This document shows positions 1 to 64,000 of a stretch of DNA of 64,000 bases, piece by piece. Within the stretch, counting starts at the first letter, position 1, and each line of letters begins with the position of its first letter. Origin of the DNA: Ornithinimicrobium sp. F0845 (GTDB lineage: Bacteria; Actinomycetota; Actinomycetes; Actinomycetales; Dermatophilaceae). The stretch lies in contig NZ_JALKAL010000011.1 of assembly GCF_023015765.1 (NCBI RefSeq), positions 68,693 to 132,692 of the forward strand, written 5' to 3'. The translations under genes and the position numbers were made by a program. The notes beneath the pieces are model-generated. The model was not told the origin of the DNA. It made no database searches and saw only the letters and a list, made by a program, of their open reading frames with translations.

Positions 1-926
1 CGGTTGGGTGAGCCGTTGCAGGCGTTGGCGCTGTCGTTGCCTGCCGCCACGACGTAGGTCACGCCCGAGTTGATCGAGTTGCGGACCGCCTGGTCCAGCG
101 CGGAGGAGTTGCCACCGCCCAGGCTCATGTTGGCCACCGACGGGCCGGAGGCGTTCTGCGTGACGTAGTCGATGCCCGCGATGACGCCGGAGTTGGTCCC
201 GGAGCCGCTGCAGTTCAGCACCCGGACCGCGATGAGGTCGACGTCCTGCGCCACGCCATACCGCTCGCCGCCCACCGTGCCGGCCACGTGCGTGCCGTGC
301 CCGTTGCAGTCCTGGGCACCGCGCCCGTCGTTGATGGCGGTGAACCCCTCCGAAGCGCGGCCGGAGAACTCCGTGTGCGCGGTGCGGATGCCCGTGTCGA
401 TGACGTAGGCCGTGACGCCCTCGCCACTGGCTGCGTAGGTGTAGGTGCCGTTCAGGGGGCGGTCCCGCTGGTCGACCCGGTCCAGTCCCCAGGTCGCGTT
501 GGTCTCGGTGCCCGAGGCGGTGAGCGCGACGGTGGTGTCCTGTTCGACGTAGGCCACGTGCGGGTTGTTGCGGATCCCGGCGAGTGCGCGGTCGTTGGCC
601 TGCACGGTGAAACCGGTGAGGGCCGTGTCGTAGGACTGCAGCACCCGGCTGCCGGTGGAGGTCAGCGAGTTCCGCGCCACGGACAGGGCACGGCTGGGGG
701 CGTCCTTGTCGAAGACGACGATGTAGCGGCCCTCGATCGGCTCACCGCCCTGGGGCACCACGAGGGGGGCGGGCTCGGAGCGCGTGGCGGCGAAGCTTCC
801 TGCGTCCTCCCGGTCGGGTGGCGCACCCCGGTCCGTGGTGGCAGCCTGGACCGCTCCCACCGGGGCGAGGGCAACCAGCGCCCCGACGGCCAGCGCACCG
901 GCACGTCGCATCAATGATGTGGACAT
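1..926 (-). CDS. secreted subtilisin-like serine protease (peptidase S8), 3' part outside window
   Basis: The first 308 residues are visible. A signal peptide (about 1-28, ending AQA) is followed by an inhibitor I9-type propeptide ([10 protein letters not shown]... to about residue 130) and the S8 catalytic domain. The catalytic Asp is in VIDTG (residue 177) and the catalytic His in [11 protein letters not shown] (residue 210). The nucleophile motif GTSMA would lie beyond the window. The order propeptide-proteinase K/aqualysin-like domain is that of extracellular actinobacterial proteases that mature by autoprocessing. The ATG at 924-926 has a strong AGGAAAGGAA ribosome binding site just upstream. 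Family assignment is firm; substrate is unknown. Confidence 0.93.
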
Positions 927-1009
927 CGGATTCCTTTCCTTTCCGCCTCGGGAATGAAGCGGTGCCGATCACCCTGCGGCCAGAAATCCGCGCTGGCAAG
1001 AGTTAACAA

Positions 1010-1936
1010 TTAGAACGAGGTGTCAGGGAACGCATCATGCGGGTCATCGGTCCATTTCCAGCGCGCCCCCACCACGCCCGGACGGCCGTCCAGCTCCACG
1101 AGGAGCAGACCGTGCTCGGGGTCCAGCGGCAGCGGCTCGGTGGTCGGCTCTCCGTCGACAGGCTGGGCGTAACGCTCGCACGCGACGGGCACCGCCCCCG
1201 GGTCGAAGACCACCTCCAGGACGTACTGCCGGGTGCCCATGCGGCGTCGACGCTCCCAGCGGAAGGCGGGCGGGTAGGGGGCGGACTGGACGAACTCGTA
1301 CTCCACCGTGACGAACTCACCGCGGCGCAGCGGCCGGGGCAGCAACAGCTCCGCGGCCACCACTCCCGACCCCGGCGAACTGGTGGTCCGGCCCACCCGG
1401 CAGCGCTGCAGGGCACGTGGCCGAGGCACCGGACAGCGGGGGTCGTCGTTGCCGTGCATGACGACGAGGCGGTCCACCCCGTCCCGCTCGCTCCGCATGA
1501 TCTGCCTGGTCGTGGTGCTGCGCTCGGTCCGATCTGGTCCGACGCGCACCCGATCGTGGACGCTCACCCTCGTCAGGTAGTCCTCGGTGCCACCGGCGAC
1601 GCCCTCCATCGCTGACACCACGGCTGGCAGCTCGTCCCACAGCTCCCGCAGGGTCGGCGGCGCTTGGTTGCGGCCCCGGACCGGTGGCCGACCCAACTGT
1701 CCCGCGAGGTGTCCCGGCTCGACCTCGAGGATCCGCTCCAGGGTGGCCAGGCACTCCAGGGAGGTGCGTCGCCCGGGCTGACTTCGGCCGGACTGCCAGT
1801 AGCTCAGGGTGGCGGCGCTGACGGGCGTGCCCGCGTCCTCCAGCCGGGCGACGAGACGCCCCAGGCCGAGGCCCCGCTGGTCGATCGCCTCGCGCAGGGC
1901 GGTCGCGAACGGTGTGGCGCTCGGTGCAGCGGCCAC
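1010..1936 (-). CDS. XRE-family helix-turn-helix regulator with large C-terminal domain
   Basis: A 308-residue protein whose N-terminus (FATALREAIDQRGLGLGRLVARL... VSAATLSYWQSGRSQP) reads as a Cro/C1-type DNA-binding domain. The remaining 220 residues are of unknown function and contain no motif I recognise, so the effector or partner is unknown. I prefer the GTG at 1936 because AGGGG sits about nine bases upstream; the frame is open to another GTG at 2005. It lies between an exported protease and ferritin, both divergent or separate units, so the target is not evident. Two similar CAAGAGTT...AACAAT motifs flank the gene and could be its sites (speculative). Confidence 0.75.
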   Translation of the reverse strand: MAAAPSATPFATALREAIDQRGLGLGRLVARLEDAGTPVSAATLSYWQSGRSQPGRRTSLECLATLERILEVEPGHLAGQLGRPPVRGRNQAPPTLRELWDELPAVVSAMEGVAGGTEDYLTRVSVHDRVRVGPDRTERSTTTRQIMRSERDGVDRLVVMHGNDDPRCPVPRPRALQRCRVGRTTSSPGSGVVAAELLLPRPLRRGEFVTVEYEFVQSAPYPPAFRWERRRRMGTRQYVLEVVFDPGAVPVACERYAQPVDGEPTTEPLPLDPEHGLLLVELDGRPGVVGARWKWTDDPHDAFPDTSF

Positions 1937-2182
1937 GGCTCTCACCCCTTGCGATCGCACATCCGGAAACCATTCCTGAATACGGCAAGGCTGCAGAGTA
2001 CCCACCAGTAACCTCGACGTCTATGCCAGGGACGCAAAGAATAGGTCAAGAATGCGTTGGCCTTTGTCAAGAGTTGGATTAACAATCATGTGCCGCCCGG
2101 TAATCGAGGTGGTGCCCGGCCCAGATCAGGATCGCCACACCTTGCTAGCGCAGAGCGCGGTGATGGGTCTAGTTTCGACAGC

Positions 2183-2686
2183 ATGGCTCTCAACGACACG
2201 CTCCTGAAGGCACTGTCCGACCAGATCACCCTCGAACTCGAGTCCTCGATCGTCTATCTCCAGCTGGGGATCGCCCTGGACGACCAGGATCTGCCCGGCA
2301 TGGCCGGCTGGATGCGCCTGCAGTCCGACGAGGAGCGCGATCACGCCGCCAAGTTCATCGCGCACGTCACCGACCGCGGCGGCCGGCCACAGATCGGGGC
2401 CATCCCCGCGCCCCAGTCCGTGGACGGTCTCAGCGTGCTCGCGGCGTTCGAGACCTCCCTGGCCCACGAGCAGAAGGTGTCCGAGTCGATCCGCAACCTC
2501 TACCGGCTGGCCCAGGCGGAGGGCGACATCGACGTCATCCCGCTGCTGCACTGGTTCATCGAGGAGCAGATCGAGGAGGAGGCCACGGTCTCCGAGATCG
2601 TCGGCCGGGTGAAGCTGATCGGTGACGACGGGGCAGGTCTCCTGCGGCTCGACGCCGAGCTGGGGTCGCGCACCGCCGCCGAGTGA
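2183..2686 (+). CDS. ferritin-like iron storage protein
   Basis: A 167-residue four-helix ferritin. The N-terminus DQITLELESSIVYLQLGIAL supplies the helix-A ferroxidase Glu, and SDEERDHAAKFIAHV the helix-B Glu/His pair (EExxH). Length and spacing match bacterial non-heme ferritin (Ftn/BfrB type), which oxidises Fe(II) and stores Fe(III) in a 24-mer shell. No bacterioferritin haem Met is obvious. The ATG at 2183 has no Shine-Dalgarno sequence; a TAGTTT -10-like hexamer at 2170-2175 places transcription start almost at the ATG, so a leaderless mRNA is plausible. Two GTCAAGA direct repeats about 21 bp apart (2045-2051, 2066-2072) may be regulatory. Confidence 0.93.
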   Translation: MALNDTLLKALSDQITLELESSIVYLQLGIALDDQDLPGMAGWMRLQSDEERDHAAKFIAHVTDRGGRPQIGAIPAPQSVDGLSVLAAFETSLAHEQKVSESIRNLYRLAQAEGDIDVIPLLHWFIEEQIEEEATVSEIVGRVKLIGDDGAGLLRLDAELGSRTAAE

Positions 2687-2693
2687 CCCGACC

Positions 2694-3568
2694 GTGGCAG
2701 CCCTCTGGTTCCTGGCCAGGCGCCGGACCTACGACCAGTTCCTCGAGAGCTATGACCCCGCGCAGGCCAGGACCGTCGACAGCACCGGCTCGACCCTGCT
2801 GCACGCCGCACTGGCCAACAAGCCCCCGGACCGCGCGCTGATCGCCGGTCGCCTGCTCGATGACGGGGCTGACCCGGCGGCGTCACCGCAGACGGGGTGA
2901 CCACCGCGCACGTGCTGCTGGGCCGACCCCGCCTGGACGCCGCCACGGACGCCGCGTTGCTGCGGCGCCTGTTCGAGGGCGGGTGCGATCCCAACCGCAC
3001 CATGGAACGCTTCGGGACCCCGCTGGTCACCCTCGCGCGACAGCTGAAGTTCACCGACGAGACGCTGGCCCCCTTCTATGACGTGCTCCTCGCGGCACCG
3101 GGTTTCGACCCGATGGCTCCTCCACCACCCGCTCCCTCGACGTTCGAGGCCCTGGTCCTCCTGGGTGAGCGGCGCGCCATACTGACCGATCGTGTGCGGG
3201 ATCTGCTGCGGGCGCAGGGCCGGCAGCCTCCGCCCGTGACGGCCCCCGTCGCGCAGGTCGGCGACGTAGCGGCCGCCCGGCGCGTGGCCCGGGCCGCGCT
3301 GGACGAGCTGGAGCGGGAGTATGCCGTACCGCTGGCTCTGTGGGAGGACAACCCTGCGGTGGACGTCGTCGCCGACCACGGGGACGTCTGGGTGGTGAGC
3401 TGGAACTCGGTCGAGTACCTGCGCACCCTCGAGTTCTCCCGGCAGGTGCTGGCCGGGCCGATCGCCGTGCCCAAGGACGGCAGCGGCTGGCTGGTGCTCG
3501 GCACCGCCCTACCCCTGGAGGAGGAGCTCCGGGAGTGGCGCGTGGCGACCGGCCGGGTGTCCGACTAA
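2694..3568 (+). pseudogene. ankyrin-repeat protein fused to Imm35/YrhB-like domain, broken by a one-base frameshift
   Basis: The reading frame from GTG 2694 encodes an ankyrin-like N-terminus (STGSTLLHAALANKPPDRALIAGRLLDDGADPA) that stops at 2898-2900. The next frame, from 2897, continues the same fold (VTTAHVLLG... LLRRLFEGGCDPNRT). Restoring one G near 2878-2884 (GGCGGCGTC to GGCGGCGGTC) joins them as ...DPAAVTADGVTTAHVLLG, which reads naturally. I therefore see a single gene with a one-base deletion (genuine or a sequencing error). The C-terminal third (ALDELEREYAVPLALWEDN... WVVSWNSVEYL... GPIAVPKDGSGWLVLGTALPLEEEL) resembles the YrhB/immunity-35 domain. It starts eight bases after ferritin. 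Alternatively, GTGA coupling could make two proteins. Confidence 0.65.
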
Positions 3569-3659
3569 CCGTCGAGCACCCTCCTGCGCGACCTCGTCGG
3601 TAGGGGATGGGTACCGTGGGCGCGACGGGCCAGGGCGGCCCGCCAGGCGAGGAGGCCCT

Positions 3660-5183
3660 ATGTCACTGCTCACCCGGTCCAGCACCGTCGATGGCGTCCT
3701 GCGGCGCAGCGCAGCCCGCTACGAGGACACGGTTGCGCTCAGCTTCGCCGACCGGACCTGGACCTATCGCGAGCTCGACCACGCGGTCACCCGGGTGGCT
3801 GCCCACCTGCTGGGGCTCGGTCTGACCAAGGGTGACCGGGTCGCCGCCCTCGGGCGCAACAGCGACGGCTACCTCATCGCCTTCCTGGCCTGTGCTCGCG
3901 CCGGGCTGGTCCACGTCCCGCTCAACTACAACCTGCTGGGTGGCGAGCTCGACTACCTGCTGAAGCAGTCGGGCAGCACCGCCCTCCTGCTGGATCCTGC
4001 CCTCGGGAAGTCCCTGGACGGCATACCGGAGTCGACTCTCGGCGGGATCGCTCACCGGATCCCGCTGCGGGACGCCGACGACTCGGTCATCGCAGTCGCG
4101 ACCGAGGGCGAGGTGCCGGCCCTCGATGTTGAGGTGACCGACGAGGACCTGGTGCAGCTGCTCTACACCTCGGGCACGACATCCCGGCCCAAGGGCGCCA
4201 TGATGAGCCACAAGGCGCTCGTCCACGAGTACCTCTCCTGCATCGTCGAGCTCGACCTGGCGACCGACGACAACCCGCTGCACGTCATGCCGCTCTACCA
4301 CTCGGCCCAGATGCACGTCTTCCTGCTGCCGTGGCTGGCCATCGGCGCGACCAACACCGTGCTGGAGGTCCCTGACCCCGGGGAGGTGCTCCGCCGCATC
4401 GAGCAGGACGGTCACCGGGCCTTCTTTGCGGCGCCGACGCTGTGGGTCGCCGTGGCCAACCACGCCGACTTCGCGGGACGGGACCTGTCTGGGCTGCGCA
4501 AGGCCTACTACGGCGCCTCGATCATGCCCGGTCCGGTCCTGCAGCGGCTGCTGGAGAAGGCGCCCGACTGCGGCTTCTACAACTGCTTCGGGCAGTCCGA
4601 GGTGGCGCCGCTGACCTGCGTGCTCCGTCCGGAGGAGCATCCCACCAGACCGGACTCGGCCGGCAAGCCCGTGCTCTTCGTCGAGGCCCGGGTGGTTGAT
4701 GCCGAGGGTCGGGACGTCGCGGTGGGGGAGAGCGGTGAGATCGTCTATCGCTCGCCGCAGCTGTGCACCGGCTACTGGGACAACGAGGAGGCCACTGCCG
4801 AGGCCTTCGCGGACGGGTGGTTCCACTCCGGTGACCTGGTGCGCGTCGACGAGGAGGGCTTCGTCTTCGTCGTCGACCGGATCAAGGACGTCATCAACAC
4901 CGGTGGTGTCCTCGTGGCCTCCCGTGAGGTAGAGGACGCGATCTACACCCACCCGGCGGTCGCCGAGGTCGCGGTCGTGGGGGTCCCCGACGAGAAGTGG
5001 GTGGAGGCGATCGCCGCGTTCGTGGTCCGCAAGGGCGAGGTCGACGAGGCCGCCATCATCGAGCACGTCCGCGGCAGCCTGGCGGCCTTCAAGGTGCCCA
5101 AGCGGGTCACCTTCCTCGACGACCTGCCCCGCAATGCCTCGGGCAAGATCCTCAAGCGCGAGCTGCGAGACGCCGGTGCCTAG
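3660..5183 (+). CDS. acyl-CoA synthetase (AMP-forming), FadD13-like
   Basis: A 507-residue ANL-superfamily enzyme activating a carboxylic acid to its CoA thioester through an acyl-adenylate. Visible motifs are the P-loop-like LLYTSGTTSRPKGAM (about residues 162-176), YNCFGQSE (about 308), the hinge GWFHSGDLVRVDEEGFVFVVDRIKD, and the C-terminal catalytic lysine in NASGKILKREL. The ATG at 3660 follows GAGGAGG. Its stop overlaps the start of the enoyl-CoA hydratase gene, so the two are co-translated and probably act on the same fatty or aromatic acid. Chain-length specificity cannot be told from sequence. Confidence 0.92.
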   Translation: MSLLTRSSTVDGVLRRSAARYEDTVALSFADRTWTYRELDHAVTRVAAHLLGLGLTKGDRVAALGRNSDGYLIAFLACARAGLVHVPLNYNLLGGELDYLLKQSGSTALLLDPALGKSLDGIPESTLGGIAHRIPLRDADDSVIAVATEGEVPALDVEVTDEDLVQLLYTSGTTSRPKGAMMSHKALVHEYLSCIVELDLATDDNPLHVMPLYHSAQMHVFLLPWLAIGATNTVLEVPDPGEVLRRIEQDGHRAFFAAPTLWVAVANHADFAGRDLSGLRKAYYGASIMPGPVLQRLLEKAPDCGFYNCFGQSEVAPLTCVLRPEEHPTRPDSAGKPVLFVEARVVDAEGRDVAVGESGEIVYRSPQLCTGYWDNEEATAEAFADGWFHSGDLVRVDEEGFVFVVDRIKDVINTGGVLVASREVEDAIYTHPAVAEVAVVGVPDEKWVEAIAAFVVRKGEVDEAAIIEHVRGSLAAFKVPKRVTFLDDLPRNASGKILKRELRDAGA

Positions 5184-5949
5184 ACACGAGCCGCGCGGCG
5201 TGCGCACGGAGGTGGACGGCGCGGTGCTCCGCATCGTCCTGGACCGACCGGAGGCCGCCAACGCCTTCGACATCCCCGCGACGCTGGCGCTGCGTCAGGC
5301 ACTCGATCGCGCCGAGGACGAGCAGTATGCGACGGTGCTGCTCTCCGGGGCGGGTGCCCGCTTCTGCGCTGGTGGGGACCTCGCCTCCTTCGCGGACGCA
5401 CCCGTCGGTGAGCGGTCGGCATACTTGCTCGAGCTGGCGACCATGCTGGAGGCCGAGCTGCGGCGACTGGCCGCCCTGCCCAAACCCGTTGTTGCCGCGG
5501 TGCATGGAGCTGTTGCCGGTGCCGGCCTGGGCTTTGTGCTGAGCTCGGACATCGTCGTCGCGGCGCGCTCCACGAAGTTCGTGTGGGCCTACGCCGGGGT
5601 CGGGCTGACGCCGGACTGCGGGGTGTCCTACCTGTTGCCTCGGGCGATCGGGCTCCCGCGCGCCCTGGACTTCGCGATCGGCGGCACGGCGCTGAGCGCC
5701 GACACGGCCCGGGATTGGGGGCTCGTCGCCCGGGTGGCCGAGGACGACGACGTCCAGCAGGCGGGGATCGACCTGGCGCGCACCCTCGCGGCTGGCCCCG
5801 TCGGCGCCCATGCCCACGCCAGCCGGCTGCTGCGTCGAGGGTTCGAGGTGGATCGGGACACGCACGCCTCCGACGAGGCCGCGACGATCGCCGCGCGGAT
5901 CACGACGCCCGAAGCGAGCGCACTCATCGAGCGTTTCATCGGCCGCTGA
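5176..5949 (+). CDS. enoyl-CoA hydratase/isomerase family protein
   Basis: A 257-residue crotonase-fold protein. The core motifs ANAFDIPATLALRQAL, GARFCAGGDLASF (oxyanion-hole region) and VAAVHGAVAGAGLGFVLSSDIVVAA are present, so it should bind an acyl-CoA and stabilise an enolate. I do not see the classical pair of catalytic glutamates of mitochondrial-type hydratase at both positions (AYAGVGLTPDCGVSYLLPR carries an Asp), so isomerase or another crotonase activity is possible. GTG 5176 overlaps the end of the acyl-CoA synthetase gene by eight bases, implying coupled expression and a shared pathway. Confidence 0.88.
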   Translation: MPRHEPRGVRTEVDGAVLRIVLDRPEAANAFDIPATLALRQALDRAEDEQYATVLLSGAGARFCAGGDLASFADAPVGERSAYLLELATMLEAELRRLAALPKPVVAAVHGAVAGAGLGFVLSSDIVVAARSTKFVWAYAGVGLTPDCGVSYLLPRAIGLPRALDFAIGGTALSADTARDWGLVARVAEDDDVQQAGIDLARTLAAGPVGAHAHASRLLRRGFEVDRDTHASDEAATIAARITTPEASALIERFIGR

Positions 5950-6057
5950 CGAGGCTGGTCTGGTGGACGCCGGTGGACTCACACCCAACGTCTGGGTGCG
6001 GTTCGAACGCGTCGGTTCCGCGGGTCTGCAGAAGGGTCCAGCAGTGCAACAGACGTA

Positions 6058-6131
6058 GATGTCACGGCTCGGCGACAAACCCGCATGTCATGGTACTGTG
6101 ACATTCGTGAATGTCACAGATCCGTGACATC
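6058..6131 (+). promoter_or_regulatory. nested palindromic operator upstream of hipBA
   Basis: Two perfect inverted repeats share the core TGACAT/ATGTCA. The inner one is CTGTGACATT-CGTG-AATGTCACAG (arms 6096-6105 and 6110-6119). The outer one is GATGTCACGG (6058-6067) facing CCGTGACATC (6122-6131). Four half-sites thus lie within 74 bp, ending 22 bp before the hipB start. HipB-type antitoxins repress their own operon by binding such palindromes as dimers, so cooperative binding of HipB or a HipAB complex is the obvious reading; the site assignment is inference. Confidence 0.75.
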
Positions 6132-6153
6132 GACGGGTTTGGAGGTAGGCCGC

Positions 6154-6420
6154 ATGCTCAGGACCGTCCGAGACGTCGGTGCGGCGGTGCGCCGAGCACG
6201 CCGGGAGGCCGCGCTCAGCCAGCAGGCCCTTGCGGATCGGGCGGGGGTCTCTCGCCAGTGGCTCTCACGCGTGGAAGCGGGGAAAGGCCCATCTGCCGAG
6301 ATGGGCAAGGTGCTCGACGTCCTCGCCGCGCTCGGACTCGCGATAGACCTGGTGACCACCCCCGTTGCCGAGGCCAAGGACGACGACCCGTTTGCCGGTC
6401 TCTTCGAGAACGGATCATGA
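6154..6420 (+). CDS. hipB: HipB-like antitoxin / transcriptional repressor
   Basis: An 88-residue XRE-type helix-turn-helix protein (VGAAVRRARREAALSQQALADRAGVSRQWLSRVEAGK) with a short C-terminal tail rich in Asp (KDDDPFAGLFENGS). In the family, HipB neutralises HipA and represses the operon. The ATG at 6154 is chosen because GGAGG lies about ten bases upstream and this start leaves the palindromic operator outside the coding sequence; a longer frame exists to 6085 but would run through the operator. Its stop overlaps the hipA start (ATGA at 6417-6420), the usual toxin-antitoxin coupling. Confidence 0.88.
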   Translation: MLRTVRDVGAAVRRARREAALSQQALADRAGVSRQWLSRVEAGKGPSAEMGKVLDVLAALGLAIDLVTTPVAEAKDDDPFAGLFENGS

Positions 6421-7721
6421 CAGCCTTCCTGAACGTCTACCTCGACGGCGTCCTTGCCGGACAACTGGCGCAGAACCCCGGTGGGGCGCTCGCCTTTGCC
6501 TACTCCAGTGCCTACACCGCCCGTGCCAACCCCACACCGCTCTCGCTGGCGATGCCGCTGAGTGGGTCGTCCCACTCGAACCGTGTCGTCTCCGCCTGGC
6601 TCGAAGGGCTCCTCCCGGACAACCTTGCCGTCCGGGAGGAGTGGGCTCGTAGGTTCGAGGTGTCACCGCGCAACCCGTTCGCCCTGCTTCGACACGTCGG
6701 GCGCGATGCCGCGGGGGCCGTACAGGTGCTCCCCGTCGACGTCGACCCATCGGATGCAGCTCAGCGCACGGGTGACGTCCGCCGGCTGACGGACGACGAG
6801 TTCTCGGATCTTCTCTTGCGGCTGTCGGTCCGCGATCACGGCTGGGACGTCGGTGCCGGCTCGGGACGATGGAGTCTGGCGGGAGCGCAGAACAAGGTGG
6901 CGCTTCACCGCCTGGACGACGGCGGGTGGGGTGTTCCCCAGGACTCGACGCCCACGACGCACATCCTCAAGCCGAACCCCGCCGGGACCCGCTTCGAGGA
7001 CCTGCACGTCAACGAGTTCGTGTGCCTGCGCGCCGCGGGTCTCCTAGGGCTGCGCGTCGCCTCAGTGGACCTGGTCGACGTCGGCGGTGCCCAGACTCTG
7101 GTCTCCACCCGCTACGACCGCGGCCGCGGACAAGACGGGGTGTGGCTGCGCCTCCATCAGGAAGACCTGTTGCAGGCGATGAGCTACCCACCGTCCAAGA
7201 AGTACCAGTCCGACGGGGGCCCCAGCGTCAAGAACGTTGCCTCCCTCCTGTCGACGCTGTCCCTCGCCGACCGCGATGCCGTGCGGTCGGCGTTCTTCGA
7301 CGCCTTCGCCTTCAACGTCCTGATCGGGGGGACCGACGCCCATGCGAAGAACTATTCGCTGCTCCTGCGTGGGCCGCGGGTGGCCATGGCACCCCTCTAC
7401 GACGTCGCTTCCTACGCGCCGTACCTCAAGAGGGGCGAGGCGGTGCGGAGCTCGATGAAGGTGGGGCGCCACTGGCACGTCCGCGACGTGACCGTCGAGG
7501 ACTGGGTGGCTGTCGGGCATTCTCTGGGCCTTGAGGCACCGGAGGCCGTGGATCGTGTGGAGCGCCTGCGCACCGGCCTTCCCGAGGTGGTTCTCGCAGC
7601 GGCTGAGGCTGCACCCGCACCCTTCGTCGAAGAGGCACGCCGCGTCGCAGATGCCGTCGCTGCGCAGGGCCATCTCAAAGTTCCACGCCTTCCGCGCGAG
7701 CCGCGCAGACAGCCAAGGTGA
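6417..7721 (+). CDS. hipA: HipA-family serine/threonine kinase toxin
   Basis: A 434-residue protein of full HipA length. It has the N-terminal HipA_N region (LNVYLDGVLAGQLAQNPGG... WLEGLLPDN), the autophosphorylated loop RWSLAGAQNKVAL (Ser153, equivalent to E. coli Ser150), the catalytic Asp307 in GGTDAHAKNYSLLL, and the metal-binding Asp329 in PLYDVAS. E. coli HipA phosphorylates glutamyl-tRNA synthetase and causes growth arrest and persistence; the target here is unknown. All key residues are present, so the toxin looks intact. It is followed by a strong hairpin at 7756-7787. Confidence 0.93.
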   Translation: MTAFLNVYLDGVLAGQLAQNPGGALAFAYSSAYTARANPTPLSLAMPLSGSSHSNRVVSAWLEGLLPDNLAVREEWARRFEVSPRNPFALLRHVGRDAAGAVQVLPVDVDPSDAAQRTGDVRRLTDDEFSDLLLRLSVRDHGWDVGAGSGRWSLAGAQNKVALHRLDDGGWGVPQDSTPTTHILKPNPAGTRFEDLHVNEFVCLRAAGLLGLRVASVDLVDVGGAQTLVSTRYDRGRGQDGVWLRLHQEDLLQAMSYPPSKKYQSDGGPSVKNVASLLSTLSLADRDAVRSAFFDAFAFNVLIGGTDAHAKNYSLLLRGPRVAMAPLYDVASYAPYLKRGEAVRSSMKVGRHWHVRDVTVEDWVAVGHSLGLEAPEAVDRVERLRTGLPEVVLAAAEAAPAPFVEEARRVADAVAAQGHLKVPRLPREPRRQPR

Positions 7722-7755
7722 CCACTGCAGTACTTTTCTGAGCACGGACGCGACG

Positions 7756-7787
7756 GAAGCCCTTCCCCGACGACCTGGAAGGGCTTC
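7756..7787. terminator. bidirectional terminator hairpin between hipA and tRNA-Ala
   Basis: Perfect 11-bp stem GAAGCCCTTCC/GGAAGGGCTTC (7756-7766, 7777-7787) with a ten-base loop. No clear T-run follows on either strand. It lies between convergent transcripts (hipA on plus, tRNA-Ala on minus). Confidence 0.7.
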
Positions 7788-7796
7788 TGACCTCGG

Positions 7797-7869
7797 TGGA
7801 GCCTAGGGGACTCGAACCCCTAACCCCCTGCTTGCAAAGCAGGTGCGCTACCAATTGCGCCAAGGCCCC
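7797..7869 (-). tRNA. tRNA-Ala (TGC)
   Basis: A 73-base cloverleaf on the minus strand. The acceptor arm GGGGCCT pairs with AGGCTCC (one G-U), the anticodon loop is CTTTGCAAG with anticodon TGC, the variable loop is AGGGGGTT-like, and the T arm is AGGGGTTCGAGTCCCCT. CCA is not encoded. It sits downstream of tRNA-Ile and gyrA, as in most Actinomycetota. Confidence 0.95.
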
Positions 7870-7909
7870 GTGCCGACCGCGGTCGGCGGGTGTTCAGTTG
7901 TGGTTGTGC

Positions 7910-8050
7910 TCAGTTGTCGCTGGGAGGCTCCGTGGTCACCCCGTCGGTGGCCTCGGCCCAGAGGTCACGCTCGGCCTCCTGGTCCTGGAGCTTCTTCACG
8001 ACGGCCGCGACCCCCGCAGCCAGGGCGGCGAACACCAACAGACGCTTCAT
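7910..8050 (-). CDS. DLW-39 family micro-protein
   Basis: A 46-residue protein, MKRLLVFAALAAGVAAVVKKLQ followed by the diagnostic ERDLWAEATD near the C-terminus. The N-terminal half is a single membrane helix with a basic start. The family is named for its DLW motif and about 39-residue length, is actinobacterial, and commonly lies next to tRNA-Ala near gyrA; its function is unknown. GAGGAG precedes the ATG at 8050. Confidence 0.88.
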   Translation of the reverse strand: MKRLLVFAALAAGVAAVVKKLQDQEAERDLWAEATDGVTTEPPSDN

Positions 8051-8153
8051 GAGACTCCTCAGCTCGAACGTGCCCAGCAAGGATACCTGCGCCGGGCCGC
8101 TCCGTCCTAAATCGAGCCGCCTCCCCACCGCACGCTCACCCGGGATGCTCCCG

Positions 8154-9089
8154 TCACAGGTCGCGCAGCTCCACCACGCTCGACGGCGTCGCGGCCTCGA
8201 TCGCCTCGAGCAGCGCCTCTGCGTCGAAGGTCTCCGGGTCGGCGGTCAGCACCACCAGCGTGTCCCCGACCACCTGGCCGGCACCGACATAGAAGACCTG
8301 GCCGTCAGCACCGCTCCACCGCAGCCGCATCGCCTCCGTGCCGCCGTCACACTCCCGGTCAGTCATCGACTCGGCTGAGAGGGCGAGGCCGCAGGGGTCA
8401 CGCCCCTCCAGCGGGATCAGCACACCGGTGACGGGCTGGTGGGCACCCTCGGCGTCGGCGTAGTAGTTCAGGGTGATCACGTCCACCGAGCCCTCGGCCC
8501 GCTGCCCCGGCCAGGCCGAGCTGAGGTGATAACCCGGGACCTGCGGCGTGACGACCTGCTCCACACCGACGGCCTCGAAGCGCGCCAGCCGCTGTGCAGC
8601 GCGCTCACTCTCGGCCCAGGTGAGCCCGGCAAACACGAGACCGATCACCACCACGATCGGCACGACGCGCGCCGGCCAGCTCCGCCCCGGCTGGTTGACC
8701 CAGTGCGCGAGCGCCGCGGCGAGGCCGCCCAGGAGCACCCACGTCCACCACGGCGCGAGCCCGTCCGGACCGTCGGACCACACGTCGAGCACGGTGATGA
8801 GGGTCACGATCAGGGCCGCCCCGCCGGCGAACCCGAGCACGGTTGTCACGAACACCGGCCGCACCCGCAGCAGCCGCAGGACGAGCAGGGTCACCAGGAG
8901 GGCCAGGACGGTCCCGATGAGCGCACCGATCGGTCTGCCGAGGCACTCACCGATGGTGTTGCAGTCCTGCGTCGTCGGCTGCCACGCCAGCCACAGCACC
9001 CCACCGACAACGGCCCCCACCAGGGCGCTGATCACGGTCCCCCGGTGAGCAGTGCGGGCCGGGCTGCCGGTGGCCCGCTCCATGGTCAT
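8154..9089 (-). CDS. membrane protein of unknown function
   Basis: A 311-residue protein with four or so hydrophobic helices in its first 150 residues (VISALVGAVVGGVLWLAW, LIGTVLALLVTLLVLRLL, VFVTTVLGFAGGAALIVTLI, WVLLGGLAAALAHWV, VVPIVVVIGLVFAGL) and a soluble C-terminal domain of about 130 residues that begins ESERAAQRLARFEAVGVEQVVTPQVPGYHLS. The latter probably faces outside; it contains two cysteines (RDPCGLAL, DRECDGG) that could form a disulfide. I recognise no family. The ATG at 9089 is chosen; ATG 9083 is two codons inside, and the longer frame to 9266 reads through unlikely sequence. It lies alone between two tRNA genes. Confidence 0.7.
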   Translation of the reverse strand: MTMERATGSPARTAHRGTVISALVGAVVGGVLWLAWQPTTQDCNTIGECLGRPIGALIGTVLALLVTLLVLRLLRVRPVFVTTVLGFAGGAALIVTLITVLDVWSDGPDGLAPWWTWVLLGGLAAALAHWVNQPGRSWPARVVPIVVVIGLVFAGLTWAESERAAQRLARFEAVGVEQVVTPQVPGYHLSSAWPGQRAEGSVDVITLNYYADAEGAHQPVTGVLIPLEGRDPCGLALSAESMTDRECDGGTEAMRLRWSGADGQVFYVGAGQVVGDTLVVLTADPETFDAEALLEAIEAATPSSVVELRDL

Positions 9090-9294
9090 CTGTTCCACCC
9101 TGGGAGCGTAGGCCTCCACCGACCGCGGCTGCGCCATTCGCACGAGTGGTTCGCCGGCGCCGCAGGGATGACATGGTGTCCACCTGCGGAGGTACGCCAC
9201 TCCTCGCCCGCGCACCGGTCCCGGTGAGAACGCAACCCGTGCTGTGACCACTCCGATGGCTCCCATGGGCCCTCGGTCCCCTGAGAACGCACAA

Positions 9295-9319
9295 GACCGC
9301 GGACACGAGGTCCGCGGTC
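9295..9319 (-). terminator. terminator downstream of tRNA-Ile
   Basis: Perfect 9-bp stem GACCGCGGA/TCCGCGGTC with a seven-base loop, starting five bases past the tRNA 3' end. On the minus strand it is followed by TCTTGTG. Confidence 0.7.
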
Positions 9320-9324
9320 GAGGG

Positions 9325-9398
9325 TGGGCCTAACAGGACTTGAACCTGTGACCTCTTCCTTATCAGGGAAGCGCTCTAACCGACTGAGCTATAGGCCC
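9325..9398 (-). tRNA. tRNA-Ile (GAT)
   Basis: A 74-base cloverleaf on the minus strand: acceptor GGGCCTA pairing with TAGGCCC, D arm AGCTCAGTCGGTTAGAGC, anticodon loop CTGATAA (anticodon GAT) and T arm ACAGGTTCAAGTCCTGT. It lies with tRNA-Ala downstream of gyrA, the standard actinobacterial arrangement. Confidence 0.96.
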
Positions 9399-9539
9399 GG
9401 GAGAGTGCCGTGCCCGACGGACACGCGCCGCATGAGATTACCCCATCGGACCCGCTTGCTCCAAAGCGAGCCGACCACGGAAGAGGGCCCGCGGGATGTT
9501 CTACTTGAGACCACCAGCCACCGCGGCCACAGGAGCCCG

Positions 9540-10484
9540 ATGACGCCGACACCACCAGCCATCCAGACCCGCCACCTGCAGATGCAGTATGGCGCCACGA
9601 GGGTCCTCGACGACGTCACCGTGACCATCGGCCGGGGGGAGGTGGTCGCCCTCCTCGGTCCGAACGGTGCCGGGAAGACCACCACGATCGAGATCCTCGA
9701 GGGCTTCCGGGTCCCCTCGGGCGGCGAGGTGACCGTGCTCGGCGAGACGCCACACACCGCCGGCGAGCACTGGCGCGCCCGGGTCGGGGTGGTCCTGCAG
9801 TCCTGGCGCGACCACGGCAAGTGGCGGGTCGGGGAGTTCCTGGACTACCTGGGCATGTACTACGCCGACTACGCCACCCCCGACGTCCAGCGCCCCTGGC
9901 CCACGACCGACCTCATCGAGCGCGTCGGCCTCGGCGGCAAGACGCTGCGCAGGCTCGACCGGCTCTCCGGCGGGGAGCGGCGCCGCCTGGACGTGGCGGT
10001 GGGGCTCCTCGGCCGCCCGGAGGTGCTCTTCCTGGACGAGCCGACCGCCGGCTTCGACCCCCAGGCGCGGCGCGACTTCCACGAGCTGGTCCGGTCCCTG
10101 TCCGACCTGGACACCACGATCCTGCTGACCACCCACGACCTCACCGAGGCCGAGCTCCTGGCCAACCGCCTCCTGGTGCTCGCGGGCGGCTCGATCGTGG
10201 CCGACGGCAGCCCGGACGACCTGCGCCACCGGATGTCCGCGACCGCCTCGGTCCGCTACCGGCGCGACGGTCAGCTGCACACCGAGTCCACCGAGGACCC
10301 CGTCAGCCATCTGCGCGAGGCCTTCGCCGAGCCGGGGGTGATCCAGGACCTGGAGGTGCGCCGGGCGTCCCTGGAGGAGGCCTACCTCACCCTCGTCCAC
10401 CAGGTCGAGACCGGCGCCGACACGGATCCGGCGAGCTTCGGCATACTGCCCGACGAGCTGCCCGACGAGCGGGAGGGAGCCTGA
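9540..10484 (+). CDS. ABC transporter ATP-binding protein
   Basis: A 314-residue ATPase of the DrrA/CcmA type. It has Walker A GPNGAGKTTT, the signature LSGGERRRLDVAVGLL, Walker B VLFLDEPTAGFD and the switch His in LLTTHDLTEAE. The C-terminal domain of about 90 residues (ATASVRYRRDGQLHTES... LEEAYLTLVHQ) is usual in drug and polysaccharide exporters of this class. ATG 9540 follows AGGAG. The permease gene starts one base after the stop, so the two form an exporter; substrate unknown. Confidence 0.92.
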   Translation: MTPTPPAIQTRHLQMQYGATRVLDDVTVTIGRGEVVALLGPNGAGKTTTIEILEGFRVPSGGEVTVLGETPHTAGEHWRARVGVVLQSWRDHGKWRVGEFLDYLGMYYADYATPDVQRPWPTTDLIERVGLGGKTLRRLDRLSGGERRRLDVAVGLLGRPEVLFLDEPTAGFDPQARRDFHELVRSLSDLDTTILLTTHDLTEAELLANRLLVLAGGSIVADGSPDDLRHRMSATASVRYRRDGQLHTESTEDPVSHLREAFAEPGVIQDLEVRRASLEEAYLTLVHQVETGADTDPASFGILPDELPDEREGA

Positions 10485-10485
10485 G

Positions 10486-11325
10486 ATGCCCACGGTCGTG
10501 CGCGCCGGCCTGCGCCGGGCCAGGATCGAGCTGCGCCAGCAGATCATGACGCCGATGGCGCTGTTCGTGCTGCTGGGCCCGGCCGTCATGCTGGCCGTCC
10601 TCTACTGGTTGCGCGACTCCCCGCTGATGGAGAGCGCGCTGTCGGTGGGGCAGTTCCTGGTGCCGGCCTACCTCGCGTTCGGCATCATCAGCGGCGGCGT
10701 GCTCGGTGTCTCCGGCGAGATCACCACCGAGCGCGACGACGGCACCCTGCTGCGCGCCAAGACCGTGCCGCACGCGATGACCGGCCACCTGTTCGCGAAG
10801 TTCTTCGTCAGCATCGTGACCACCCTGCTGCCGATGACCGTCATCATCGTCGGCGCCTCCTTCCTCGTCGACGGCGTGACGCCCACGACGACCTGGGGGT
10901 GGATCCGGCTCCTGCTCCTGTCGGTGCTGACGATCGCCGCGATGCTGCCGCTGGGAGCGGTGCTGGGCTCGATCTTCAAGGGCCCCATCGCGCTGCTGTG
11001 GACGACGATGGTCATCTACGGCCTGTGCGCCGTGTCCGGGCTGTTCTACCCGATCACGGCGCTGCCGGTGTGGCTGCAGTGGATCGCCCAGGTCTTCCCC
11101 GTCTACTGGCTGGGCCTGGGCTTCCGCTCGGTGATCCTGCCCGCCGAGGCGGTGGTCCTGGAGATCGGGGAGTCCTGGCGCACCTGGGAGACCTTCGGGA
11201 TGCTCGGTCTGTGGGTCGTCATCGGCCTCGTCCTGGCTCCGATCGCACTGCGCCGTATGTCGAGGCGCCAGTCCGGCTCGGCCCTCGCCTCCGCGCGGGA
11301 GCGCGTGCTCACGCGCGGGTACTGA
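10486..11325 (+). CDS. ABC-2 type transporter permease
   Basis: A 279-residue membrane protein with six predicted helices (among them LFVLLGPAVMLAVLYWL, FLVPAYLAFGIISGGVLGV, IVTTLLPMTVIIVGASFLV, LLLLSVLTIAAMLPLGAVLG, LLWTTMVIYGLCAVSGLFYP, GMLGLWVVIGLVLAPIAL). The segment between helices 2 and 3 (GEITTERDDGTLLRAKTVP) is the ABC-2 coupling region that contacts the ATPase. It is translationally coupled to the ATPase gene. A TCGGCCCTCG/CGAGGGCCGA inverted repeat (11278-11287, 11328-11337) spans its end and may help termination before the convergent gene at 11343. Confidence 0.9.
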   Translation: MPTVVRAGLRRARIELRQQIMTPMALFVLLGPAVMLAVLYWLRDSPLMESALSVGQFLVPAYLAFGIISGGVLGVSGEITTERDDGTLLRAKTVPHAMTGHLFAKFFVSIVTTLLPMTVIIVGASFLVDGVTPTTTWGWIRLLLLSVLTIAAMLPLGAVLGSIFKGPIALLWTTMVIYGLCAVSGLFYPITALPVWLQWIAQVFPVYWLGLGFRSVILPAEAVVLEIGESWRTWETFGMLGLWVVIGLVLAPIALRRMSRRQSGSALASARERVLTRGY

Positions 11326-11342
11326 GACGAGGGCCGAGGCGG

Positions 11343-12578
11343 TCAGTAGCGTCGGCGCACGTCGAACCTGACGACCTCGCCGCCACCCGGGACGACGGTG
11401 CCGGTGGTGACGTAGGCGGAGTTCTTGTGGACCGCCACGCCGTAGGGCGCGAACAGCCCGTCGGCGATCACCGTGGGGGCGTCCGACCCCTCGCGCACCC
11501 GCACGAGAGAGCCGGTCATGTCACCGGAGAGCAGGCCGTTGTCAGCCAGCTGCACGGCATACAGCTTGCCCTTGGCCCAGGTCAGGTCGGTGACGTTGGT
11601 CAGCCCGGTGGCCCACTCGGTCATCGACCCGTCGCGGGCGATCCGCCAGATGCTCGACCCACCGACGGGGAACGGGAAGCCCGTCAGCAGACTGACGTAG
11701 ATCGCGCCGTCCGGACCCCGCTCGGCGGCCGTGGGCACCGGCTCGAACGGGATCATCGTGCCCGGTGGCAGCTCCAGGAAGGGCGGTGCCTCCGCCATGC
11801 CACCCGGTGGCACGGCGACCGTGCTCAGGTTGCCCCGCTTGCTGAGCCGGATGACGCTGTTGCCACCAGCGTCCGTGAGCAGCCAGCCGCTGCCGTCGCG
11901 CACGATGGCGTTGGGGTTGGTGTCCAGGAAGTCCGGGTGCGGGTTCACGTCGGCCTCGAACTGCGCCAGATCGGCGACCTCCCGCAGGGACACCCGGTGC
12001 TTGCCCCTGAAGCTGGCCTGCTGGACGGTGGCGAAGTCCTCGTAGGTGTCGTCGTCGAAGAGCTCGACCATCAGGTCACGCATCTCGGGCGGGGCGCCCA
12101 TGCCGACCGTGATCATCAGCTTGTTGCCCCTGACCGCCACGTCGCTGGGCCCGGTGCCCTCGCCGCCGCCCAGGTCGATCGAGGGCAGCCCGGTGACGAC
12201 CTGTCGCTGCCCGCCCTTGCGCGACACCTTGGTGATCGATCCGGTGTCGCCCAGCCGGACCTCCCCCCACATGGGGTGCTCCTCGGGGTCCCAGGTCCCG
12301 CACTCCAGCAGGACGTCACCGTCGAAGACCGGTGCGCCGTCGTCACCGAGCACCACGCAGTCGTCACCGCCGGTGCCGGCCTCGGCGACATAGAGGTCAC
12401 CGTTGCTCGCGACGGTGAGGTGGCGGGGGCTGTTCAGCCCGCTCGCCACGACCTTCCCCTCAGCGGGGCGGTCGTGCCTGCCCTGTGACACACCGGCCAC
12501 GGAGGGGGCGGTGAGGGCGGTGGTCACCAGACACGCGGCGGTGGCGACACCGAGCGCACGCAGGGGTCGGGATGTCAT
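11343..12578 (-). CDS. secreted ScyD/ScyE-like beta-propeller protein
   Basis: A 411-residue protein with a signal peptide (RALGVATAACLVTTALTAPSVAG) and repeated blades of the type GLNSPRHLTVASNGDLYVAEAG, NPNAIVRDGSGWLLTDAGGNSVIRLSKRG, ERGPDGAIYVSLLTGFPFPVGGSSIWRI and GLFAPYGVAVHKNSAYVTTG. This is the NHL/SMP-30-like pattern of the ScyD/ScyE family, named after scytonemin biosynthesis, but actinobacterial members have no known role. No cell-wall anchor is visible, so it is probably released. AAGGAG precedes the ATG at 12578. Confidence 0.85.
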   Translation of the reverse strand: MTSRPLRALGVATAACLVTTALTAPSVAGVSQGRHDRPAEGKVVASGLNSPRHLTVASNGDLYVAEAGTGGDDCVVLGDDGAPVFDGDVLLECGTWDPEEHPMWGEVRLGDTGSITKVSRKGGQRQVVTGLPSIDLGGGEGTGPSDVAVRGNKLMITVGMGAPPEMRDLMVELFDDDTYEDFATVQQASFRGKHRVSLREVADLAQFEADVNPHPDFLDTNPNAIVRDGSGWLLTDAGGNSVIRLSKRGNLSTVAVPPGGMAEAPPFLELPPGTMIPFEPVPTAAERGPDGAIYVSLLTGFPFPVGGSSIWRIARDGSMTEWATGLTNVTDLTWAKGKLYAVQLADNGLLSGDMTGSLVRVREGSDAPTVIADGLFAPYGVAVHKNSAYVTTGTVVPGGGEVVRFDVRRRY

Positions 12579-12589
12579 TGGGGCTCCTT

Positions 12590-12617
12590 GATTCGATAGT
12601 CACGGGGGACTCGAATC
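12590..12617 (-). promoter_or_regulatory. inverted repeat upstream of the ScyD-like gene
   Basis: GATTCGA (12590-12596) and TCGAATC (12611-12617) form a perfect 7-bp inverted repeat with a 14-base spacer, immediately upstream of the ribosome binding site. Its place in the leader or promoter suggests an operator; the protein that binds it is unknown. Confidence 0.4.
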
Positions 12618-12731
12618 TAGGAGCGCGACGGCGCGGGGCGATATGGGTAGAAGTACTCACACGGAGAGGCTTGTCACGAGGCCTCCCGAGGAGGATCGTG
12701 GGGAGGTTGCCCTCCGGTGGCGCCGCTCAGC

Positions 12732-13391
12732 TCACTCGTCGGACAGCGTGAGGTGCGCGCCGCCGACGAGGGCCGTGCAGACGTTGTAGAGGAACGCCGT
12801 CAACGTGGCCAGCGCTGTCAGCAGGATCACGTTGATCACCGCGATGACCACCGAGAGGGACACCACGCGACCGAAGCCGACATAGTCCATGAGGTTGAAG
12901 CTGCTGGCCGAGGACTCACCCGTCGTGATCTCCACGATGAGGTCGTTCACCGTCGAGAAGACGTTCATGCCGTTCAGGACCGTCCACAGGACGGCCACCA
13001 TGATCACCGTGGCGACGCCGAGGGCGACCGAGACCAGGAACGAGATCTTCATGACCGACCAGGGGTCGATCCGCTGCAGCACCAGGCGGACGCGCCGGGG
13101 GCCGGTGCGACGGACAGGCCGGGTCGGGGCGGTCCGTGCCGCGGAGGTCCTGGCGGTGCTCGCGCCCGGACCCGCGGTGCGGGGAGGCCGGGAGGCCGGC
13201 GCGGACGGAGCCGCGGCCCCTCCGCGCGCGCGGGCGGCGGCGGCGTTGAGGTCACGGCGCGGGGCGGTGCGGGCCATCGCGCCGTCGCGCATGCCCGTGC
13301 CCTGGCCGGTCTGGGTGCCCGGTCGGCGGATCTTCTGGGTGTCGTCCGCACCGGTCGCACCGACGGGGGTGCTCTGACCTGTCGTGCTCAC
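12732..13391 (-). CDS. DUF3566 membrane protein (Rv0007-like)
   Basis: A 219-residue protein with a disordered Ala/Arg/Pro-rich cytoplasmic N-terminus (about 1-100) and a C-terminal DUF3566 domain of two transmembrane helices (VMKISFLVSVALGVATVIMVAVLWTVL and VVSLSVVIAVINVILLTALATLTAFLYNV) joined by an extracytoplasmic segment. The family is actinobacterial and sits directly downstream of gyrA; its role is not established. GTG 13391 shares its G with the gyrA stop TAG, so the two are translationally coupled. Confidence 0.92.
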   Translation of the reverse strand: MSTTGQSTPVGATGADDTQKIRRPGTQTGQGTGMRDGAMARTAPRRDLNAAAARARGGAAAPSAPASRPPRTAGPGASTARTSAARTAPTRPVRRTGPRRVRLVLQRIDPWSVMKISFLVSVALGVATVIMVAVLWTVLNGMNVFSTVNDLIVEITTGESSASSFNLMDYVGFGRVVSLSVVIAVINVILLTALATLTAFLYNVCTALVGGAHLTLSDE

Positions 13392-16090
13392 TACTCGCCT
13401 CCAGTTTCCGGCTCATCGGCGTCCGCGGTGTCCGCGTCCGGGAGCTCCTCCGCGGCCTCGGTCACCTCGTCGACGTCCGCCGACCCCTCAGACGGTAGTG
13501 CATCACCCTGGGTCTCCACCGCATCGGAGCCCGGGGAAACCCCATCCGGTGACGCCTCCGAAGCAGCGTCCACGACCACGTCCTCACCCTCGACGGGCTC
13601 GGTCTCGATCGACTCGATCTCCTCGGACAGGGCGCTCTCGGTGTTCACCGCGACCGCCACGATGGTGTCTCCCTTGCCGGGCGTCGCGAACTTCACGCCC
13701 GCGGTGTCGCGGCCGGTCACCCGCACCTGGTCGATCGAGGAGCGCACGACGTTGCCGCGCTCCATGACGACGAGCACCTCGTTGCCCTCCTCGACCGTGA
13801 GGGCCCCCACCAGGTCGCCGCCCCGGTCGGTGGCCTTGGCCACCTTGATGCCCAACCCGCCACGGCCCTGTACGCGGTAGGCCGACAATGGGGTGCGCTT
13901 GGCCATGCCGGACTCGAAGACCACGAAGACGAACGGCTCGCTGCCGGCCGGCACGACCGACATGGCCAGCAGCCGGTCCTCGCCGCGGAACTTCATGCCG
14001 GTGACCCCCGAGGTCGCCCGGCCCATCGGCCGCAGCGCGGAGTCCGTGGCGGTGAACCGTACGGACTGGCCCTTCACCGAGACCAGCAGGATGTCGTCCT
14101 CCGGCCCGGCCAGCCCGGCGCCGACGAGCTCGTCGCCGTCGCGCAGGTTGATCGCGATCAGCCCGCCGGAGCGCGGGGAGTCATAGTCGCCCAGCCGGGT
14201 CTTCTTGACCAGGCCGTTGCGGGTGGCCAGCACGAGGTAGTCGGCCTGCTCATAGTTCTCCAGCGCCAGCACCTGGGCGATCTCCTCGCCCGGCTGGAAG
14301 GCCATCAGGTTGGCCACGTGCTGGCCCTTGCCCGTCGGACCACCCTCGGGGATCTCGTAGGCCTTGGCGCGGTACACCCGGCCGAGGTTGGTGAAGAACA
14401 GCAGCCAGGAGTGGGTGTCGGTCGTGAAGAAGTGCGACACCACGTCATCGGCACGCAGCGCGGCACCGCGTCGACCCTTGCCGCCGCGGTTCTGCGGACG
14501 GTACTCCGCGACCCTCGTGCGCTTGGCGTAGCCGCCGCGGGTGATGGTGACGACCACGTCCTCCTGGGGGATCAGGTCCTCCATCGACATGTCGCCCTCG
14601 AACGGGACGATCGTGGTCCGGCGCGGGTCGCCATACTTCTCCACGATCTCGGCCAGGTCGTCGCTGATGATCTGCCGCTGCCGCTCGGGCTTGGCCAGGA
14701 TGTCCTCGTAGTCCAGGATCAGCGCCTCGAGCTTGTCGTGCTCGTCGATGATCTTCTGGCGCTCCAGGGCGGCGAGGCGGCGCAGCTGCATCTCCAGGAT
14801 CGCGCGGGCCTGGATCTCGTCGATCTCCAGCAGCTCGATCAGGCCGTCCCGGGCGTCCTCGACGGTGCGGCTGCGCCGGATCAGGGCGATCACCTCATCG
14901 AGCGCATCCAGCGCCTTGAGGTAGCCGCGCAGGATGTGGATCTGCTCCTCGGCCCGCTTCAGACGGAACCTGGTGCGCCGGACGATGACCTCGATCTGGT
15001 GCTCGACCCAGTGCCGGACGAACGCACTGATCGGCAGCGTGCGCGGCACGCCGTCGACGATGGCGAGCATGTTGGCACCGAAGTTCTGCTGCAGCTGGGT
15101 GTGCTTGAACAGGTTGTTGAGCACGACCTTGGCCACGGCGTCCCGCTTCAGCACGATCACCAGGCGCTGCCCGGTGCGACCCGAGGTCTCGTCGCGCATG
15201 TCGGCGATGCCTTTGAGTTTGCCGTCGTTGACCAGCTCGGCGATCTTCTTGGCCAGGGTGTCCGGGTTGACCTGGTAGGGCAGGTCGCGGACGACCAGAC
15301 AGGTCCTGCCCTGGATCTCCTCCACCTCGACGTTGGCCCGCATGATGATCGAGCCGCGCCCGGTGCGGTAGGCCTCCTCGATGCCGCGCCGGCCCATGAT
15401 CTGCGCGCCGGTGGGGAAGTCCGGCCCGGGGATGATCCCGATGAGCGCCTCGAGCAGCTCCTCGCGGGTCGCCTCGGGGTTGTCCAGCAGCCACTGCACG
15501 CCCTTGGCGACCTCACCGAGGTTGTGGGGCGGGATCTGGGTGGCCATGCCGACGGCGATGCCCGCCGAGCCGTTGACCAGCAGGTTCGGGAACCGGGCCG
15601 GCAGCACGGCCGGCTCCTGGGTCTTGCCGTCGTAGTTGTCGACGAAGTCGACGGTGTCCTCGTTGATGTCGCGGACCATCTCCATGGCCAACGGCGCCAT
15701 CTTGCACTCGGTGTAGCGCGCGGCCGCCGCGGGGTCGTCGCCCGGGGTGCCGAAGTTGCCCTGGCCGTCGACGAGCGGGTAGCGCATCGACCAGTCCTGC
15801 ACCAGTCGCACGAGGGCGTCGTAGATCGCGCCGTCACCGTGCGGGTGGTAGTGACCCATGACGTCACCGACGACACGCGCGCACTTGTTGTAGCCGCGGT
15901 CGGGACGGTACCCCCCGTCATACATCGCGTAGAGCACCCGTCGGTGCACCGGCTTCAGACCGTCGCGGACATCGGGCAGCGCCCGGGCCACGATGACGCT
16001 CATCGCGTACTCGATGTAGCTGCGCTGCATCTCGGTGTTGAGGTCGACTGCCTCGACGCGGTCGGTCTCTGGCGGGTTGATGTCAGTCAC
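13391..16090 (-). CDS. gyrA: DNA gyrase subunit A
   Basis: An 899-residue subunit that cleaves and rejoins DNA in negative supercoiling. The winged-helix domain holds the active-site Tyr126 ([10 protein letters not shown]). The quinolone-resistance region reads [15 protein letters not shown] (Ala at the usual Ser/Ala position, Asp at 94-equivalent). The GyrA box appears as [11 protein letters not shown]. The beta-pinwheel C-terminal domain (residues about 510-830) is followed by a roughly 60-residue acidic tail ([19 protein letters not shown]...). GTG 16090 follows GAAGG. It is downstream of gyrB with a 65-bp gap. Confidence 0.98.
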
Positions 16091-16155
16091 GCTTCTGCCT
16101 TCGGGTTGAACTGCTCACTGGTATGCCGTGGGGCCGGGTCGGGCGAGAGGGTCAC

Positions 16156-18345
<2,190 letters not shown>

Positions 18346-18466
18346 CTACCTGTCCCGCGCCCTGATTCATCCCTTCCACAGGCAGCAAACGGCCTTTTGG
18401 GCGACAGAATCCCCCTCCGTTGAGGTCCACCTCGTGTGCCGGGGGCTCGGGCGGCCCTGGGGCCGC

Positions 18467-19108
18467 TCAGCCGTAGGTGTCCCGGGGGCCGCGTCCGCGC
18501 GCCCGGAGGCGGCCCTTGCGCCAGCTCGGCGCAGCGGGACCTCGCACGACGATCTCGGTCACGACGCCGGCGCCGACCTCGGTCTCGACCCGGGCCAGCA
18601 CCGAGTTGCTCAGCAGCTTCATCTGGGTCGCCCACGCGGTCGAGTCGGCCTGCACCGTGAGCACGGTCCCGTCGAACCCCAGTGGCTCGACGTGCGCAGC
18701 CACCTCCGCGCCGACTATCGAGGGCCACCGACCGATCACCGCCCCGACCTGGACGTCCGCCCCCCAGCCCCGCGCGGCGAGCAGGCGGTCCACCTCGGAG
18801 TCCAGGAGCCGGGGGTCCCGCGCGACGCCGTCGCCGGTGCCGGACCGCCGCTCGGACAACCCGGCGGCCGCCGTGCGGCTCCGATCCACCTGCCCCGGTC
18901 GGAAGCCACGGGTGCGGGCATTGGCCCGGGCGCGCGCCAGGGCGTCCGCGGCCGCGGCCAACGGATCAGGCCGCTCCGCGCCGGGGAGCTTCTCGTCGGG
19001 CCCGTCGCCAGGCTCCCCGCCAGACCGCGCGTCGCCGGACCGCTCGTCGTCGCGGCCCTCCGGCCCGACGGGCTGGTCTGCGTCGTCCACGTCACTCATC
19101 GGCCTCAT
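18467..19108 (-). CDS. dciA: DciA-like protein (DUF721), probable replicative helicase loader factor
   Basis: A 213-residue protein. Residues 1-95 are low-complexity and acidic; the C-terminal part ([67 protein letters not shown]...) is the DUF721/DciA domain with a KH-like fold. DciA interacts with the DnaB helicase in bacteria that lack DnaC/DnaI loaders, including Actinomycetota. ATG 19108 overlaps the recF stop as ATGA, so it is coupled to recF; ATG 19099 is an alternative start three codons downstream. Confidence 0.88.
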
Positions 19109-20337
19109 TCTCCCGCGGAGTGCTCATGCTCCCGCGGCGTGACGGTGCCGTCGGCGACGTCCAGGATCCGGCCGCGCCCCGTCAACCACGCCGGCACGTC
19201 CTCGGCCACGGCGGCGGTGATCAGCACCTGCTCGCAGTCCGACACCAGCTGGGCCAGGCGCTCCCGCCGTCCGGCGTCGAGCTCGGCGAACACGTCGTCG
19301 AGCACGAGCACGGGGTCGGTCCCCACGTCCTGGCGGAGCAGGTGGAAGGACCCGAGCCGCATGGCCAGCGCGATCGACCAGGACTCGCCGTGGCTCGCAT
19401 ATCCCTTGGCGGGCAGTTCCCCCAGCCCGAGGACGACCTCGTCCCGGTGCGGCCCGACCAGGGTGACCCCACGCTCCTGCTCCTCGCGGCGGCGGTCGCG
19501 CAGGACGGCCAGCGTCGCGGCATACACCTCGTCCTGGTCGGGCACCTCGCCCGCGGCCACGGCCTCCGCGAACGGTCCCTCGAGGCTCGAGCGGTAGGTC
19601 GCGGTGACGGCCGTGTCGGCATCGCTGATGGTCGCGTAGGCCTGCGCGAGGTGGGGGCCCAGGTCCCGCAGCAGACGCAACCGCGCGTAGGTCAGGGCAG
19701 CACCCACCCGGGCGAGCTGGTCGTCCCAGACCCCGAGCGTCGCCTCCGCGGCGGCGCGGGCGTCCTCGAGCGTCTCACCAGGCACCAGCCGGTGCTCGGG
19801 CACCCGCCGGCCACCGGAGCGCCACAGGTGCTGTCCCGAGCGCAGCAGGGCGTTGCGCTGTTTGAGCGTCTTGTCGTAGTCGCTGCGCACCCCCGCCCAG
19901 CGTGGCTGCCGCGCCACGAGCAGGTCGTCGAGGAAGCGACGCCGCTCACCCGGGTCGCCCTTGACCAGCGCGAGGTCCTCCGGGGCGAACAGGACGGTGC
20001 GCAGCGTCCCCAGCACGTCGCGCGGCCGGGTCACCGGGGACTTGTTGAGCCGGGCCCGGTTGCTGCGCCCGGGCACGATCTCCAGCTCGACGATGCTCTC
20101 GCGACCCTCCCGCACCACCGCGGCCCGGACGATCGCGGACTCCGCCCCGTGCCGCACGAGGGGAGCATCGCTCGCGACCCGGTGGCTGGCCAGGGAGGCG
20201 ACGTAGCCGGCCGCCTCCACCAGGTTGGTCTTGCCCTGGCCGTTGCGCCCCAGCAGCGTGGTGATCCCGGGCGAGAGCGGCACCTCCGCGCCGTGGTAGC
20301 TCCGGAAGTCGGCGACGCTCAGGTGGCGCAGGTGCAC
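19105..20337 (-). CDS. recF: DNA replication and repair protein RecF
   Basis: A 410-residue SMC-like ATPase that loads RecA at gapped DNA. It begins [19 protein letters not shown], carries Walker [10 protein letters not shown] (residues about 31-39), the signature [15 protein letters not shown] and Walker [14 protein letters not shown]. Length is typical for Actinomycetota (about 375-410). It follows gnd by a short gap and overlaps dciA. Confidence 0.97.
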
Positions 20338-20371
20338 GGTCGATCAGCGATGCGGGGAGTATGCCGTGGGC

Positions 20372-21472
20372 TCAGCCCCGCTCGTCGGAGTCCGTGGAGC
20401 CGGACCCTGACGACGGGCCGTCCTGCGGGCTCGGGGTGCCGTCGGTCTCCCCGGACCCGGACGTGGGTCCTGCCTCGGCGGCCTCGGCCTCGGCGGACTC
20501 CCCACCGGGGGCTTCCGATCCCGCACCGGGACGGGCAGCGCCCTCGTCGTGCTTGGGCTCTGCGCCCGGGTGGATCTGCTCGGCTTCCTCGTCGAGCATC
20601 TTGACGGCGTGCCCGCCGAACTGGCCGCGGAGTGCGGCGACCGCCTGCATGGCGGGTGAGTTCTCCTGGCGGGAGGCGAACCGGGCGAAGAGCGCGGCGC
20701 TGAGCACCGGCATCGGCACGGCGTGCTCGATGCCCTCGATGAGCGTCCAGCGGCCCTCACCCGAGTCGCTGGTGTACTCGCTGATCCCCTCGAGCCCGGG
20801 CGTCTCGTCGAGGGAGCGCACCAGTAGGTCAAGCAGCCACGAACGCACCACGGTGCCGCGGGTCCACGCCTGGAAGACGCCCTTGACGTCCTTGACGGCG
20901 TCCTTGGCGGTGAGCAGCTCGAAGCCCTCGGCGTAGGCGTGCATGAGGCCGTACTCGATGCCGTTGTGCACCATCTTCGCGTAGTGGCCGGCACCGACGT
21001 CACCGGCGTGGACCCACCCCTCCTCGCGCGGCCCCTCCGGGCGGAGCGTGTCGAAGATCGGCAGCGCCTTCTGGACCCACTCCGTCTCGCCGCCGCACAT
21101 CAGCCCGTAACCCTCGGTGATGCCCCAGATGCCACCGGAGACGCCGCAGTCGACGTAGCCGATGCCCTTGGTCGCCAGCTGCTCGTGGTGCTTGACGTCG
21201 TCGGTGAAGTGGCTGTTGCCGCCCTCGATCACCAGGTCGCCCTCGCTGAGCAACTCGCCCAGCTCATCGACGGTGCTCTGCGTCGGAGCCCCGTGGGGCA
21301 CCATCACCCACACCACACGGGGGGCGTCCAGCGCCTCCACCAGCGCCTGCAGGCTGTCGACGTCGCGGACCTCGGGGTTCAGGTCGTAACCCACCACCTC
21401 GTGACCGCCCTTGCGCAGTCGGTCGCGCATGTTGGCGCCCATCTTGCCCAGTCCGATCATTCCCAGCTGCAT
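20372..21472 (-). CDS. gnd: 6-phosphogluconate dehydrogenase (decarboxylating), short type
   Basis: A 366-residue enzyme converting 6-phosphogluconate to ribulose-5-phosphate, CO2 and reduced NAD(P). The N-terminal Rossmann motif is MIGLGKMGANM, the substrate region GVSGGIWGITEGYGLMCGG, and the catalytic Lys lies in GAGHYAKMVHNGIEYGLM. It is the shorter (GndA/YqeC-like, about 300 residue) form. About 60 residues at the C-terminus (AEPKHDEGAARPGAGSEA... to the end) are Glu/Ser/Gly-rich and unlike the family. Location between dnaN and recF is conserved in Actinomycetota. Confidence 0.95.
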   Translation of the reverse strand: MQLGMIGLGKMGANMRDRLRKGGHEVVGYDLNPEVRDVDSLQALVEALDAPRVVWVMVPHGAPTQSTVDELGELLSEGDLVIEGGNSHFTDDVKHHEQLATKGIGYVDCGVSGGIWGITEGYGLMCGGETEWVQKALPIFDTLRPEGPREEGWVHAGDVGAGHYAKMVHNGIEYGLMHAYAEGFELLTAKDAVKDVKGVFQAWTRGTVVRSWLLDLLVRSLDETPGLEGISEYTSDSGEGRWTLIEGIEHAVPMPVLSAALFARFASRQENSPAMQAVAALRGQFGGHAVKMLDEEAEQIHPGAEPKHDEGAARPGAGSEAPGGESAEAEAAEAGPTSGSGETDGTPSPQDGPSSGSGSTDSDERG

Positions 21473-21539
21473 GGTCCTGGCTCCTTCGGTCGCGGTGGTC
21501 GTGTAATGCCGGTCGACCAGAGGTCGACCCCAGGTCTAC

Positions 21540-22673
21540 TCAACCAGCGAATCGGACGGGCATCAGCACATAGCGGTAGGTCTCGTCGGACTCACCGTCC
21601 ATCTCGGCCTGTCCGGAGAGGACCGCAGGCTTGGAGGGCTGGGTGAAACTGATCCGCGCGAAGGCGGTGCCCAGGGCGGACAGTCCGTCGAGCAGGAACT
21701 GCGGGTTGAACGCGATCTCCAGCTCGGGGCCGGTCAGGGTGCTCTCGATGGCCTCGCTGCCCTGGGCGTCGTCCCCGGTGCCCGCCTCGATCGCCACCTG
21801 ACCCTGGGAGAAGCGCAGGCGCACCGGGGTGTTGCGCTCGGCCACCAGCGCGACCCGGCGGACCGCCTCGAGGATCGTGTGGGTCTCGACCACGGCGACC
21901 GTGTCCACGCTGGAGGGGAAGATCGAGGTGACCTTGGGGTACTCACCGTCCAGCAGCCGCGTGGTGGCGCGGCGGGAGCCGGCCTCGAAGCCGATCAGCC
22001 CCTCGCCCCGGGCGGCGTCGCCGAGGGCCACCTGGATGGAGCCTGCGGCACCGAGCGCCTTGGCCGTCTCGGACAAGGTGCGCGCCGGGATCAGGGCCAC
22101 GTGCGAGACATTGGGGTCCTGCGGCGCCCAGGTGAGCTCGCGCATCGCCAGGCGGTAGCGGTCGGTTGCGAGCAGCGTCATCTTCTCGCCCTCGATCTCG
22201 ACGCGGACACCGGTGAGGATCGGCAGCGTGTCACCGCGGTCGGCCGCGATGGAGACCTGGCTGACGGCATTGGTGAAGACGTCGCCGGCCACGCTGCCGC
22301 TGCCCTCGCTCGAGCTGGGCAGCGACGGGTAGTCGCTCACCGGCATCTGGATCAGCGAGAACCGGCTGGAGCCGCACACCAGCTGGACCTTGGTGTTGTC
22401 CGTGGAGACCTCGACCGGCTTGTTCGGCAGGTTCCGCGCGATGTCGGCCAGCAGCCGGCCCAGCACGAGGACCTCGCCGCCCTCGGTGACGTCGGCCTCG
22501 ACGGTCACCGTGGCCGAGATCTCGTAGTCGAAGGCGGACAGGGTCAGGGTGCCCTGATCGTCGGCCTGCAGCAGCACTCCCGCGAGGACGGGGACCGGGG
22601 GGCGGCTGCTCAGGCCGCGAACGACCCACGCGACGGCTTCGGACAGGACATCGCGGTCTACGCGGAACTTCAC
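21540..22673 (-). CDS. dnaN: DNA polymerase III beta subunit (sliding clamp)
   Basis: A 377-residue clamp. The start MKFRVDRDVLSEAVAWVVRGLSSRPPVPVLAGVLL and end YRYVLMPVRFAG are characteristic; the three clamp domains each span about 120 residues. It tethers the replicative polymerase to DNA. GTG 22673 opens the gene at the left edge of oriC. Confidence 0.98.
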   Translation of the reverse strand: MKFRVDRDVLSEAVAWVVRGLSSRPPVPVLAGVLLQADDQGTLTLSAFDYEISATVTVEADVTEGGEVLVLGRLLADIARNLPNKPVEVSTDNTKVQLVCGSSRFSLIQMPVSDYPSLPSSSEGSGSVAGDVFTNAVSQVSIAADRGDTLPILTGVRVEIEGEKMTLLATDRYRLAMRELTWAPQDPNVSHVALIPARTLSETAKALGAAGSIQVALGDAARGEGLIGFEAGSRRATTRLLDGEYPKVTSIFPSSVDTVAVVETHTILEAVRRVALVAERNTPVRLRFSQGQVAIEAGTGDDAQGSEAIESTLTGPELEIAFNPQFLLDGLSALGTAFARISFTQPSKPAVLSGQAEMDGESDETYRYVLMPVRFAG

Positions 22674-23314
22674 GACGGTCAGCCCTTCACGGATGCGGTT
22701 GGTGGACTTTGTGGCCCGGGCCGACGGTCAGTCGGCGCGTGGATGATGACATTAGCCTCCCGGGTCCGATGCGCCAACACCTGGACCCTGACTCGGTGGT
22801 GATCGGTCGGGGGTCAGCAGGGACGCGGGGCGAGGCCTCCCCAGAAGATAGTTGGTCTTCGTCATAGGCGTTGTGGATCCTGTGGATAACCGTCGAGGAC
22901 CGCAGGTCGGCGCGGCGATTCACCGTGTGTATGCCGGGTGGACACCCTGGGGGAGGTGGAGCACCGGGTGGGGACGACGCGGCCCCGTCCACAGACCGGT
23001 GCCACGTCATACCAAGGATGTGCCCATCCCGGCCCGCGTTGGTCACAGGCACTCCCCGGGTCCTCCACAAGCACGCGGAGGGGCGGGCGTCCACGGACTG
23101 AGCCCCGTGGATGGACGGTAGGTGAACGGGAAAGTACTACCCACAGAGTTATCCACAGGCTGGGGACAAACTGGTGATGTTGCAGGTAAAGAGCGGGTAA
23201 AGCCGGTGGACGAAGCTGTGCACGCCCAACGCTGGGCGAGGCGAGGTCGTGTCACGAAGGCCTCGGCGATCAGCTCGCCGATCGTGGAGTCCGCCCACCT
23301 CGTGCCGCGAGTTG
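22674..23314. other. oriC: chromosomal replication origin oriC
   Basis: This 641-bp gene-free stretch between dnaA and dnaN is the usual actinobacterial origin. I see two perfect DnaA boxes TTATCCACA: 22881-22889 (minus) and 23149-23157 (plus). Degenerate boxes with one or two mismatches to TTATCCACA or TTGTCCACA lie at 22872-22880 (minus), 22985-22993, 23061-23069, 23137-23145, 23161-23169 (minus) and 23205-23213 (minus). The stretch 23120-23200 is relatively A/T-rich and is the best candidate for unwinding. No reading frame in it is convincing. Confidence 0.9.
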
Positions 23315-24847
23315 TCAGCGGGCGGACGCCTTGCGGATCTGGCCGGTGAGCTCGGTGATCTGGTCGTAGAGGGCGCGCCGCTCACCGATGAGCTGTCGGA
23401 TCTTGCGCTCGGCGTGCATCACGGTCGTGTGGTCTCGGCCGCCGAACTCCTTGCCGATCTGGGGCAGGGACATGTCGGTGAGCTCGCGGCTCAGGTACAT
23501 CGCGACCTGTCGGGCGTTGACCAGGGCGCGGGACCGGGAGGTGCCGCAGAGATCGTCGACGCTGATCCGGAAGTAGTCGGCGACCTCGGTCATGATCGTG
23601 CCGGCCGTGATCGCGGCGGCGTCACCGCTGGGGATGATGTCCTTGAGCACGTGCGCGGCCAGCTCGGCGCTGACCGGCTGCCCGGACAGCGAGGCGAAGG
23701 CGGTGACCCGGATCAGGGCGCCCTCGAGCTCGCGGATGTTGGTGGTGATCTTGCTGGCGATCAGCTCCAGCGTGTCATCCGGTGCCGTCATCCCCTCCTG
23801 GGCGGCCTTCTTCTTCAGGATCGCGATGCGCGTCTCCAGGTCCGGCGGCTGCACGTCGGTCAGCAGGCCCCACTCGAAGCGGCTGCGCATCCGGTCGGCG
23901 AAGCCGGACAGCTTCTTGGGGGGCTGGTCGGAGGTGATGACGACCTGCTTCTCGCTGTTGTGCAGCGTGTTGAAGGTGTGGAAGAACTCCTCGACCGTCT
24001 GCTCCTTGCCCTGCAGGAACTGGATGTCGTCGATGAGGAGGAAGTCGACGTTGCGGTAGCGCCGCTGGAACGCCCCGGCCTTGTCGTCGCGGATGCTGTT
24101 GATGAAGTCGTTGGTGAACTCCTCGGAGTTCACGTAGCGCACCCGCACGCCCGGGTAGAGGTTGCGGGCGTAGTGCCCGATCGCGTGGAGCAGGTGCGTC
24201 TTGCCCAGCCCGGACTCGCCGTAGATGAACAGCGGGTTGTAGGCGCGGGCGGGCGACTCGGCGACGGCGAGCGATGCGGCGTGGGCGAACCGGTTGGACG
24301 AGCCGGAGACGAAGGTGTCGAAGGTGTACTTCGGATTGAGCCGAGGGTCCATGTCGGCAGCCGGCTCGCCCTGGGCCGACGCGCCCGGCCGCGCGGAGCG
24401 GCCTCGTTCGCCGACTACGGGGCCACGGTCCTGGGGCGAGGTGCCGTTGTCCCAGGGCTGACCGTCGGCCTGCTCGGTGCGGGACGGGTCGGCGTGGGGT
24501 GGGGCGTCAACGTCCTGGGACTCACGGGATGGCGGCGAGTCCTGCGGTGTGGTCAAGGTGTCGGCCTCGCCCTCGACCTGACGCCGGAGCAGGTCGTCGA
24601 CCGTGATGGCCAGCCGCACATCGAGGGTCAGGACGCGGGAGAGCGCCTCGCGGACGGGCTCGCGCAGCGTGGTCTCGAGCGTTTCCTTGGTGTGCTCATA
24701 GGGCACGGCCAGCAGTGCGGTGGAGTCGATGAGTCCGACCAGGCGGACCATCGCCAGGTAGGCCCGGTCCCGGGGAGAGGTGTCGTCCTCCAGCTGCCCG
24801 ATGGTGTCGCGCCAGACCTCGGTGTAGTCGACTTCTGGCTGCGTCAC
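23315..24847 (-). CDS. dnaA: chromosomal replication initiator protein DnaA
   Basis: A 510-residue AAA+ initiator. Domain I covers about residues 1-90, a long Gln/Pro/Asp-rich domain II follows to about 165, then the ATPase ([21 protein letters not shown]; Walker [10 protein letters not shown]; Walker [11 protein letters not shown]) and domain IV with the DnaA-box-binding helix [18 protein letters not shown] 24847 has AAGGGG upstream. Two box-like sites at 24902-24922 lie in the leader, consistent with autoregulation. Confidence 0.98.
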
Positions 24848-25317
24848 GGTCGTGGACCCCTTAACTGTCGGCCTGGCCTCGGTCCACGTACCGTACCCCG
24901 AGTGTCCACAGGCTTATCCACACCTGTGCATAGATCCGTGGACAGAACTGACCGAAGCCGGGACCGTAACAAGGATGACGGTGCGAAGGCAAGTGCTGGA
25001 GCAGAGAATTTCTTGACCGAGCGGCAGTATGTCGGCGTGTCGCCACCGCGGTGCCGGCTGGACGGGCGATGATGGCCGGTTCGTCGGCGGTCGCCGGAGG
25101 TCCCGCCGGTTTGACCTGGGTCACCCCGCTCCCGTACCTTTGGAGACGGCCTGTTGTCTCGGCCGTTTTCGCCTGCCCACGAGTGGTGGCCCGCAGTTCA
25201 CGTCTTCTACGTGGGTCTCGACGGCGTGGGCTTTCGATTGCGGCCGGTCCGCGAGCCGCCCCACCCAGACCAATGTGTCAGGCAGCACGACCCAGTGCTG
25301 CGGTAACGGAGTACCAA
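24848..25317. promoter_or_regulatory. divergent dnaA-rpmH intergenic region with DnaA boxes
   Basis: This 470-bp gap carries a perfect DnaA box TTATCCACA (24914-24922) and a one- to two-mismatch box GTGTCCACA (24902-24910), both about 55-75 bp upstream of dnaA. The right part holds the rpmH promoter (25111-25140) and a roughly 170-base leader. I see no credible gene here. Box placement suggests DnaA control of its own transcription; this is inference. Confidence 0.7.
25111..25140 (+). promoter_or_regulatory. sigma-70-type promoter of rpmH operon
   Basis: TTGACC (25111-25116) and TACCTT (25135-25140) with an 18-base spacer closely fit a housekeeping promoter. Transcription would begin near 25147 and run through rpmH, rnpA, yidD and yidC. 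Confidence 0.7.
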
Positions 25318-25455
25318 GTGAGCAAGCGCACCTTCCAGCCCAACAACCGTCGTCGCGCCCGCGTGCACGGCTTCCGCCTGCGGATGCGCACCCGCGCCGG
25401 CCGTTCCATCCTGGCGTCCCGCCGGGCCAAGGGCCGCACCAAGCTGTCTGCCTGA
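25318..25455 (+). CDS. rpmH: 50S ribosomal protein L34
   Basis: A 45-residue, highly basic protein ([22 protein letters not shown]... [13 protein letters not shown]) matching L34 along its whole length. It starts with GTG 25318 behind a GGAG site; the frame is open much further upstream but only this start gives L34. It heads the conserved rpmH-rnpA-yidD-yidC string. Confidence 0.97.
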
Positions 25456-25476
25456 GCAGCCCGAGCTGACCGCGCA

Positions 25477-25842
25477 GTGCTGCCGCGTCACCACCGTCTG
25501 ACCCGACCGCGGGACTTCTCCGCGGTGCTGCGGGGAGGCGGCAGTGTGACCCAGCGCCGACGCGCCGGCACGCCGCTGCTCGTGGTGCACTGCGCCGCGG
25601 TGACCGACTCGAGCCAACCGGCGCGGGTCGGTTTCATCGTGTCCCGGGCGGTCGGCAACTCCGTTGTGCGGCACCGTGTCTCGCGCCGCCTGCGGCACCT
25701 GGTGGCAGGTCGTTTGGGCACGCTGGCTCCGGGCACCGACCTGGTGGTCCGGGCCAACGCCGCTGCAGCAGGGGCGACCTCCGCGGCGCTCGGCGCGGCG
25801 CTCGACCAGGCGCTGACCAGTGTGTGCCGGGAGTCGCGATGA
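25477..25842 (+). CDS. rnpA: ribonuclease P protein component
   Basis: A 121-residue basic protein that assists the RNase P RNA in maturing tRNA 5' ends. The start [18 protein letters not shown] and the RNR-like signature [18 protein letters not shown] (residues about 59-76) are diagnostic. It begins with GTG 25477, 21 bases after rpmH, and its stop overlaps the yidD start. Confidence 0.95.
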
Positions 25843-26135
25843 GCACCGCCGTGGGGGAGACGCGCACCGTGGGTGGCTACCTCGCGCTGCCGCTCATCTG
25901 GTTGGTGCGCGCCTACCAGGTCCTGGTCTCCCCGCTGCTCGGCCCCTCGTGCAAGTTCTACCCGTCGTGCTCGGCCTACGCGCTGACCGCGCTGCGCCGC
26001 TACGGCCCGGTGAAGGGAACCTGGCTGGCGGCCCGTCGGTTGGGTAGGTGCCACCCCTGGAGCCACGGGGGCGTGGACCACGTCCCCGCCCGGGAGTCAG
26101 GGCGTGACCCCGGACACCACGACACTGATCTCTGA
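25839..26135 (+). CDS. yidD: membrane protein insertion efficiency factor YidD
   Basis: A 98-residue protein with the YidD core [56 protein letters not shown], including the conserved three cysteines. YidD is membrane-associated and helps YidC-dependent insertion. ATG 25839 overlaps the rnpA stop by four bases. The C-terminal 25 residues ([20 protein letters not shown]) are a variable tail. Confidence 0.95.
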
Positions 26136-26188
26136 CCACACCAGCGGACGCACGTGAGATCGCGGCCCGCACCGACACCGAGGACCAC

Positions 26189-27202
26189 ATGCTAGACACT
26201 CTGCTCTGGCCGTTCACCTGGCTCGTCTCATCGATCCTGGCCGGTTTCCACTGGATCTTCGCCTCCCTGGGCATGGAGGACTCCAACGGCCTGACCTGGG
26301 CGCTGTGCATCGTCGGTCTGGTGATCGTCCTGCGACTTCTCCTGATGCCGCTCTTCGTGCGGCAGATCCACTCCCAGCGCCGGATGCAGATGATCCAGCC
26401 GGAGCTGATGAAGATCCAGAAGAAGTACAAGGGCAAGAAGGACGACATCTCCCGCCAGAAGATGCAGGAGGAGACCTTCGCCCTCTACAAGCGGCACGGG
26501 ACCAACCCGTTCTCCTCGTGCCTGCCGATCCTGGCGCAGATGCCGTTCTTCTTCGCGCTGTTCCGGATCCTGAACTCCGTCCCGGCCATCGCCAGCGGAG
26601 ACAAGACGGTGCCGGGCTTCTTCACCCAGGAGCTGGCCATCGCGATGAACGATGCGACGATCCTGGGCGCCAAGCTCTCCTCCAGCTTCCTGCACAGCGA
26701 CGACACCTCGGCCAAGATCCTGTCGGTGGTGCTGATCATCGCGATGTCGGTGACGACGTTCACCACCCAGCACCAGCTGATGCGCAAGAACATGCCGGCC
26801 GCGGCCCTGGACAACCCCATGGCACGGCAGCAGAAGATCCTGCTCTATGCCCTGCCCCTGATCTTCGCGGTCACCGGTGTCAACTTCCCGCTCGGCGTGC
26901 TCATCTACTGGACCGTGTCCAACCTGTGGACGATGTGCCAGCAGTTCTACGTGATCCGTCGTATGCCGGCACCTGGCTCCCCCGCCGAGAAGGCCCTGGA
27001 GGAGCGCCGCCTGGCCAAGGGCAAGCCGGTGAAGAAGATGCAGCTGACCCCCGCTCCCGAGGAGGCCGAGGTCAGTGGAGGTTCCGGTGGGGGTGGCTCC
27101 GGACTCAGCGGCACCGGGGGCACCGCACACCGCGGCGGCCAACGCGTCCAGCCCCGCAGCAAGAAGCGCAAGAAGAGCGGCAACCGTCCCAAGGGACGAT
27201 GA
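26189..27202 (+). CDS. yidC: membrane protein insertase YidC
   Basis: A 337-residue Oxa1/YidC-family insertase of the short, single-domain Gram-positive type. Helices include TLLWPFTWLVSSILAGFHWIFA, LTWALCIVGLVIVLRLLLMPLFV, NPFSSCLPILAQMPFFFALFRIL, ILSVVLIIAMSVTTF and LLYALPLIFAVTGVNFPLGVLIYWTVSNLWTM; the hydrophilic-groove Arg is in IVLRLLLMP. The C-terminus is Gly-rich and ends in a strongly basic RSKKRKKSGNRPKGR, which suits ribosome binding. It sits 53 bp downstream of yidD. Confidence 0.96.
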   Translation: MLDTLLWPFTWLVSSILAGFHWIFASLGMEDSNGLTWALCIVGLVIVLRLLLMPLFVRQIHSQRRMQMIQPELMKIQKKYKGKKDDISRQKMQEETFALYKRHGTNPFSSCLPILAQMPFFFALFRILNSVPAIASGDKTVPGFFTQELAIAMNDATILGAKLSSSFLHSDDTSAKILSVVLIIAMSVTTFTTQHQLMRKNMPAAALDNPMARQQKILLYALPLIFAVTGVNFPLGVLIYWTVSNLWTMCQQFYVIRRMPAPGSPAEKALEERRLAKGKPVKKMQLTPAPEEAEVSGGSGGGGSGLSGTGGTAHRGGQRVQPRSKKRKKSGNRPKGR

Positions 27203-27256
27203 CGAGCACGCTCGCACCCAGACCATGACCCACCCCCGCACAACCCAGGAGCCTTG

Positions 27257-27934
27257 GTGAGCACCGAACCCATGACACAGGGACAGCCCGATCAGGACCA
27301 GGACGAGTCGACCGTGGTCGACGTCGCACCTCTGCCGGAGGAGCCCGACCAGGATGCCGTTGGAGAGTCGGACGCGCCGGCGCAGGCCTCCGCGGAGACG
27401 TCCGAGGAGACCGGTGAGAGCAGTGCTCTCGCGGCGGACGGTGCTAGCCGTCGCGGTGGGCGTCACGAGCACCTCGAGCACGAGGGTGAGGTCGCGGCGG
27501 ACTTCCTGGAGACGTTGCTGGACATCGCGGACCTCGACGGCGACCTCGAGGTCAACGTCGAGGGCGACCGGGCGGCCGTGGCCATCGTCGACTCCGAGGA
27601 CGGGCCGGCTCCCAAGGCCCTCGTGGGTCGTGACGGCGCCGTGCTCGAGGCCCTCCAGGAGCTGACTCGGCTCGCGGTGCAGGCAGAGACGGGCGACCGG
27701 AGCCGGCTCATGCTGGACGTCGCCGGGCACCGTGCGGGCCGCCGGGCCCAGCTGGTGGAGCTGGCGCGGACCACCATCGAGCAGGTCAGGGAGAGTGGCG
27801 ATCGGGCCGAGCTCGAGCCGATGTCCGCCTTCGAGCGCAAGGTCGTCCACGACGAGGTGCTCGCGGCCGGACTCGTCTCGGAGTCCGAGGGCGCCGAGCC
27901 GCAGCGCTACGTCGTGATCCTGCCTGCTGGCTGA
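27257..27934 (+). CDS. khpB: KhpB/Jag RNA-binding protein (KH and R3H domains)
   Basis: A 225-residue protein. The first 80 residues are acidic and disordered; residues about 80-150 form a KH domain (AADFLETLLDIADLDGDLEVNVEGDRAAVAIV... KALVGRDGAVLEALQELTRLAV) and the C-terminal 70 an R3H domain (RAQLVELARTTIEQVRESGDRAELEPMSAFERKVVHDEV). KhpB homologues bind many RNAs and affect cell division. GTG 27257 follows CCAGGAG. It is followed by a strong hairpin. Confidence 0.93.
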   Translation: MSTEPMTQGQPDQDQDESTVVDVAPLPEEPDQDAVGESDAPAQASAETSEETGESSALAADGASRRGGRHEHLEHEGEVAADFLETLLDIADLDGDLEVNVEGDRAAVAIVDSEDGPAPKALVGRDGAVLEALQELTRLAVQAETGDRSRLMLDVAGHRAGRRAQLVELARTTIEQVRESGDRAELEPMSAFERKVVHDEVLAAGLVSESEGAEPQRYVVILPAG

Positions 27935-28018
27935 ATCGCGAGCGCTGCAGCCACGTCCCACCCCGTACGCACCGACCCACGCACGCACCGATTCAGGTAC
28001 GCACTGACCCACCCAGGA

Positions 28019-28052
28019 ACCGACCCACCCAGGACTTCCAGGGTGGGTCGGT
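28019..28052 (+). terminator. terminator after khpB
   Basis: Perfect 12-bp stem ACCGACCCACCC/GGGTGGGTCGGT (28019-28030, 28041-28052) with a ten-base loop. Three further near-copies of the left arm (ACCGACCCAC at 27971-27980, ACCGATTC, ACTGACCCACCC) precede it as a short imperfect direct repeat. The 280-bp gap from 27935 to 28214 otherwise holds only the parS site at its end. Confidence 0.75.
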
Positions 28053-28206
28053 GCGTGTCTGGAGGCAGGTGCCTGGTGTGTCACGCCGGGGTGACAGACT
28101 GTGCAGCGGTCGGAGCCGCAGGAGGATTCGCAGCAGACAGGCGCGGGGCAGCGCGCACGCGCCCGCCCCGCCCCGCGACACACTCGGAACAGCGCAGGAT
28201 GGAGGA

Positions 28207-28222
28207 CGTTTCACGTGAAACA
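28207..28222. other. parS: parS site 1 (overlaps rsmG start)
   Basis: CGTTTCACGTGAAACA matches the parS consensus TGTTTCACGTGAAACA at 15 of 16 bases. ParB loads here to organise and segregate the origin. The GTG inside the palindrome is the likely rsmG start codon. Confidence 0.93.
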
Positions 28223-29018
28223 CGAGATGGGACAGGCGGGTCTGCCCGGGCGGCCACCGCCCGTCGCGGCTGAGGTCTTTGGCAACCGCCTGCCGCTCGC
28301 CGAACACTTCGCGCACCTCCTGGCGGACACGGGCGTGACGCATGGTCTGATCGGTCCACGGGAGACCCCACGGCTCTGGGACCGCCACCTGCTCAACTGC
28401 GGCGTCGTGGAGTCCGTGCTGCCGCACCGGACTCGGCTGGTCGACGTTGGATCCGGCGCCGGACTCCCCGGGATGGTCCTGGCCATCGCGCGGCCTGACC
28501 TGGATGTGGTGCTCGTCGAGCCGATGCTGCGCCGCACCACGTGGCTGGAGACCGCGGCTGCGGAACTGTCTCTCGGCAACGTCCAGGTGTTGCGCGGCCG
28601 GGCGCAGGACTTCTGGGGCAAGCTGCGGGCACCGGTCGTGACAGCACGCGCGGTGGCCCGCATCGGTGAGCTGGCCTCCTGGTGCCTCCCGCTGCTGGAG
28701 GCCGACGGCAGGTTGATGGCGCTCAAGGGGGCCAGTGCCGCGCAGGAGCTCGCCGAGGACGAGGCGACCGTCCGCCGCGCAGGCGGACGAGAGACCCAGG
28801 TCATCGTGCTCGGGGAGGACGTGCTGCCGGAGCCGACCAGACTCGTCGAGGTGCGCATCGGCCCCTCGACGGTGCGCCCGACGGTGCCCGCCCAACAGAA
28901 CGGCAAGAGCCCCGGCCGTCGGCGCAGGCCCACGCCGGGAGGCCAGCCCGGCGCACAGAACCAGCGGTCCGCGCCCCACCGGCGTGGGTCCACGGAACCG
29001 GGACCACGTGGGAGATGA
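28215..29018 (+). CDS. rsmG: 16S rRNA (guanine-N7) methyltransferase RsmG
   Basis: A 267-residue SAM-dependent methyltransferase of 16S rRNA G527 (GidB). Motifs: LIGPRETPRLWDRHLLNC, the SAM loop LVDVGSGAGLPGMVLAIARPDLDVVLVE and VTARAVARIGELASW. A basic, Pro/Gly/Arg-rich tail of about 50 residues ends the protein. I prefer GTG 28215 because GGAGG (28201-28205) is nine bases upstream; ATG 28227 is an in-frame alternative. The start codon lies within a parS palindrome, so ParB binding could affect expression. Confidence 0.93.
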   Translation: MKHEMGQAGLPGRPPPVAAEVFGNRLPLAEHFAHLLADTGVTHGLIGPRETPRLWDRHLLNCGVVESVLPHRTRLVDVGSGAGLPGMVLAIARPDLDVVLVEPMLRRTTWLETAAAELSLGNVQVLRGRAQDFWGKLRAPVVTARAVARIGELASWCLPLLEADGRLMALKGASAAQELAEDEATVRRAGGRETQVIVLGEDVLPEPTRLVEVRIGPSTVRPTVPAQQNGKSPGRRRRPTPGGQPGAQNQRSAPHRRGSTEPGPRGR

Positions 29019-29217
29019 TGCAGGGGATGAAAACCCTCACCCTCAAGGAGCCGACGACTCGCCTCGGATGGCCTACCCAGGACCGCGGCGTCGCAGAGCC
29101 AGCACTCCTCGATGGTGCCGGCACGACGATCGTCACGGGACGCTCTGCGGCGAAGGTCGGGTGGCCAGGTGCGTGCACAGCAGCCCCAAGTGCGGGGTCT
29201 CCCAGCGAACCAGGGCG

Positions 29218-29233
29218 TGTTTCACGTGAAACG
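29218..29233. other. parS: parS site 2
   Basis: TGTTTCACGTGAAACG matches the parS consensus at 15 of 16 bases. It lies 13 bp upstream of the chosen parA start. Confidence 0.93.
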
Positions 29234-29245
29234 GAGTCTTCGGCC

Positions 29246-30217
29246 ATGACGACCGCACCGACGGCCACGACCACCTCCGTTGACGTTCCACGTGAAACAC
29301 GCGAGGACGGTGCGACACGTCCACAGGAGCCAGCAGGTCACGACGAGTCCCAGGTGGCACCGAGCCCGCGGCTCGGCAGCTCACGGCTTCCCCGTCCTCG
29401 CGAGACCCGGATCCTGACCGTCGCCAACCAGAAGGGAGGCGTCGGCAAGACCACCACGACGGTGAACATGGCGGCCGCCCTGAGTCAGTCGGGGCTGAAC
29501 GTGCTCGTGGTGGACATGGACCCGCAGGGCAATGCCAGCACCGCGCTCGGGATCCCGCACGGCGGCGACACGGCGGGCATCTACGACGTACTGATCGACG
29601 GGACCCCTCTGGCGGAGGTCGTGCGGGAGAGTCCGTCCCTGCCCGGGCTCTGGTGCGCGCCGGCGACCGTGGACCTGGCGGGAGCCGAGATCGAGCTGGT
29701 GCCGATGGTGGCCCGCGAGAGCCGGTTGCGGAAGGCCATCAGCGCCTACCTGAGCGCCCGGGCGAAGGCCGGAGATCCCTTCGACTATGTCTTCATCGAT
29801 TGCCCGCCCAGCCTCGGGCTGCTGACGATCAACTCCTTCGTGGCCGGTTCGGAGGTGCTCATTCCGATCCAGTGCGAGTACTACGCCCTGGAGGGCCTGA
29901 GCCAGCTACTCACGAACATCGAGCTGATCCGGGAGCACCTGAACCCGTCCCTGGAGGTCTCGCACATCCTGCTGACCATGTATGACGGACGCACCCGACT
30001 GTCCGCGCAGGTCGCCGACGAGGTGCGTGCGCACTTCAGCTCCCAGGTCCTGCGGACCTCGATCCCGCGATCGGTCCGGATCAGCGAGGCCCCCAGCCAC
30101 GGGGAGACGGTCATGACCTACGACCCCATCAGCAGCGGCGCCCTGTGCTATCTGGAGGCCGCGAAGGAAGTCGCCCGTGCCGCACGGGCCGGACAGGAAG
30201 GCAGCACGGATGACTGA
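29246..30217 (+). CDS. parA: chromosome partitioning ATPase ParA
   Basis: A 323-residue Walker-type ATPase that binds DNA nonspecifically and moves ParB-parS complexes. Deviant Walker A is KGGVGKTTT in [22 protein letters not shown]; switch I is DMDPQGNAS; Walker B region is [11 protein letters not shown]. The N-terminal 55 residues are disordered and include DVPRET, encoded by parS site 3. ATG 29246 is the first ATG after parS site 2, but the frame is open upstream ([12 protein letters not shown] reads through parS 2, and an ATG near 29029 exists), so a longer form cannot be excluded. Confidence 0.95.
29284..29299. other. parS: parS site 3 (inside parA coding sequence)
   Basis: CGTTCCACGTGAAACA matches the parS consensus at 14 of 16 bases and encodes DVPRET near the ParA N-terminus. 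Confidence 0.85.
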
Positions 30218-31367
30218 TCGACGACGAGGACTGGGCCGCGGACTGGGAGCGCTGATCCCTCCTGCGCCCACGGGAGTCGACCGGCCACGCGATGTCTTCT
30301 TCCCTCGCCAGACAAGCGTTTCCGCAGGTCAGAGCGCTGCGATGGCCCTGCTGGACAAGTCGGTGGATGAGTCCTCGGACGTCGCGGATCTGCAGACCGG
30401 GGGGCCGAGGGATGTCGACCAGCCGGCCGTCGATCAGGCGGCCGTCGATCAGGTGGTCGTCGACCAGGTGCGGGTCGACGATCAGGGTGTTGCTTCGTCG
30501 GGCGGGGACACGGCGCAGGACGTGGCGACCGAGCAGGACCAGGACCTGGCGACAGAGCAGGACCTGGAGCAGGTGCCGGGCGCACGGTTCGCCGAGCTCC
30601 CGGTGGAGCAGATCGTGGCGAACCCCCGCCAACCGCGCCAGGTCTTCGACGAGGACGAGCTGGCGGAGCTGGAGCACAGCATCCGTGAGATCGGCGTGCT
30701 GCAGCCTGTCGTCGTCCGTGCCGTCGCCAGCGGCTATGAGCTCATCATGGGTGAGCGTCGCCTGCGCGCGACCCGGAATGTCGGCCTGACGACCATTCCG
30801 GCCATCATCCGGGACACCGGCGATGAGGACATGCTTCGGGACGCGCTCCTGGAGAACCTCCATCGGGCACAGCTGAACCCGTTGGAGGAGGCCGCGGCCT
30901 ATCAGCAGCTGCTCGAGGACTTCGGCTGCACCCACGAGGAGCTCGCGACGCGCATCGGTCGATCCCGCCCGCAGATCAGCAACACCCTGCGGCTGATGAA
31001 GCTACCCCCGTTGGTGCAGCGCCGGGTCGCCGCAGGCGTGCTCAGCGCCGGGCACGCCCGGGCGCTCCTCGGCCTGTCGGACGGCGCGGCCATGGAACGC
31101 CTGGCCCAGCGGATCGTCGCCGAGGGCCTGTCGGTGCGCAGCGTCGAGGAGATCGTCCTTCTCGGCGAGGGGGGCGAGCCCGCCAAGAAGCGCCCGTCAG
31201 GTCCGCGCGAGACCCAACCCGAGCTCGAGGACCACGCGGCACGCCTGGCGGATCGTCTCGACACCCGGGTGGCGATCGCCATGGGCAAGCGGAAGGGTCG
31301 GATGACGGTGGAGTTCGCCTCGCTGGAGGACCTGGAGCGCATCCTGGGCCTGCTCGGCTCGGAGTAG
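30210..31367 (+). CDS. parB: chromosome partitioning protein ParB
   Basis: A 385-residue CTP-dependent DNA clamp. An N-terminal ParA-contacting segment ([16 protein letters not shown]) leads; an Asp/Gln/Val-rich linker with [21 protein letters not shown] repeats spans residues about 70-125. The ParB N-terminal domain follows ([47 protein letters not shown] motif [12 protein letters not shown]), then the helix-turn-helix [20 protein letters not shown] and a C-terminal dimerisation domain. ATG 30210 overlaps parA by eight bases. A strong terminator follows. Confidence 0.97.
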
Positions 31368-31380
31368 CCCACAACACGCA

Positions 31381-31411
31381 AACGCCCCGGACCACGGAGG
31401 TCCGGGGCGTT
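31381..31411. terminator. bidirectional terminator between parB and trxA
   Basis: Perfect 13-bp stem AACGCCCCGGACC/GGTCCGGGGCGTT with a five-base loop, between two convergent genes. The A/T at the stem ends serves as a short U-run in either direction. Confidence 0.85.
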
Positions 31412-31427
31412 CGCGACCGACGAGCGA

Positions 31428-31751
31428 TCAGTTGAGGTAGTCCTCCAGCTCGCGCACGAGCTTCTGCTTGGGCAGCGCCCCGACGAGGGTCTTGACGACC
31501 TCGCCGTCCACGTAGACGTTCATGGTCGGAATGCCGGTGATGCCGTAGCGCCCCGTCACGCCAGGGTTGTCGTCAGTGTTGAGCTTGACGACCTGGATCT
31601 TGTCGGCATACTCCTCGGAGAGCTCCTCAAGGATCGGAGCAACCATCTTGCACGGCCCGCACCAGGGCGCCCAGAAGTCGACCAGGACCGGAGTGGACTG
31701 GTCGAGGACGTCGGCCTGGAACTCGGCGTCGGAGGTGTGCTTGGTAGCCAT
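31428..31751 (-). CDS. trxA: thioredoxin
   Basis: A 107-residue thioredoxin with active site WCGPC in VDFWAPWCGPCKMVAP and the cis-Pro loop GIPTMNVYVDG. It reduces cytosolic disulfides and is recharged by the reductase encoded just upstream. It lies 105 bp downstream of trxB. Mycobacterial genomes have the same trxB-trxC order next to sigM. Confidence 0.97.
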   Translation of the reverse strand: MATKHTSDAEFQADVLDQSTPVLVDFWAPWCGPCKMVAPILEELSEEYADKIQVVKLNTDDNPGVTGRYGITGIPTMNVYVDGEVVKTLVGALPKQKLVRELEDYLN

Positions 31752-31856
31752 TGGGATTCCTTCCCTCGTGGTGTGCTGCCGTGGTGTCCCGCGTGGAGCA
31801 GGTGTGGCAACGTCTCTGAATTCAGTTGTGGCAGTTGCTATTTGAGTAAATGGAGG

Positions 31857-32861
31857 TCAGTGGACGAGCTCAGCGACGCCCTGCTGCGCGTCCTGGTTGG
31901 CGAGGAAGCGCTCGGCGTCGAGCGCTGCCGAGCAGCCCGTGCCGGCTGCGGTGATGGCCTGGCGGTAGGTGTGGTCCACGAGGTCGCCACAGGCGAACAC
32001 CCCGGGCAGGTTCGTGGCCGTGGTGCGACCCTCGACGAGCACGTAACCCTCGTTGTCGAGCTCTACCTGGTCGCCGATCAACTCGTTGCGCGGGTCGTGG
32101 CCGATGGCCACGAAGACGGCCGCGAACTCAGCTTCTCGCTCCAGCCCGGTCACCGTGTCACGCAGGGTGACCCCGGTGAGCTTGGGGTCACCGTGCAGTG
32201 CGACGACCTCGGAGTTCCAGGCGAAGGTGATCTTGGGGTCGTTCATGGCCCGCTCGGCCATGATCTTGGAGGCCCGCAACTCGTCGCGGCGGTGGATGAC
32301 GGTCACGGACCGGGCGAACCGGGTCAGGAACGTGGCCTCCTCCATGGCGGAGTCGCCACCACCGACCACGGCGATGTCCTGGTCACGGAAGAACGCCCCG
32401 TCGCAGGTCGCGCACCACGACAGACCGTGGCCGGAGAGGCGCTTCTCGTCCGGCAGACCGAGCTCACGGTAGGCCGACCCCATCGCCAGGATGACCGTGC
32501 GCGCCCGGTGGACCTGGCCGTTGGCGTCGGTCACCAGCTTGACCGGCCCGGTCAGGTCCAGCGCGGTCACGTCGTCGCGGACCAGTTCGGCACCGAAGCG
32601 CTCGGCCTGACCGCGCATCGCGAACATCAGGTCAGGACCCATGATGCCGTTCTCGAAACCCGGGAAGTTCTCGACGTCCGTGGTGTTCATGAGGGCGCCA
32701 CCAGCGGTGACCGCACCCTCGAAGAGTAGTGGTCGCAGGTTCGCCCGCGCGGCGTAGACCGCCGCCGTGTAGCCGGCCGGGCCTGACCCGACGATGATCA
32801 CCTCACGCACGTCGCCCTCGGCCGGAACGGGTGCGGTCGGCTCCACGGGAATAGTGATCAT
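31857..32861 (-). CDS. trxB: thioredoxin reductase
   Basis: A 334-residue flavoenzyme transferring electrons from NADPH to thioredoxin. FAD motif [23 protein letters not shown] motif [15 protein letters not shown], and redox-active CATC in [11 protein letters not shown] are all present, as is the second FAD motif [26 protein letters not shown] 32861 is preceded by GGAGATTCC. Upstream is a 252-bp gap containing a tandem repeat. Confidence 0.97.
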
Positions 32862-32998
32862 GCAGGAATCTCCAGTGCGCGTCGTCGGGTCCACGGCACC
32901 CACCTCGGGGGCACCATCGTTGTGCTCAACCGATCCTACGTGCTGGATGTTCCCGCGCCCTGGATGTTCCCGCGGCGGGCAGAGCCTGTGCCCAGAGC

Positions 32999-33082
32999 GG
33001 ACAGGGTTGGGACCGGACTGGACAGGGTTGGGACCGGACTGGACAGGGTTGGGGCCGGACTGGACAGGGTTGGGGCCGGACT
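32999..33082. repeat. 21-bp tandem repeat, four copies
   Basis: Four consecutive 21-bp units built on GGACAGGGTTGG(G/G)(A/G)CCGGACT: the first two have GGGACC, the last two GGGGCC. A partial fifth (GGACGGGATC) follows. It lies in the gap between trxB and the putative anti-sigma gene. The pairwise identity suggests recent slippage, so copy number may vary between strains. Confidence 0.9.
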
Positions 33083-33113
33083 GGACGGGATCAGGCCCTG
33101 GCGGGGCGCAGGA

Positions 33114-34013
33114 TCAGGGAGCGAGGGTGACCGGGCCCGAGAAGATCTCCCGGCAGTCGGCGCTGAGCACCCAGGCCACGTCGTCCTCGGGGTTCACGGC
33201 GACCACGAGCCGGGCCGCCTCGTCGTCCCACTGTGCCTCCGAGAGCAGGAACCGCTCGGCCGAGTCCGAACGGACAGTGCTCGCCGTGAGGCAGTCAACG
33301 CCCTCGCCCGCGCTGAGCTCGCGCTCTGCGGGACCGGACGCGAGCAGGGCCGTCACCTGGTCCGCCCAGCCGGTGGCCGACAGGTCGATGCTGCCCTCGA
33401 GGCCCACGACCACGGTGCGCGCGGGCAGGGGACCGGCAACGCCCATCTCCTCGTCGCCGTTGCCGGCCACTGCGCCGTCGGTCTCCTCGTCTGCCGCGCT
33501 CTCGCTCGAGGCTGGCGCCTCGCCGAGCGCCCCGTCCTCCGTGGCAGCCTCCCCGCCGGCGTCCGCACCGGCGTCATCGGCGCCGCCCGCGTCCCCGGAC
33601 TCCTCACGGTCGGCGGAGTCGCTGGCCGCGGGGTACTGCGCGGAGACCCCGGCATCCGTGTCACCGTCGCCGAACAGCTGGGTCACCGACACCGTGGCCA
33701 CCATGGCGACCGCGGCCGCGCCCCCCAGCCACAGCAGCGTGCGGCCGGGACGCCGACGGGTCCGCTCGGCCTCGAGGGACACCAGCGAGCCCCCACCGGT
33801 GGCCGAGGCCGTGGAGTCCGACGCGGTGTCCGGGGCCGGGGTGTCGGAGGCCGCCGCAGCACGTCGCCGCTGCTCCAGCTCAAGGCTCTGCGAGATCCGG
33901 GCGACCAGGTCCTCCGGCATGGGGCCGGGGTCGGGAAGGTTGGCGAGCATCGCCCGGACGCCGGTGGGGTCCATGTCGTCGGACGGGGTGGGTTCGTGGC
34001 GCGACCCAGTCAC
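33114..34013 (-). CDS. putative anti-SigM factor (single-pass membrane protein)
   Basis: A 299-residue protein. A cytoplasmic N-terminus of about 100 residues (MDPTGVRAMLANLPDPGPMPEDLVARISQSLELEQRRRA) is followed by one transmembrane helix (TLLWLGGAAAVAMVATVSVTQLF), a long Asp/Glu/Ala-rich linker and a C-terminal domain with two cysteines (GVDCLTAS, SADCREIF). The position after sigM and the topology match the membrane anti-sigma factor Rv3912 of mycobacteria. No HxxxCxxC zinc motif is present, so it is not of the ZAS type. GTG 34013 follows AGGAGG. Function is inferred from context. Confidence 0.72.
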   Translation of the reverse strand: MTGSRHEPTPSDDMDPTGVRAMLANLPDPGPMPEDLVARISQSLELEQRRRAAAASDTPAPDTASDSTASATGGGSLVSLEAERTRRRPGRTLLWLGGAAAVAMVATVSVTQLFGDGDTDAGVSAQYPAASDSADREESGDAGGADDAGADAGGEAATEDGALGEAPASSESAADEETDGAVAGNGDEEMGVAGPLPARTVVVGLEGSIDLSATGWADQVTALLASGPAERELSAGEGVDCLTASTVRSDSAERFLLSEAQWDDEAARLVVAVNPEDDVAWVLSADCREIFSGPVTLAP

Positions 34014-34158
34014 TGGGACCTCCTTACGGGTGCGTTGAGCGGCTTCGCCAGGTGGGGCTGCCAATGTGCTCCACGGGGATACGACGCACGGCCGGCCGCA
34101 GAGGTTCCCGAGCCAGCGCGGCTCGTGGATGTGAGGCGTGCCACGGTGTCCTGCGTGC

Positions 34159-34692
34159 TCATGCCGGCTCCAGCAGCGCTGCCATGGCGGCCCGTCCTCG
34201 TGCGCAGCGTGACTTGACCGTGCCCTCGGCCACCTCAAGGATCTCGGCGGCCTCGGCGACGCTCAGCCCGTGCATGTCCACAAGGACCAGTGCCATCTTC
34301 TGCCCCTCGGGGAGCTGGTCCAGGGCCTCGCGCACGTCGAGGCGGACCTCGACGCTGCGGTGGTAGTCGCGGGGCTCCACCGGGTCGTGATCGGCGATGT
34401 CGGCGGTCGGCTTGACCCGGCGGAGGCGGTCCAGGCAGGCGTTGACCACGATGCGGTGCAACCAGGTCGTGACGGCCGCGTCACCACGGAAGGAGCCGGC
34501 GCGCCGGAAGGCGTTGATGAAGCCGTCCTGGACCGCGTCGGCGGCGAGCTCGGGGTCACGGGTGGTCCGCAGGGCCACCGCCCACATCCGGTCCTTGTGC
34601 CGCCGGAACAGTTCACCAAACGCCTCGGCGTCACCGTCGTTGTGCAGCGCGAGCAGCTCCTTGTCCGAGCGTTCAAGCAGGTCAGCCGTCAT
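34159..34692 (-). CDS. sigM: ECF RNA polymerase sigma factor SigM
   Basis: A 177-residue extracytoplasmic-function sigma factor. Region 2 reads FGELFRRHKDRMWAVALRTTRDPELAADAVQDGFINAFRRAGSFRG and region 4 LDQLPEGQKMALVLVDMHGLSVAEAAEILEVAEGTVKSRCARGRAAM. The SigM name rests on synteny with Rv3911 (MurJ upstream, anti-sigma and trxB downstream). ATG 34692 overlaps the murJ stop as ATGA, so it is produced together with MurJ. Confidence 0.88.
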   Translation of the reverse strand: MTADLLERSDKELLALHNDGDAEAFGELFRRHKDRMWAVALRTTRDPELAADAVQDGFINAFRRAGSFRGDAAVTTWLHRIVVNACLDRLRRVKPTADIADHDPVEPRDYHRSVEVRLDVREALDQLPEGQKMALVLVDMHGLSVAEAAEILEVAEGTVKSRCARGRAAMAALLEPA

Positions 34693-37600
34693 GAGCGGGC
34701 GGTCACCTCGGCCACCTTGACGATCTCGCCGCCCGGCCCGGCCCAAGCCCGGTCGAACCAGATGACGATGTAACGGCCCTCGACCGGCTCCTCGGCGTCG
34801 ACCGTCCAGGTGCCCGACGCGGAGTCGGACGTGCCGATCACCGTGCCGCTGGTGTCCGGGCTGTCACCGACGTGGATCGTGGCGCCGTAGTCACCCTCGG
34901 GGAACTCCACGGTCACCTGGGAGATCGACTGGGTCTCGCCGGTGTCGATCACCAGGCCGACGCCGTCCTTCAGGCCACCCCAGTTGGGCGTGAGGTAGGT
35001 GAAGGTGTTCCACCAGGTCTCGGGGTCACCGTCGATGGCCCGCGCGGTCAGGTCCGGCTTCTCCTCGCCGCCGTTGCTGTCGAAGTCGCTGGCGCCCACG
35101 AAGGAGATCTCGGCGCCGGGCTCGGGGGCCGCGGTGGTCTCCTGGACGTCGTCCGTGGTCTCCTGGACGTCGTCGGTGGTCTCGGTCTCGCCGTCGGTCG
35201 TGGGCGAGGAGGTGGTCAGCGGGGGCTGGTCACCGGCGTCGGTGTCGTCGCCGAGGGTGCTGATCGCCAGGTAGGCGGCGTAGAGAGCGGCTGCGAGCAG
35301 CACACCGATGATCGCGAGCACGATCCAGCTCTGTCGGCCGGAGGAGTCGCGTTCGGGAAGCCCGGGGGGCAGGCCGCGGTCGGGCGTCTGTGCGTAGCCG
35401 TCGCCCAGGGCGACACCCTCGTCCTCCGCCTCGTATGACGTGTGGTCGGCAAGGCTGCCCGCTCGCTCGTCCTCGGGCAGGGTGGAGCGGTAGTAGGCCT
35501 GCTCGCTGGGGGCCACCGGCATCGCGCTGGTCTCCGACCGACCCGGCGTGCGGTCGCGCGCGGCGGCTGCCCCCACCGCGGCCGCGCTCGCGGCTGTCGC
35601 CGCGGCACCGGCACCGCTGGGCTCATCGGTGCCCCGCGGTCTCGGTCGTGGGACGGCAGCACCGCCCTCGCCCGTCACGATCTCCGAGGACCAGGGCGCC
35701 AGCTGGCGGGCGAGCTCGCCGGGGGTCGCGGGACCGGCGCCGGGGTCGTAGTCCAAGGCGAGCATCTGACGGCAGAGGGCGTCGAGGTCGCCGGGCACTC
35801 CGGCCACCACCTCGGAGGCGGCGGCCAGCGAGCCGTCGGAGAGGCGCCGAGCCGAAGGGAGCCCCTCGATCTCGTCGCCGGGCCACCGGCCCGTCAGCCC
35901 GGTGTAGAGCAGACTGACCAGGTCGCCGGTGTCGATCAGCGAGGACTCACGGGCGCCGATGTCGTCGGTCTGCTCGATCGCGGCGGTGACGCCGACGCCG
36001 GAGACCTTGACGCTGCCGTCCCGCGTGCGCAGGACGGAGTGGGGGTTGAGGTAGAGGTGGTGCAGCCCGCGGCGCCGCGCGGACTCCATGCCGACGGCTG
36101 CCTCGCCGACGATCCGGCGGGCCTCCTCGGCCGGCAGCGGCTGCGAGGCGGTCAGGGAGGCCAGGGACTCGGCGTCGGGCAGGCCCTCCTCGACGATCCA
36201 GCAGTAACCTTCCTCCTCGCCGACGTCGAGCACCCGCACCAGACGCGGGTCGTCGACCCCCGCGGTGCGCCGCGCACCGTCCAGCACGGCGTGGGCCAGG
36301 ATGGCGCGGTCACCGGTCGAGGGCAGCAGGGTGACGGCGACCAGACGTTCGAGGGTGGTGTCCTGCGCGGACCAGTACTCCAGGACGTCGCCGCGCTGGG
36401 CCAGCAGCTCCTCCAGGGCATAGCGACGCCCCAGCATGGTGCCCGGCTCGATGCCCATACCCCACACCTCCCAGTCCTGCGCGTTCCCGGTTGCTCCGGC
36501 CAATCCTAGGCTGGGTCCGCCCGTGGTCCATGCCGACGGGCCCTCTTCTGCGTGCCGAAGGTCCTGATAGGCGGCCTGCCACCCCGTGTCGTCGGGGCCA
36601 GCGAACGGGTCCACGCCGCGATGCTCCGCACCCGTGCGATGGTGGCCGTCCTCGTCGTGGGGGAGGTCCGGGCCGTCCTGGTCGTGGGGGAGGTCCGGGC
36701 CGTCCTGGTCGTGGGGGAGGTCCTCGTCGTGCGGGCGGTCCCCGTGGGGTCCCGCCTCGTCGAAGAACCAGGGATCCCCCTCGGCTGCCTCAGTGCCGTG
36801 GTGCTCGCCCCCGACGGCATCGTGCCGTCCCGGCTGACCGGTCGAGGACCGGTCGGCTGAGCCGTGCGCGGGATGGGCGCCGGTGGCGGAGGCCGCCCGC
36901 TGCGCAGACTGGGCGTCGCGCGGCCCGGTCGCTGCGCCGACCGGCTGCCGTCCGCGTCCGAGACGACGCAACAGGGGCCCGGCGGCCTCGGCGAGCTCGG
37001 TGACGCCGAGACGGTGGGCGACCGCTCCGTAGACCAGGAAGAACAACGGTCCGCCCACGAAGAGCATGACCAGCGCCCCGACCCGCCCGTCCAGCAGCGC
37101 TCGCGTCCCCAGGACGACCAGCAGCAGGACGGCGGCGGCAACAAGGGTGGCCAGGATGATGCGGGAGTAGCTGCGGAACACGTCGCCCAGCGGCAGGCGG
37201 CCGAGCTTGCGGCGCACCCAGTACAGGCCCAGGACGGCCGCCGCGGCCTGCCCGAGCGTCTGGGCGAAGCCGACACCGATCGCGGTGCGCTCGGCGGGCA
37301 GTGTCGCGGCGACCAGGATCCCGATGATCGAGATCGTGGTGATCGCCACCTGCAGCTTGAAGGGTGTCCACCCGTCCTGGAAGGCGTGGAAGATGCGCCC
37401 GGAGAGGATGTACACGGCATACGGGGCCAGGCCGATGACCATCGCCATGGTCACCCAGGCGGTGGCCTGGGTCTCGGCGGCGGTGTTGTTGAAGAACAGG
37501 ATGCTCGTGATCGCGGGGGCGAGGATGAACAGCCCGATGCTGATGGGCACCATGGCGACGCCCAGGAGCCGCAGCCCGTGGCGGTACTGCACGCCCAGAC

Positions 37601-38594
37601 CGGAGAGGTCCTCCGCCTGCGCCGAGCGGGACATCTGCGTGAACATCGCGGTGATCAGCGAGGTCGCGATCAGGCTGTGCGGCAGGATGTAGATGAGGAA
37701 GGCGTTCTCGTAGAGGATCTTGCCCGGGGCCGACTGATCGATGGTGGTCGCCCGGTTGAGCACGTTGGTCGACAGCCACATCCCGGCCTGGGAGACCCCG
37801 ATGATCGCGAGCATCCACAGGGCCATCCGGGAGGCTGCGCCCAGACCCACCCCGCGGAAGCCCCACCGGGGGCGGTAGCGGAAGCCGGAGCGCCAGACCG
37901 GCCAGATCAGCACACCGGCCTGGACGGCGACCCCGAGCGTGGCGGTGCCGGCGAGCAGCCAGATCATGCTCCCGGTCCACTCTCCCGGCCCGATCGTCCG
38001 GGCCTCGGGGTAGAGCGTCATGAAGAGCACGATCCCGACGATCGCCACGATGTTGTTGGCGACCGGGGCCCACATGTACCACCCCCACTTCTCGCGGGAG
38101 TTCAGGATCTGTCCGAGCAGGGTATAGACGCCGTAGAAGAAGATCTGCGGCAGGCACAGGTAGGCGAAGGTGATCGCGAGCGCCAACTGCTCACCGGACC
38201 AGGTCAGGGCGTAGAACCGGGTCAGCACCGCCGCGCCCGCCGTGAAGACGACCGTGATGAGCAGCAGTCCGGCCAGGGCCAGGGTGATCAGTCGGTCGGT
38301 GAAGTCGCGGCCCTTCTCCGGGCTCATCGCCATGGCCCGGGTCAGGGCGGGGACCAGCACGACGTTCAGGACACCGCCGGCCAGCAGGATGTAGATGGTG
38401 TTCGGCAGGGTGTTGGCGGTCTGCCAGGCGTTGCCGGCGGGGGAGTTCAGGACACCGATCGCGCCGGCCAGGAGGAGCACCCGCACCATGCCGAGGATCC
38501 GGGAGACGAACGTCCCGGAGGCCATGAGCGCGCTGGCCCGCGCCAGGGAGGCCGACGAGGCGCCGCTGTGCGCGGTGGCGGGCTGCTCGCTCAC
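34689..38594 (-). CDS. murJ: lipid II flippase MurJ fused to pseudokinase and extracytoplasmic sensor-like domain
   Basis: A 1301-residue protein. Residues about 15-545 are the 14-helix MurJ/MviN flippase (ALMASGTFVSRILGMVRVLLLAGAIG). A polar His/Asp-rich linker with tandem repeats follows. Residues about 718-960 are a Ser/Thr kinase-like domain lacking the catalytic Lys (VAVTLL), HRD (HHLYLNPHSVL) and DFG (VSGVGV) motifs, hence a pseudokinase. A single helix lies near 1088-1110 (SWIVLAIIGVLLAAALYAAYLAI), then a galactose-binding-like outer domain (DLTARAIDGDPETWWNTFTYL). This is the Rv3910 architecture, in which FhaA binds the phosphorylated pseudokinase. GTG 38594 overlaps the upstream stop. 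Confidence 0.94.
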   Translation of the reverse strand: MSEQPATAHSGASSASLARASALMASGTFVSRILGMVRVLLLAGAIGVLNSPAGNAWQTANTLPNTIYILLAGGVLNVVLVPALTRAMAMSPEKGRDFTDRLITLALAGLLLITVVFTAGAAVLTRFYALTWSGEQLALAITFAYLCLPQIFFYGVYTLLGQILNSREKWGWYMWAPVANNIVAIVGIVLFMTLYPEARTIGPGEWTGSMIWLLAGTATLGVAVQAGVLIWPVWRSGFRYRPRWGFRGVGLGAASRMALWMLAIIGVSQAGMWLSTNVLNRATTIDQSAPGKILYENAFLIYILPHSLIATSLITAMFTQMSRSAQAEDLSGLGVQYRHGLRLLGVAMVPISIGLFILAPAITSILFFNNTAAETQATAWVTMAMVIGLAPYAVYILSGRIFHAFQDGWTPFKLQVAITTISIIGILVAATLPAERTAIGVGFAQTLGQAAAAVLGLYWVRRKLGRLPLGDVFRSYSRIILATLVAAAVLLLVVLGTRALLDGRVGALVMLFVGGPLFFLVYGAVAHRLGVTELAEAAGPLLRRLGRGRQPVGAATGPRDAQSAQRAASATGAHPAHGSADRSSTGQPGRHDAVGGEHHGTEAAEGDPWFFDEAGPHGDRPHDEDLPHDQDGPDLPHDQDGPDLPHDEDGHHRTGAEHRGVDPFAGPDDTGWQAAYQDLRHAEEGPSAWTTGGPSLGLAGATGNAQDWEVWGMGIEPGTMLGRRYALEELLAQRGDVLEYWSAQDTTLERLVAVTLLPSTGDRAILAHAVLDGARRTAGVDDPRLVRVLDVGEEEGYCWIVEEGLPDAESLASLTASQPLPAEEARRIVGEAAVGMESARRRGLHHLYLNPHSVLRTRDGSVKVSGVGVTAAIEQTDDIGARESSLIDTGDLVSLLYTGLTGRWPGDEIEGLPSARRLSDGSLAAASEVVAGVPGDLDALCRQMLALDYDPGAGPATPGELARQLAPWSSEIVTGEGGAAVPRPRPRGTDEPSGAGAAATAASAAAVGAAAARDRTPGRSETSAMPVAPSEQAYYRSTLPEDERAGSLADHTSYEAEDEGVALGDGYAQTPDRGLPPGLPERDSSGRQSWIVLAIIGVLLAAALYAAYLAISTLGDDTDAGDQPPLTTSSPTTDGETETTDDVQETTDDVQETTAAPEPGAEISFVGASDFDSNGGEEKPDLTARAIDGDPETWWNTFTYLTPNWGGLKDGVGLVIDTGETQSISQVTVEFPEGDYGATIHVGDSPDTSGTVIGTSDSASGTWTVDAEEPVEGRYIVIWFDRAWAGPGGEIVKVAEVTARS
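36648..36735 (-). repeat. 27-bp in-frame tandem repeat in the murJ linker
   Basis: Two perfect 27-bp units (36661-36687, 36688-36714) with partial copies on each side encode the nonapeptide repeat DLPHDQDGP in the His/Asp-rich linker between the flippase and pseudokinase. Change in copy number would lengthen the linker without shifting the frame. Confidence 0.9.
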
Positions 38595-41149
38595 GGACTC
38601 TCCAGTTCGGGCCCGGCGGGCGGGACGCGCGGCTTAGGGGGCTGGGTGGCGGGCCGGGGGCGCAGGGCGCGCACCAGGCCGAGGACCAGGATGGCACCCG
38701 CGACACCGCCGAGCAGCCAGTAGATCCAGACGCCCGTCGGCCGGACCCGCACCTCGGTCTCCGCGACCTGCCCCACCGGCGTGCCGTTGGGCGTGCTCAG
38801 GGTGGTGTTCAGCGGCACGTTCCCGGCGGCGATGGCCTTGGCCCGGAACTGGACGGTTGCCCGCGACTCCGGCCCGATGGTGATCGGCTCGGGCTGCGCC
38901 AGGATCCGCAGCCGGGCGTTGCCGGGCCGGACCGTCATCCGCAGGTCGTCGATCTGGAGCGGGAGCTCGTTGGTCACGGTGATCAGGATGACGCCCTCGT
39001 CGGCGAAGAAGTTGATCGTGGTCGGGTTGATCGTCAGACCCTCGAGGATCTCCTGCGAGACCGCGGCGGCCTGCTCGACCGGTGCGTCCCACAGGTCGGG
39101 GTCCTGACGCCACCGGGCGGAGTACTGCCGGTCCAGGGCGCGCCACCACGTCTCGCACGCCTCCTCGCTGCCGGGCACGATCTCGCAGGCACCGTCCAGG
39201 TCGGCCCGCGCCTGCTCCACCCCGGTGATGCGCGCCGCGGTCAGCGGGCTCGGGCCGGGGCGGGAGTATGCCGTGAGGTCGCCTTCCACCGGTGCCGTCC
39301 CGGTGAGTGCCACCGGGGCCGGGTCGGCCGAGTCCAGCAGCTGGGTCGCGGTGGCCTGCGCCAGCCACGGCGCAGTCTCCGAGACGCTGACCAGGCGACG
39401 CAACGTGGTGGCGTCGACGGTGGCCGCGCGCGGGATCGCCACGACCACCGACCGGTCCTGTGCCGGCTGCTCCTGGTAGGTGGCGAGCGTCTCGGCGAGG
39501 AAGCGCTGGACGCCGCGACCGTCCCGCTCCGGCTCCCCGGCGGTTGCGACGATGCCGCTGAGCCGCTCGTCGTAGCCCAGCAGGGTGGTCCCCGAGGTGT
39601 GCGTCACCGCGGCCGACCCGGTGTGCGCGTCGTCGGTGACGGCACTGGAAGGCAGCACCGTCCCGGCCAGGGCGCCGTTGCCGACGCCCTTGGTGCCCAG
39701 GGCGCCACCGGCATGGGTCCAGACCCGGCTGAGCCGGTCGATCAGCTGGTCGTCGATGCTGGTGGCCAGCGGCCAGGCGACGTCGGTGCGGCCGGCGGCC
39801 ACCGGGGTCTGGGCCGGGGGGCGGCCGACCAGGGCGGCGACGTCGCTCACCTCCTCGTCGAGCTCCAGCATCGCGCCGGTGTCGGTGTCACCGACCGGGA
39901 GCCACCAGAGCTGCTCTTCCGGGACCGTCGCGAGCTGCTCGGCCAGGGCCCGGACCGCATCCTCGGTCGTCGGTGGCGTCGGCGGCTCGACCGGTTGCTG
40001 CGGTGCGTCGGGGTCGTCCGGGCCGCCGGTCGTGGTGGCCTCCGTCCCGTCGGCCGGGGGAGTCTCGGTCGCGGCGGGTGCGAGCGGTGTCGGCGCAGGG
40101 GACAACTCCCCATCGGGCTCCGGACCGGACGTCTGGGTGTCCGAGGACCCAGGTTGCGGCTCCTCAGGGGTGCTCGTGGCGTCGTCCCCTGGGTGCTCCG
40201 TCGGCTGCGACGTGGGCTGCTCGGTGGGCTCCTGGGTCTGCTCGGGCGTCGGCGTCGGCTCCTCGCCCGGTGGCGCCACGGCCTCGGTGAGCGACGCGAC
40301 GGGGTCCAGGGGCTCCAGGATGGCCGGGTCGACCACGAAGGTGGCTGCGGTCCCCGCCAGACCCTCCAGCAGCGCGGTGTTGCGCGACCCGGGCCCGATC
40401 GCCGCCGCCCAGGCGGCCGCCCTGGTCTCGTCATCGGGATCCACCAGGGCGGCACCCCCAGGCAGGGTCAGCGGCGCCACCCAGGCGATGTCGATCGGGT
40501 TGAAGCTGTCGTCCTCCGTCGAGCGCCACGGCAGGAAGGTGCGCAGCTCACTGCCGGCCATCGACTGGGCCTCCTGGCCCTCCGACGCCGGGGGCTCGGT
40601 CACCTCAATGCGCAGGGGGAGCGTGGCGAAGTCGAACCCGGGCTCAAGTGCCTCCGCCGGGGCGGGCGCGTAGAAATGCACGAGGGCCCCGGGGGCGAGG
40701 AGGGCACCGATGTGGTCCTCGGCGATCACGTTCGGCGTCGCCAGATCACCGGTCACCGCCCACGCGTCCACGGCCGCCCGGGTGTCCAGACCACGGTAGG
40801 CGGTGCTGACCCGCACGTCATGCACCATCACCGGGTCCGGGCCGGCGTTGCTCAGGGTGCCGGTGAGCAGGACGCCGGTGCCCGGTCCGGCGATCGCGGG
40901 TGTCACGGCGTCCAGGCGGACCTGCACCGGGACGAGGTCGGGATCGGCCGCGGTCACGTCCGTGGAGGTGGTGGGGATGGCGGTGGAGGTGGTGGTGGCG
41001 GCTGCGGTGGAGGTGGTGGTGGCACCTGCGGTGGAGGCGGTGGCGAGAGGCGCAGGGGCGAGCATGACCACGAGAGCCAGCGCCACGGCATACGACACGA
41101 ACACGAACAACGAACCGCGCCACCGGGGCACGGCACCTCTGCGGCTCAC
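38591..41149 (-). CDS. DUF6049 family secreted/membrane-anchored protein (Rv3909-like)
   Basis: An 852-residue protein with an N-terminal signal/anchor helix ([26 protein letters not shown]), a Thr/Ser/Ala-rich stretch, extracytoplasmic domains of unknown fold, a long Pro/Glu/Thr-rich disordered stretch (about residues 285-385, [17 protein letters not shown]...) and a C-terminal transmembrane helix ([21 protein letters not shown]). The order mutT-DUF6049-murJ is conserved with mycobacteria (Rv3908-Rv3910), implying a role in cell-envelope synthesis, unproven. GTG 41149 overlaps the Nudix stop (GTGA). Confidence 0.88.
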
Positions 41150-41628
41150 GCCGTCCCGGCCAACCTCGCCCAGGCGACCTGGGCGATCCGGCGCTCGTTG
41201 GGGAAGGTGAGCACGCGGTGCGCCTCGGTCAGCGGGCACCAGATGGCGTCGAAGGCCTCCTGGTCAGGATCCCCCTCGACCGACAGCTCGCCGCCCATGG
41301 CCTCGAGCAGGTAGTGGTGCACCCGTTTGTGGATCCGGTGCTGCGGCGTGGAGAACCAGTAGTCCACCGTGCCCAGGGTCAGCAGCACGCGGCCGATGAT
41401 GCCGGTCTCCTCGGCGACCTCCCGCTCCGCGGCCTGCTCCAACGTCTCACCGGGCTCCATGTGCCCCTTGGGCAGGCACCACTCGACCCGGCCGGCCCGG
41501 TTGCGCCGCGCGATGATCGCGATCCGCGCCGCGCCCTCGTGGATGTCGATGACGACGCCACCCGCCGAGGTCTCCTGCACCGACGGCAGATGGTTCTGCC
41601 ATCGGCGCGGAGGCGGAGCGGTGGTCAT
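41146..41628 (-). CDS. Nudix hydrolase (MutT4-like)
   Basis: A 160-residue Nudix protein. The box [23 protein letters not shown] fits the GX5EX7REUXEEXGU pattern, so it should hydrolyse a nucleoside diphosphate-X substrate. It is syntenic with Rv3908 (mutT4), divergent from the CCA-adding enzyme gene. ATG 41628 is chosen; GTG 41637 is three codons upstream and possible. The specific substrate (oxidised nucleotide or other) cannot be read from sequence. Confidence 0.9.
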
Positions 41629-41685
41629 CTTGCTCACTCTAACGAGGCGGGGGCCCGTTCCGGTGCCGCGCGGGCCGTAGGCTTG

Positions 41686-43161
41686 ATGCTCGTGTCCAAC
41701 TCTCCGTCCGAGCCCGAGCTGCTGGCCCGCGCCGTCCGCCACCTGGCGCCGGTGCTGCCCGTGCTGAGCGAGCTCGGTGAGCGGTTCCGCGAGGCGGGGC
41801 ACGAGCTGGCGCTGGTCGGGGGACCGGTGCGCGACGCCTTCCTCGGTCGCTCCTCACCCGACCTGGACTTCACCACCTCCGCGCGCCCCGAGCAGATCGA
41901 GGCGGTGCTGGCGGGGTGGGCCGAGCAGACCTGGGACATCGGACGGGCGTTCGGCACCATCGGCGCACGGCGGGAGGGTCACACGGTCGAGATCACCACC
42001 TACCGCGCCGACGCCTACGACCCCGACTCCCGCAAGCCGGTCGTCGCCTTCGGCGACAACCTCGAGGACGACCTGGTGCGCCGGGACTTTACCGTCAACG
42101 CGATGGCGCTGCGCCTGCCCGAGATGCTCTTCGCCGATCCGCACGACGGCCTCGGTGACCTGGCCGCCGGGGTCCTGACCACACCGCATACTCCGCAGAT
42201 CTCCTTCTCCGACGACCCGCTGCGGATGATGCGTGCGGCCCGGTTCACCTCCCAGCTCGGGCTGGTGGTGACGCAGGAGGTGCGGGCAGCCATGACCGAC
42301 ATGGCCGGGCGTCTGGCGATCATCTCGGCCGAGCGGGTCCGGGACGAGCTGAGCCGGCTGCTGCTGGGGGCCGACCCGCGCGCCGGCCTGGAGCTGATGG
42401 TCGACACCGGGCTGGCCGACATCGTGCTGCCCGAGCTGCCGGCGCTGCGGCTGGAGATCGACGAGCACCACCGGCACAAGGACGTCTACGAGCACTCGCT
42501 GACGGTGCTGGAGCAGGCCATCGCCCTGGAGGACGAGCCGGGGGCCGAGGGGCCGGACCGCGTCGTCGGCCCTGACCTCGTGCTCCGCCTCGCCGCGCTG
42601 CTGCACGACGTGGGCAAGCCGGCCACCCGCCGGTTCGAGAAGGGCGGCGGCGTCAGCTTCCACCACCACGAGGTGGTCGGGGCCAAGCTCACCCGGGCGC
42701 GGCTGCGGGCACTGCGCTACGACAAGGACACCGTCAGGGCGGTCTCCCGGCTGGTCGAGCTGCACCTGCGCTTCCACGGCTACGGCGGTGGCGAGTGGAC
42801 GGACTCTGCGGTGCGGCGCTATGTCACCGACGCCGGCCCCCTCCTGGGCCACCTGCACAAGCTGACCCGGTCGGACTCCACGACCCGCAACCGGCGCAAG
42901 GCCGAGCGGCTGGCCCGCACCTACGACGACCTGGAGGCCCGGATCGCGCGCCTGCGGGCGCAGGAGGAGCTCAACGCCGTCCGCCCGGAGCTCAACGGCA
43001 ACGAGATCGCCGAGATCCTGGGCATCTCGCCCGGGCCGGTGCTGGGCCGGGCCTACAAGCACCTGCTCGCGGTCCGCCTGGACCAGGGCCCGATCGGTGC
43101 CGAGGCCGCCGCCGAGGAGCTGCGCCGCTGGTGGGCCGAGCAGCCCGAGGCTCAGGGCTGA
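41686..43161 (+). CDS. CCA tRNA nucleotidyltransferase
   Basis: A 491-residue class II nucleotidyltransferase that adds or repairs the tRNA 3' CCA (locus called pcnA in mycobacteria). The head domain has [20 protein letters not shown] with the metal Asp pair DLD, then [12 protein letters not shown] and [11 protein letters not shown]; the C-terminal HD domain has [14 protein letters not shown]. Since neither tRNA here encodes CCA, the enzyme is essential to use them. ATG 41686 has no Shine-Dalgarno, and TAGGCT just upstream could be a -10, so the mRNA may be leaderless; GTG 41692 is an alternative. Confidence 0.95.
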
Positions 43162-43329
43162 CCGAGCGGTCCGTGGCGCGTTCCTGAGTGCCACCGCGGC
43201 ACTCGGTGCGGGTTCCGCTGTCGGCGGGTTCCGCTGTCGGTGCCCGTCGGCATACTGGCCCTGAGGCAGGTCCGGTCGGTGGTCAACTGGCCGGTCAGGC
43301 CCAGCCCACGCGATGACGGAAGGACGGCG

Positions 43330-43986
43330 ATGACCGAGCACGGACGGATGGGTGGGACGCCGGAGCGCCCGGCCCGCTTCTTTGCCTCAGCGGAGGAGTT
43401 CGACGCGTGGCTCGCCGCGCACCACGACAGTGAGACCGAGCTGTGGATGGGGCTCCACAAGAAGCACGTGCCGGATCACGGGCTGACCTGGGCAGACGCC
43501 GTCCCGGTCGCGCTGTGTTGGGGCTGGATCGACTCCGTGGCCCAGCGGATCGACGAGGACTCGCGGCGGCAGCGGTGGACGCCCCGGCGGGCGGGCAGCA
43601 ACTGGAGCGCGATCAACATCGCGCTCGTGGAGGAGCTGATCGCGGGCGGCCGGATGCAGCCCTCTGGCCTGGCCGTCTTCGAGGCGCGGCGGGAGGACGC
43701 CTCAGCCGTCTACTCCTACGAGCGCCCTGAGCAGGCCCTGACGGAGCAGTATGCCGCCCAGCTCGCGGCCTCCGCCGCAGCCACCGCCTTCTGGGAGGTG
43801 GCGCCACCGTCCTATCGCCGCCTGGCCCTCACGTGGGTGCTCACCGCCAAGCAGGAGGCCACGCGCGACCGCAGGATGACCCAGCTCGTGGAGGACTCCG
43901 CGGCGGGGCTGCTGATCCGCCCGCAGCGCTACGGCGACGTCCCGAAGTGGGTCGAGCGCGCCGCCGCCGCCGCAGCAGAGAGCTAA
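43330..43986 (+). CDS. YdeI/OmpD-associated family protein
   Basis: A 218-residue protein. RFFASAEEFDAWLAAHHDSETELWMGLHKKH... LTWADAVPVALCWGWIDSVAQRIDEDSRRQRWTPRR is the typical N-terminal half; the C-terminal YAAQLAASAAATAFWEVAPPSYRRLALTWVLTAKQEATRDRRMTQLVEDSAAG is the bacteriocin-protection/OmdA-like tail. The family protects against some stress in Salmonella and is widespread, but its biochemical role is unknown. It stands alone with a 168-bp upstream gap. Confidence 0.88.
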   Translation: MTEHGRMGGTPERPARFFASAEEFDAWLAAHHDSETELWMGLHKKHVPDHGLTWADAVPVALCWGWIDSVAQRIDEDSRRQRWTPRRAGSNWSAINIALVEELIAGGRMQPSGLAVFEARREDASAVYSYERPEQALTEQYAAQLAASAAATAFWEVAPPSYRRLALTWVLTAKQEATRDRRMTQLVEDSAAGLLIRPQRYGDVPKWVERAAAAAAES

Positions 43987-44104
43987 CGTCCTGCACCTAC
44001 GGGGTCCCGACCCTGTGGGTGCAGGACATAGTGGCGGAGGCGCGCGAGTCGGCGACCCGGCGTTTCGGCATACTGGGAGGACACCCAAGGATGCTGGAGG
44101 CAAC

Positions 44105-45076
44105 GTGCGTGCGGTCGTGGTCAGTGAGCAGGGCGGTCCGGAGGTCCTGGAGCTCGTCGAGCGGGAGACGCCAGAGCCCGGGGAGGGGCAGGTGCGGGTC
44201 GACGTCGCCGCGGCGGGCGTGAACTTCATCGACATCTACCAGCGCTCCGGTGCCTACCCGATGCAGACGCCGTTCGTGGCCGGCTCGGAGGGAGCGGGCA
44301 CGGTGAGCGCTGTCGGGGCCGGGGTCGACGGGGTCGCGGTCGGTGACCCCGTGACGTGGGCCATGGTCGCCGGGACCGGCTACGCCGAGCAGGTGCTGGT
44401 GCCGGCGGACCGGGTGGTGCCCGTCCCTGCCGGGGTGGACCCCGAGCTCGCGGCGGCCGTGATGCTGCAGGGGATGACCGCGCACTACCTGGTCGAGACC
44501 ACCTTCCCCGCCCGTGAGGGGCAGACCGCCCTGGTGCACGCCGCGGCCGGGGGCGTCGGGCTGCTGCTGTGCCAGCTGCTCGCGGCCAAGGGGGTGCGGG
44601 TCATCGGCACCACCTCGACCCCGGAGAAGGCCGAACTGGCCCGTGCCGCGGGTGCCTCGGACATCGTCTTCTACCGCGACCAGGACCTGGTCACCGAGGT
44701 GGAGCGGCTCACCGACGGCGAGGGTGTCCACGTCGTGTATGACGGGGTGGGCGCCACCACCTTCGACGCCGGTCTGCAGGTGCTCCGGCCCCGCGGGACG
44801 ATGGTCCTCTTCGGGGCCTCCAGCGGCCCCGTGCCGCCGATCGACCCGCAGGTCCTCAACCAGCGCGGCTCGCTCTTCCTCACCCGGCCCTCCCTGGCGC
44901 ACTATGTCGCCGACCGGGCCGAGCTGCTGGAGCGGGCGGGTGACGTGCTCGGTCGGGTGGCCGCCGGCACCCTCGACGTCCGCGTCGGGGGCCGGTACCC
45001 GCTGGCCGACGCCGCTCAGGCGCACACCGACCTCGCCTCGGGTCGCACGACCGGCAAGCTGCTGCTCCTTCCCTGA
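44105..45076 (+). CDS. quinone oxidoreductase family protein (zeta-crystallin type)
   Basis: A 323-residue medium-chain reductase without zinc ligands. The N-terminal GroES-like fold (VNFIDIYQRSGAYPMQTPFVAGSEGAGTV) is followed by the NADPH-binding motif ALVHAAAGGVGLLLCQL and VIGTTSTPEKAELARAAGA. It probably reduces quinones one electron at a time or other enones with NADPH. GTG 44105 follows GGAGG. Monocistronic as far as the window shows. Confidence 0.93.
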   Translation: MRAVVVSEQGGPEVLELVERETPEPGEGQVRVDVAAAGVNFIDIYQRSGAYPMQTPFVAGSEGAGTVSAVGAGVDGVAVGDPVTWAMVAGTGYAEQVLVPADRVVPVPAGVDPELAAAVMLQGMTAHYLVETTFPAREGQTALVHAAAGGVGLLLCQLLAAKGVRVIGTTSTPEKAELARAAGASDIVFYRDQDLVTEVERLTDGEGVHVVYDGVGATTFDAGLQVLRPRGTMVLFGASSGPVPPIDPQVLNQRGSLFLTRPSLAHYVADRAELLERAGDVLGRVAAGTLDVRVGGRYPLADAAQAHTDLASGRTTGKLLLLP

Positions 45077-45208
45077 CGGCGCACTGGCCGGTTCCCTGAC
45101 CGTCCCGCGACAGGCACAATGGGGAACCGATGGGGGAAGGCCTCCGTCACACCGCCGTCAGACACCAGGGGCCATGGGGGCCTGCCAGGACCGCAGGAAG
45201 GGACCGTG

Positions 45209-46864
45209 ATGACCCGCACGCGCGCCGCAAGCCTCGTGATCGCTCTCCCGCTCGCGCTGTCCGCGTGCGCCGATGGGGCACCCGACACCTCGGCGGTCGT
45301 GATGGGTCAGCAGCAGACCGCGGACGCGGACGCCACCACCTCCACGGCAGACCCCGGGTCGGAGGATCCCACCGAGGACGTGGCGGAGACTGCCGCCGAC
45401 CAGCCGGGACCGATCACCCGGTTCGACCAGGCCCAGCCCGCGGTGGTGCAGATCATCGCCACGGGCACCCTGCGTGACCCGGAGGTCGGGCTGTCGTCGA
45501 CGGCCGGCTCGGGCAGCGGCTTCCTGATCAGCCCGGACGGGTTGATCGTCACCAACAACCACGTCGTCACCGGGGCCAGCACCCTGGAGGTCTATGTCGG
45601 CGGCGACGACAGCACCAGCTATCACGCGTCGGTCGTGGGTGCCTCGGAGTGCAGCGACCTCGCGCTGATCAAGATCGACCCGGACGAGCCGATGCCCTAC
45701 CTGGAGTGGGCCGACGAGGTCGCGTCGCCGGGTCTCGACGTCTACGCCGCCGGGTTCCCGCTGGGCGACCCGGAGTACACCCTGACCAAGGGCATCGTCT
45801 CCAAGGCCAACGCCAACGGCGACATCACCGGGTCCTCCTCGATCGAGCACACCATCGAGCACGACGCGACCATCCAGCCGGGCAACAGCGGGGGACCGCT
45901 GATCACCGTCGACGGCGAGGTGCTCGCGGTCAACTACGCCGGGGGCACGCTGGCCGAGGGTGCCTCGCGCCAGTTCTGGGCCATCGCCGCCGGCCTGGCC
46001 GAGCCGATGGTCGAGAAGCTGGCCGACGGGGACACCGAGTCGCTAGGCATCAACGGGATGCCGTTCTTCGACGAGAAGCTGGCGCTGAGCGGCATCTGGG
46101 TCAGCGGGGTCAAGCCCGGCAGCCCCGCCTCCCGGGGCGGGCTGCTGCCTGGCGACATCGTGCTCAGCCTCAACGGCCTGCCGATGGCCACCGACGGGGG
46201 TTACCGCGACTACTGCGACGTGGTGCGCACCAGCGGCAGCAACGCGATGACCGTGGAGGTGCTGCGCTGGGACACCGCCGAGGTGCTCCGTGGGGAGATC
46301 AACGGCGACGACGGCCTGGTCCCGATCCTCTCCCTCACCGAGGAGGTGGGTGAGGACGTGCCGGACGGCGGTGAGACCGTCGACGACGGCACCCCGGTGC
46401 CGGCGTTCTACACCTACGAGACCGTCACCGACGACACCGGTGCCCTCTCGGTCGACGTGCCGTCGGTCTGGGACGACCGCCAGACCGCTCCCGAACTGTC
46501 CCCGGAAGGATGGGCATTCATCGGGGCCTCCGACGACATGGCAGCCTTCCGGTCCGGCTGGACGCACCCGGGGCTGGTCTTCTACCTGCGGCCCTACCAG
46601 GGCGACGAGTCGGACATCCTGAGCCACTACACCTACGAGGACGTGTGCGCCGAGCAGTACACCGAGGAGTTCTCCGACGTCATGTACTCCGGTCTCTTCC
46701 AGATCTGGAGCGACTGCCGCGACACCGACGGCATCGTGGTCAACCTGCTGTTCTCGAACAACGACCACACCTACACCGCGGTGATGACCACGTATGTCGC
46801 GACCGAGGCCGACCTGGAGGCGCTGGATCGGGCGTTCGCGAGCTTCACCGTCTACGACAGCTGA
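45209..46864 (+). CDS. HtrA-like S1C serine protease lipoprotein with PDZ domain
   Basis: A 551-residue exported protease. The lipobox LSAC at about residue 20 marks it as a lipoprotein. The catalytic triad is complete: His118 (TNNHVV), Asp150 (CSDLALIKI) and Ser227 (QPGNSGGPL). A PDZ domain follows (ALSGIWVSGVKPGSPASRGGLLPGDIVLSLNG). The last 150 residues (FYTYETVTDDTGALSVDVPSVWDDR... ) are an extra extracytoplasmic domain with a Cys pair (EDVCAEQY, SDCRDTD). It probably handles damaged proteins at the cell surface. Its end overlaps the convergent gene by 13 bp. Confidence 0.92.
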   Translation: MTRTRAASLVIALPLALSACADGAPDTSAVVMGQQQTADADATTSTADPGSEDPTEDVAETAADQPGPITRFDQAQPAVVQIIATGTLRDPEVGLSSTAGSGSGFLISPDGLIVTNNHVVTGASTLEVYVGGDDSTSYHASVVGASECSDLALIKIDPDEPMPYLEWADEVASPGLDVYAAGFPLGDPEYTLTKGIVSKANANGDITGSSSIEHTIEHDATIQPGNSGGPLITVDGEVLAVNYAGGTLAEGASRQFWAIAAGLAEPMVEKLADGDTESLGINGMPFFDEKLALSGIWVSGVKPGSPASRGGLLPGDIVLSLNGLPMATDGGYRDYCDVVRTSGSNAMTVEVLRWDTAEVLRGEINGDDGLVPILSLTEEVGEDVPDGGETVDDGTPVPAFYTYETVTDDTGALSVDVPSVWDDRQTAPELSPEGWAFIGASDDMAAFRSGWTHPGLVFYLRPYQGDESDILSHYTYEDVCAEQYTEEFSDVMYSGLFQIWSDCRDTDGIVVNLLFSNNDHTYTAVMTTYVATEADLEALDRAFASFTVYDS

Positions 46865-48180
46865 GCACTGACGGGAACGCCCGGCGCAGCAGCGCTCCGC
46901 TGGGGCCAGAAGGGGCGGGCCCGGGGAATGCACCAGATGCGCCACACCACCCACGCCCACCCGGCCATCCGGATCAGGATCGCCAGGGAGTAGGTCGAGG
47001 CGGGCAGTCCCTTGCCCGGGTCGCTGCCGAAGCCGATGTGCAACCAGGTCGCCTCGAAGTGGATGATCTCGGCCGCCGCCCAGATGAGGTGGTCGCGCCA
47101 GCTGACGCTTGACAGGGCCAGCAGGGGCAGGAGCCAGAGCCCGGACTGCACGGACAGGGACTTGGCCGTCAGGACCACCACGAGCAGCATCACTGCGGCG
47201 ACCTGCACGGCATCCGGCCGGCTGAAGGACCGGAAGGTCAGCCACCACCCGACCAGCATCGCGACCACCCACCCCGCCACGGCGGTGGCCGTGACGACCT
47301 CGGACCCCAGCGGGTGGCCCAACAGCTGGGGGATCAGCGCGGGGACGCCGTAGCCCGGACCCGCCTCCCACCAGCCCCGGGGTGCCACGAGCACCCCGTC
47401 GCCCAGCAGGAGGACCGCGGGGACGAATAGGGCGAGGGCGGCGAGCGGGGCGGCGACCAGAGCGGTCACGGCGTCCCGGCCGCGCCCGTCGCGCAGGCCA
47501 ACGAGCACCAGCGCGAGCAGGAAGACCAGGGGGAACGGGCGCACCAGGAAGGCCAGCCCTAATAGGGCCCCGGCCGCTGTCGGATGGCCCCGGGTCCACG
47601 CCCACCAGCCCCACATCACCAGTGCGATGCCGACCAGGTCCGTGGAGATGAGGGCGAGCACGACCAGGACGGGTGAGGCGGCCAGGTGCGCAATGTGCCA
47701 GGGGTCCTGGGGCAGCAGCGCGACGCCGGCCAGCACGGCTGCGGTGAGCAGCAGGAACGCCAGGGCAGCCCACGTGGCGAACACCCACTGCTGGGCTCCG
47801 ACGTCGGTGCCGGCTCGCGGCGTCACGAGCGACACGAGCCACATCGCCAGACCTGACAGGAGCGGCTGGTCGCTGCCGCCGCCGCTCCACGGGAGGGAGC
47901 GATCGCCCAGGGCGGTGGTGACGTGCAGGACCGGGATGTCGGAGTAGCAGGCCCGCCAGAACTGGTCCGGGTTGGCCCAGCCCTTGACCACGCAGTGGCC
48001 CTTCTGGAAGACGCCGAGCGCCAGCATCGTCCCGGCGAGGGCGATCAGCGCGGCAGCGACCCCCCGGAGACCGCGGGCACCGATCCGCGCGAAGCGACCG
48101 ACGGGTCCCCCGATGACACTGCTCGCCGTCGCCACCACCCGGTCGTGGCGCGAGGGCACGACATACGGCGGGCTCGGCAT
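46852..48180 (-). CDS. GT87-family polyprenyl-phosphate-dependent glycosyltransferase-like membrane protein
   Basis: A 442-residue protein with about ten membrane helices. The early extracytoplasmic loop CYSDIPVLHVTTALGDRSLPW has the acidic residue expected of GT-C enzymes, and GWWAWTRGHPTAAGALLGLAFLVRPFPLVFLLAL is typical of GT87. It follows the penicillin-binding protein gene by nine bases, as Rv0051 follows ponA1. GT87 members transfer mannose from polyprenyl phosphate to envelope glycolipids; this one's substrate is unknown. Confidence 0.88.
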   Translation of the reverse strand: MPSPPYVVPSRHDRVVATASSVIGGPVGRFARIGARGLRGVAAALIALAGTMLALGVFQKGHCVVKGWANPDQFWRACYSDIPVLHVTTALGDRSLPWSGGGSDQPLLSGLAMWLVSLVTPRAGTDVGAQQWVFATWAALAFLLLTAAVLAGVALLPQDPWHIAHLAASPVLVVLALISTDLVGIALVMWGWWAWTRGHPTAAGALLGLAFLVRPFPLVFLLALVLVGLRDGRGRDAVTALVAAPLAALALFVPAVLLLGDGVLVAPRGWWEAGPGYGVPALIPQLLGHPLGSEVVTATAVAGWVVAMLVGWWLTFRSFSRPDAVQVAAVMLLVVVLTAKSLSVQSGLWLLPLLALSSVSWRDHLIWAAAEIIHFEATWLHIGFGSDPGKGLPASTYSLAILIRMAGWAWVVWRIWCIPRARPFWPQRSAAAPGVPVSAQLS

Positions 48181-48189
48181 GGCGGCAGG

Positions 48190-50478
48190 CTAGCCGGTCG
48201 AGCCCGGGTCGCCCGTCTCACCCGGGCCCGCGGTCCCGCCCGGGCCGTCGGTCTCATCCGGCGGCCCCGGCGGGTTGGGGTCGGTGGGCGGCCCCGTCTC
48301 GGTCGGCTCCGGCGGTGAGGTGGTCGTCGGGTCGGGCGGCTCCGTGGTGGTTGGTGGCGCCGGATCGGTGGTGGTCGGCTCCGGTGGCTCCGTGGTCGTC
48401 GGCTCGTCGGTGGTGGGCTCGGCCGTCGTGGTCGTGGTGTCCTCGGTCGTCGGCTCCTCCGTGGTGGGCTCCGCGGTGGTGGGCTGCTGGTCGTCGGTTG
48501 TCGGCTCGACGGTCTGCTCCACCTCGTCCCCGAGACCGACCCGCTCGGGGAACTCCTCGACCGGCTCACCCTCCAGGGCGTTGCGCATGAAGTCACCCCA
48601 GATCCGGGCCGGGTAGGTACCGCCGGTGATCTGGTCGAACTCCCCGATGTCCTGCATCGCGACGGTGCCGTCGCCCTGGTACATCCCGACGGTGCCCGTG
48701 AGTTGGGGGACGAAGCCGTTGAACCAGGCCGACTTGTTGTTCTCGCTCGTCCCCGACTTGCCCGCGGCGGGCCGGCCCAGGTCGCCGGCCGCCGTCCCGG
48801 ATCCGTCCGTGACCACGTGGGTCATTGCCTCGGTGACGTCGGCCGTCACGTCGGCGTCGACGACCCTCGAGACGTCCGTCGTGTGCTCGTAGTCGTAGAC
48901 GCCGTTCTCGCTGGTGACTTCCCTGACCAGGTACGGCTCGGACAGCTCGCCCTGGGCCGCGATCACGGAGTATGCCGTGGACATCTCCAGGACCGTCGGG
49001 GCGGCCGGGCCCAGCACGTTGGACAGCTCGTCGTCCAGGCCGGGGGTGTCCTCGGGCAGCCCGAGCTGTTCGGCCACCTCACGGGTGCGCTCCGGACCGA
49101 TCTCCTCGTTGAGCTGGACGTAGATGGTGTTGACCGAGTGGGCGGTCGCCTCCCGCAGGTCGATCCGGCCGAACTGGCCGTCCCGGAAGTTGCGGACCTC
49201 GTAGGGCTCGTCCTGACCCTCGATGTCGAACTCCATCGGGGAGGGACCGGCGAAGACCGACTCCGTGCTGATCCCGTCCTGGACCGCGGCGATGAGGGTG
49301 AAGATCTTGAAGAGCGACCCGGCCTGCAGGTGGGCATCGGTCGTGGAGTTGAGCTGCTCCTCGCTGTAGTCCGCGCCGCCGTACATCGCGGTGATCGCCC
49401 CGTCGCCGGGGCGGGTCGCCACGAGACCGACCTTCAGGTCGTCCGGCTCCTCCGGCAGGTTGTCCGCCACGGCGGCCTCGGCGGCGTCCTGGTGCTGCTC
49501 GTCGATCGTGGTGACGATCCGCAGACCGCCCCGGTCGATGTCCGCCTCGGCGATGCCGAGCTCGTTCACCAGTTCGTGCCGCACCTGCGTGGCGATGTAG
49601 CCCTCCGTGCCGGTCGTTGCGGTCGTCGGTTGTGGGTCCTTGATCTCCGGGAACTCGACCGTGGCCGCCTCCTCGGCGGAGAGCCAGCCCTCCTCGACCA
49701 TTCCGTTGATGATGTAGTCGACGCGCGCCTCCGCGCGCTCCTGGTTGCCCTCCTGGTATGCCGGGTCGAACAGTGAGGGCGCGTTCGTCACCCCGGTGAG
49801 GAAGGCCCCCTCGGCGACGGTCAGGTCACTGACGTCCTTGCCGAAGTAGGCCTGCGAGGCCGTCTGGATGCCGTAGGCGCCGCGACCGAAGTAGATCGTG
49901 TTGAGGTAGTTCTCCAGGATCTGGTCCTTGGAGAGCTCGCGGTCGATCTTGACGGCGATCAGCACCTCGTTGAACTTCCGGGTCAGCGTCTGCTCGTGCG
50001 AGAGGAAGTAGTTCTTGACGTACTGCTGGGTGATCGTCGAGCCACCCTCGGTGCTGTCGGAGGTGAGGTTGCGCCACAGGGCCCGGCCGGTCCCGGTGAG
50101 CGAGACCCCACGGTTCTCGTAGAACGTGCGGTCCTCGGCGGCGAGCATGGCCTTCTGCACGTGGTCGGGCACCTCGGACAACGGCACCGACTCCCGGTTG
50201 AACCCCCCGGTGAACCGGGCCAGCTCGGTCTCGCCGTCGGCGTAGTAGAGGATCGAGCTCTCGGACGTCGCGAACTCGTTGGGCTGCGGGATCTCGGTGC
50301 GGCTGTAGACGATGGCCAGGGCGACACCACCCAGGACCAGTCCGGCCACGCCCAGGCCGAGCAGGGTGAGCAGCACCTTCTTCAGGCTGGGCCGGCGACG
50401 GCCGCGACGCCCGTCCTTGCGCTGCCTGGAGCGGTGCCCCGCCCGCGTCAGCGGTGCCGAGCGGTCTGCATTGGCCAC
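48190..50478 (-). CDS. class A penicillin-binding protein (transglycosylase/transpeptidase)
   Basis: A 762-residue bifunctional cell-wall synthase. A basic cytoplasmic start is followed by a membrane helix (VLLTLLGLGVAGLVLGGVALAIVY), the GT51 domain (AMLAAEDRTFYENRGVSLTG at about 118; GGSTITQQYVKNYF), and the transpeptidase with SLFK (about 389, nucleophile Ser), SVN (about 446) and KSGTS (about 575). The last 110 residues are a Thr/Pro/Glu-rich tail that probably spans the wall. GTG 50478 follows GAGGAGG; the frame opens further to 50691 without a better start. The synteny with GT87, PadR and ino1 matches ponA1 of mycobacteria. Confidence 0.95.
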   Translation of the reverse strand: MANADRSAPLTRAGHRSRQRKDGRRGRRRPSLKKVLLTLLGLGVAGLVLGGVALAIVYSRTEIPQPNEFATSESSILYYADGETELARFTGGFNRESVPLSEVPDHVQKAMLAAEDRTFYENRGVSLTGTGRALWRNLTSDSTEGGSTITQQYVKNYFLSHEQTLTRKFNEVLIAVKIDRELSKDQILENYLNTIYFGRGAYGIQTASQAYFGKDVSDLTVAEGAFLTGVTNAPSLFDPAYQEGNQERAEARVDYIINGMVEEGWLSAEEAATVEFPEIKDPQPTTATTGTEGYIATQVRHELVNELGIAEADIDRGGLRIVTTIDEQHQDAAEAAVADNLPEEPDDLKVGLVATRPGDGAITAMYGGADYSEEQLNSTTDAHLQAGSLFKIFTLIAAVQDGISTESVFAGPSPMEFDIEGQDEPYEVRNFRDGQFGRIDLREATAHSVNTIYVQLNEEIGPERTREVAEQLGLPEDTPGLDDELSNVLGPAAPTVLEMSTAYSVIAAQGELSEPYLVREVTSENGVYDYEHTTDVSRVVDADVTADVTEAMTHVVTDGSGTAAGDLGRPAAGKSGTSENNKSAWFNGFVPQLTGTVGMYQGDGTVAMQDIGEFDQITGGTYPARIWGDFMRNALEGEPVEEFPERVGLGDEVEQTVEPTTDDQQPTTAEPTTEEPTTEDTTTTTAEPTTDEPTTTEPPEPTTTDPAPPTTTEPPDPTTTSPPEPTETGPPTDPNPPGPPDETDGPGGTAGPGETGDPGSTG

Positions 50479-50570
50479 TGGTGGCCCTCCTCGTTCGTGC
50501 CGTCGATCCATAGTGCACCCCGTGGCGCGGGGTCGGCGGTTCCCGCGCAGGGCACCGCAAAGTTGCCGTA

Positions 50571-50593
50571 CGATATATCGGGTCGATATATCG
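50571..50593 (+). promoter_or_regulatory. double palindrome upstream of padR
   Basis: The 10-bp palindrome CGATATATCG occurs twice (50571-50580 and 50584-50593), starting 13 bp apart and 64 bp before padR. It is strikingly A/T-rich for this genome and lies between the divergent PBP and padR genes. PadR repressors bind such palindromes and often control their own operon, so this is a likely PadR operator for padR-ino1 and perhaps the PBP gene. Confidence 0.65.
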
Positions 50594-50656
50594 ACGCGGA
50601 CATCGTGACATCCCGGCTCGGCTCCCGCCGAGCAGGCCAGCAGCGAGAGGAGTGGC

Positions 50657-51220
50657 ATGACCCGGCGTTCTGAGATGCTCGAGCTCGCCATCCTCGGTCT
50701 GCTGCACGACTCGCCGATGCACGGCTACGAACTGCGCAAGCAGGTGCACCGGGTGCTGGGCACGGTGCGTGCCATGTCCTACGGCACGTTGTACCCGCGA
50801 CTGAGGCTGCTGGTGGAACGCGGCCTCATCATCGAGGCCAACGCTTCGGCAACGGGCCGTAGGGGCCGCATCACCTACGCCGTAACGTCTGCCGGCCAGG
50901 AACGGTTCCAGTCGCTGCTGACGGGGGCCGGGCCCAACGCGTGGGAGGACGACGCCTTCGACGTGCACTTCGCCTTTTTCAGCCGCGCCGACCGCGCGGT
51001 GCGGTTGCGAATCCTGGAGGGCCGACGTGCCCGCCTGGAGGAGCGACTGGCGATGTTCCGCGCCAACGGACCTGCCGAGGGCGCCATGATGGATGGCTAT
51101 GCCGCCGAGCTTCACCGCCACGGCCTGGAGTCCGCCGAACGTGATGTGCGGTGGTTGACCGGGCTGATCGAAACCGAGCGCAGCGCGGGCCGCCGCGGTG
51201 TCGCGCAACACGAGGAGTAA
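50657..51220 (+). CDS. PadR-family transcriptional regulator
   Basis: A 187-residue protein with the winged-helix [51 protein letters not shown] and a helical C-terminal dimerisation domain ([28 protein letters not shown]...). The pairing of this PadR with inositol-phosphate synthase is conserved in Actinomycetota (Rv0047c-Rv0046c), and only four bases separate the genes. It likely represses ino1; the inducer is unknown. Confidence 0.92.
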
Positions 51221-51224
51221 CACT

Positions 51225-52304
51225 ATGGGATCAGTTCGAGTCGCCATCGTGGGAGTCGGCAACTGCGCTAGCTCACTGGTGCAGGGTGTCGAGTACTACC
51301 GCGGTGCCGACGCCACGGCGAGCGTGCCGGGCCTGATGCACGTGCAGTTCGGGCCGTACCACGTGGGTGACGTCCAGTTCGTCGCCGCGTTCGACGTGGA
51401 CGCCAAGAAGGTCGGCTTCGACCTGGCGGAGGCCATCGTCGCGAGCGAGAACAACACCATCAAGATCGCGGACGTGCCGCCGACCGGTGTCATGGTCCAG
51501 CGTGGCCCGACCCTGGACGGCATCGGCCGCTACTACAGCGAGACCATCGAGGAGTCCGACGCCGAGCCGGTCAACGTGGTCCAGGCCCTCAAGGACGCCG
51601 AGGTCGACGTCCTGGTGTCCTACCTCCCGGTGGGCTCGGAGGAGGCGGACAAGTTCTACGCCCAGTGCGCGATCGACGCCGGGGTGGGCTTCGTCAACGC
51701 CCTCCCCGTCTTCATCGCCTCCGACCCCGAGTGGGCGGCCAAGTTCACCGACGCCGGTGTCCCGATCGTCGGCGACGACATCAAGTCCCAGGTGGGGGCC
51801 ACCATCACCCACCGCGTCATGGCACGTCTCTTCGAGGAGCGTGGCGTCGTCCTGGACCGCACCTACCAGCTCAACGTGGGCGGCAACATGGACTTCAAGA
51901 ACATGCTCGAGCGGGACCGCCTCGAGTCCAAGAAGGTCTCCAAGACCCAGGCCGTCACCTCCAACGTGAGCCACGACCTCGGTGCGCGCAACGTGCACAT
52001 CGGACCGTCCGACTACGTGCAGTGGCTCGACGACCGCAAGTGGGCCTACGTCCGCCTCGAGGGCCGTGCCTTCGGCGACGTGCCCCTGAACCTCGAGTAC
52101 AAGCTCGAGGTCTGGGACTCCCCGAACTCGGCGGGCATCATCATCGACGCGCTGCGGGCGGCGAAGATCGCCATGGACCGCGGCGTCGGCGGGCCGATCA
52201 CCTCCGCCTCGGCCTACCTGATGAAGTCCCCGCCGCAGCAGATGCCGGACGACCAGGGCCGCGCCCAGGTCGAGGCGTTCATCCGCGGCGAGGTGGAGCG
52301 CTGA
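51225..52304 (+). CDS. ino1: inositol-3-phosphate synthase
   Basis: A 359-residue NAD-dependent enzyme converting glucose-6-phosphate to inositol-3-phosphate, the first step to phosphatidylinositol and mycothiol. The NAD motif [51 protein letters not shown], the metal and substrate region [15 protein letters not shown] and [12 protein letters not shown] are visible. This is the short prokaryotic type. ATG 51225 follows GAGGAG. Confidence 0.97.
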
Positions 52305-52358
52305 CGCTCAAGGAGCGAGACGCTACGAGGCCCGTTGGGGGCTGGACCCTGCCCGAGC

Positions 52359-53189
52359 CTAGGTGATCGCACCTGCCCGCACGGCATGCACGGTCTCGAC
52401 GGCGGCGAACGGTCGTAGGCCGTGCCGGGCCCAGGCGCGCTGCACGCGGATGTTGTGCGACTGCGTGGAGATGACCACATCCCGCCGCCCGCGGGCGCCA
52501 GCGACCTGGGCGACTCCGGCCAGGAGGGTGCCGTAACGGCCCTGCCCCTGCGCGGCGGTGGTCAGGCCGGCGAGGAGCACCTCGACGTGGGCGTCTGGCG
52601 CCTCGCTGTCCAGCAGCGTGGCCAGCCCCACCACTCGGCCGTCCAGCACGAGGACCAGGGCGTCGTCGGGGTTGGACAGTGCCGATCGCCGGGCCCACTC
52701 CTGGTAGCCCTCCAGGGCCGCCTCCCGGTCCAGCAGTGGGTTGGCGGCATAGTGGTTGCCGTAGCCGGAGAAGGAGTCGGCGACGACCGCATCGACCACC
52801 GCCACCCGGTCAGCCTCGTCGGTCACCCGGGACAGGGTCTCGACCTTGAGGCCCGCGGCGGGTGGCGGCCCACTGACCTCGCTGGCTGCGGCTGACCAGT
52901 ACGTCAGCGAGCCGGCCGCGAGGACCTGGCGACCGGAGCGGGCCACCGCGGCCGCCAGGACAAGTGACTCGGCAGGGTAGCGGACCACGACCACCTCGGC
53001 CGGGTCGGTTCGCAGCAGGTCGGTGACCTCCCGCGCGACCGACTCCATGAGCCCATCGCCTGTGATGGGCCCGCCCGGGCGCGCGTCCCACCCCACGGTG
53101 AGGCGCGACATGCCGACGCCGAACCGAGCGGACTCGGCGGGGCTGTCCGTCAGGGTGACCCCGCTGCCCAGCAGCCCGTCCCAGCTCAC
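52359..53189 (-). CDS. WecD-like GNAT acetyltransferase
   Basis: A 276-residue protein. The C-terminal half is a GNAT fold (LVLDGRVVGLATLLDSEAPDAHVEVLLAGLTTAAQGQGRYGTLLAGVAQVAGARGRRDVVISTQSHNIRVQRAWARHGLRP), with the acetyl-CoA loop QGQGRYG. GTG 53189 overlaps the aminotransferase stop. In enterobacteria WecE (aminotransferase) and WecD act in turn to make dTDP-Fuc4NAc; the pair here fits that, though the sugar cannot be proven from sequence. Confidence 0.82.
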   Translation of the reverse strand: MSWDGLLGSGVTLTDSPAESARFGVGMSRLTVGWDARPGGPITGDGLMESVAREVTDLLRTDPAEVVVVRYPAESLVLAAAVARSGRQVLAAGSLTYWSAAASEVSGPPPAAGLKVETLSRVTDEADRVAVVDAVVADSFSGYGNHYAANPLLDREAALEGYQEWARRSALSNPDDALVLVLDGRVVGLATLLDSEAPDAHVEVLLAGLTTAAQGQGRYGTLLAGVAQVAGARGRRDVVISTQSHNIRVQRAWARHGLRPFAAVETVHAVRAGAIT

Positions 53190-54361
53190 GAGGCCGAGGC
53201 TCCGGGGTAGGAGGCGGAGGCTCCTGGGTAGGACGTGACCGCGGCGACGATCCGGTCCAGGTCCGGTTCCGTGAGGTCGGGCCACAGCGGTAGGCGCACC
53301 AACCGGCTGGCGACGTCTGCGGTGACCGAGCACGGGACCGGGGTGCGACCCAGCCGTTGACCAGCGGGGCTGCTGTCCAGTGGCTGGTAGTGGAAGGTGC
53401 CGATGACACCGCGCTCCTTGAGATGACCCAGCAGGCCCACCTGCCCCGCGTGGTCGGGCATCAGCAGGTAGAAGACATGCGCCGGGTGCTCCACGTCGTC
53501 GGGCACCTGCATCAAGCTCGCCCCCGTCTGCCGTGCCCAGTCCGTCAGGTCACGGGCATAGCGCTCCCACACCGCCATTCGGCCGGCCTGGATCTGCTCG
53601 AAACTCTCCAGCTGGGCCAGGAGCAGCGCGGCGAGGAGGTCGCTGGGCAGATAGCTGGAGCCGGCGTCCACCCAGGTGTACTTGTCCACCTGCCCGCGCA
53701 GGAACATGCCGCGGTTGGTGCCCTTCTCGCGGATGATCTCCGCGCGCTCGGCGAAGCGTTGGACGTCGTTGATCAGGAGCGCTCCGCCCTCGCCACAGTG
53801 GACGTTCTTGGTGTCGTGGAAGCTCTGCGTTGCCAGCGCGCCGAAGGTGCCGAGCGACCGGCCGCGCCATCGGGCCCCCAACCCGTGCGCGTTGTCCTCG
53901 ACCAGCACCAGTCCATGGCGGTCGCAGAGGGCCGTCAACTCGTCGAGGCGGTGGCCTACGCCGCCGTAGTGGACCGTGTACAGGGCGCGGGTGCGCTCGG
54001 TCACAGCCGCCGCGGCGAGGTCGACGTCGAGACACAGGGTCCGGGGATCGATGTCGACGAAGACCGGCGTGGCGCCGCGAATCGCGATGGCCGCAGCCGT
54101 CGAGGAGAAGGTGAAGCTCGGCACGATCACCTCGTCACCCGGGCCGAGGTCCAGCAGCACCCCAGCGAGCTCCAGGGCGTGGGTGCACGAGGTGGTCAGA
54201 AGTGCCCGCGGAGCCTCGGTGATGGCCTGCAACAACTCGCTCGCCGCCGTCGTGAAAGGACCGTCGCCGTGAACGTGCCCTGAGGCGAGGACCTCGGAGA
54301 TGTATCTCTCCTGATCCGGTGCGCGGAAGGGACGGCTGAAGACGAGGACGGGCCCGGACAT
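53186..54361 (-). CDS. DegT/DnrJ/EryC1 sugar aminotransferase (WecE-like)
   Basis: A 391-residue PLP enzyme transferring an amino group to a keto-sugar nucleotide, probably dTDP-4-keto-6-deoxyglucose. The PLP lysine is Lys185 in FHDTKNVHCGEGGALL; TTSCTHALELAGVLLDLGPGDEVIVPSFTFSST and VFVDIDPRTLCLD are typical of WecE. The C-terminus ends in a doubled SYPGASA heptapeptide from a 21-bp tandem duplication. I chose ATG 54361; ATG 54379 is an alternative. Neither has a clear ribosome binding site. It is divergent from gtrA. Confidence 0.9.
   Translation of the reverse strand: MSGPVLVFSRPFRAPDQERYISEVLASGHVHGDGPFTTAASELLQAITEAPRALLTTSCTHALELAGVLLDLGPGDEVIVPSFTFSSTAAAIAIRGATPVFVDIDPRTLCLDVDLAAAAVTERTRALYTVHYGGVGHRLDELTALCDRHGLVLVEDNAHGLGARWRGRSLGTFGALATQSFHDTKNVHCGEGGALLINDVQRFAERAEIIREKGTNRGMFLRGQVDKYTWVDAGSSYLPSDLLAALLLAQLESFEQIQAGRMAVWERYARDLTDWARQTGASLMQVPDDVEHPAHVFYLLMPDHAGQVGLLGHLKERGVIGTFHYQPLDSSPAGQRLGRTPVPCSVTADVASRLVRLPLWPDLTEPDLDRIVAAVTSYPGASASYPGASAS
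53196..53237 (-). repeat. 21-bp tandem duplication at the aminotransferase C-terminus
   Basis: Two adjacent 21-bp units (53196-53216, 53217-53237) with a few mismatches encode SYPGASA twice, ending the protein with SYPGASASYPGASAS just before the GTGA overlap with the acetyltransferase gene. Confidence 0.8.
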
Positions 54362-54408
54362 GACGCGAGCATGACACATCACAAGGAGGCCCCTCGTATC
54401 CTTGGGCG

Positions 54409-54879
54409 GTGCCCGATACTGACGCGTCGACGAGCCGTCCGGACATCTGGTCGCGCGTGGGGCGGGTGCTTCCCGCACCGCTGGACAGGTGGGTCGCCAT
54501 CGAGCAGGTGCGCTATCTCATCGTGGCAGGCACCACGTCGGTGTTCTATCTGTCGCTGGTCGCGGGCGGGCTGGCGCTGGGCTGGCACTACATGGTCGCG
54601 ATCGCCGTGGCCCAGATGATCACGATCGCTGGAGCCTTCCCCGCATACCGCGTGCTGGTCTTTGAGTCCGGCGGGGCGTGGCGGGGGGATCTCGTGCGTT
54701 TCCTGTCGGTGTGGTCCTCGGGGATGATCGCGGGTCTCGTGGCTACGCCGCTGCTCGTCGAGCTGCTCGGCATGCCGCCCCTCATCGCGCAGCTGGTGGC
54801 GATCGTGGTGGTCGCCGTGGGCAGCTACCTCGGCCATCGCTACTTCTCGTTCCGGCATCGCGGAGAGGCAGGGGCATGA
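54409..54879 (+). CDS. GtrA family membrane protein
   Basis: A 156-residue protein with four helices (IEQVRYLIVAGTTSVFYLSLVAGGLAL, HYMVAIAVAQMITIAGAFPAYRVLVF, FLSVWSSGMIAGLVATPLLVELLG, LIAQLVAIVVVAVGSYLGHRYFSFRHR) typical of GtrA. GtrA proteins are thought to flip polyprenyl-phosphate sugars. GTG 54409 follows a TATCCT -10-like hexamer by ten bases and no ribosome site, suggesting a leaderless start. The GT2 gene follows seven bases later, so they act together. Confidence 0.9.
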   Translation: MPDTDASTSRPDIWSRVGRVLPAPLDRWVAIEQVRYLIVAGTTSVFYLSLVAGGLALGWHYMVAIAVAQMITIAGAFPAYRVLVFESGGAWRGDLVRFLSVWSSGMIAGLVATPLLVELLGMPPLIAQLVAIVVVAVGSYLGHRYFSFRHRGEAGA

Positions 54880-54886
54880 TGGGCCG

Positions 54887-55939
54887 GTGAACGTCTCCGT
54901 CGTCATCCCTTGCTACGCCTCCGAACGCACCCTTCCGGACCTGGTCGCCGGCCTGCACGACGCGCTCGGCGGTCCCGCACACCAGCAGGTCGAGGACTAC
55001 GAGGTCATCCTGGTCGTGGACGGCAGCCCGGACGCCACGTTTGCCGTGGCGCGCGAGTTGGAGCGCGAGTCACCGCGAGTTCGGGCCCTGATGCTGCACC
55101 GCAACTACGGCCAGCACAACGCGTTGCTCGCCGGGATACTGCGCGCACGGTATGAGGTCGTCGTGACGATGGACGACGACCTGCAGCACCGGCCGACCGA
55201 GGTGCACAAGTTGCTCGCACCCCTGGCGGACCCGCTGGTGGACCTCGTCTACGGCGTGCCAGTCGTCGAGGAGCACGGCTTTTGGCGGTCCCTGGCATCC
55301 CGTAGCGTCAAGGCCGGACTTGCCCTGGCCGACGTACCCAACGCCAACGATGTGAGCGCGTTCCGGGCCTTCCGCACGCAGCTACGCTCCGGCTTCGGCC
55401 ACGCTGCCGATGCCTTCGTATCGATCGATGTCGTGCTGTCCTGGACAACCCTTGGTGTGCGCCGCGTGGACGTGGAGATGGATGAGCGCACCATCGGTCA
55501 GTCCAACTATGGCTTTCGCCGCCTGATCCGGCACACCCTCAACATGGTCACCGGTTACGGCACCGTGCCGCTCCGTCTGGTGACCTGGCTCGGGATCGCC
55601 TGCTTCATCCTCGGGATGGGGCTGCTGGCCTTCACCCTGTGGGGCTTCGTAGTGGGGCGCACGACCGTCACCGGGTTCACCACCCTTGCCTCGATGATCG
55701 CTCTCTTCTCGGGCGCGCAGATGCTCTCGGTCGGCATCCTCGGGGAGTATGTCGGACGGCTGCACTTCCGCAGCATGCACAAGCCGACCTTCCTCGTGCG
55801 GGTCGACGGCGAGCCGGGTCGTGTGGACGACCCGCGACGCGCCGGCCACGTTGACAGCTCCGGAGGGCAGCCACCGGACGTGGTGGCGGAGGCACTGAAC
55901 CTGCGGCATCACCCGGACGATGGCTCTTCGCTGCAGTAG
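54887..55939 (+). CDS. GT2 polyprenyl-phosphate glycosyltransferase (GtrB/ArnC-like)
   Basis: A 350-residue enzyme. GT-A domain: MNVSVVIPCYASERTLPDLV, ILVVDGSPDATF and the DXD motif TMDDDLQHRP; then two membrane helices (LVTWLGIACFILGMGLLAFTLWGFVVG and TTLASMIALFSGAQMLSVGILGEYVGR). It likely makes undecaprenyl-phosphate sugar from a nucleotide sugar on the cytoplasmic face, to be flipped by GtrA. The context suggests the sugar is the aminosugar made by the divergent WecE/WecD-like pair. The end overlaps the convergent gene by 31 bp. Confidence 0.9.
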   Translation: MNVSVVIPCYASERTLPDLVAGLHDALGGPAHQQVEDYEVILVVDGSPDATFAVARELERESPRVRALMLHRNYGQHNALLAGILRARYEVVVTMDDDLQHRPTEVHKLLAPLADPLVDLVYGVPVVEEHGFWRSLASRSVKAGLALADVPNANDVSAFRAFRTQLRSGFGHAADAFVSIDVVLSWTTLGVRRVDVEMDERTIGQSNYGFRRLIRHTLNMVTGYGTVPLRLVTWLGIACFILGMGLLAFTLWGFVVGRTTVTGFTTLASMIALFSGAQMLSVGILGEYVGRLHFRSMHKPTFLVRVDGEPGRVDDPRRAGHVDSSGGQPPDVVAEALNLRHHPDDGSSLQ

Positions 55940-57576
55940 GGGCCGCCGTGGTAGTGCTGGTAGAACGACTCCGCCGCAGCGGGCAGTCGATCGCGGACTG
56001 ACCTGGTCACGGTTTCGCGAACCTCGCGCAGGGTGTCGCACCGGCGCTCATTCCCGCGTGCGGACGGGTCACCCAGGACCACCTCCCGGTGCACTGCGGC
56101 CACCGCTACATGGCCTTCCGCGACGTGCGAGGCGCGCAGGGCGGGATAGTTGGCGGCCACGGAGGTCGCGGCCAGGAGCGCGACGATCAATCCCGCCGCG
56201 ACCGTCGGGAGCAGGCTCGCGCGGCGGAGGGACAGCGCGGCGACGACCATGGCCGCAGTGAAGGCCAGCATGGTCCACGTGACCATGGTGCTGCGGTAGG
56301 GAGTCCCGATCGTTGGCACCAGATCGTGGGAAGCGCCCGAGAGTGCCATGATCAGTGCCGTCCCGAGCGCGGCGGCCGCCGGGACGAGCCCGGCGAGCAG
56401 GAGCAGCCGCGTCTCGCCGCGCCGCTGCGGCAGGTCGACCGCGGCGTGGCCGAACTCTCGGACCAGGAGCAGCAGCGCGCCCGCTGTGCCGACGGCGATC
56501 AGACCCGACGTGAGGGTCATCCACCCTGGCATCTGATGGGCCATCCCCTGGTCGGTCAGGTCACTCAACAGCTCCGTGCGGGAGGTGCCCGGGATCGATG
56601 ACAGGAGGTTGCGCGTCGCCGTCGTGAGAGTCCGCGAGCTCAGCTCCAGCTGGGCGGGCTCGTAGCACCGGTTCCGAGAGCAGTGGTCGGCAATCCACAC
56701 TTGAAGAGCGCCGAAGGTGACCAGGAAGCTGACCGCGAACGCCCCGCCGACCCAGAGCTTGGCGCGCCGGGCCCTGGCGGCGGTTTGGTCCTCTCCCTCC
56801 AGGCGGTCCTCGTCCCCGACCCCCACGTCGCCGGTGGCCCCACCCCGGCCGGTCAGGGGCTGCTGCAGGACGGCGACCAGGACGAGCGGCACCGCCACGT
56901 AGTAGAGCTCGTAGCTGATGTTGAGGAAGAGCCCCAGCAGCACGGCCAGCACGACACCCACCACGGTGCACCATCCGCCGCGGCGCGCGGCAAGCCGGGT
57001 CAGCCAGACGATCAGTGCGACACTGCCGAGGATCACGATCACGGCACCCCACGTGAGCACGGCGTAGGCCGTCCAGCCGTTGCGCGCCTGGTGGTGCGCC
57101 TGGGCGCCGGCCGCTGTCAGCGCAGCCATCATGAGCACCACCGCGCCGACAGTGCGCCAGGACAACCGGCCGAGAGAGCCGTCGGACCGGCGGTATCGCA
57201 GAACCCGCAGGAAGGCGAGCGCCGTGAGCAGGATCAGCAGGAAGAGCACGACCTTGAGGATCGCCTGACCCGCGACGATCGAGGTCGAGGACCAGACGGC
57301 GAGGTCGGTCACGAGCAACATCGACAGTGACCGCATGATGAAGGCTGCGACGCTGATCCGCCCGGAGTCCGCGGCCTGGGGCACGTTCGTCACATGCTGC
57401 GTGACGACTCCCAGGTAGGAGCCGTCGGTGAGACCGGCTGCGTTCAGGTACCAGTAGCGGTCGTCGGCGGCGATCGGGTTGGTCAGGACGGGCCAGAGCA
57501 TCACGAGGATGCCCACGGTCAGCACGACGGTCGTGACGACGACGAGGGGCGCGCGGGTCGAACGTTCGGGAAGCAT
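55909..57576 (-). CDS. multispanning membrane protein, possible GT-C glycosyltransferase
   Basis: A 555-residue protein with about eleven hydrophobic helices. The first extracytoplasmic loop (NPIAADDRYWYLNAAG) contains an Asp pair as in GT-C catalytic loops. A hydrophilic segment around residues 250-275 (GDVGVGDEDRLEGEDQTAARARRAK) is cytoplasmic. It has the size and topology of the third, sugar-adding component of Gtr-type modification systems (GtrC-like), but I see no family motif. Its 3' end overlaps the GT2 gene on the opposite strand. Call is from context. Confidence 0.6.
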   Translation of the reverse strand: MLPERSTRAPLVVVTTVVLTVGILVMLWPVLTNPIAADDRYWYLNAAGLTDGSYLGVVTQHVTNVPQAADSGRISVAAFIMRSLSMLLVTDLAVWSSTSIVAGQAILKVVLFLLILLTALAFLRVLRYRRSDGSLGRLSWRTVGAVVLMMAALTAAGAQAHHQARNGWTAYAVLTWGAVIVILGSVALIVWLTRLAARRGGWCTVVGVVLAVLLGLFLNISYELYYVAVPLVLVAVLQQPLTGRGGATGDVGVGDEDRLEGEDQTAARARRAKLWVGGAFAVSFLVTFGALQVWIADHCSRNRCYEPAQLELSSRTLTTATRNLLSSIPGTSRTELLSDLTDQGMAHQMPGWMTLTSGLIAVGTAGALLLLVREFGHAAVDLPQRRGETRLLLLAGLVPAAAALGTALIMALSGASHDLVPTIGTPYRSTMVTWTMLAFTAAMVVAALSLRRASLLPTVAAGLIVALLAATSVAANYPALRASHVAEGHVAVAAVHREVVLGDPSARGNERRCDTLREVRETVTRSVRDRLPAAAESFYQHYHGGPYCSEEPSSG

Positions 57577-57942
57577 CGGGATCGACCCTACGTCGTGCCT
57601 GTGGCTCGTGACAGCATCACCTGCCGCTGTGACAGCATGACCTGCACGGCGCGCGGACCGCCGCCGTCATGGTCGGTCTCAAGGAGCTCTCCACCGATCG
57701 CGCCCTGCCCTGGCCTCCAGGACGCTCTGTCCCGGAGAGAAATACACTCATGTCATTTATTGACCATCGCAAATAACACAGTTGTAGTTACTTCTATGAC
57801 ATTCTTTGTCTGCCCAAACAATGACGTTCCGAAGGTTTCGGAATAGCCGGGATGTGTGTATTCTCCACTTCGCCCCTTGCGTCACATCATTACCACTGAT
57901 CACAGGTGTTCAGCCCCGGCACCGGGTGAAGGGAAAGACCGT
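57577..57942 (+). promoter_or_regulatory. A/T-rich leader of the CWB2 protein gene, with palindrome
   Basis: Most of this 366-bp gap is gene-free. From about 57740 to 57860 base composition is far more A/T-rich than anywhere else in the window. A perfect inverted repeat TTCCGAA-GGT-TTCGGAA lies at 57827-57843. Promoter elements and a 5' leader are likely, but I cannot assign a specific regulator; a riboswitch was considered and not supported. Confidence 0.5.
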
Positions 57943-60198
57943 ATGCGCACGCCCCCGATGCGTTTTGCTCCGACCGCCAGCCTCTGCGCGCTGGCTCTTG
58001 TTGTGTCTGCGCCCGGTGCGTTTGCGGACCCGGTGTCGTCCCCCGAGCAGGCACCTGCGGACTCGTCCGGCACGACGGCGCAGAGCGAACTGCACGACGC
58101 GGACCACGGTCACGACGACGCTGCGCTGGACCTCCTGCAGGGCCTGGGTGACCCGTTCGCCGAGGGGCTGGTCGTGCCGGCCGACCCGTTCGTCGTGCCT
58201 GACGACGCGGCGGAGCGCGGCGTGGCGCAGACAATGCCCGAGTCGCCGATGGACTGGGTGGGCCTGCCGCCGGACCCGGCCGACCTGCCCGCGGAGTGGC
58301 TCACCGAGCAGCCAGCCGTCGACATCGAGCCGTCGACGACCGAGGAGCTCATGGCCGCCGAGGACGGGTACGTCGGTGGTGGCTTTGCCGCCGCCGGCGG
58401 GGGTGCGGAGCTGGCCGACCACACCATGTCCTCGGTGCCGGCCCCGCCGACCAAGGACCTGCCGGCCACCCTTGACGCTGCCCCGCCGTGGCAGTACTCC
58501 TACTCGTGCGACCCCAACAACAAACCCGGAATGGTCGCCTTCGCCAACCTCGTCTCCGCACACTACGACCGCCCCACCTGGTACGGCTCGCGCAGCTGCA
58601 AGTGGGACAGCAGCCAGCACTACGAGGGCCGGGCGATGGACTGGCAGATGAACGCCTACGACCCCGAGGACAAGGCCATCGGGGACGCCGTCGCGCAGTG
58701 GCTCTCGGCCAACAACGGCGAGATGGCCAGACGCTTCGGGGTGCAGTCGATCATCTGGAACAGGCAGTCCTGGTACCTCTACAAGCCGGGCGCCTGGTAC
58801 CCGTACTACGGGGCCTCGCCGCACACCGACCATGTGCATATCAGCTTCAGCTGGGACGGAGCGATGGGTCGCACGTCCTGGTGGGACGGCACACCGGTCA
58901 CCGCGCACGACTACGGCACCTGCCGCGTCTACGCCGGTCAGTTCGCCCCCCGCTACCAGGGCTTCAACGGCACACCCTGCCCCACCGGTCTCCCGGCGGC
59001 CCCCTACGCGCCCTACCCGGTGATCCTGCCGGGCGCCAACAACAACGACGTGGCGCAGGCCCAGCGTTACCTCGGCTTCACCGGCAGTGACGTCGACGGC
59101 TCGTTCGGCCCGCTGACCCTCCAGGCGCTCCTGAACTACCAGTCCGCCAACGCGCTGCCGTGGACCGGTGTCCTGGACAAGGCCACCTGGGCCTACATGA
59201 TCGCTGCCGGGATCCCCAGCGACCCCGTGCCGCCGGTGCCCCCGGACCCGCCCGCGCCACCGGACCCGCCGGAGGACCCCGAGCCTGACCCCGGGACCGG
59301 GGTCTCCCGGATCGCCGGTCCCAACCGCTACGCCACCGCGGCCCAGGTGGCCGACACCTTCCCCGCGGGGAGCCCGGTCTTCGTGACCGTCGGTCAGGAC
59401 TACCCGGATGCCCTGGCCGCCGCGGCACGGGCCGGTTCGTTGGGCGGCCCGGTGCTGCTGACCAGGGCGAACCAGCTGCCCGTGGAGACCGCGTCCGCGA
59501 TCCAGCAGCTCGAGCCGTCATCGGTCACCATCGTCGGCGGCAAGGGTGCCATCAGCACCGCCGTCTACAACCAGGTTGACCAGATCACCACGGCCCCGGT
59601 GACCCGGGTCGGTGGCAGCGACCGCTACGAGACCGCACGACACCTGGCCGGCAAGTTCGGCACCAGCGTCGACGTGGTCTACGTCGCGACCGGCACCAAC
59701 TACCCGGACGCACTCGCTGGCGCCGCGCGCGCGGGCTACAACGACGGTCCCGTCCTGCTGGTGCGGCCGGACGAGGTGCCGTCCGCGACCGTGCGCGCCA
59801 TGAACTACATCAACCCCTACCGGGTGGTGGTTCTCGGCGGCGACAACGCCATCAGCACCAGCGTCGCCACCCAGCTCAGGGACATGACCCGGTCCGGCAA
59901 CCTGCAGCGGGTCGCGGGCCCCGACCGCTACGCCACGGCTGCCGAGCTGGCCTCCTACTACCCCCAGGGGGTGGACACGGTGGTGATCGCCACGGGCCAG
60001 GAGTTCCCCGACGCGCTCAGCGGCGCAGCCCACGCCGGTGACGTGCACGGACCGGTCCTGCTCGTCACGCAGAACGGGGTCAACCAGAACACCCGCGACG
60101 CGCTGGCACGCCTGGACCCGCAGGAGATCCTGATCGTCGGTGGCACGAGTGTGATCCCGGACGCCGTCGCGGCCATCCTCGAGGACTACGTCGGCTAG
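57943..60198 (+). CDS. secreted LAS-type peptidase with peptidoglycan-binding domain and three CWB2 repeats
   Basis: A 751-residue exported protein. A signal peptide ends at about residue 28 (VVSAPGAFA). After a 150-residue acidic spacer comes a domain with a LAS-type metal site (His226 and Asp233 in SSQHYEGRAMDWQ; His297 and His299 in HTDHVHISF), similar to ARB-07466-like/VanY-type peptidases. Next is a PG_binding_1 domain (NNNDVAQAQRYLGFTGSDVDGSFGPLTLQALLNYQ), a Pro-rich linker, and three CWB2 repeats (for example RVGGSDRYETARHLAGKF), which bind the wall noncovalently. It is probably a wall hydrolase or remodelling enzyme. ATG 57943 follows AAGGGAAAG. Confidence 0.88.
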   Translation: MRTPPMRFAPTASLCALALVVSAPGAFADPVSSPEQAPADSSGTTAQSELHDADHGHDDAALDLLQGLGDPFAEGLVVPADPFVVPDDAAERGVAQTMPESPMDWVGLPPDPADLPAEWLTEQPAVDIEPSTTEELMAAEDGYVGGGFAAAGGGAELADHTMSSVPAPPTKDLPATLDAAPPWQYSYSCDPNNKPGMVAFANLVSAHYDRPTWYGSRSCKWDSSQHYEGRAMDWQMNAYDPEDKAIGDAVAQWLSANNGEMARRFGVQSIIWNRQSWYLYKPGAWYPYYGASPHTDHVHISFSWDGAMGRTSWWDGTPVTAHDYGTCRVYAGQFAPRYQGFNGTPCPTGLPAAPYAPYPVILPGANNNDVAQAQRYLGFTGSDVDGSFGPLTLQALLNYQSANALPWTGVLDKATWAYMIAAGIPSDPVPPVPPDPPAPPDPPEDPEPDPGTGVSRIAGPNRYATAAQVADTFPAGSPVFVTVGQDYPDALAAAARAGSLGGPVLLTRANQLPVETASAIQQLEPSSVTIVGGKGAISTAVYNQVDQITTAPVTRVGGSDRYETARHLAGKFGTSVDVVYVATGTNYPDALAGAARAGYNDGPVLLVRPDEVPSATVRAMNYINPYRVVVLGGDNAISTSVATQLRDMTRSGNLQRVAGPDRYATAAELASYYPQGVDTVVIATGQEFPDALSGAAHAGDVHGPVLLVTQNGVNQNTRDALARLDPQEILIVGGTSVIPDAVAAILEDYVG

Positions 60199-60749
60199 AA
60201 CAGCGCGAGCACGGCCCAGCCCAGCAGCACCGTGGCGACGACCGTGCCACTGCGCTCGAGCCACCGGGTGTGGCTGGACAGGAAGTGCTGCCAGCCGGGG
60301 CGCCCGAGCAGGATGTACTGCAGCACGGCCACGGCCCGCGAGGCGCCGAACGCCGCCCCCAGGGTGACCGCCCAGGCCAGCGGCAGGCCGGCCAGCAGGA
60401 CGAACAGCGCGGCGACATAGGAGGCGGCGGACGGGACCAGCGTGCGGAAGCCGCAGCCGTACTCCACGCCGAACCGGAGGCCCCCGCGGCCCAGGCCGCG
60501 GGCGAAGACCTCCTGCGGGATGAGCTCCTTGCGCTGCGGCAGACCCAGCAGCGGCTGGCGCAGGTCCAGCACCGTCAGGGACACCGCGAGCAGCCCGAAG
60601 AGCACGGCACGCACGCCGGCGGGCACCGGGGAGAGCAGCCCGGAGAAGACTCCCAGGACGGTGCCGGTGAAGGCGCCGCCGACGGTGCAGCCCACCAGGA
60701 AGGCGGCCCACAGCCGGAGTTGGATCGCACGGCCTCGGACCGAGGCCAC
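60195..60749 (-). CDS. membrane protein of the MauE/MauD-type cluster
   Basis: A 184-residue protein with four or five helices (LWAAFLVGCTVGGAFTGTVLGVFSGLL, VRAVLFGLLAVSLTVL, TLVPSAASYVAALFVLLAGLPLAWAVTLGAAFG, VVATVLLGWAVLAL). The Cys in VGCTVGG and GVEYGCGFRT are positioned as in small actinobacterial membrane proteins found beside MauE-like genes; it may play a MauF/CcdA-like electron-transfer role, which is inference. GTG 60749 lies 24 bases after the preceding gene. Its stop shares bases with the convergent CWB2 gene's stop (CTAG at 60195-60198). Confidence 0.6.
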   Translation of the reverse strand: MASVRGRAIQLRLWAAFLVGCTVGGAFTGTVLGVFSGLLSPVPAGVRAVLFGLLAVSLTVLDLRQPLLGLPQRKELIPQEVFARGLGRGGLRFGVEYGCGFRTLVPSAASYVAALFVLLAGLPLAWAVTLGAAFGASRAVAVLQYILLGRPGWQHFLSSHTRWLERSGTVVATVLLGWAVLALF

Positions 60750-60773
60750 CAGCGCCCACGCGCTGTTCAGGCC

Positions 60774-60974
60774 TCAGGTGGAGCCGGAGAGCGCGAGCCC
60801 GGCGGCCACGACCGCGAGCAGCGCCGGCACCGGCCACGGGATGGCTGTGCCACTGAGGTGGAGTATGCCGAGGGTCACCCCGGCCACGGCCAGCAGCCCG
60901 AGCAGCGGGAGCGGGTCGGCGACCCAGCGCCGTGCCGGGCTCGGTGCAGCGGGCGAGGTGCTCAGATCGCCCAC
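60774..60974 (-). CDS. small two-helix membrane protein
   Basis: A 66-residue protein: a short polar start (GDLSTSPAAPSPARRWV) then two hydrophobic helices (PLPLLGLLAVAGVTLGILHLSG and VPALLAVVAAGLALSGS). GTG 60974 overlaps the end of the Cys/Trp-rich gene by 13 bases, the usual spacing in this operon. No family is recognised. It is too short to carry an active site and may be a membrane partner or assembly factor. Confidence 0.55.
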   Translation of the reverse strand: MGDLSTSPAAPSPARRWVADPLPLLGLLAVAGVTLGILHLSGTAIPWPVPALLAVVAAGLALSGST

Positions 60975-61564
60975 GGACAGATCGACTTGCTGCAGGCTCC
61001 GGAGGCGCTGCAGGTCCAGCCGTCGGAGCACCGGTAGGTGTTGCCGTCACTGAACTTCCAGTGCCAGGAGTCGTAGGTGCCCTGCCAGCAGTCGTCGGGA
61101 CGGTGCAGGTAGTAGCCGGTCGAGCCGGGGGCGTTCTTGTGCCAGCCGACCAGGTTGCCTGCGCCGTTGCGGTACTTCCAGCAGCACGAGCGCGAGGTGC
61201 ACATCGGCGAGGGCCCGCACATGATGCCGTTCTCGGTGTGGTTGCGCGCGTAGCCGGTCACCGGGTCGCACGGACCGGTGTTCGTGCTGGTCCAGTCGTT
61301 CCAGTAGACCGCCTGGGCGCTGTCCGTGGCCCGGTTGACCAGGAACAACGACCCCAGCCCGACCGCGGCGCCGGCGCCCAGCACCGAGCCCATGAAGGTG
61401 CGGCGCGACGGGCGGGGCCGCAGGCGCTTGCGGAGATGGCCGGTGTCGGCGACCGGCAGGTCGGCAAAGCTCACGCCGGCCCGTGCGTCCGCGGCCCATG
61501 CGTCCGCGGCCCGTGCGCCCGTGGCCCGGGTGTGGGTGGTCCGTGCGTCGGTGGTGTCAGTCAT
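60962..61564 (-). CDS. Tat-exported Cys/Trp-rich protein, MauA-like candidate
   Basis: A 200-residue protein. Residues 1-50 are Ala/Arg/Thr-rich; a twin-arginine signal follows (SRRTFMGSVLGAGAAVGLGSLFLV, residues 53-76). The mature 115 residues hold ten Cys (99, 116, 122, 127, 128, 159, 179, 185, 191, 196) and nine Trp, for example CTSRSCCWKYRNG and YDSWHWKFSDG. Tat export, even Cys number and neighbouring MauD/MauE-like genes recall the methylamine dehydrogenase small subunit, whose Trp pair becomes a tryptophan tryptophylquinone. I do not see the MauA CDYW signature, so homology is uncertain. ATG 61564 overlaps the MauD-like stop. Confidence 0.6.
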   Translation of the reverse strand: MTDTTDARTTHTRATGARAADAWAADARAGVSFADLPVADTGHLRKRLRPRPSRRTFMGSVLGAGAAVGLGSLFLVNRATDSAQAVYWNDWTSTNTGPCDPVTGYARNHTENGIMCGPSPMCTSRSCCWKYRNGAGNLVGWHKNAPGSTGYYLHRPDDCWQGTYDSWHWKFSDGNTYRCSDGWTCSASGACSKSICPWAI

Positions 61565-62130
61565 CCCTGCTCCTCTGTGAGGCGGATCGATCCGCGGGTC
61601 CCCCGGACCCAGGCGGTGAGGTCGGTGTCCCGGTCGGGCAGCGCGGCCGCGACGATCGTGCCGCCGCCGTCGACCGCCATCAGGTAGGGCGTGGCCGGCA
61701 CGTGCAGCTGCTCGAGCAGGTCGCGCCCCTGGGGCAGGCACCGGCCGGTGCCCGCCAGGTTGTCCAGGGCCGGGTCGCAGGAGCCGGTCGAGACCGCCAC
61801 GAGGGCGACCGACCCGTCCCGCACGTCGGGGACGTCGCTCAGCCCGGTCAGGGTGAGCGCGCACGAGGAGCACCCCGGCGAGACGAACGCCACGACCGTG
61901 CGGTGGGCCCCGGGCTCGACGAGCCCGGCGAGTTCCCCGTGGGCCGGGAGGCGGAAGCCCACCAGGTCGCGGGTGCTGCGCGGTGATCCGGAGGCAGGCG
62001 TGCTCGTCCCGGTCCGCCCGGCCTGGCCGCGCGTCAGGACGGTGACCTGGCGCAGCAACCCGGCGAAGCCGAGGGCGAGCAGCACCAGCGCGACCCAGGC
62101 CAGCAGGACGGCGGACTCCATGAAGCTCAC
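61561..62130 (-). CDS. MauD-like thioredoxin-fold protein
   Basis: A 189-residue protein with an N-terminal membrane anchor (VLLAWVALVLLALGFAGLLRQV) and an extracytoplasmic thioredoxin/AhpC-type domain with the active site CSSC (residues 87-90) in VVAFVSPGCSSCALTL and the cis-Pro region VPATPYLMAVDGGG. MauD-type proteins assist disulfide formation in MauA. The CxxC here is intact. GTG 62130 overlaps the MauE-like stop. Confidence 0.82.
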   Translation of the reverse strand: MSFMESAVLLAWVALVLLALGFAGLLRQVTVLTRGQAGRTGTSTPASGSPRSTRDLVGFRLPAHGELAGLVEPGAHRTVVAFVSPGCSSCALTLTGLSDVPDVRDGSVALVAVSTGSCDPALDNLAGTGRCLPQGRDLLEQLHVPATPYLMAVDGGGTIVAAALPDRDTDLTAWVRGTRGSIRLTEEQG

Positions 62131-62771
62131 CGGTGCTCACCCCCCATTTTTGGGGAGGTTTTGCTGGCCCTGCGCGCATTTTTGGGGAGGTTTTGTCCGC
62201 CCAGTTCGTGATGGATCCCGGCCTCGCGGCGGATCGCCGCCTCGGGCACCGCCCGGGCCGCGGGCAGCAGGGCGACGGAGAGCGCGATGACGAGCATCGC
62301 GGCCAGCGCCACACCCGCCTCGGCCGCGGGTGCGCCGGCCAGCGACCAGCCATCGGCACTCACCCCGCCGACCAGCGCCAGGGTGGTCAGTATGCCGCCA
62401 CGCAGGACCGCGGTCCGGCTCACCGGGGCCTCGCCCAGGCCGCAGGCGCACGGCACGACCCGGCCCTGCGCGGCCCGCAGGACCTGCCCCAGGTAGAGGG
62501 TGAACGCCAGGAAGAGCCCGGCGATCGGCATACTGACGGCGAGGGCGACCCCGGAGGGGACGTCGATGACAGCGGTGACCAGCGCGCCTGCCCCGAGGAG
62601 CGCCTCGAGCGGTCCGAGCACGAGGGCGACCGGCCCGCGGGCGCCGGGGGGCAGGACACCGTGGGCGTCCAGGCCGCGACGCAGGGCCGCGGGGGAGCGC
62701 AGGTGGGCGGCGGCCGAGGCCAGCAGCACCAGGCCGACGGCGCCGAGCAGGGCGGGCGACAGGATGCTCAT
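62127..62771 (-). CDS. MauE/DoxX-like redox-associated membrane protein
   Basis: A 214-residue protein with four helices (LLGAVGLVLLASAAAHL, VALVLGPLEALLGAGALVTAVI, LAVSMPIAGLFLAFTLYLGQVL, TAVLRGGILTTLALVGGV) and the conserved Cys pair motif VVPCACGLGEAPV after helix 3, diagnostic of the MauE family. It likely passes redox equivalents to the MauD-like protein. The C-terminal 25 residues (NLPKNARRASKTSPKMGG) are encoded by a twin direct repeat and are unlike the family. ATG 62771 overlaps the previous gene. Confidence 0.85.
   Translation of the reverse strand: MSILSPALLGAVGLVLLASAAAHLRSPAALRRGLDAHGVLPPGARGPVALVLGPLEALLGAGALVTAVIDVPSGVALAVSMPIAGLFLAFTLYLGQVLRAAQGRVVPCACGLGEAPVSRTAVLRGGILTTLALVGGVSADGWSLAGAPAAEAGVALAAMLVIALSVALLPAARAVPEAAIRREAGIHHELGGQNLPKNARRASKTSPKMGGEHR
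62145..62195 (-). repeat. 19-bp perfect direct repeat at the MauE-like C-terminus
   Basis: CATTTTTGGGGAGGTTTTG occurs at 62145-62163 and 62177-62195, a 32-bp period. It is A/T-rich in a GC-rich gene and reads (N/T)SPK or NLPK on the coding strand. It ends 15 bases before the MauD-like start, so it may be a short interspersed element or regulatory repeat within the operon. Confidence 0.85.
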
Positions 62772-63451
62772 GCCAGCTCCGCGGTCAGCCGGCTCAGGGT
62801 GGTGGCGACAGCGTCCACGTCGTCCTCCGCGCCGGGGATGCCGTAGACGATGAAGGCCGGTGCCTCCAGGACGGCGTAGTGCGCGCGCTCGTCCTCCGCG
62901 GACCGGCTCAGCCGACCGCCCGCCACGTCCAGGCCAGGACCGGTGGGCCGGGTGACGCCGTTGCGCGTGCGCCGCACGTCGAGCAGCGCGCGGTGCCCGG
63001 TCTCCAGGTGCACGACCTGGGCGACGTCGTGGGTGCGGAAGGGGGACCACTCCACGGAGCCGCCGGGCGTCAGGACCGGCCCCGCCGGGTCGGCGGTGAA
63101 CTCGACCTGAGACAACAGCGCCGTGAGCCCCTCGAGGTCGAGCGAGGGCACGGTGAAGCCGAAGACCTCGTGGTCGCCCACGCGGACCGAGAAGGCCAGG
63201 CCGGAGGCGGGGTCCCCGCCGTAGCGCCCGTGCCGCAGCGTCACGCCGTTGCGCAGCTGCACCTCGTCGGTGAGCGTGCTGCCGCTGACCGACAGGTAGT
63301 GCTCCAGGTGGGTGTGGTCGCCGCTGTTGACCTCCAGCTCCAGGCCGTCCTGGGCCAGCACGCTGATCGCGGCGGACGGGGGCAGGGTCGTGGCGTCGGG
63401 CACGTCGAGGACGAGGGTCTCGCCGTTGTGCAGGCGTCGGGTGGTGCGCAT
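62768..63451 (-). CDS. protein of unknown function in MauE/MauD-like operon
   Basis: A 227-residue soluble-looking protein with no signal peptide. It starts MRTTRRLHNGETLVLDVPDATTLPPSAAISVLAQDG and alternates short polar strands, suggesting a beta-rich fold. It contains no Cys. It is too small to be the beta-propeller large subunit (MauB). ATG 63451 follows a good GAGGAGTCC site, and the end overlaps the MauE-like start by four bases. It is the first gene after the CWB2 protein, 16 bases away, so it may belong to one transcript. Confidence 0.6.
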   Translation of the reverse strand: MRTTRRLHNGETLVLDVPDATTLPPSAAISVLAQDGLELEVNSGDHTHLEHYLSVSGSTLTDEVQLRNGVTLRHGRYGGDPASGLAFSVRVGDHEVFGFTVPSLDLEGLTALLSQVEFTADPAGPVLTPGGSVEWSPFRTHDVAQVVHLETGHRALLDVRRTRNGVTRPTGPGLDVAGGRLSRSAEDERAHYAVLEAPAFIVYGIPGAEDDVDAVATTLSRLTAELA

Positions 63452-63467
63452 CGTAGGACTCCTCCTC

Positions 63468-64000
63468 TCAGCCGACCCGGCGGCCGAGCTGGTCGAGGAC
63501 GATCGAGTTGACCGAGGTGTAGCCGCCGAGCACGACCCCGGAGTCGGGGTTGAGGGCGTCGATGGCGTTGCCGACGGAGGCGGGCAGCCGGCTCGGCTGG
63601 GTCAGCAGGACGGGGTTGGCCTCCCGGCCGGCCAGGGCGGAGCCGGACAGGGCGTCCGGGAAGTCCAGGCCGGTGGCGACGAAGACACGGCTCCGGTTGC
63701 TCGGGAAGGTGTCGGCGATCAGCGCCGAGGTCTCGTAGCGGTTGGCACCGGCGATCCTGGTCACGCTGCCGGTGGTGTAGGCCCGCAGGTCCTGCTGGAC
63801 CGAGTTGGACACGGCGCCGGAGCCACCGAGTATGACGATGCGCCCGCCGTCGAGGCGCTCCAGTGCCTCCCGGGTCGCGATCGGCAGGTGGTCGGAGTTG
63901 GTCAGCAGCAGCGGTCGGCCGTTGCGGCCCGCGGAGGCGCCGCCGGAGAGCGCGTCGGGATAGCTGACGCCGCTGGCGACGTAGAGGGTGCTGATCCCGG
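63468..64000 (-). CDS. CWB2 cell-wall-binding-repeat protein, 5' part outside window
   Basis: The visible 3' part covers two cell wall binding type 2 repeats: one ending RIVILGGSGAVSNSVQQDL and one TRIAGANRYETSALIADTFPSNRSRVFVATGLDFPDALSGSALAG... GVVLGGYTSVNSIVLDQL. Several such repeats attach proteins to anionic wall polymers. The N-terminal function is beyond the window. It precedes the 227-residue gene by 16 bases on the same strand. Confidence 0.88.
   Translation of the reverse strand, partial: GISTLYVASGVSYPDALSGGASAGRNGRPLLLTNSDHLPIATREALERLDGGRIVILGGSGAVSNSVQQDLRAYTTGSVTRIAGANRYETSALIADTFPSNRSRVFVATGLDFPDALSGSALAGREANPVLLTQPSRLPASVGNAIDALNPDSGVVLGGYTSVNSIVLDQLGRRVG

Follow-up and report, generated by a model that had tools for sequence, protein, structure and literature searches.

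The window analyzed here, 64,000 nucleotides in full, carries close to its end a group of minus-strand genes (Table 1). The preliminary description had listed six mostly overlapping genes; their coordinates and overlaps hold, the latter amounting to 4 (62768–62771), 4 (62127–62130), 4 (61561–61564), and 13 bases (60962–60974) when read from the coordinates, but two of the six, taken as small membrane proteins, turn out to share a single frame (see below). Gene-neighborhood comparison showed that the order of all six is kept at 23/23 loci examined. The six-gene operon is thus real and conserved beyond chance, and the co-occurrence in related genomes on which the earlier reading had been made to depend is found throughout. 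The Tat protein has a strong match in 23 genomes, of which 22 contributed these 23 loci; one genome (G023) holds two copies and another (G011) was left out.

An exported CWB2 protein gene, not mentioned in the preliminary description, precedes the 227-aa gene by 16 bases and is truncated at position 64000 by the end of the window; the full-length product measures around 565 aa (locus L038). A same-strand gene is called directly upstream of the operon at 22 of the 23 loci (none in L031), and all 22 products present an N-terminal PC[PV]EG motif, the CWB2 assignment by Pfam referring to the window copy only.

Table 1. Features of the locus, with positions in the window
Feature	Position	Strand	Evidence
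Exported protein, N-terminal domain and CWB2 cell-wall-binding repeats	63468..64000 (cut by window end)	-	PF04122 CW_binding_2, E 1.7e-32
227-aa protein, no family assigned	62768..63451	-	Without match in Pfam or NCBIfam; present at 23/23 loci
MauE homologue, membrane protein with CxC	62127..62771	-	PF07291, E 9.9e-15
MauD-like membrane-anchored thioredoxin, CSSC	61561..62130	-	Thioredoxin_2 and MauD matches below cut-offs; position and synteny
Tat-exported Cys/Trp-rich protein, presumed client	60962..61564	-	Twin-arginine model 16.5 bits vs cut-off 16.7; RR invariant
MauF homologue with predicted Sec, 259 aa with TGA decoded as Sec	60195..60974 (stop 60195–60197; start GTG 60974 assumed)	-	Continuous frame holding one in-frame TGA; MauF homology via intermediates
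Predicted selenocysteine codon, in-frame TGA	60774..60776	-	TGA in 58 and Cys in 10 of 68 loci; SelA co-occurrence
Predicted bacterial SECIS hairpin, 8 pairs, GTC loop 60738–60740	60730..60748	-	33 nt after TGA; -12.4 kcal/mol; stem covariation in relatives

Several features announced earlier were confirmed. The MauE-like membrane protein matches PF07291 at 55.4 bits (cut-off 27), its CxC motif reading VPCACG. The MauD-like thioredoxin does contain CSSC, but the MauD model TIGR02661 is matched weakly, far below its cut-off (15.6 vs 188.6 bits). The 227-residue protein indeed matched no Pfam or NCBIfam family, and its family profile gave no significant match in the distant MauF loci searched. 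Ten Cys and nine Trp were counted in the last 115 residues of the Tat-signal protein, as reported; the RR pair and the 10 Cys are invariant in an alignment of 22 sequences (A2), as are five Trp in the window family.

Downstream of this gene, positions 60974–60774 and 60773–60195 form one reading frame split by a single TGA (60776–60774). The TGA is invariant at the 23 genus-type loci, within the flanks LSGST-U-G[LV]NSAW; the residues directly before it are invariant and those after it nearly so, from the first codon past the stop. The two "small membrane proteins" therefore do not stand as separate entries, and they appear to be one membrane protein containing selenocysteine (Sec).

The identity of this protein was examined by hhalign with the Sec/Cys column masked, shuffled profiles serving as controls. 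Actinobacterial relatives matched proteobacterial MauF at 99.6% (E 1e-24, score 162; shuffled maximum 24.4) and the window family at 98.6% (E 1.1e-15, score 107; shuffled maximum 16.6). The direct comparison of window and proteobacterial MauF is weak (probability 13%, score 29.4 vs a shuffled maximum of 20.2). By these profile comparisons, the frame in its full length is homologous to MauF, linked via intermediates. Its structure model is of moderate confidence (pLDDT 72), with a helix break directly before Sec, and Foldseek found no match in the PDB at E <= 0.001. No NCBIfam 20.0 model scored above its cut-off for the MauF members scanned.

Among 71 loci, 68 could be aligned at the Sec/Cys column, the remaining three falling on an assembly gap, on a contig edge (where TGA is extrapolated), and on a fragment that lacks the column. 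The aligned position holds TGA in 58 loci, Cys in 10, and Trp in none. SelA is present in 235 of 396 actinobacterial genomes; 57 of the 396 carry a TGA-containing MauF, and 55 of these 57 have SelA, one of them (G294) as a partial match only (E 5.4e-9). The two carriers without SelA are genomes 68% and 73% complete. Conversely, SelA was found in 0/7 genomes whose MauF is of the Cys form only. The enrichment among TGA carriers gives Fisher values of 6.7e-12 against the rest and 5.8e-8 against Cys carriers, without correction for relatedness.

Within the genus, tRNA-Sec scored above 60 bits in 10/10 genomes that have the operon and lack a Sec-containing formate dehydrogenase (Sec-FdhA), and in 0/4 genomes with neither. 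Operon carrier G023 (570 contigs) yielded SelA but no tRNA-Sec. The window's genome encodes tRNA-Sec, SelA, and a SelB-like frame (L084, 236 bits vs cut-off 242). In genome G016, tRNA-Sec, selA, and a selB-like gene (230 bits vs the same cut-off of 242) directly precede the operon and share its strand, with 33 bases between the end of the selB-like gene and the operon; selD is divergent.

Published limits for bacterial SECIS elements are a loop of 3–9 nucleotides with G in the first two, a spacing of 16–37, and an energy of -7.5 kcal/mol or lower (PMC13188914, section 5). The window hairpin (L038) lies within them, as do those of 19/20 distinct genus sequences and of 50/57 TGA loci outside the genus, compared to 1/10 Cys loci, and the stems covary among relatives. 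At seven of the 57 distant TGA loci the energy is above the limit, and the genus copy L053 lacks a good hairpin. Against synonymous shuffles, the genus mean is -11.3 versus -6.8, although no genus sequence singly beats the 5% level (between 7 and 66 of 100 shuffles do as well); 19/57 distant loci do. Rfam returned no SECIS match near the TGA. In the Sec-FdhA of the window's own genome, the hairpin is weaker (-4.7) and likewise has a GTC loop.

Because a single frame with a conserved UGA, homologues with Cys in its place, a hairpin of the SECIS type, and co-occurring Sec machinery converge, we favor that the UGA in the MauF homologue is read as Sec, with a probability of about 0.95. If the TGA were instead an ordinary stop, two small membrane proteins would result, with translational coupling starting the second at GTG 60749; this agrees with the two ORFs of a mechanical ORF list and with a GTG or ATG that could serve as start at codon +9 in 21/23 loci. 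However, residues between the stop and this presumed start are nearly invariant, the start codon itself varies (GTG in 20/23 loci, ATG in one, CTC in one, and CTG in one, so that L037 and L052 have no start), homologues carry Cys at the TGA position within one continuous protein, the TGA tracks SelA, and a SECIS-like hairpin follows, all of which makes the two-protein reading very improbable. Decoding of the UGA in frame as Cys, Trp, or another residue is more remote still: the identity of the residue is not nameable from sequence alone, but where homologues lack TGA, the site is occupied by Cys and never by Trp, the seven Cys-only genomes lack SelA, and the hairpin comes with a tRNA-Sec of anticodon TCA in the window's genome.

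MauE and MauD accompany MauF at 23/23 genus-type loci and at 38 of 43 well-flanked distant loci, versus 0/15 control stretches; three of the five loci missing one or the other are Cys forms. In L150, MauF and MauE are fused. In distant loci, the Mau accessory genes adjoin varied Cys-rich exported proteins. Three client-family profiles, built from the same loci, recognized 52/67 of them and 0/15 controls; a looser scan for Tat signals plus Cys was discarded, as it picked up 8/15 control stretches along with 38/43 well-flanked loci. On visual inspection, L172 and L173 seemed to fuse the Cys-rich domain with CWB2, which Pfam did not support. Together, we consider it quite likely that the CWB2 protein and the Tat Cys/Trp-rich protein form a surface pair with its own redox maturation set (MauE, MauD-like thioredoxin, and Sec-MauF). 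The dedicated Mau-like maturation set proposed earlier for an exported Cys-rich protein thus gains strength, its third accessory being a predicted Sec-containing MauF homologue.

The preliminary description had also considered a distant amine dehydrogenase or a Trp-modified protein. In this version, the machinery would install a Trp-derived quinone or another cofactor in an amine-dehydrogenase-like client, with the CWB2 protein as partner. MauE, MauD, and MauF do occur together in methylamine clusters, Thermomicrobium roseum couples a TGA-containing MauF with MauA homologues (hhalign 98.7%), and the window client family keeps its five invariant Trp. Against this, the Cys/Trp-rich protein has no match to PF02975 (Pfam), and its family scores 18.8 (probability 2.2%) against MauA in hhalign, close to the column-shuffled maximum of 17.0 in 20 controls, so that a homology seen by eye from Trp and Asp-Cys motifs was rejected and an identification as MauA is not demonstrable from sequence. 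Nothing better than E 0.28 came from a PDB sequence search, and the model of the protein (pLDDT 39) is too poor for a structure search or a comparison with the MauA fold. A MauG-like di-haem gene, not in view in the window, was not found in the genome either (PF03150, in a search that detected two controls); the beta-propeller heavy chain (PF06433) gave no match either, in a search that detected no control. Moreover, client group X, which recurs elsewhere with the same machinery, has one or two Trp, most members having one. We therefore regard a cofactor-installing role as improbable.

We rather infer a Sec-dependent disulfide-maturation module. The Tat-exported protein would arrive outside the membrane with its thiols reduced and swap disulfides with MauD, MauE (through CxC) and Sec-MauF would pass electrons between MauD and the membrane, and the client would finish in a cell-wall-bound complex. 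Sec is the only invariant Cys/Sec position in the genus MauF alignment, where 21/23 sequences contain between one and three additional Cys, none of them conserved throughout; in distant members, 33/55 have no Cys beyond U and 18 have one. For this reason, Sec probably acts by forming a mixed selenenyl-sulfide with one of the Cys in MauE or MauD. We put the disulfide relay, the direction of which is part of the proposal only, at roughly even odds. The flow could also be reductive: like CcdA/DsbD, Sec-MauF would then conduct electrons to MauD, which would stay reduced and serve as a disulfide isomerase instead of an oxidase. Isomerization might be required by clients that contain many Cys, and DsbD_2 (PF13386) is matched among MauF relatives, above cut-off in L126 (28.2 vs 24.9 bits) and just below in two relatives. 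Yet CcdA/DsbD carriers need a pair of redox Cys, and a second Cys of this kind is absent from most distant MauF members; the window MauF itself has one invariant Sec and no PF13386 match. This variant is possible, though we hold it unlikely.

Compared to known systems, the proposed module resembles parts of the methylamine clusters. Paracoccus denitrificans (NC_008688) likewise orders its genes as MauE, MauD, and a Tat-type multi-Cys protein, and has a MauF homologue whose aligned residue falls in SP[C/U]G. However, its MauF has Cys where the window has a Sec codon and leads the operon rather than following the client, and the window operon has CWB2 and 227-aa proteins instead of a recognized MauA, MauB, or MauG. 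The plasmid of T. roseum (NC_011961) shares the TGA in the MauF homologue and the MauE and MauD-like genes, but its nearby Cys-rich proteins are MauA homologues, its other neighbors being propeller-like by eye only; no SelA was found on this plasmid record, the sole T. roseum record searched. With formate dehydrogenase and other known bacterial selenoproteins, the locus shares the UGA, a bSECIS-type hairpin, and the Sec machinery.

MauF is absent from the 119 selenoprotein families of a 2026 catalogue (PMC13188914, Table 1). The literature listings searched showed no report of a MauF selenoprotein and, in a more limited search of them, no functional study of MauF. Sec-MauF is thus a predicted and apparently unlisted selenoprotein family, present in many other actinobacteria and carried by 57 of the 396 genomes sampled. 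It can escape annotation, as in T. roseum, where the public annotation starts the MauF gene after the UGA (one annotated case). It also offers a possible reason for tRNA-Sec in genus genomes without a Sec formate dehydrogenase, and indicates a redox role for MauF. Since MauE, MauD, and MauF are tied to several unrelated exported Cys-rich families, the Mau set may be a general maturation device for surface proteins, methylamine dehydrogenase being one client. More tentatively, widespread Sec-MauF could be the core of a general system of Actinomycetota in which an intramembrane selenol would build oxidatively cross-linked, possibly cofactor-bearing surface proteins, and may be the main reason why the 10 genus genomes without Sec-FdhA keep the Sec machinery.

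The maturation-operon genes claimed by the preliminary description were found on the minus strand, but its two small membrane proteins did not hold, as these last two genes form one frame whose second part is conserved from the first codon past the stop. The stop codon itself is TGA in 23/23 loci with the window's gene order, in the context LSGST-TGA-G[LV]NSAW[AS]L. Read-through translation yields a protein of roughly 260 residues in which many positions are invariant, both before and after the TGA. When the genus sequences of this MauF homologue, hereafter MauF, are aligned, the predicted selenocysteine (Sec) is the sole Cys/Sec position without variation; one to three further Cys occur in 21/23 genus-type sequences, and 33/55 distant members lack any other Cys within the stretch counted.

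Coordinates of the features discussed
Feature	Location	Strand
Six-gene operon	window 60195-63451	-
MauF	window 60195-60974	-
In-frame TGA of MauF	window 60774-60776	-
Tat-exported Cys/Trp-rich protein	window 60962-61564	-
Large exported protein, CWB2-like repeats by eye	window 57856-60198	+
Sec formate dehydrogenase, own genome (G000)	L084:16608-17561
Sec genes next to operon (G016)	L085:7227-11139
Second match to Cys/Trp-rich protein (G041)	L052:2236-2406
MauF homologue, Thermomicrobium roseum plasmid NC_011961	L102:8684-9346
MauF-MauE fusion (G200)	L150:5095-6282

The MauE assignment is secure (PF07291). For the MauD-like thioredoxin, the CSSC motif is present and the thioredoxin and MauD models matched only below their cut-offs. 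The Tat protein indeed has 10 Cys and 9 Trp within its last 115 residues. Neither the 227-residue protein nor the two presumed small membrane proteins gave a family match above any cut-off. A CWB2-repeat protein gene ends 16 bases upstream of the 227-residue gene and runs past the window end; a second large exported protein is convergent with the operon and adjacent to its end.

In a protein search of 97 genomes, the Tat protein had strong matches in 22 of the genus's 31 genomes and in a single genome from a different genus, the named relatives being Ornithinimicrobium and Serinicoccus; the 7 other matches listed reached only E 1.8e-4 or worse. All six genes co-occur in identical order in 23/23 loci examined, which were drawn from 22/23 strong-match genomes (two copies from G023; G011 left out). 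One of these copies, L053 (G023:C211), is a second, diverged operon. In G041, a second region, distant from the operon, weakly matches the Cys/Trp-rich protein (28% identity, E 6.5e-4).

The window-family profile found relatives in four distant actinobacterial genomes. All carry TGA at the corresponding site, and close to each lie a MauD-like gene, a gene matching MauE (weakly in locus L099) and one for a Cys-rich exported protein. Paracoccus denitrificans MauF has Cys (WSPCG) where the window family has TGA, while the T. roseum homologue has TGA there and its public gene begins after it. MauA homologues lie close to the latter, and its other neighbours look propeller-like by eye. A broader profile including MauF matched 79/396 actinobacterial genomes at E <= 0.01. 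The Sec/Cys column could be aligned in 68 of 71 hits read from fetched loci, giving 10 Cys and 58 TGA; the three left over are an assembly gap, a contig edge (TGA too by extrapolation) and a fragment lacking this column. In G399, the gene runs off two contigs (L095 and L096) that overlap at their ends and were left unjoined. With the Sec/Cys column masked against circularity, profile comparison matched 62 distant sequences to MauF (99.6%, score 162 vs shuffled maximum 24) and to the window family (98.6%, 107 vs 17); the direct comparison of window family and MauF was weak (13%, 29 vs 20).

We then scanned for hairpins following the published SECIS model (PMC13188914). Hairpins within its energy limit occur in 19/20 distinct genus sequences (L053 being the lone one without a good hairpin), 50/57 TGA loci outside the genus and 1/10 Cys loci. 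Mean energies were -11.3, -10.9 and -3.3 kcal/mol, respectively, vs synonymous-shuffle means of -6.8, -5.5 and -3.5. At 5% of this null, no single genus sequence passes and 19/57 TGA loci outside the genus do. Stems vary widely with pairing kept, and four geometries cover 68/81 TGA loci, the window's own locus being entered twice. In the commonest geometry, seen in 43 loci with 13 distinct stems, one of the pairs reads G-C in 21, C-G in 21 and G-U in 1. Frequent loops are GTC, GGTC and GG-type; in the Sec formate dehydrogenase (FdhA) of the window's own genome, the hairpin that follows the TGA is weaker but likewise has the GTC loop.

SelA is present in 235/396 actinobacterial genomes, in 55/57 TGA carriers (G294 by a partial match; the two exceptions are 68% and 73% complete) and in 0/7 Cys-only carriers. 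The association gives p-values, with kinship ignored, of 6.7e-12 (TGA carriers vs rest) and 5.8e-8 (vs Cys-only). G194, with both forms and SelA, was grouped with TGA carriers; the remaining 15/79 profile-positive genomes comprise 4 without the column and 11 weak hits. All 97 genomes are positive for tRNA-Sec at the tool's threshold, and since other tRNAs score about 43-55 bits, we counted it above 60 bits, our own threshold. FdhA was counted when full or partial with TGA. Among genus genomes, tRNA-Sec occurs in 10/10 with the operon and no Sec-FdhA, 11/12 with both (G023, a 570-contig assembly, lacks it yet has SelA), 4/5 with FdhA only and 0/4 with neither. In G016, the operon sits right behind tRNA-Sec, selA and a gene resembling selB (230 bits vs cut-off 242), with 33 bases between the end of the last and the operon; selD is divergent.

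In the parts of PMC13188914 covered, none of the 119 selenoprotein families in Table 1 is MauF-like; term searches gave no hit for Mau, methylamine or Actinobacteria in this paper and no Mau entry in PMC12013277 and PMC5029168. No report of a MauF selenoprotein was found in the limited literature searched. No NCBIfam model scored above cut-off for the MauF-family members scanned (overlapping sets of 2, 5 plus Paracoccus MauF, and 12).

The neighbourhood sample comprised 67 MauF loci, excluding the genus-type set and T. roseum. Of these, 43 have 3 kb or more on either side of MauF; within 5 kb of it, MauE was found in 39 of them and MauD in 38, and neither profile matched in 15 control stretches. 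G200 encodes an in-frame fusion of Sec-MauF and MauE (PF07291, E 3.5e-21). For three Cys forms (L205, L206 and L159, in G465, G228 and G172), neither MauE nor MauD was matched within 5 kb, and their genomes gave no SelA match. MauA acquires its disulfides with the help of MauD and MauE, and DsbD works with two Cys. The structure predicted for MauF with moderate confidence has a helix break directly ahead of Sec. The selenol of this Sec may form mixed bonds with MauE or MauD.

A match to one or another of three Cys-rich client families was found in 52/67 loci, a count of recurrence and not an independent test as the profiles were made from these same loci; in five more (L096, L099, L168, L170 and L174), a different Cys-rich protein bearing an RR signal lies nearby. 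Most members of family X have a single Trp, and family Y has LGFP repeats in 3/3 members scanned. Profile comparison of X and Y with MauA was no better than shuffles; the T. roseum Cys-rich proteins matched MauA above shuffles. Across these loci the machinery stays the same and the client differs, which argues for a MauF/MauE/MauD set that would serve disulfide maturation in general rather than Trp-quinone formation in particular.
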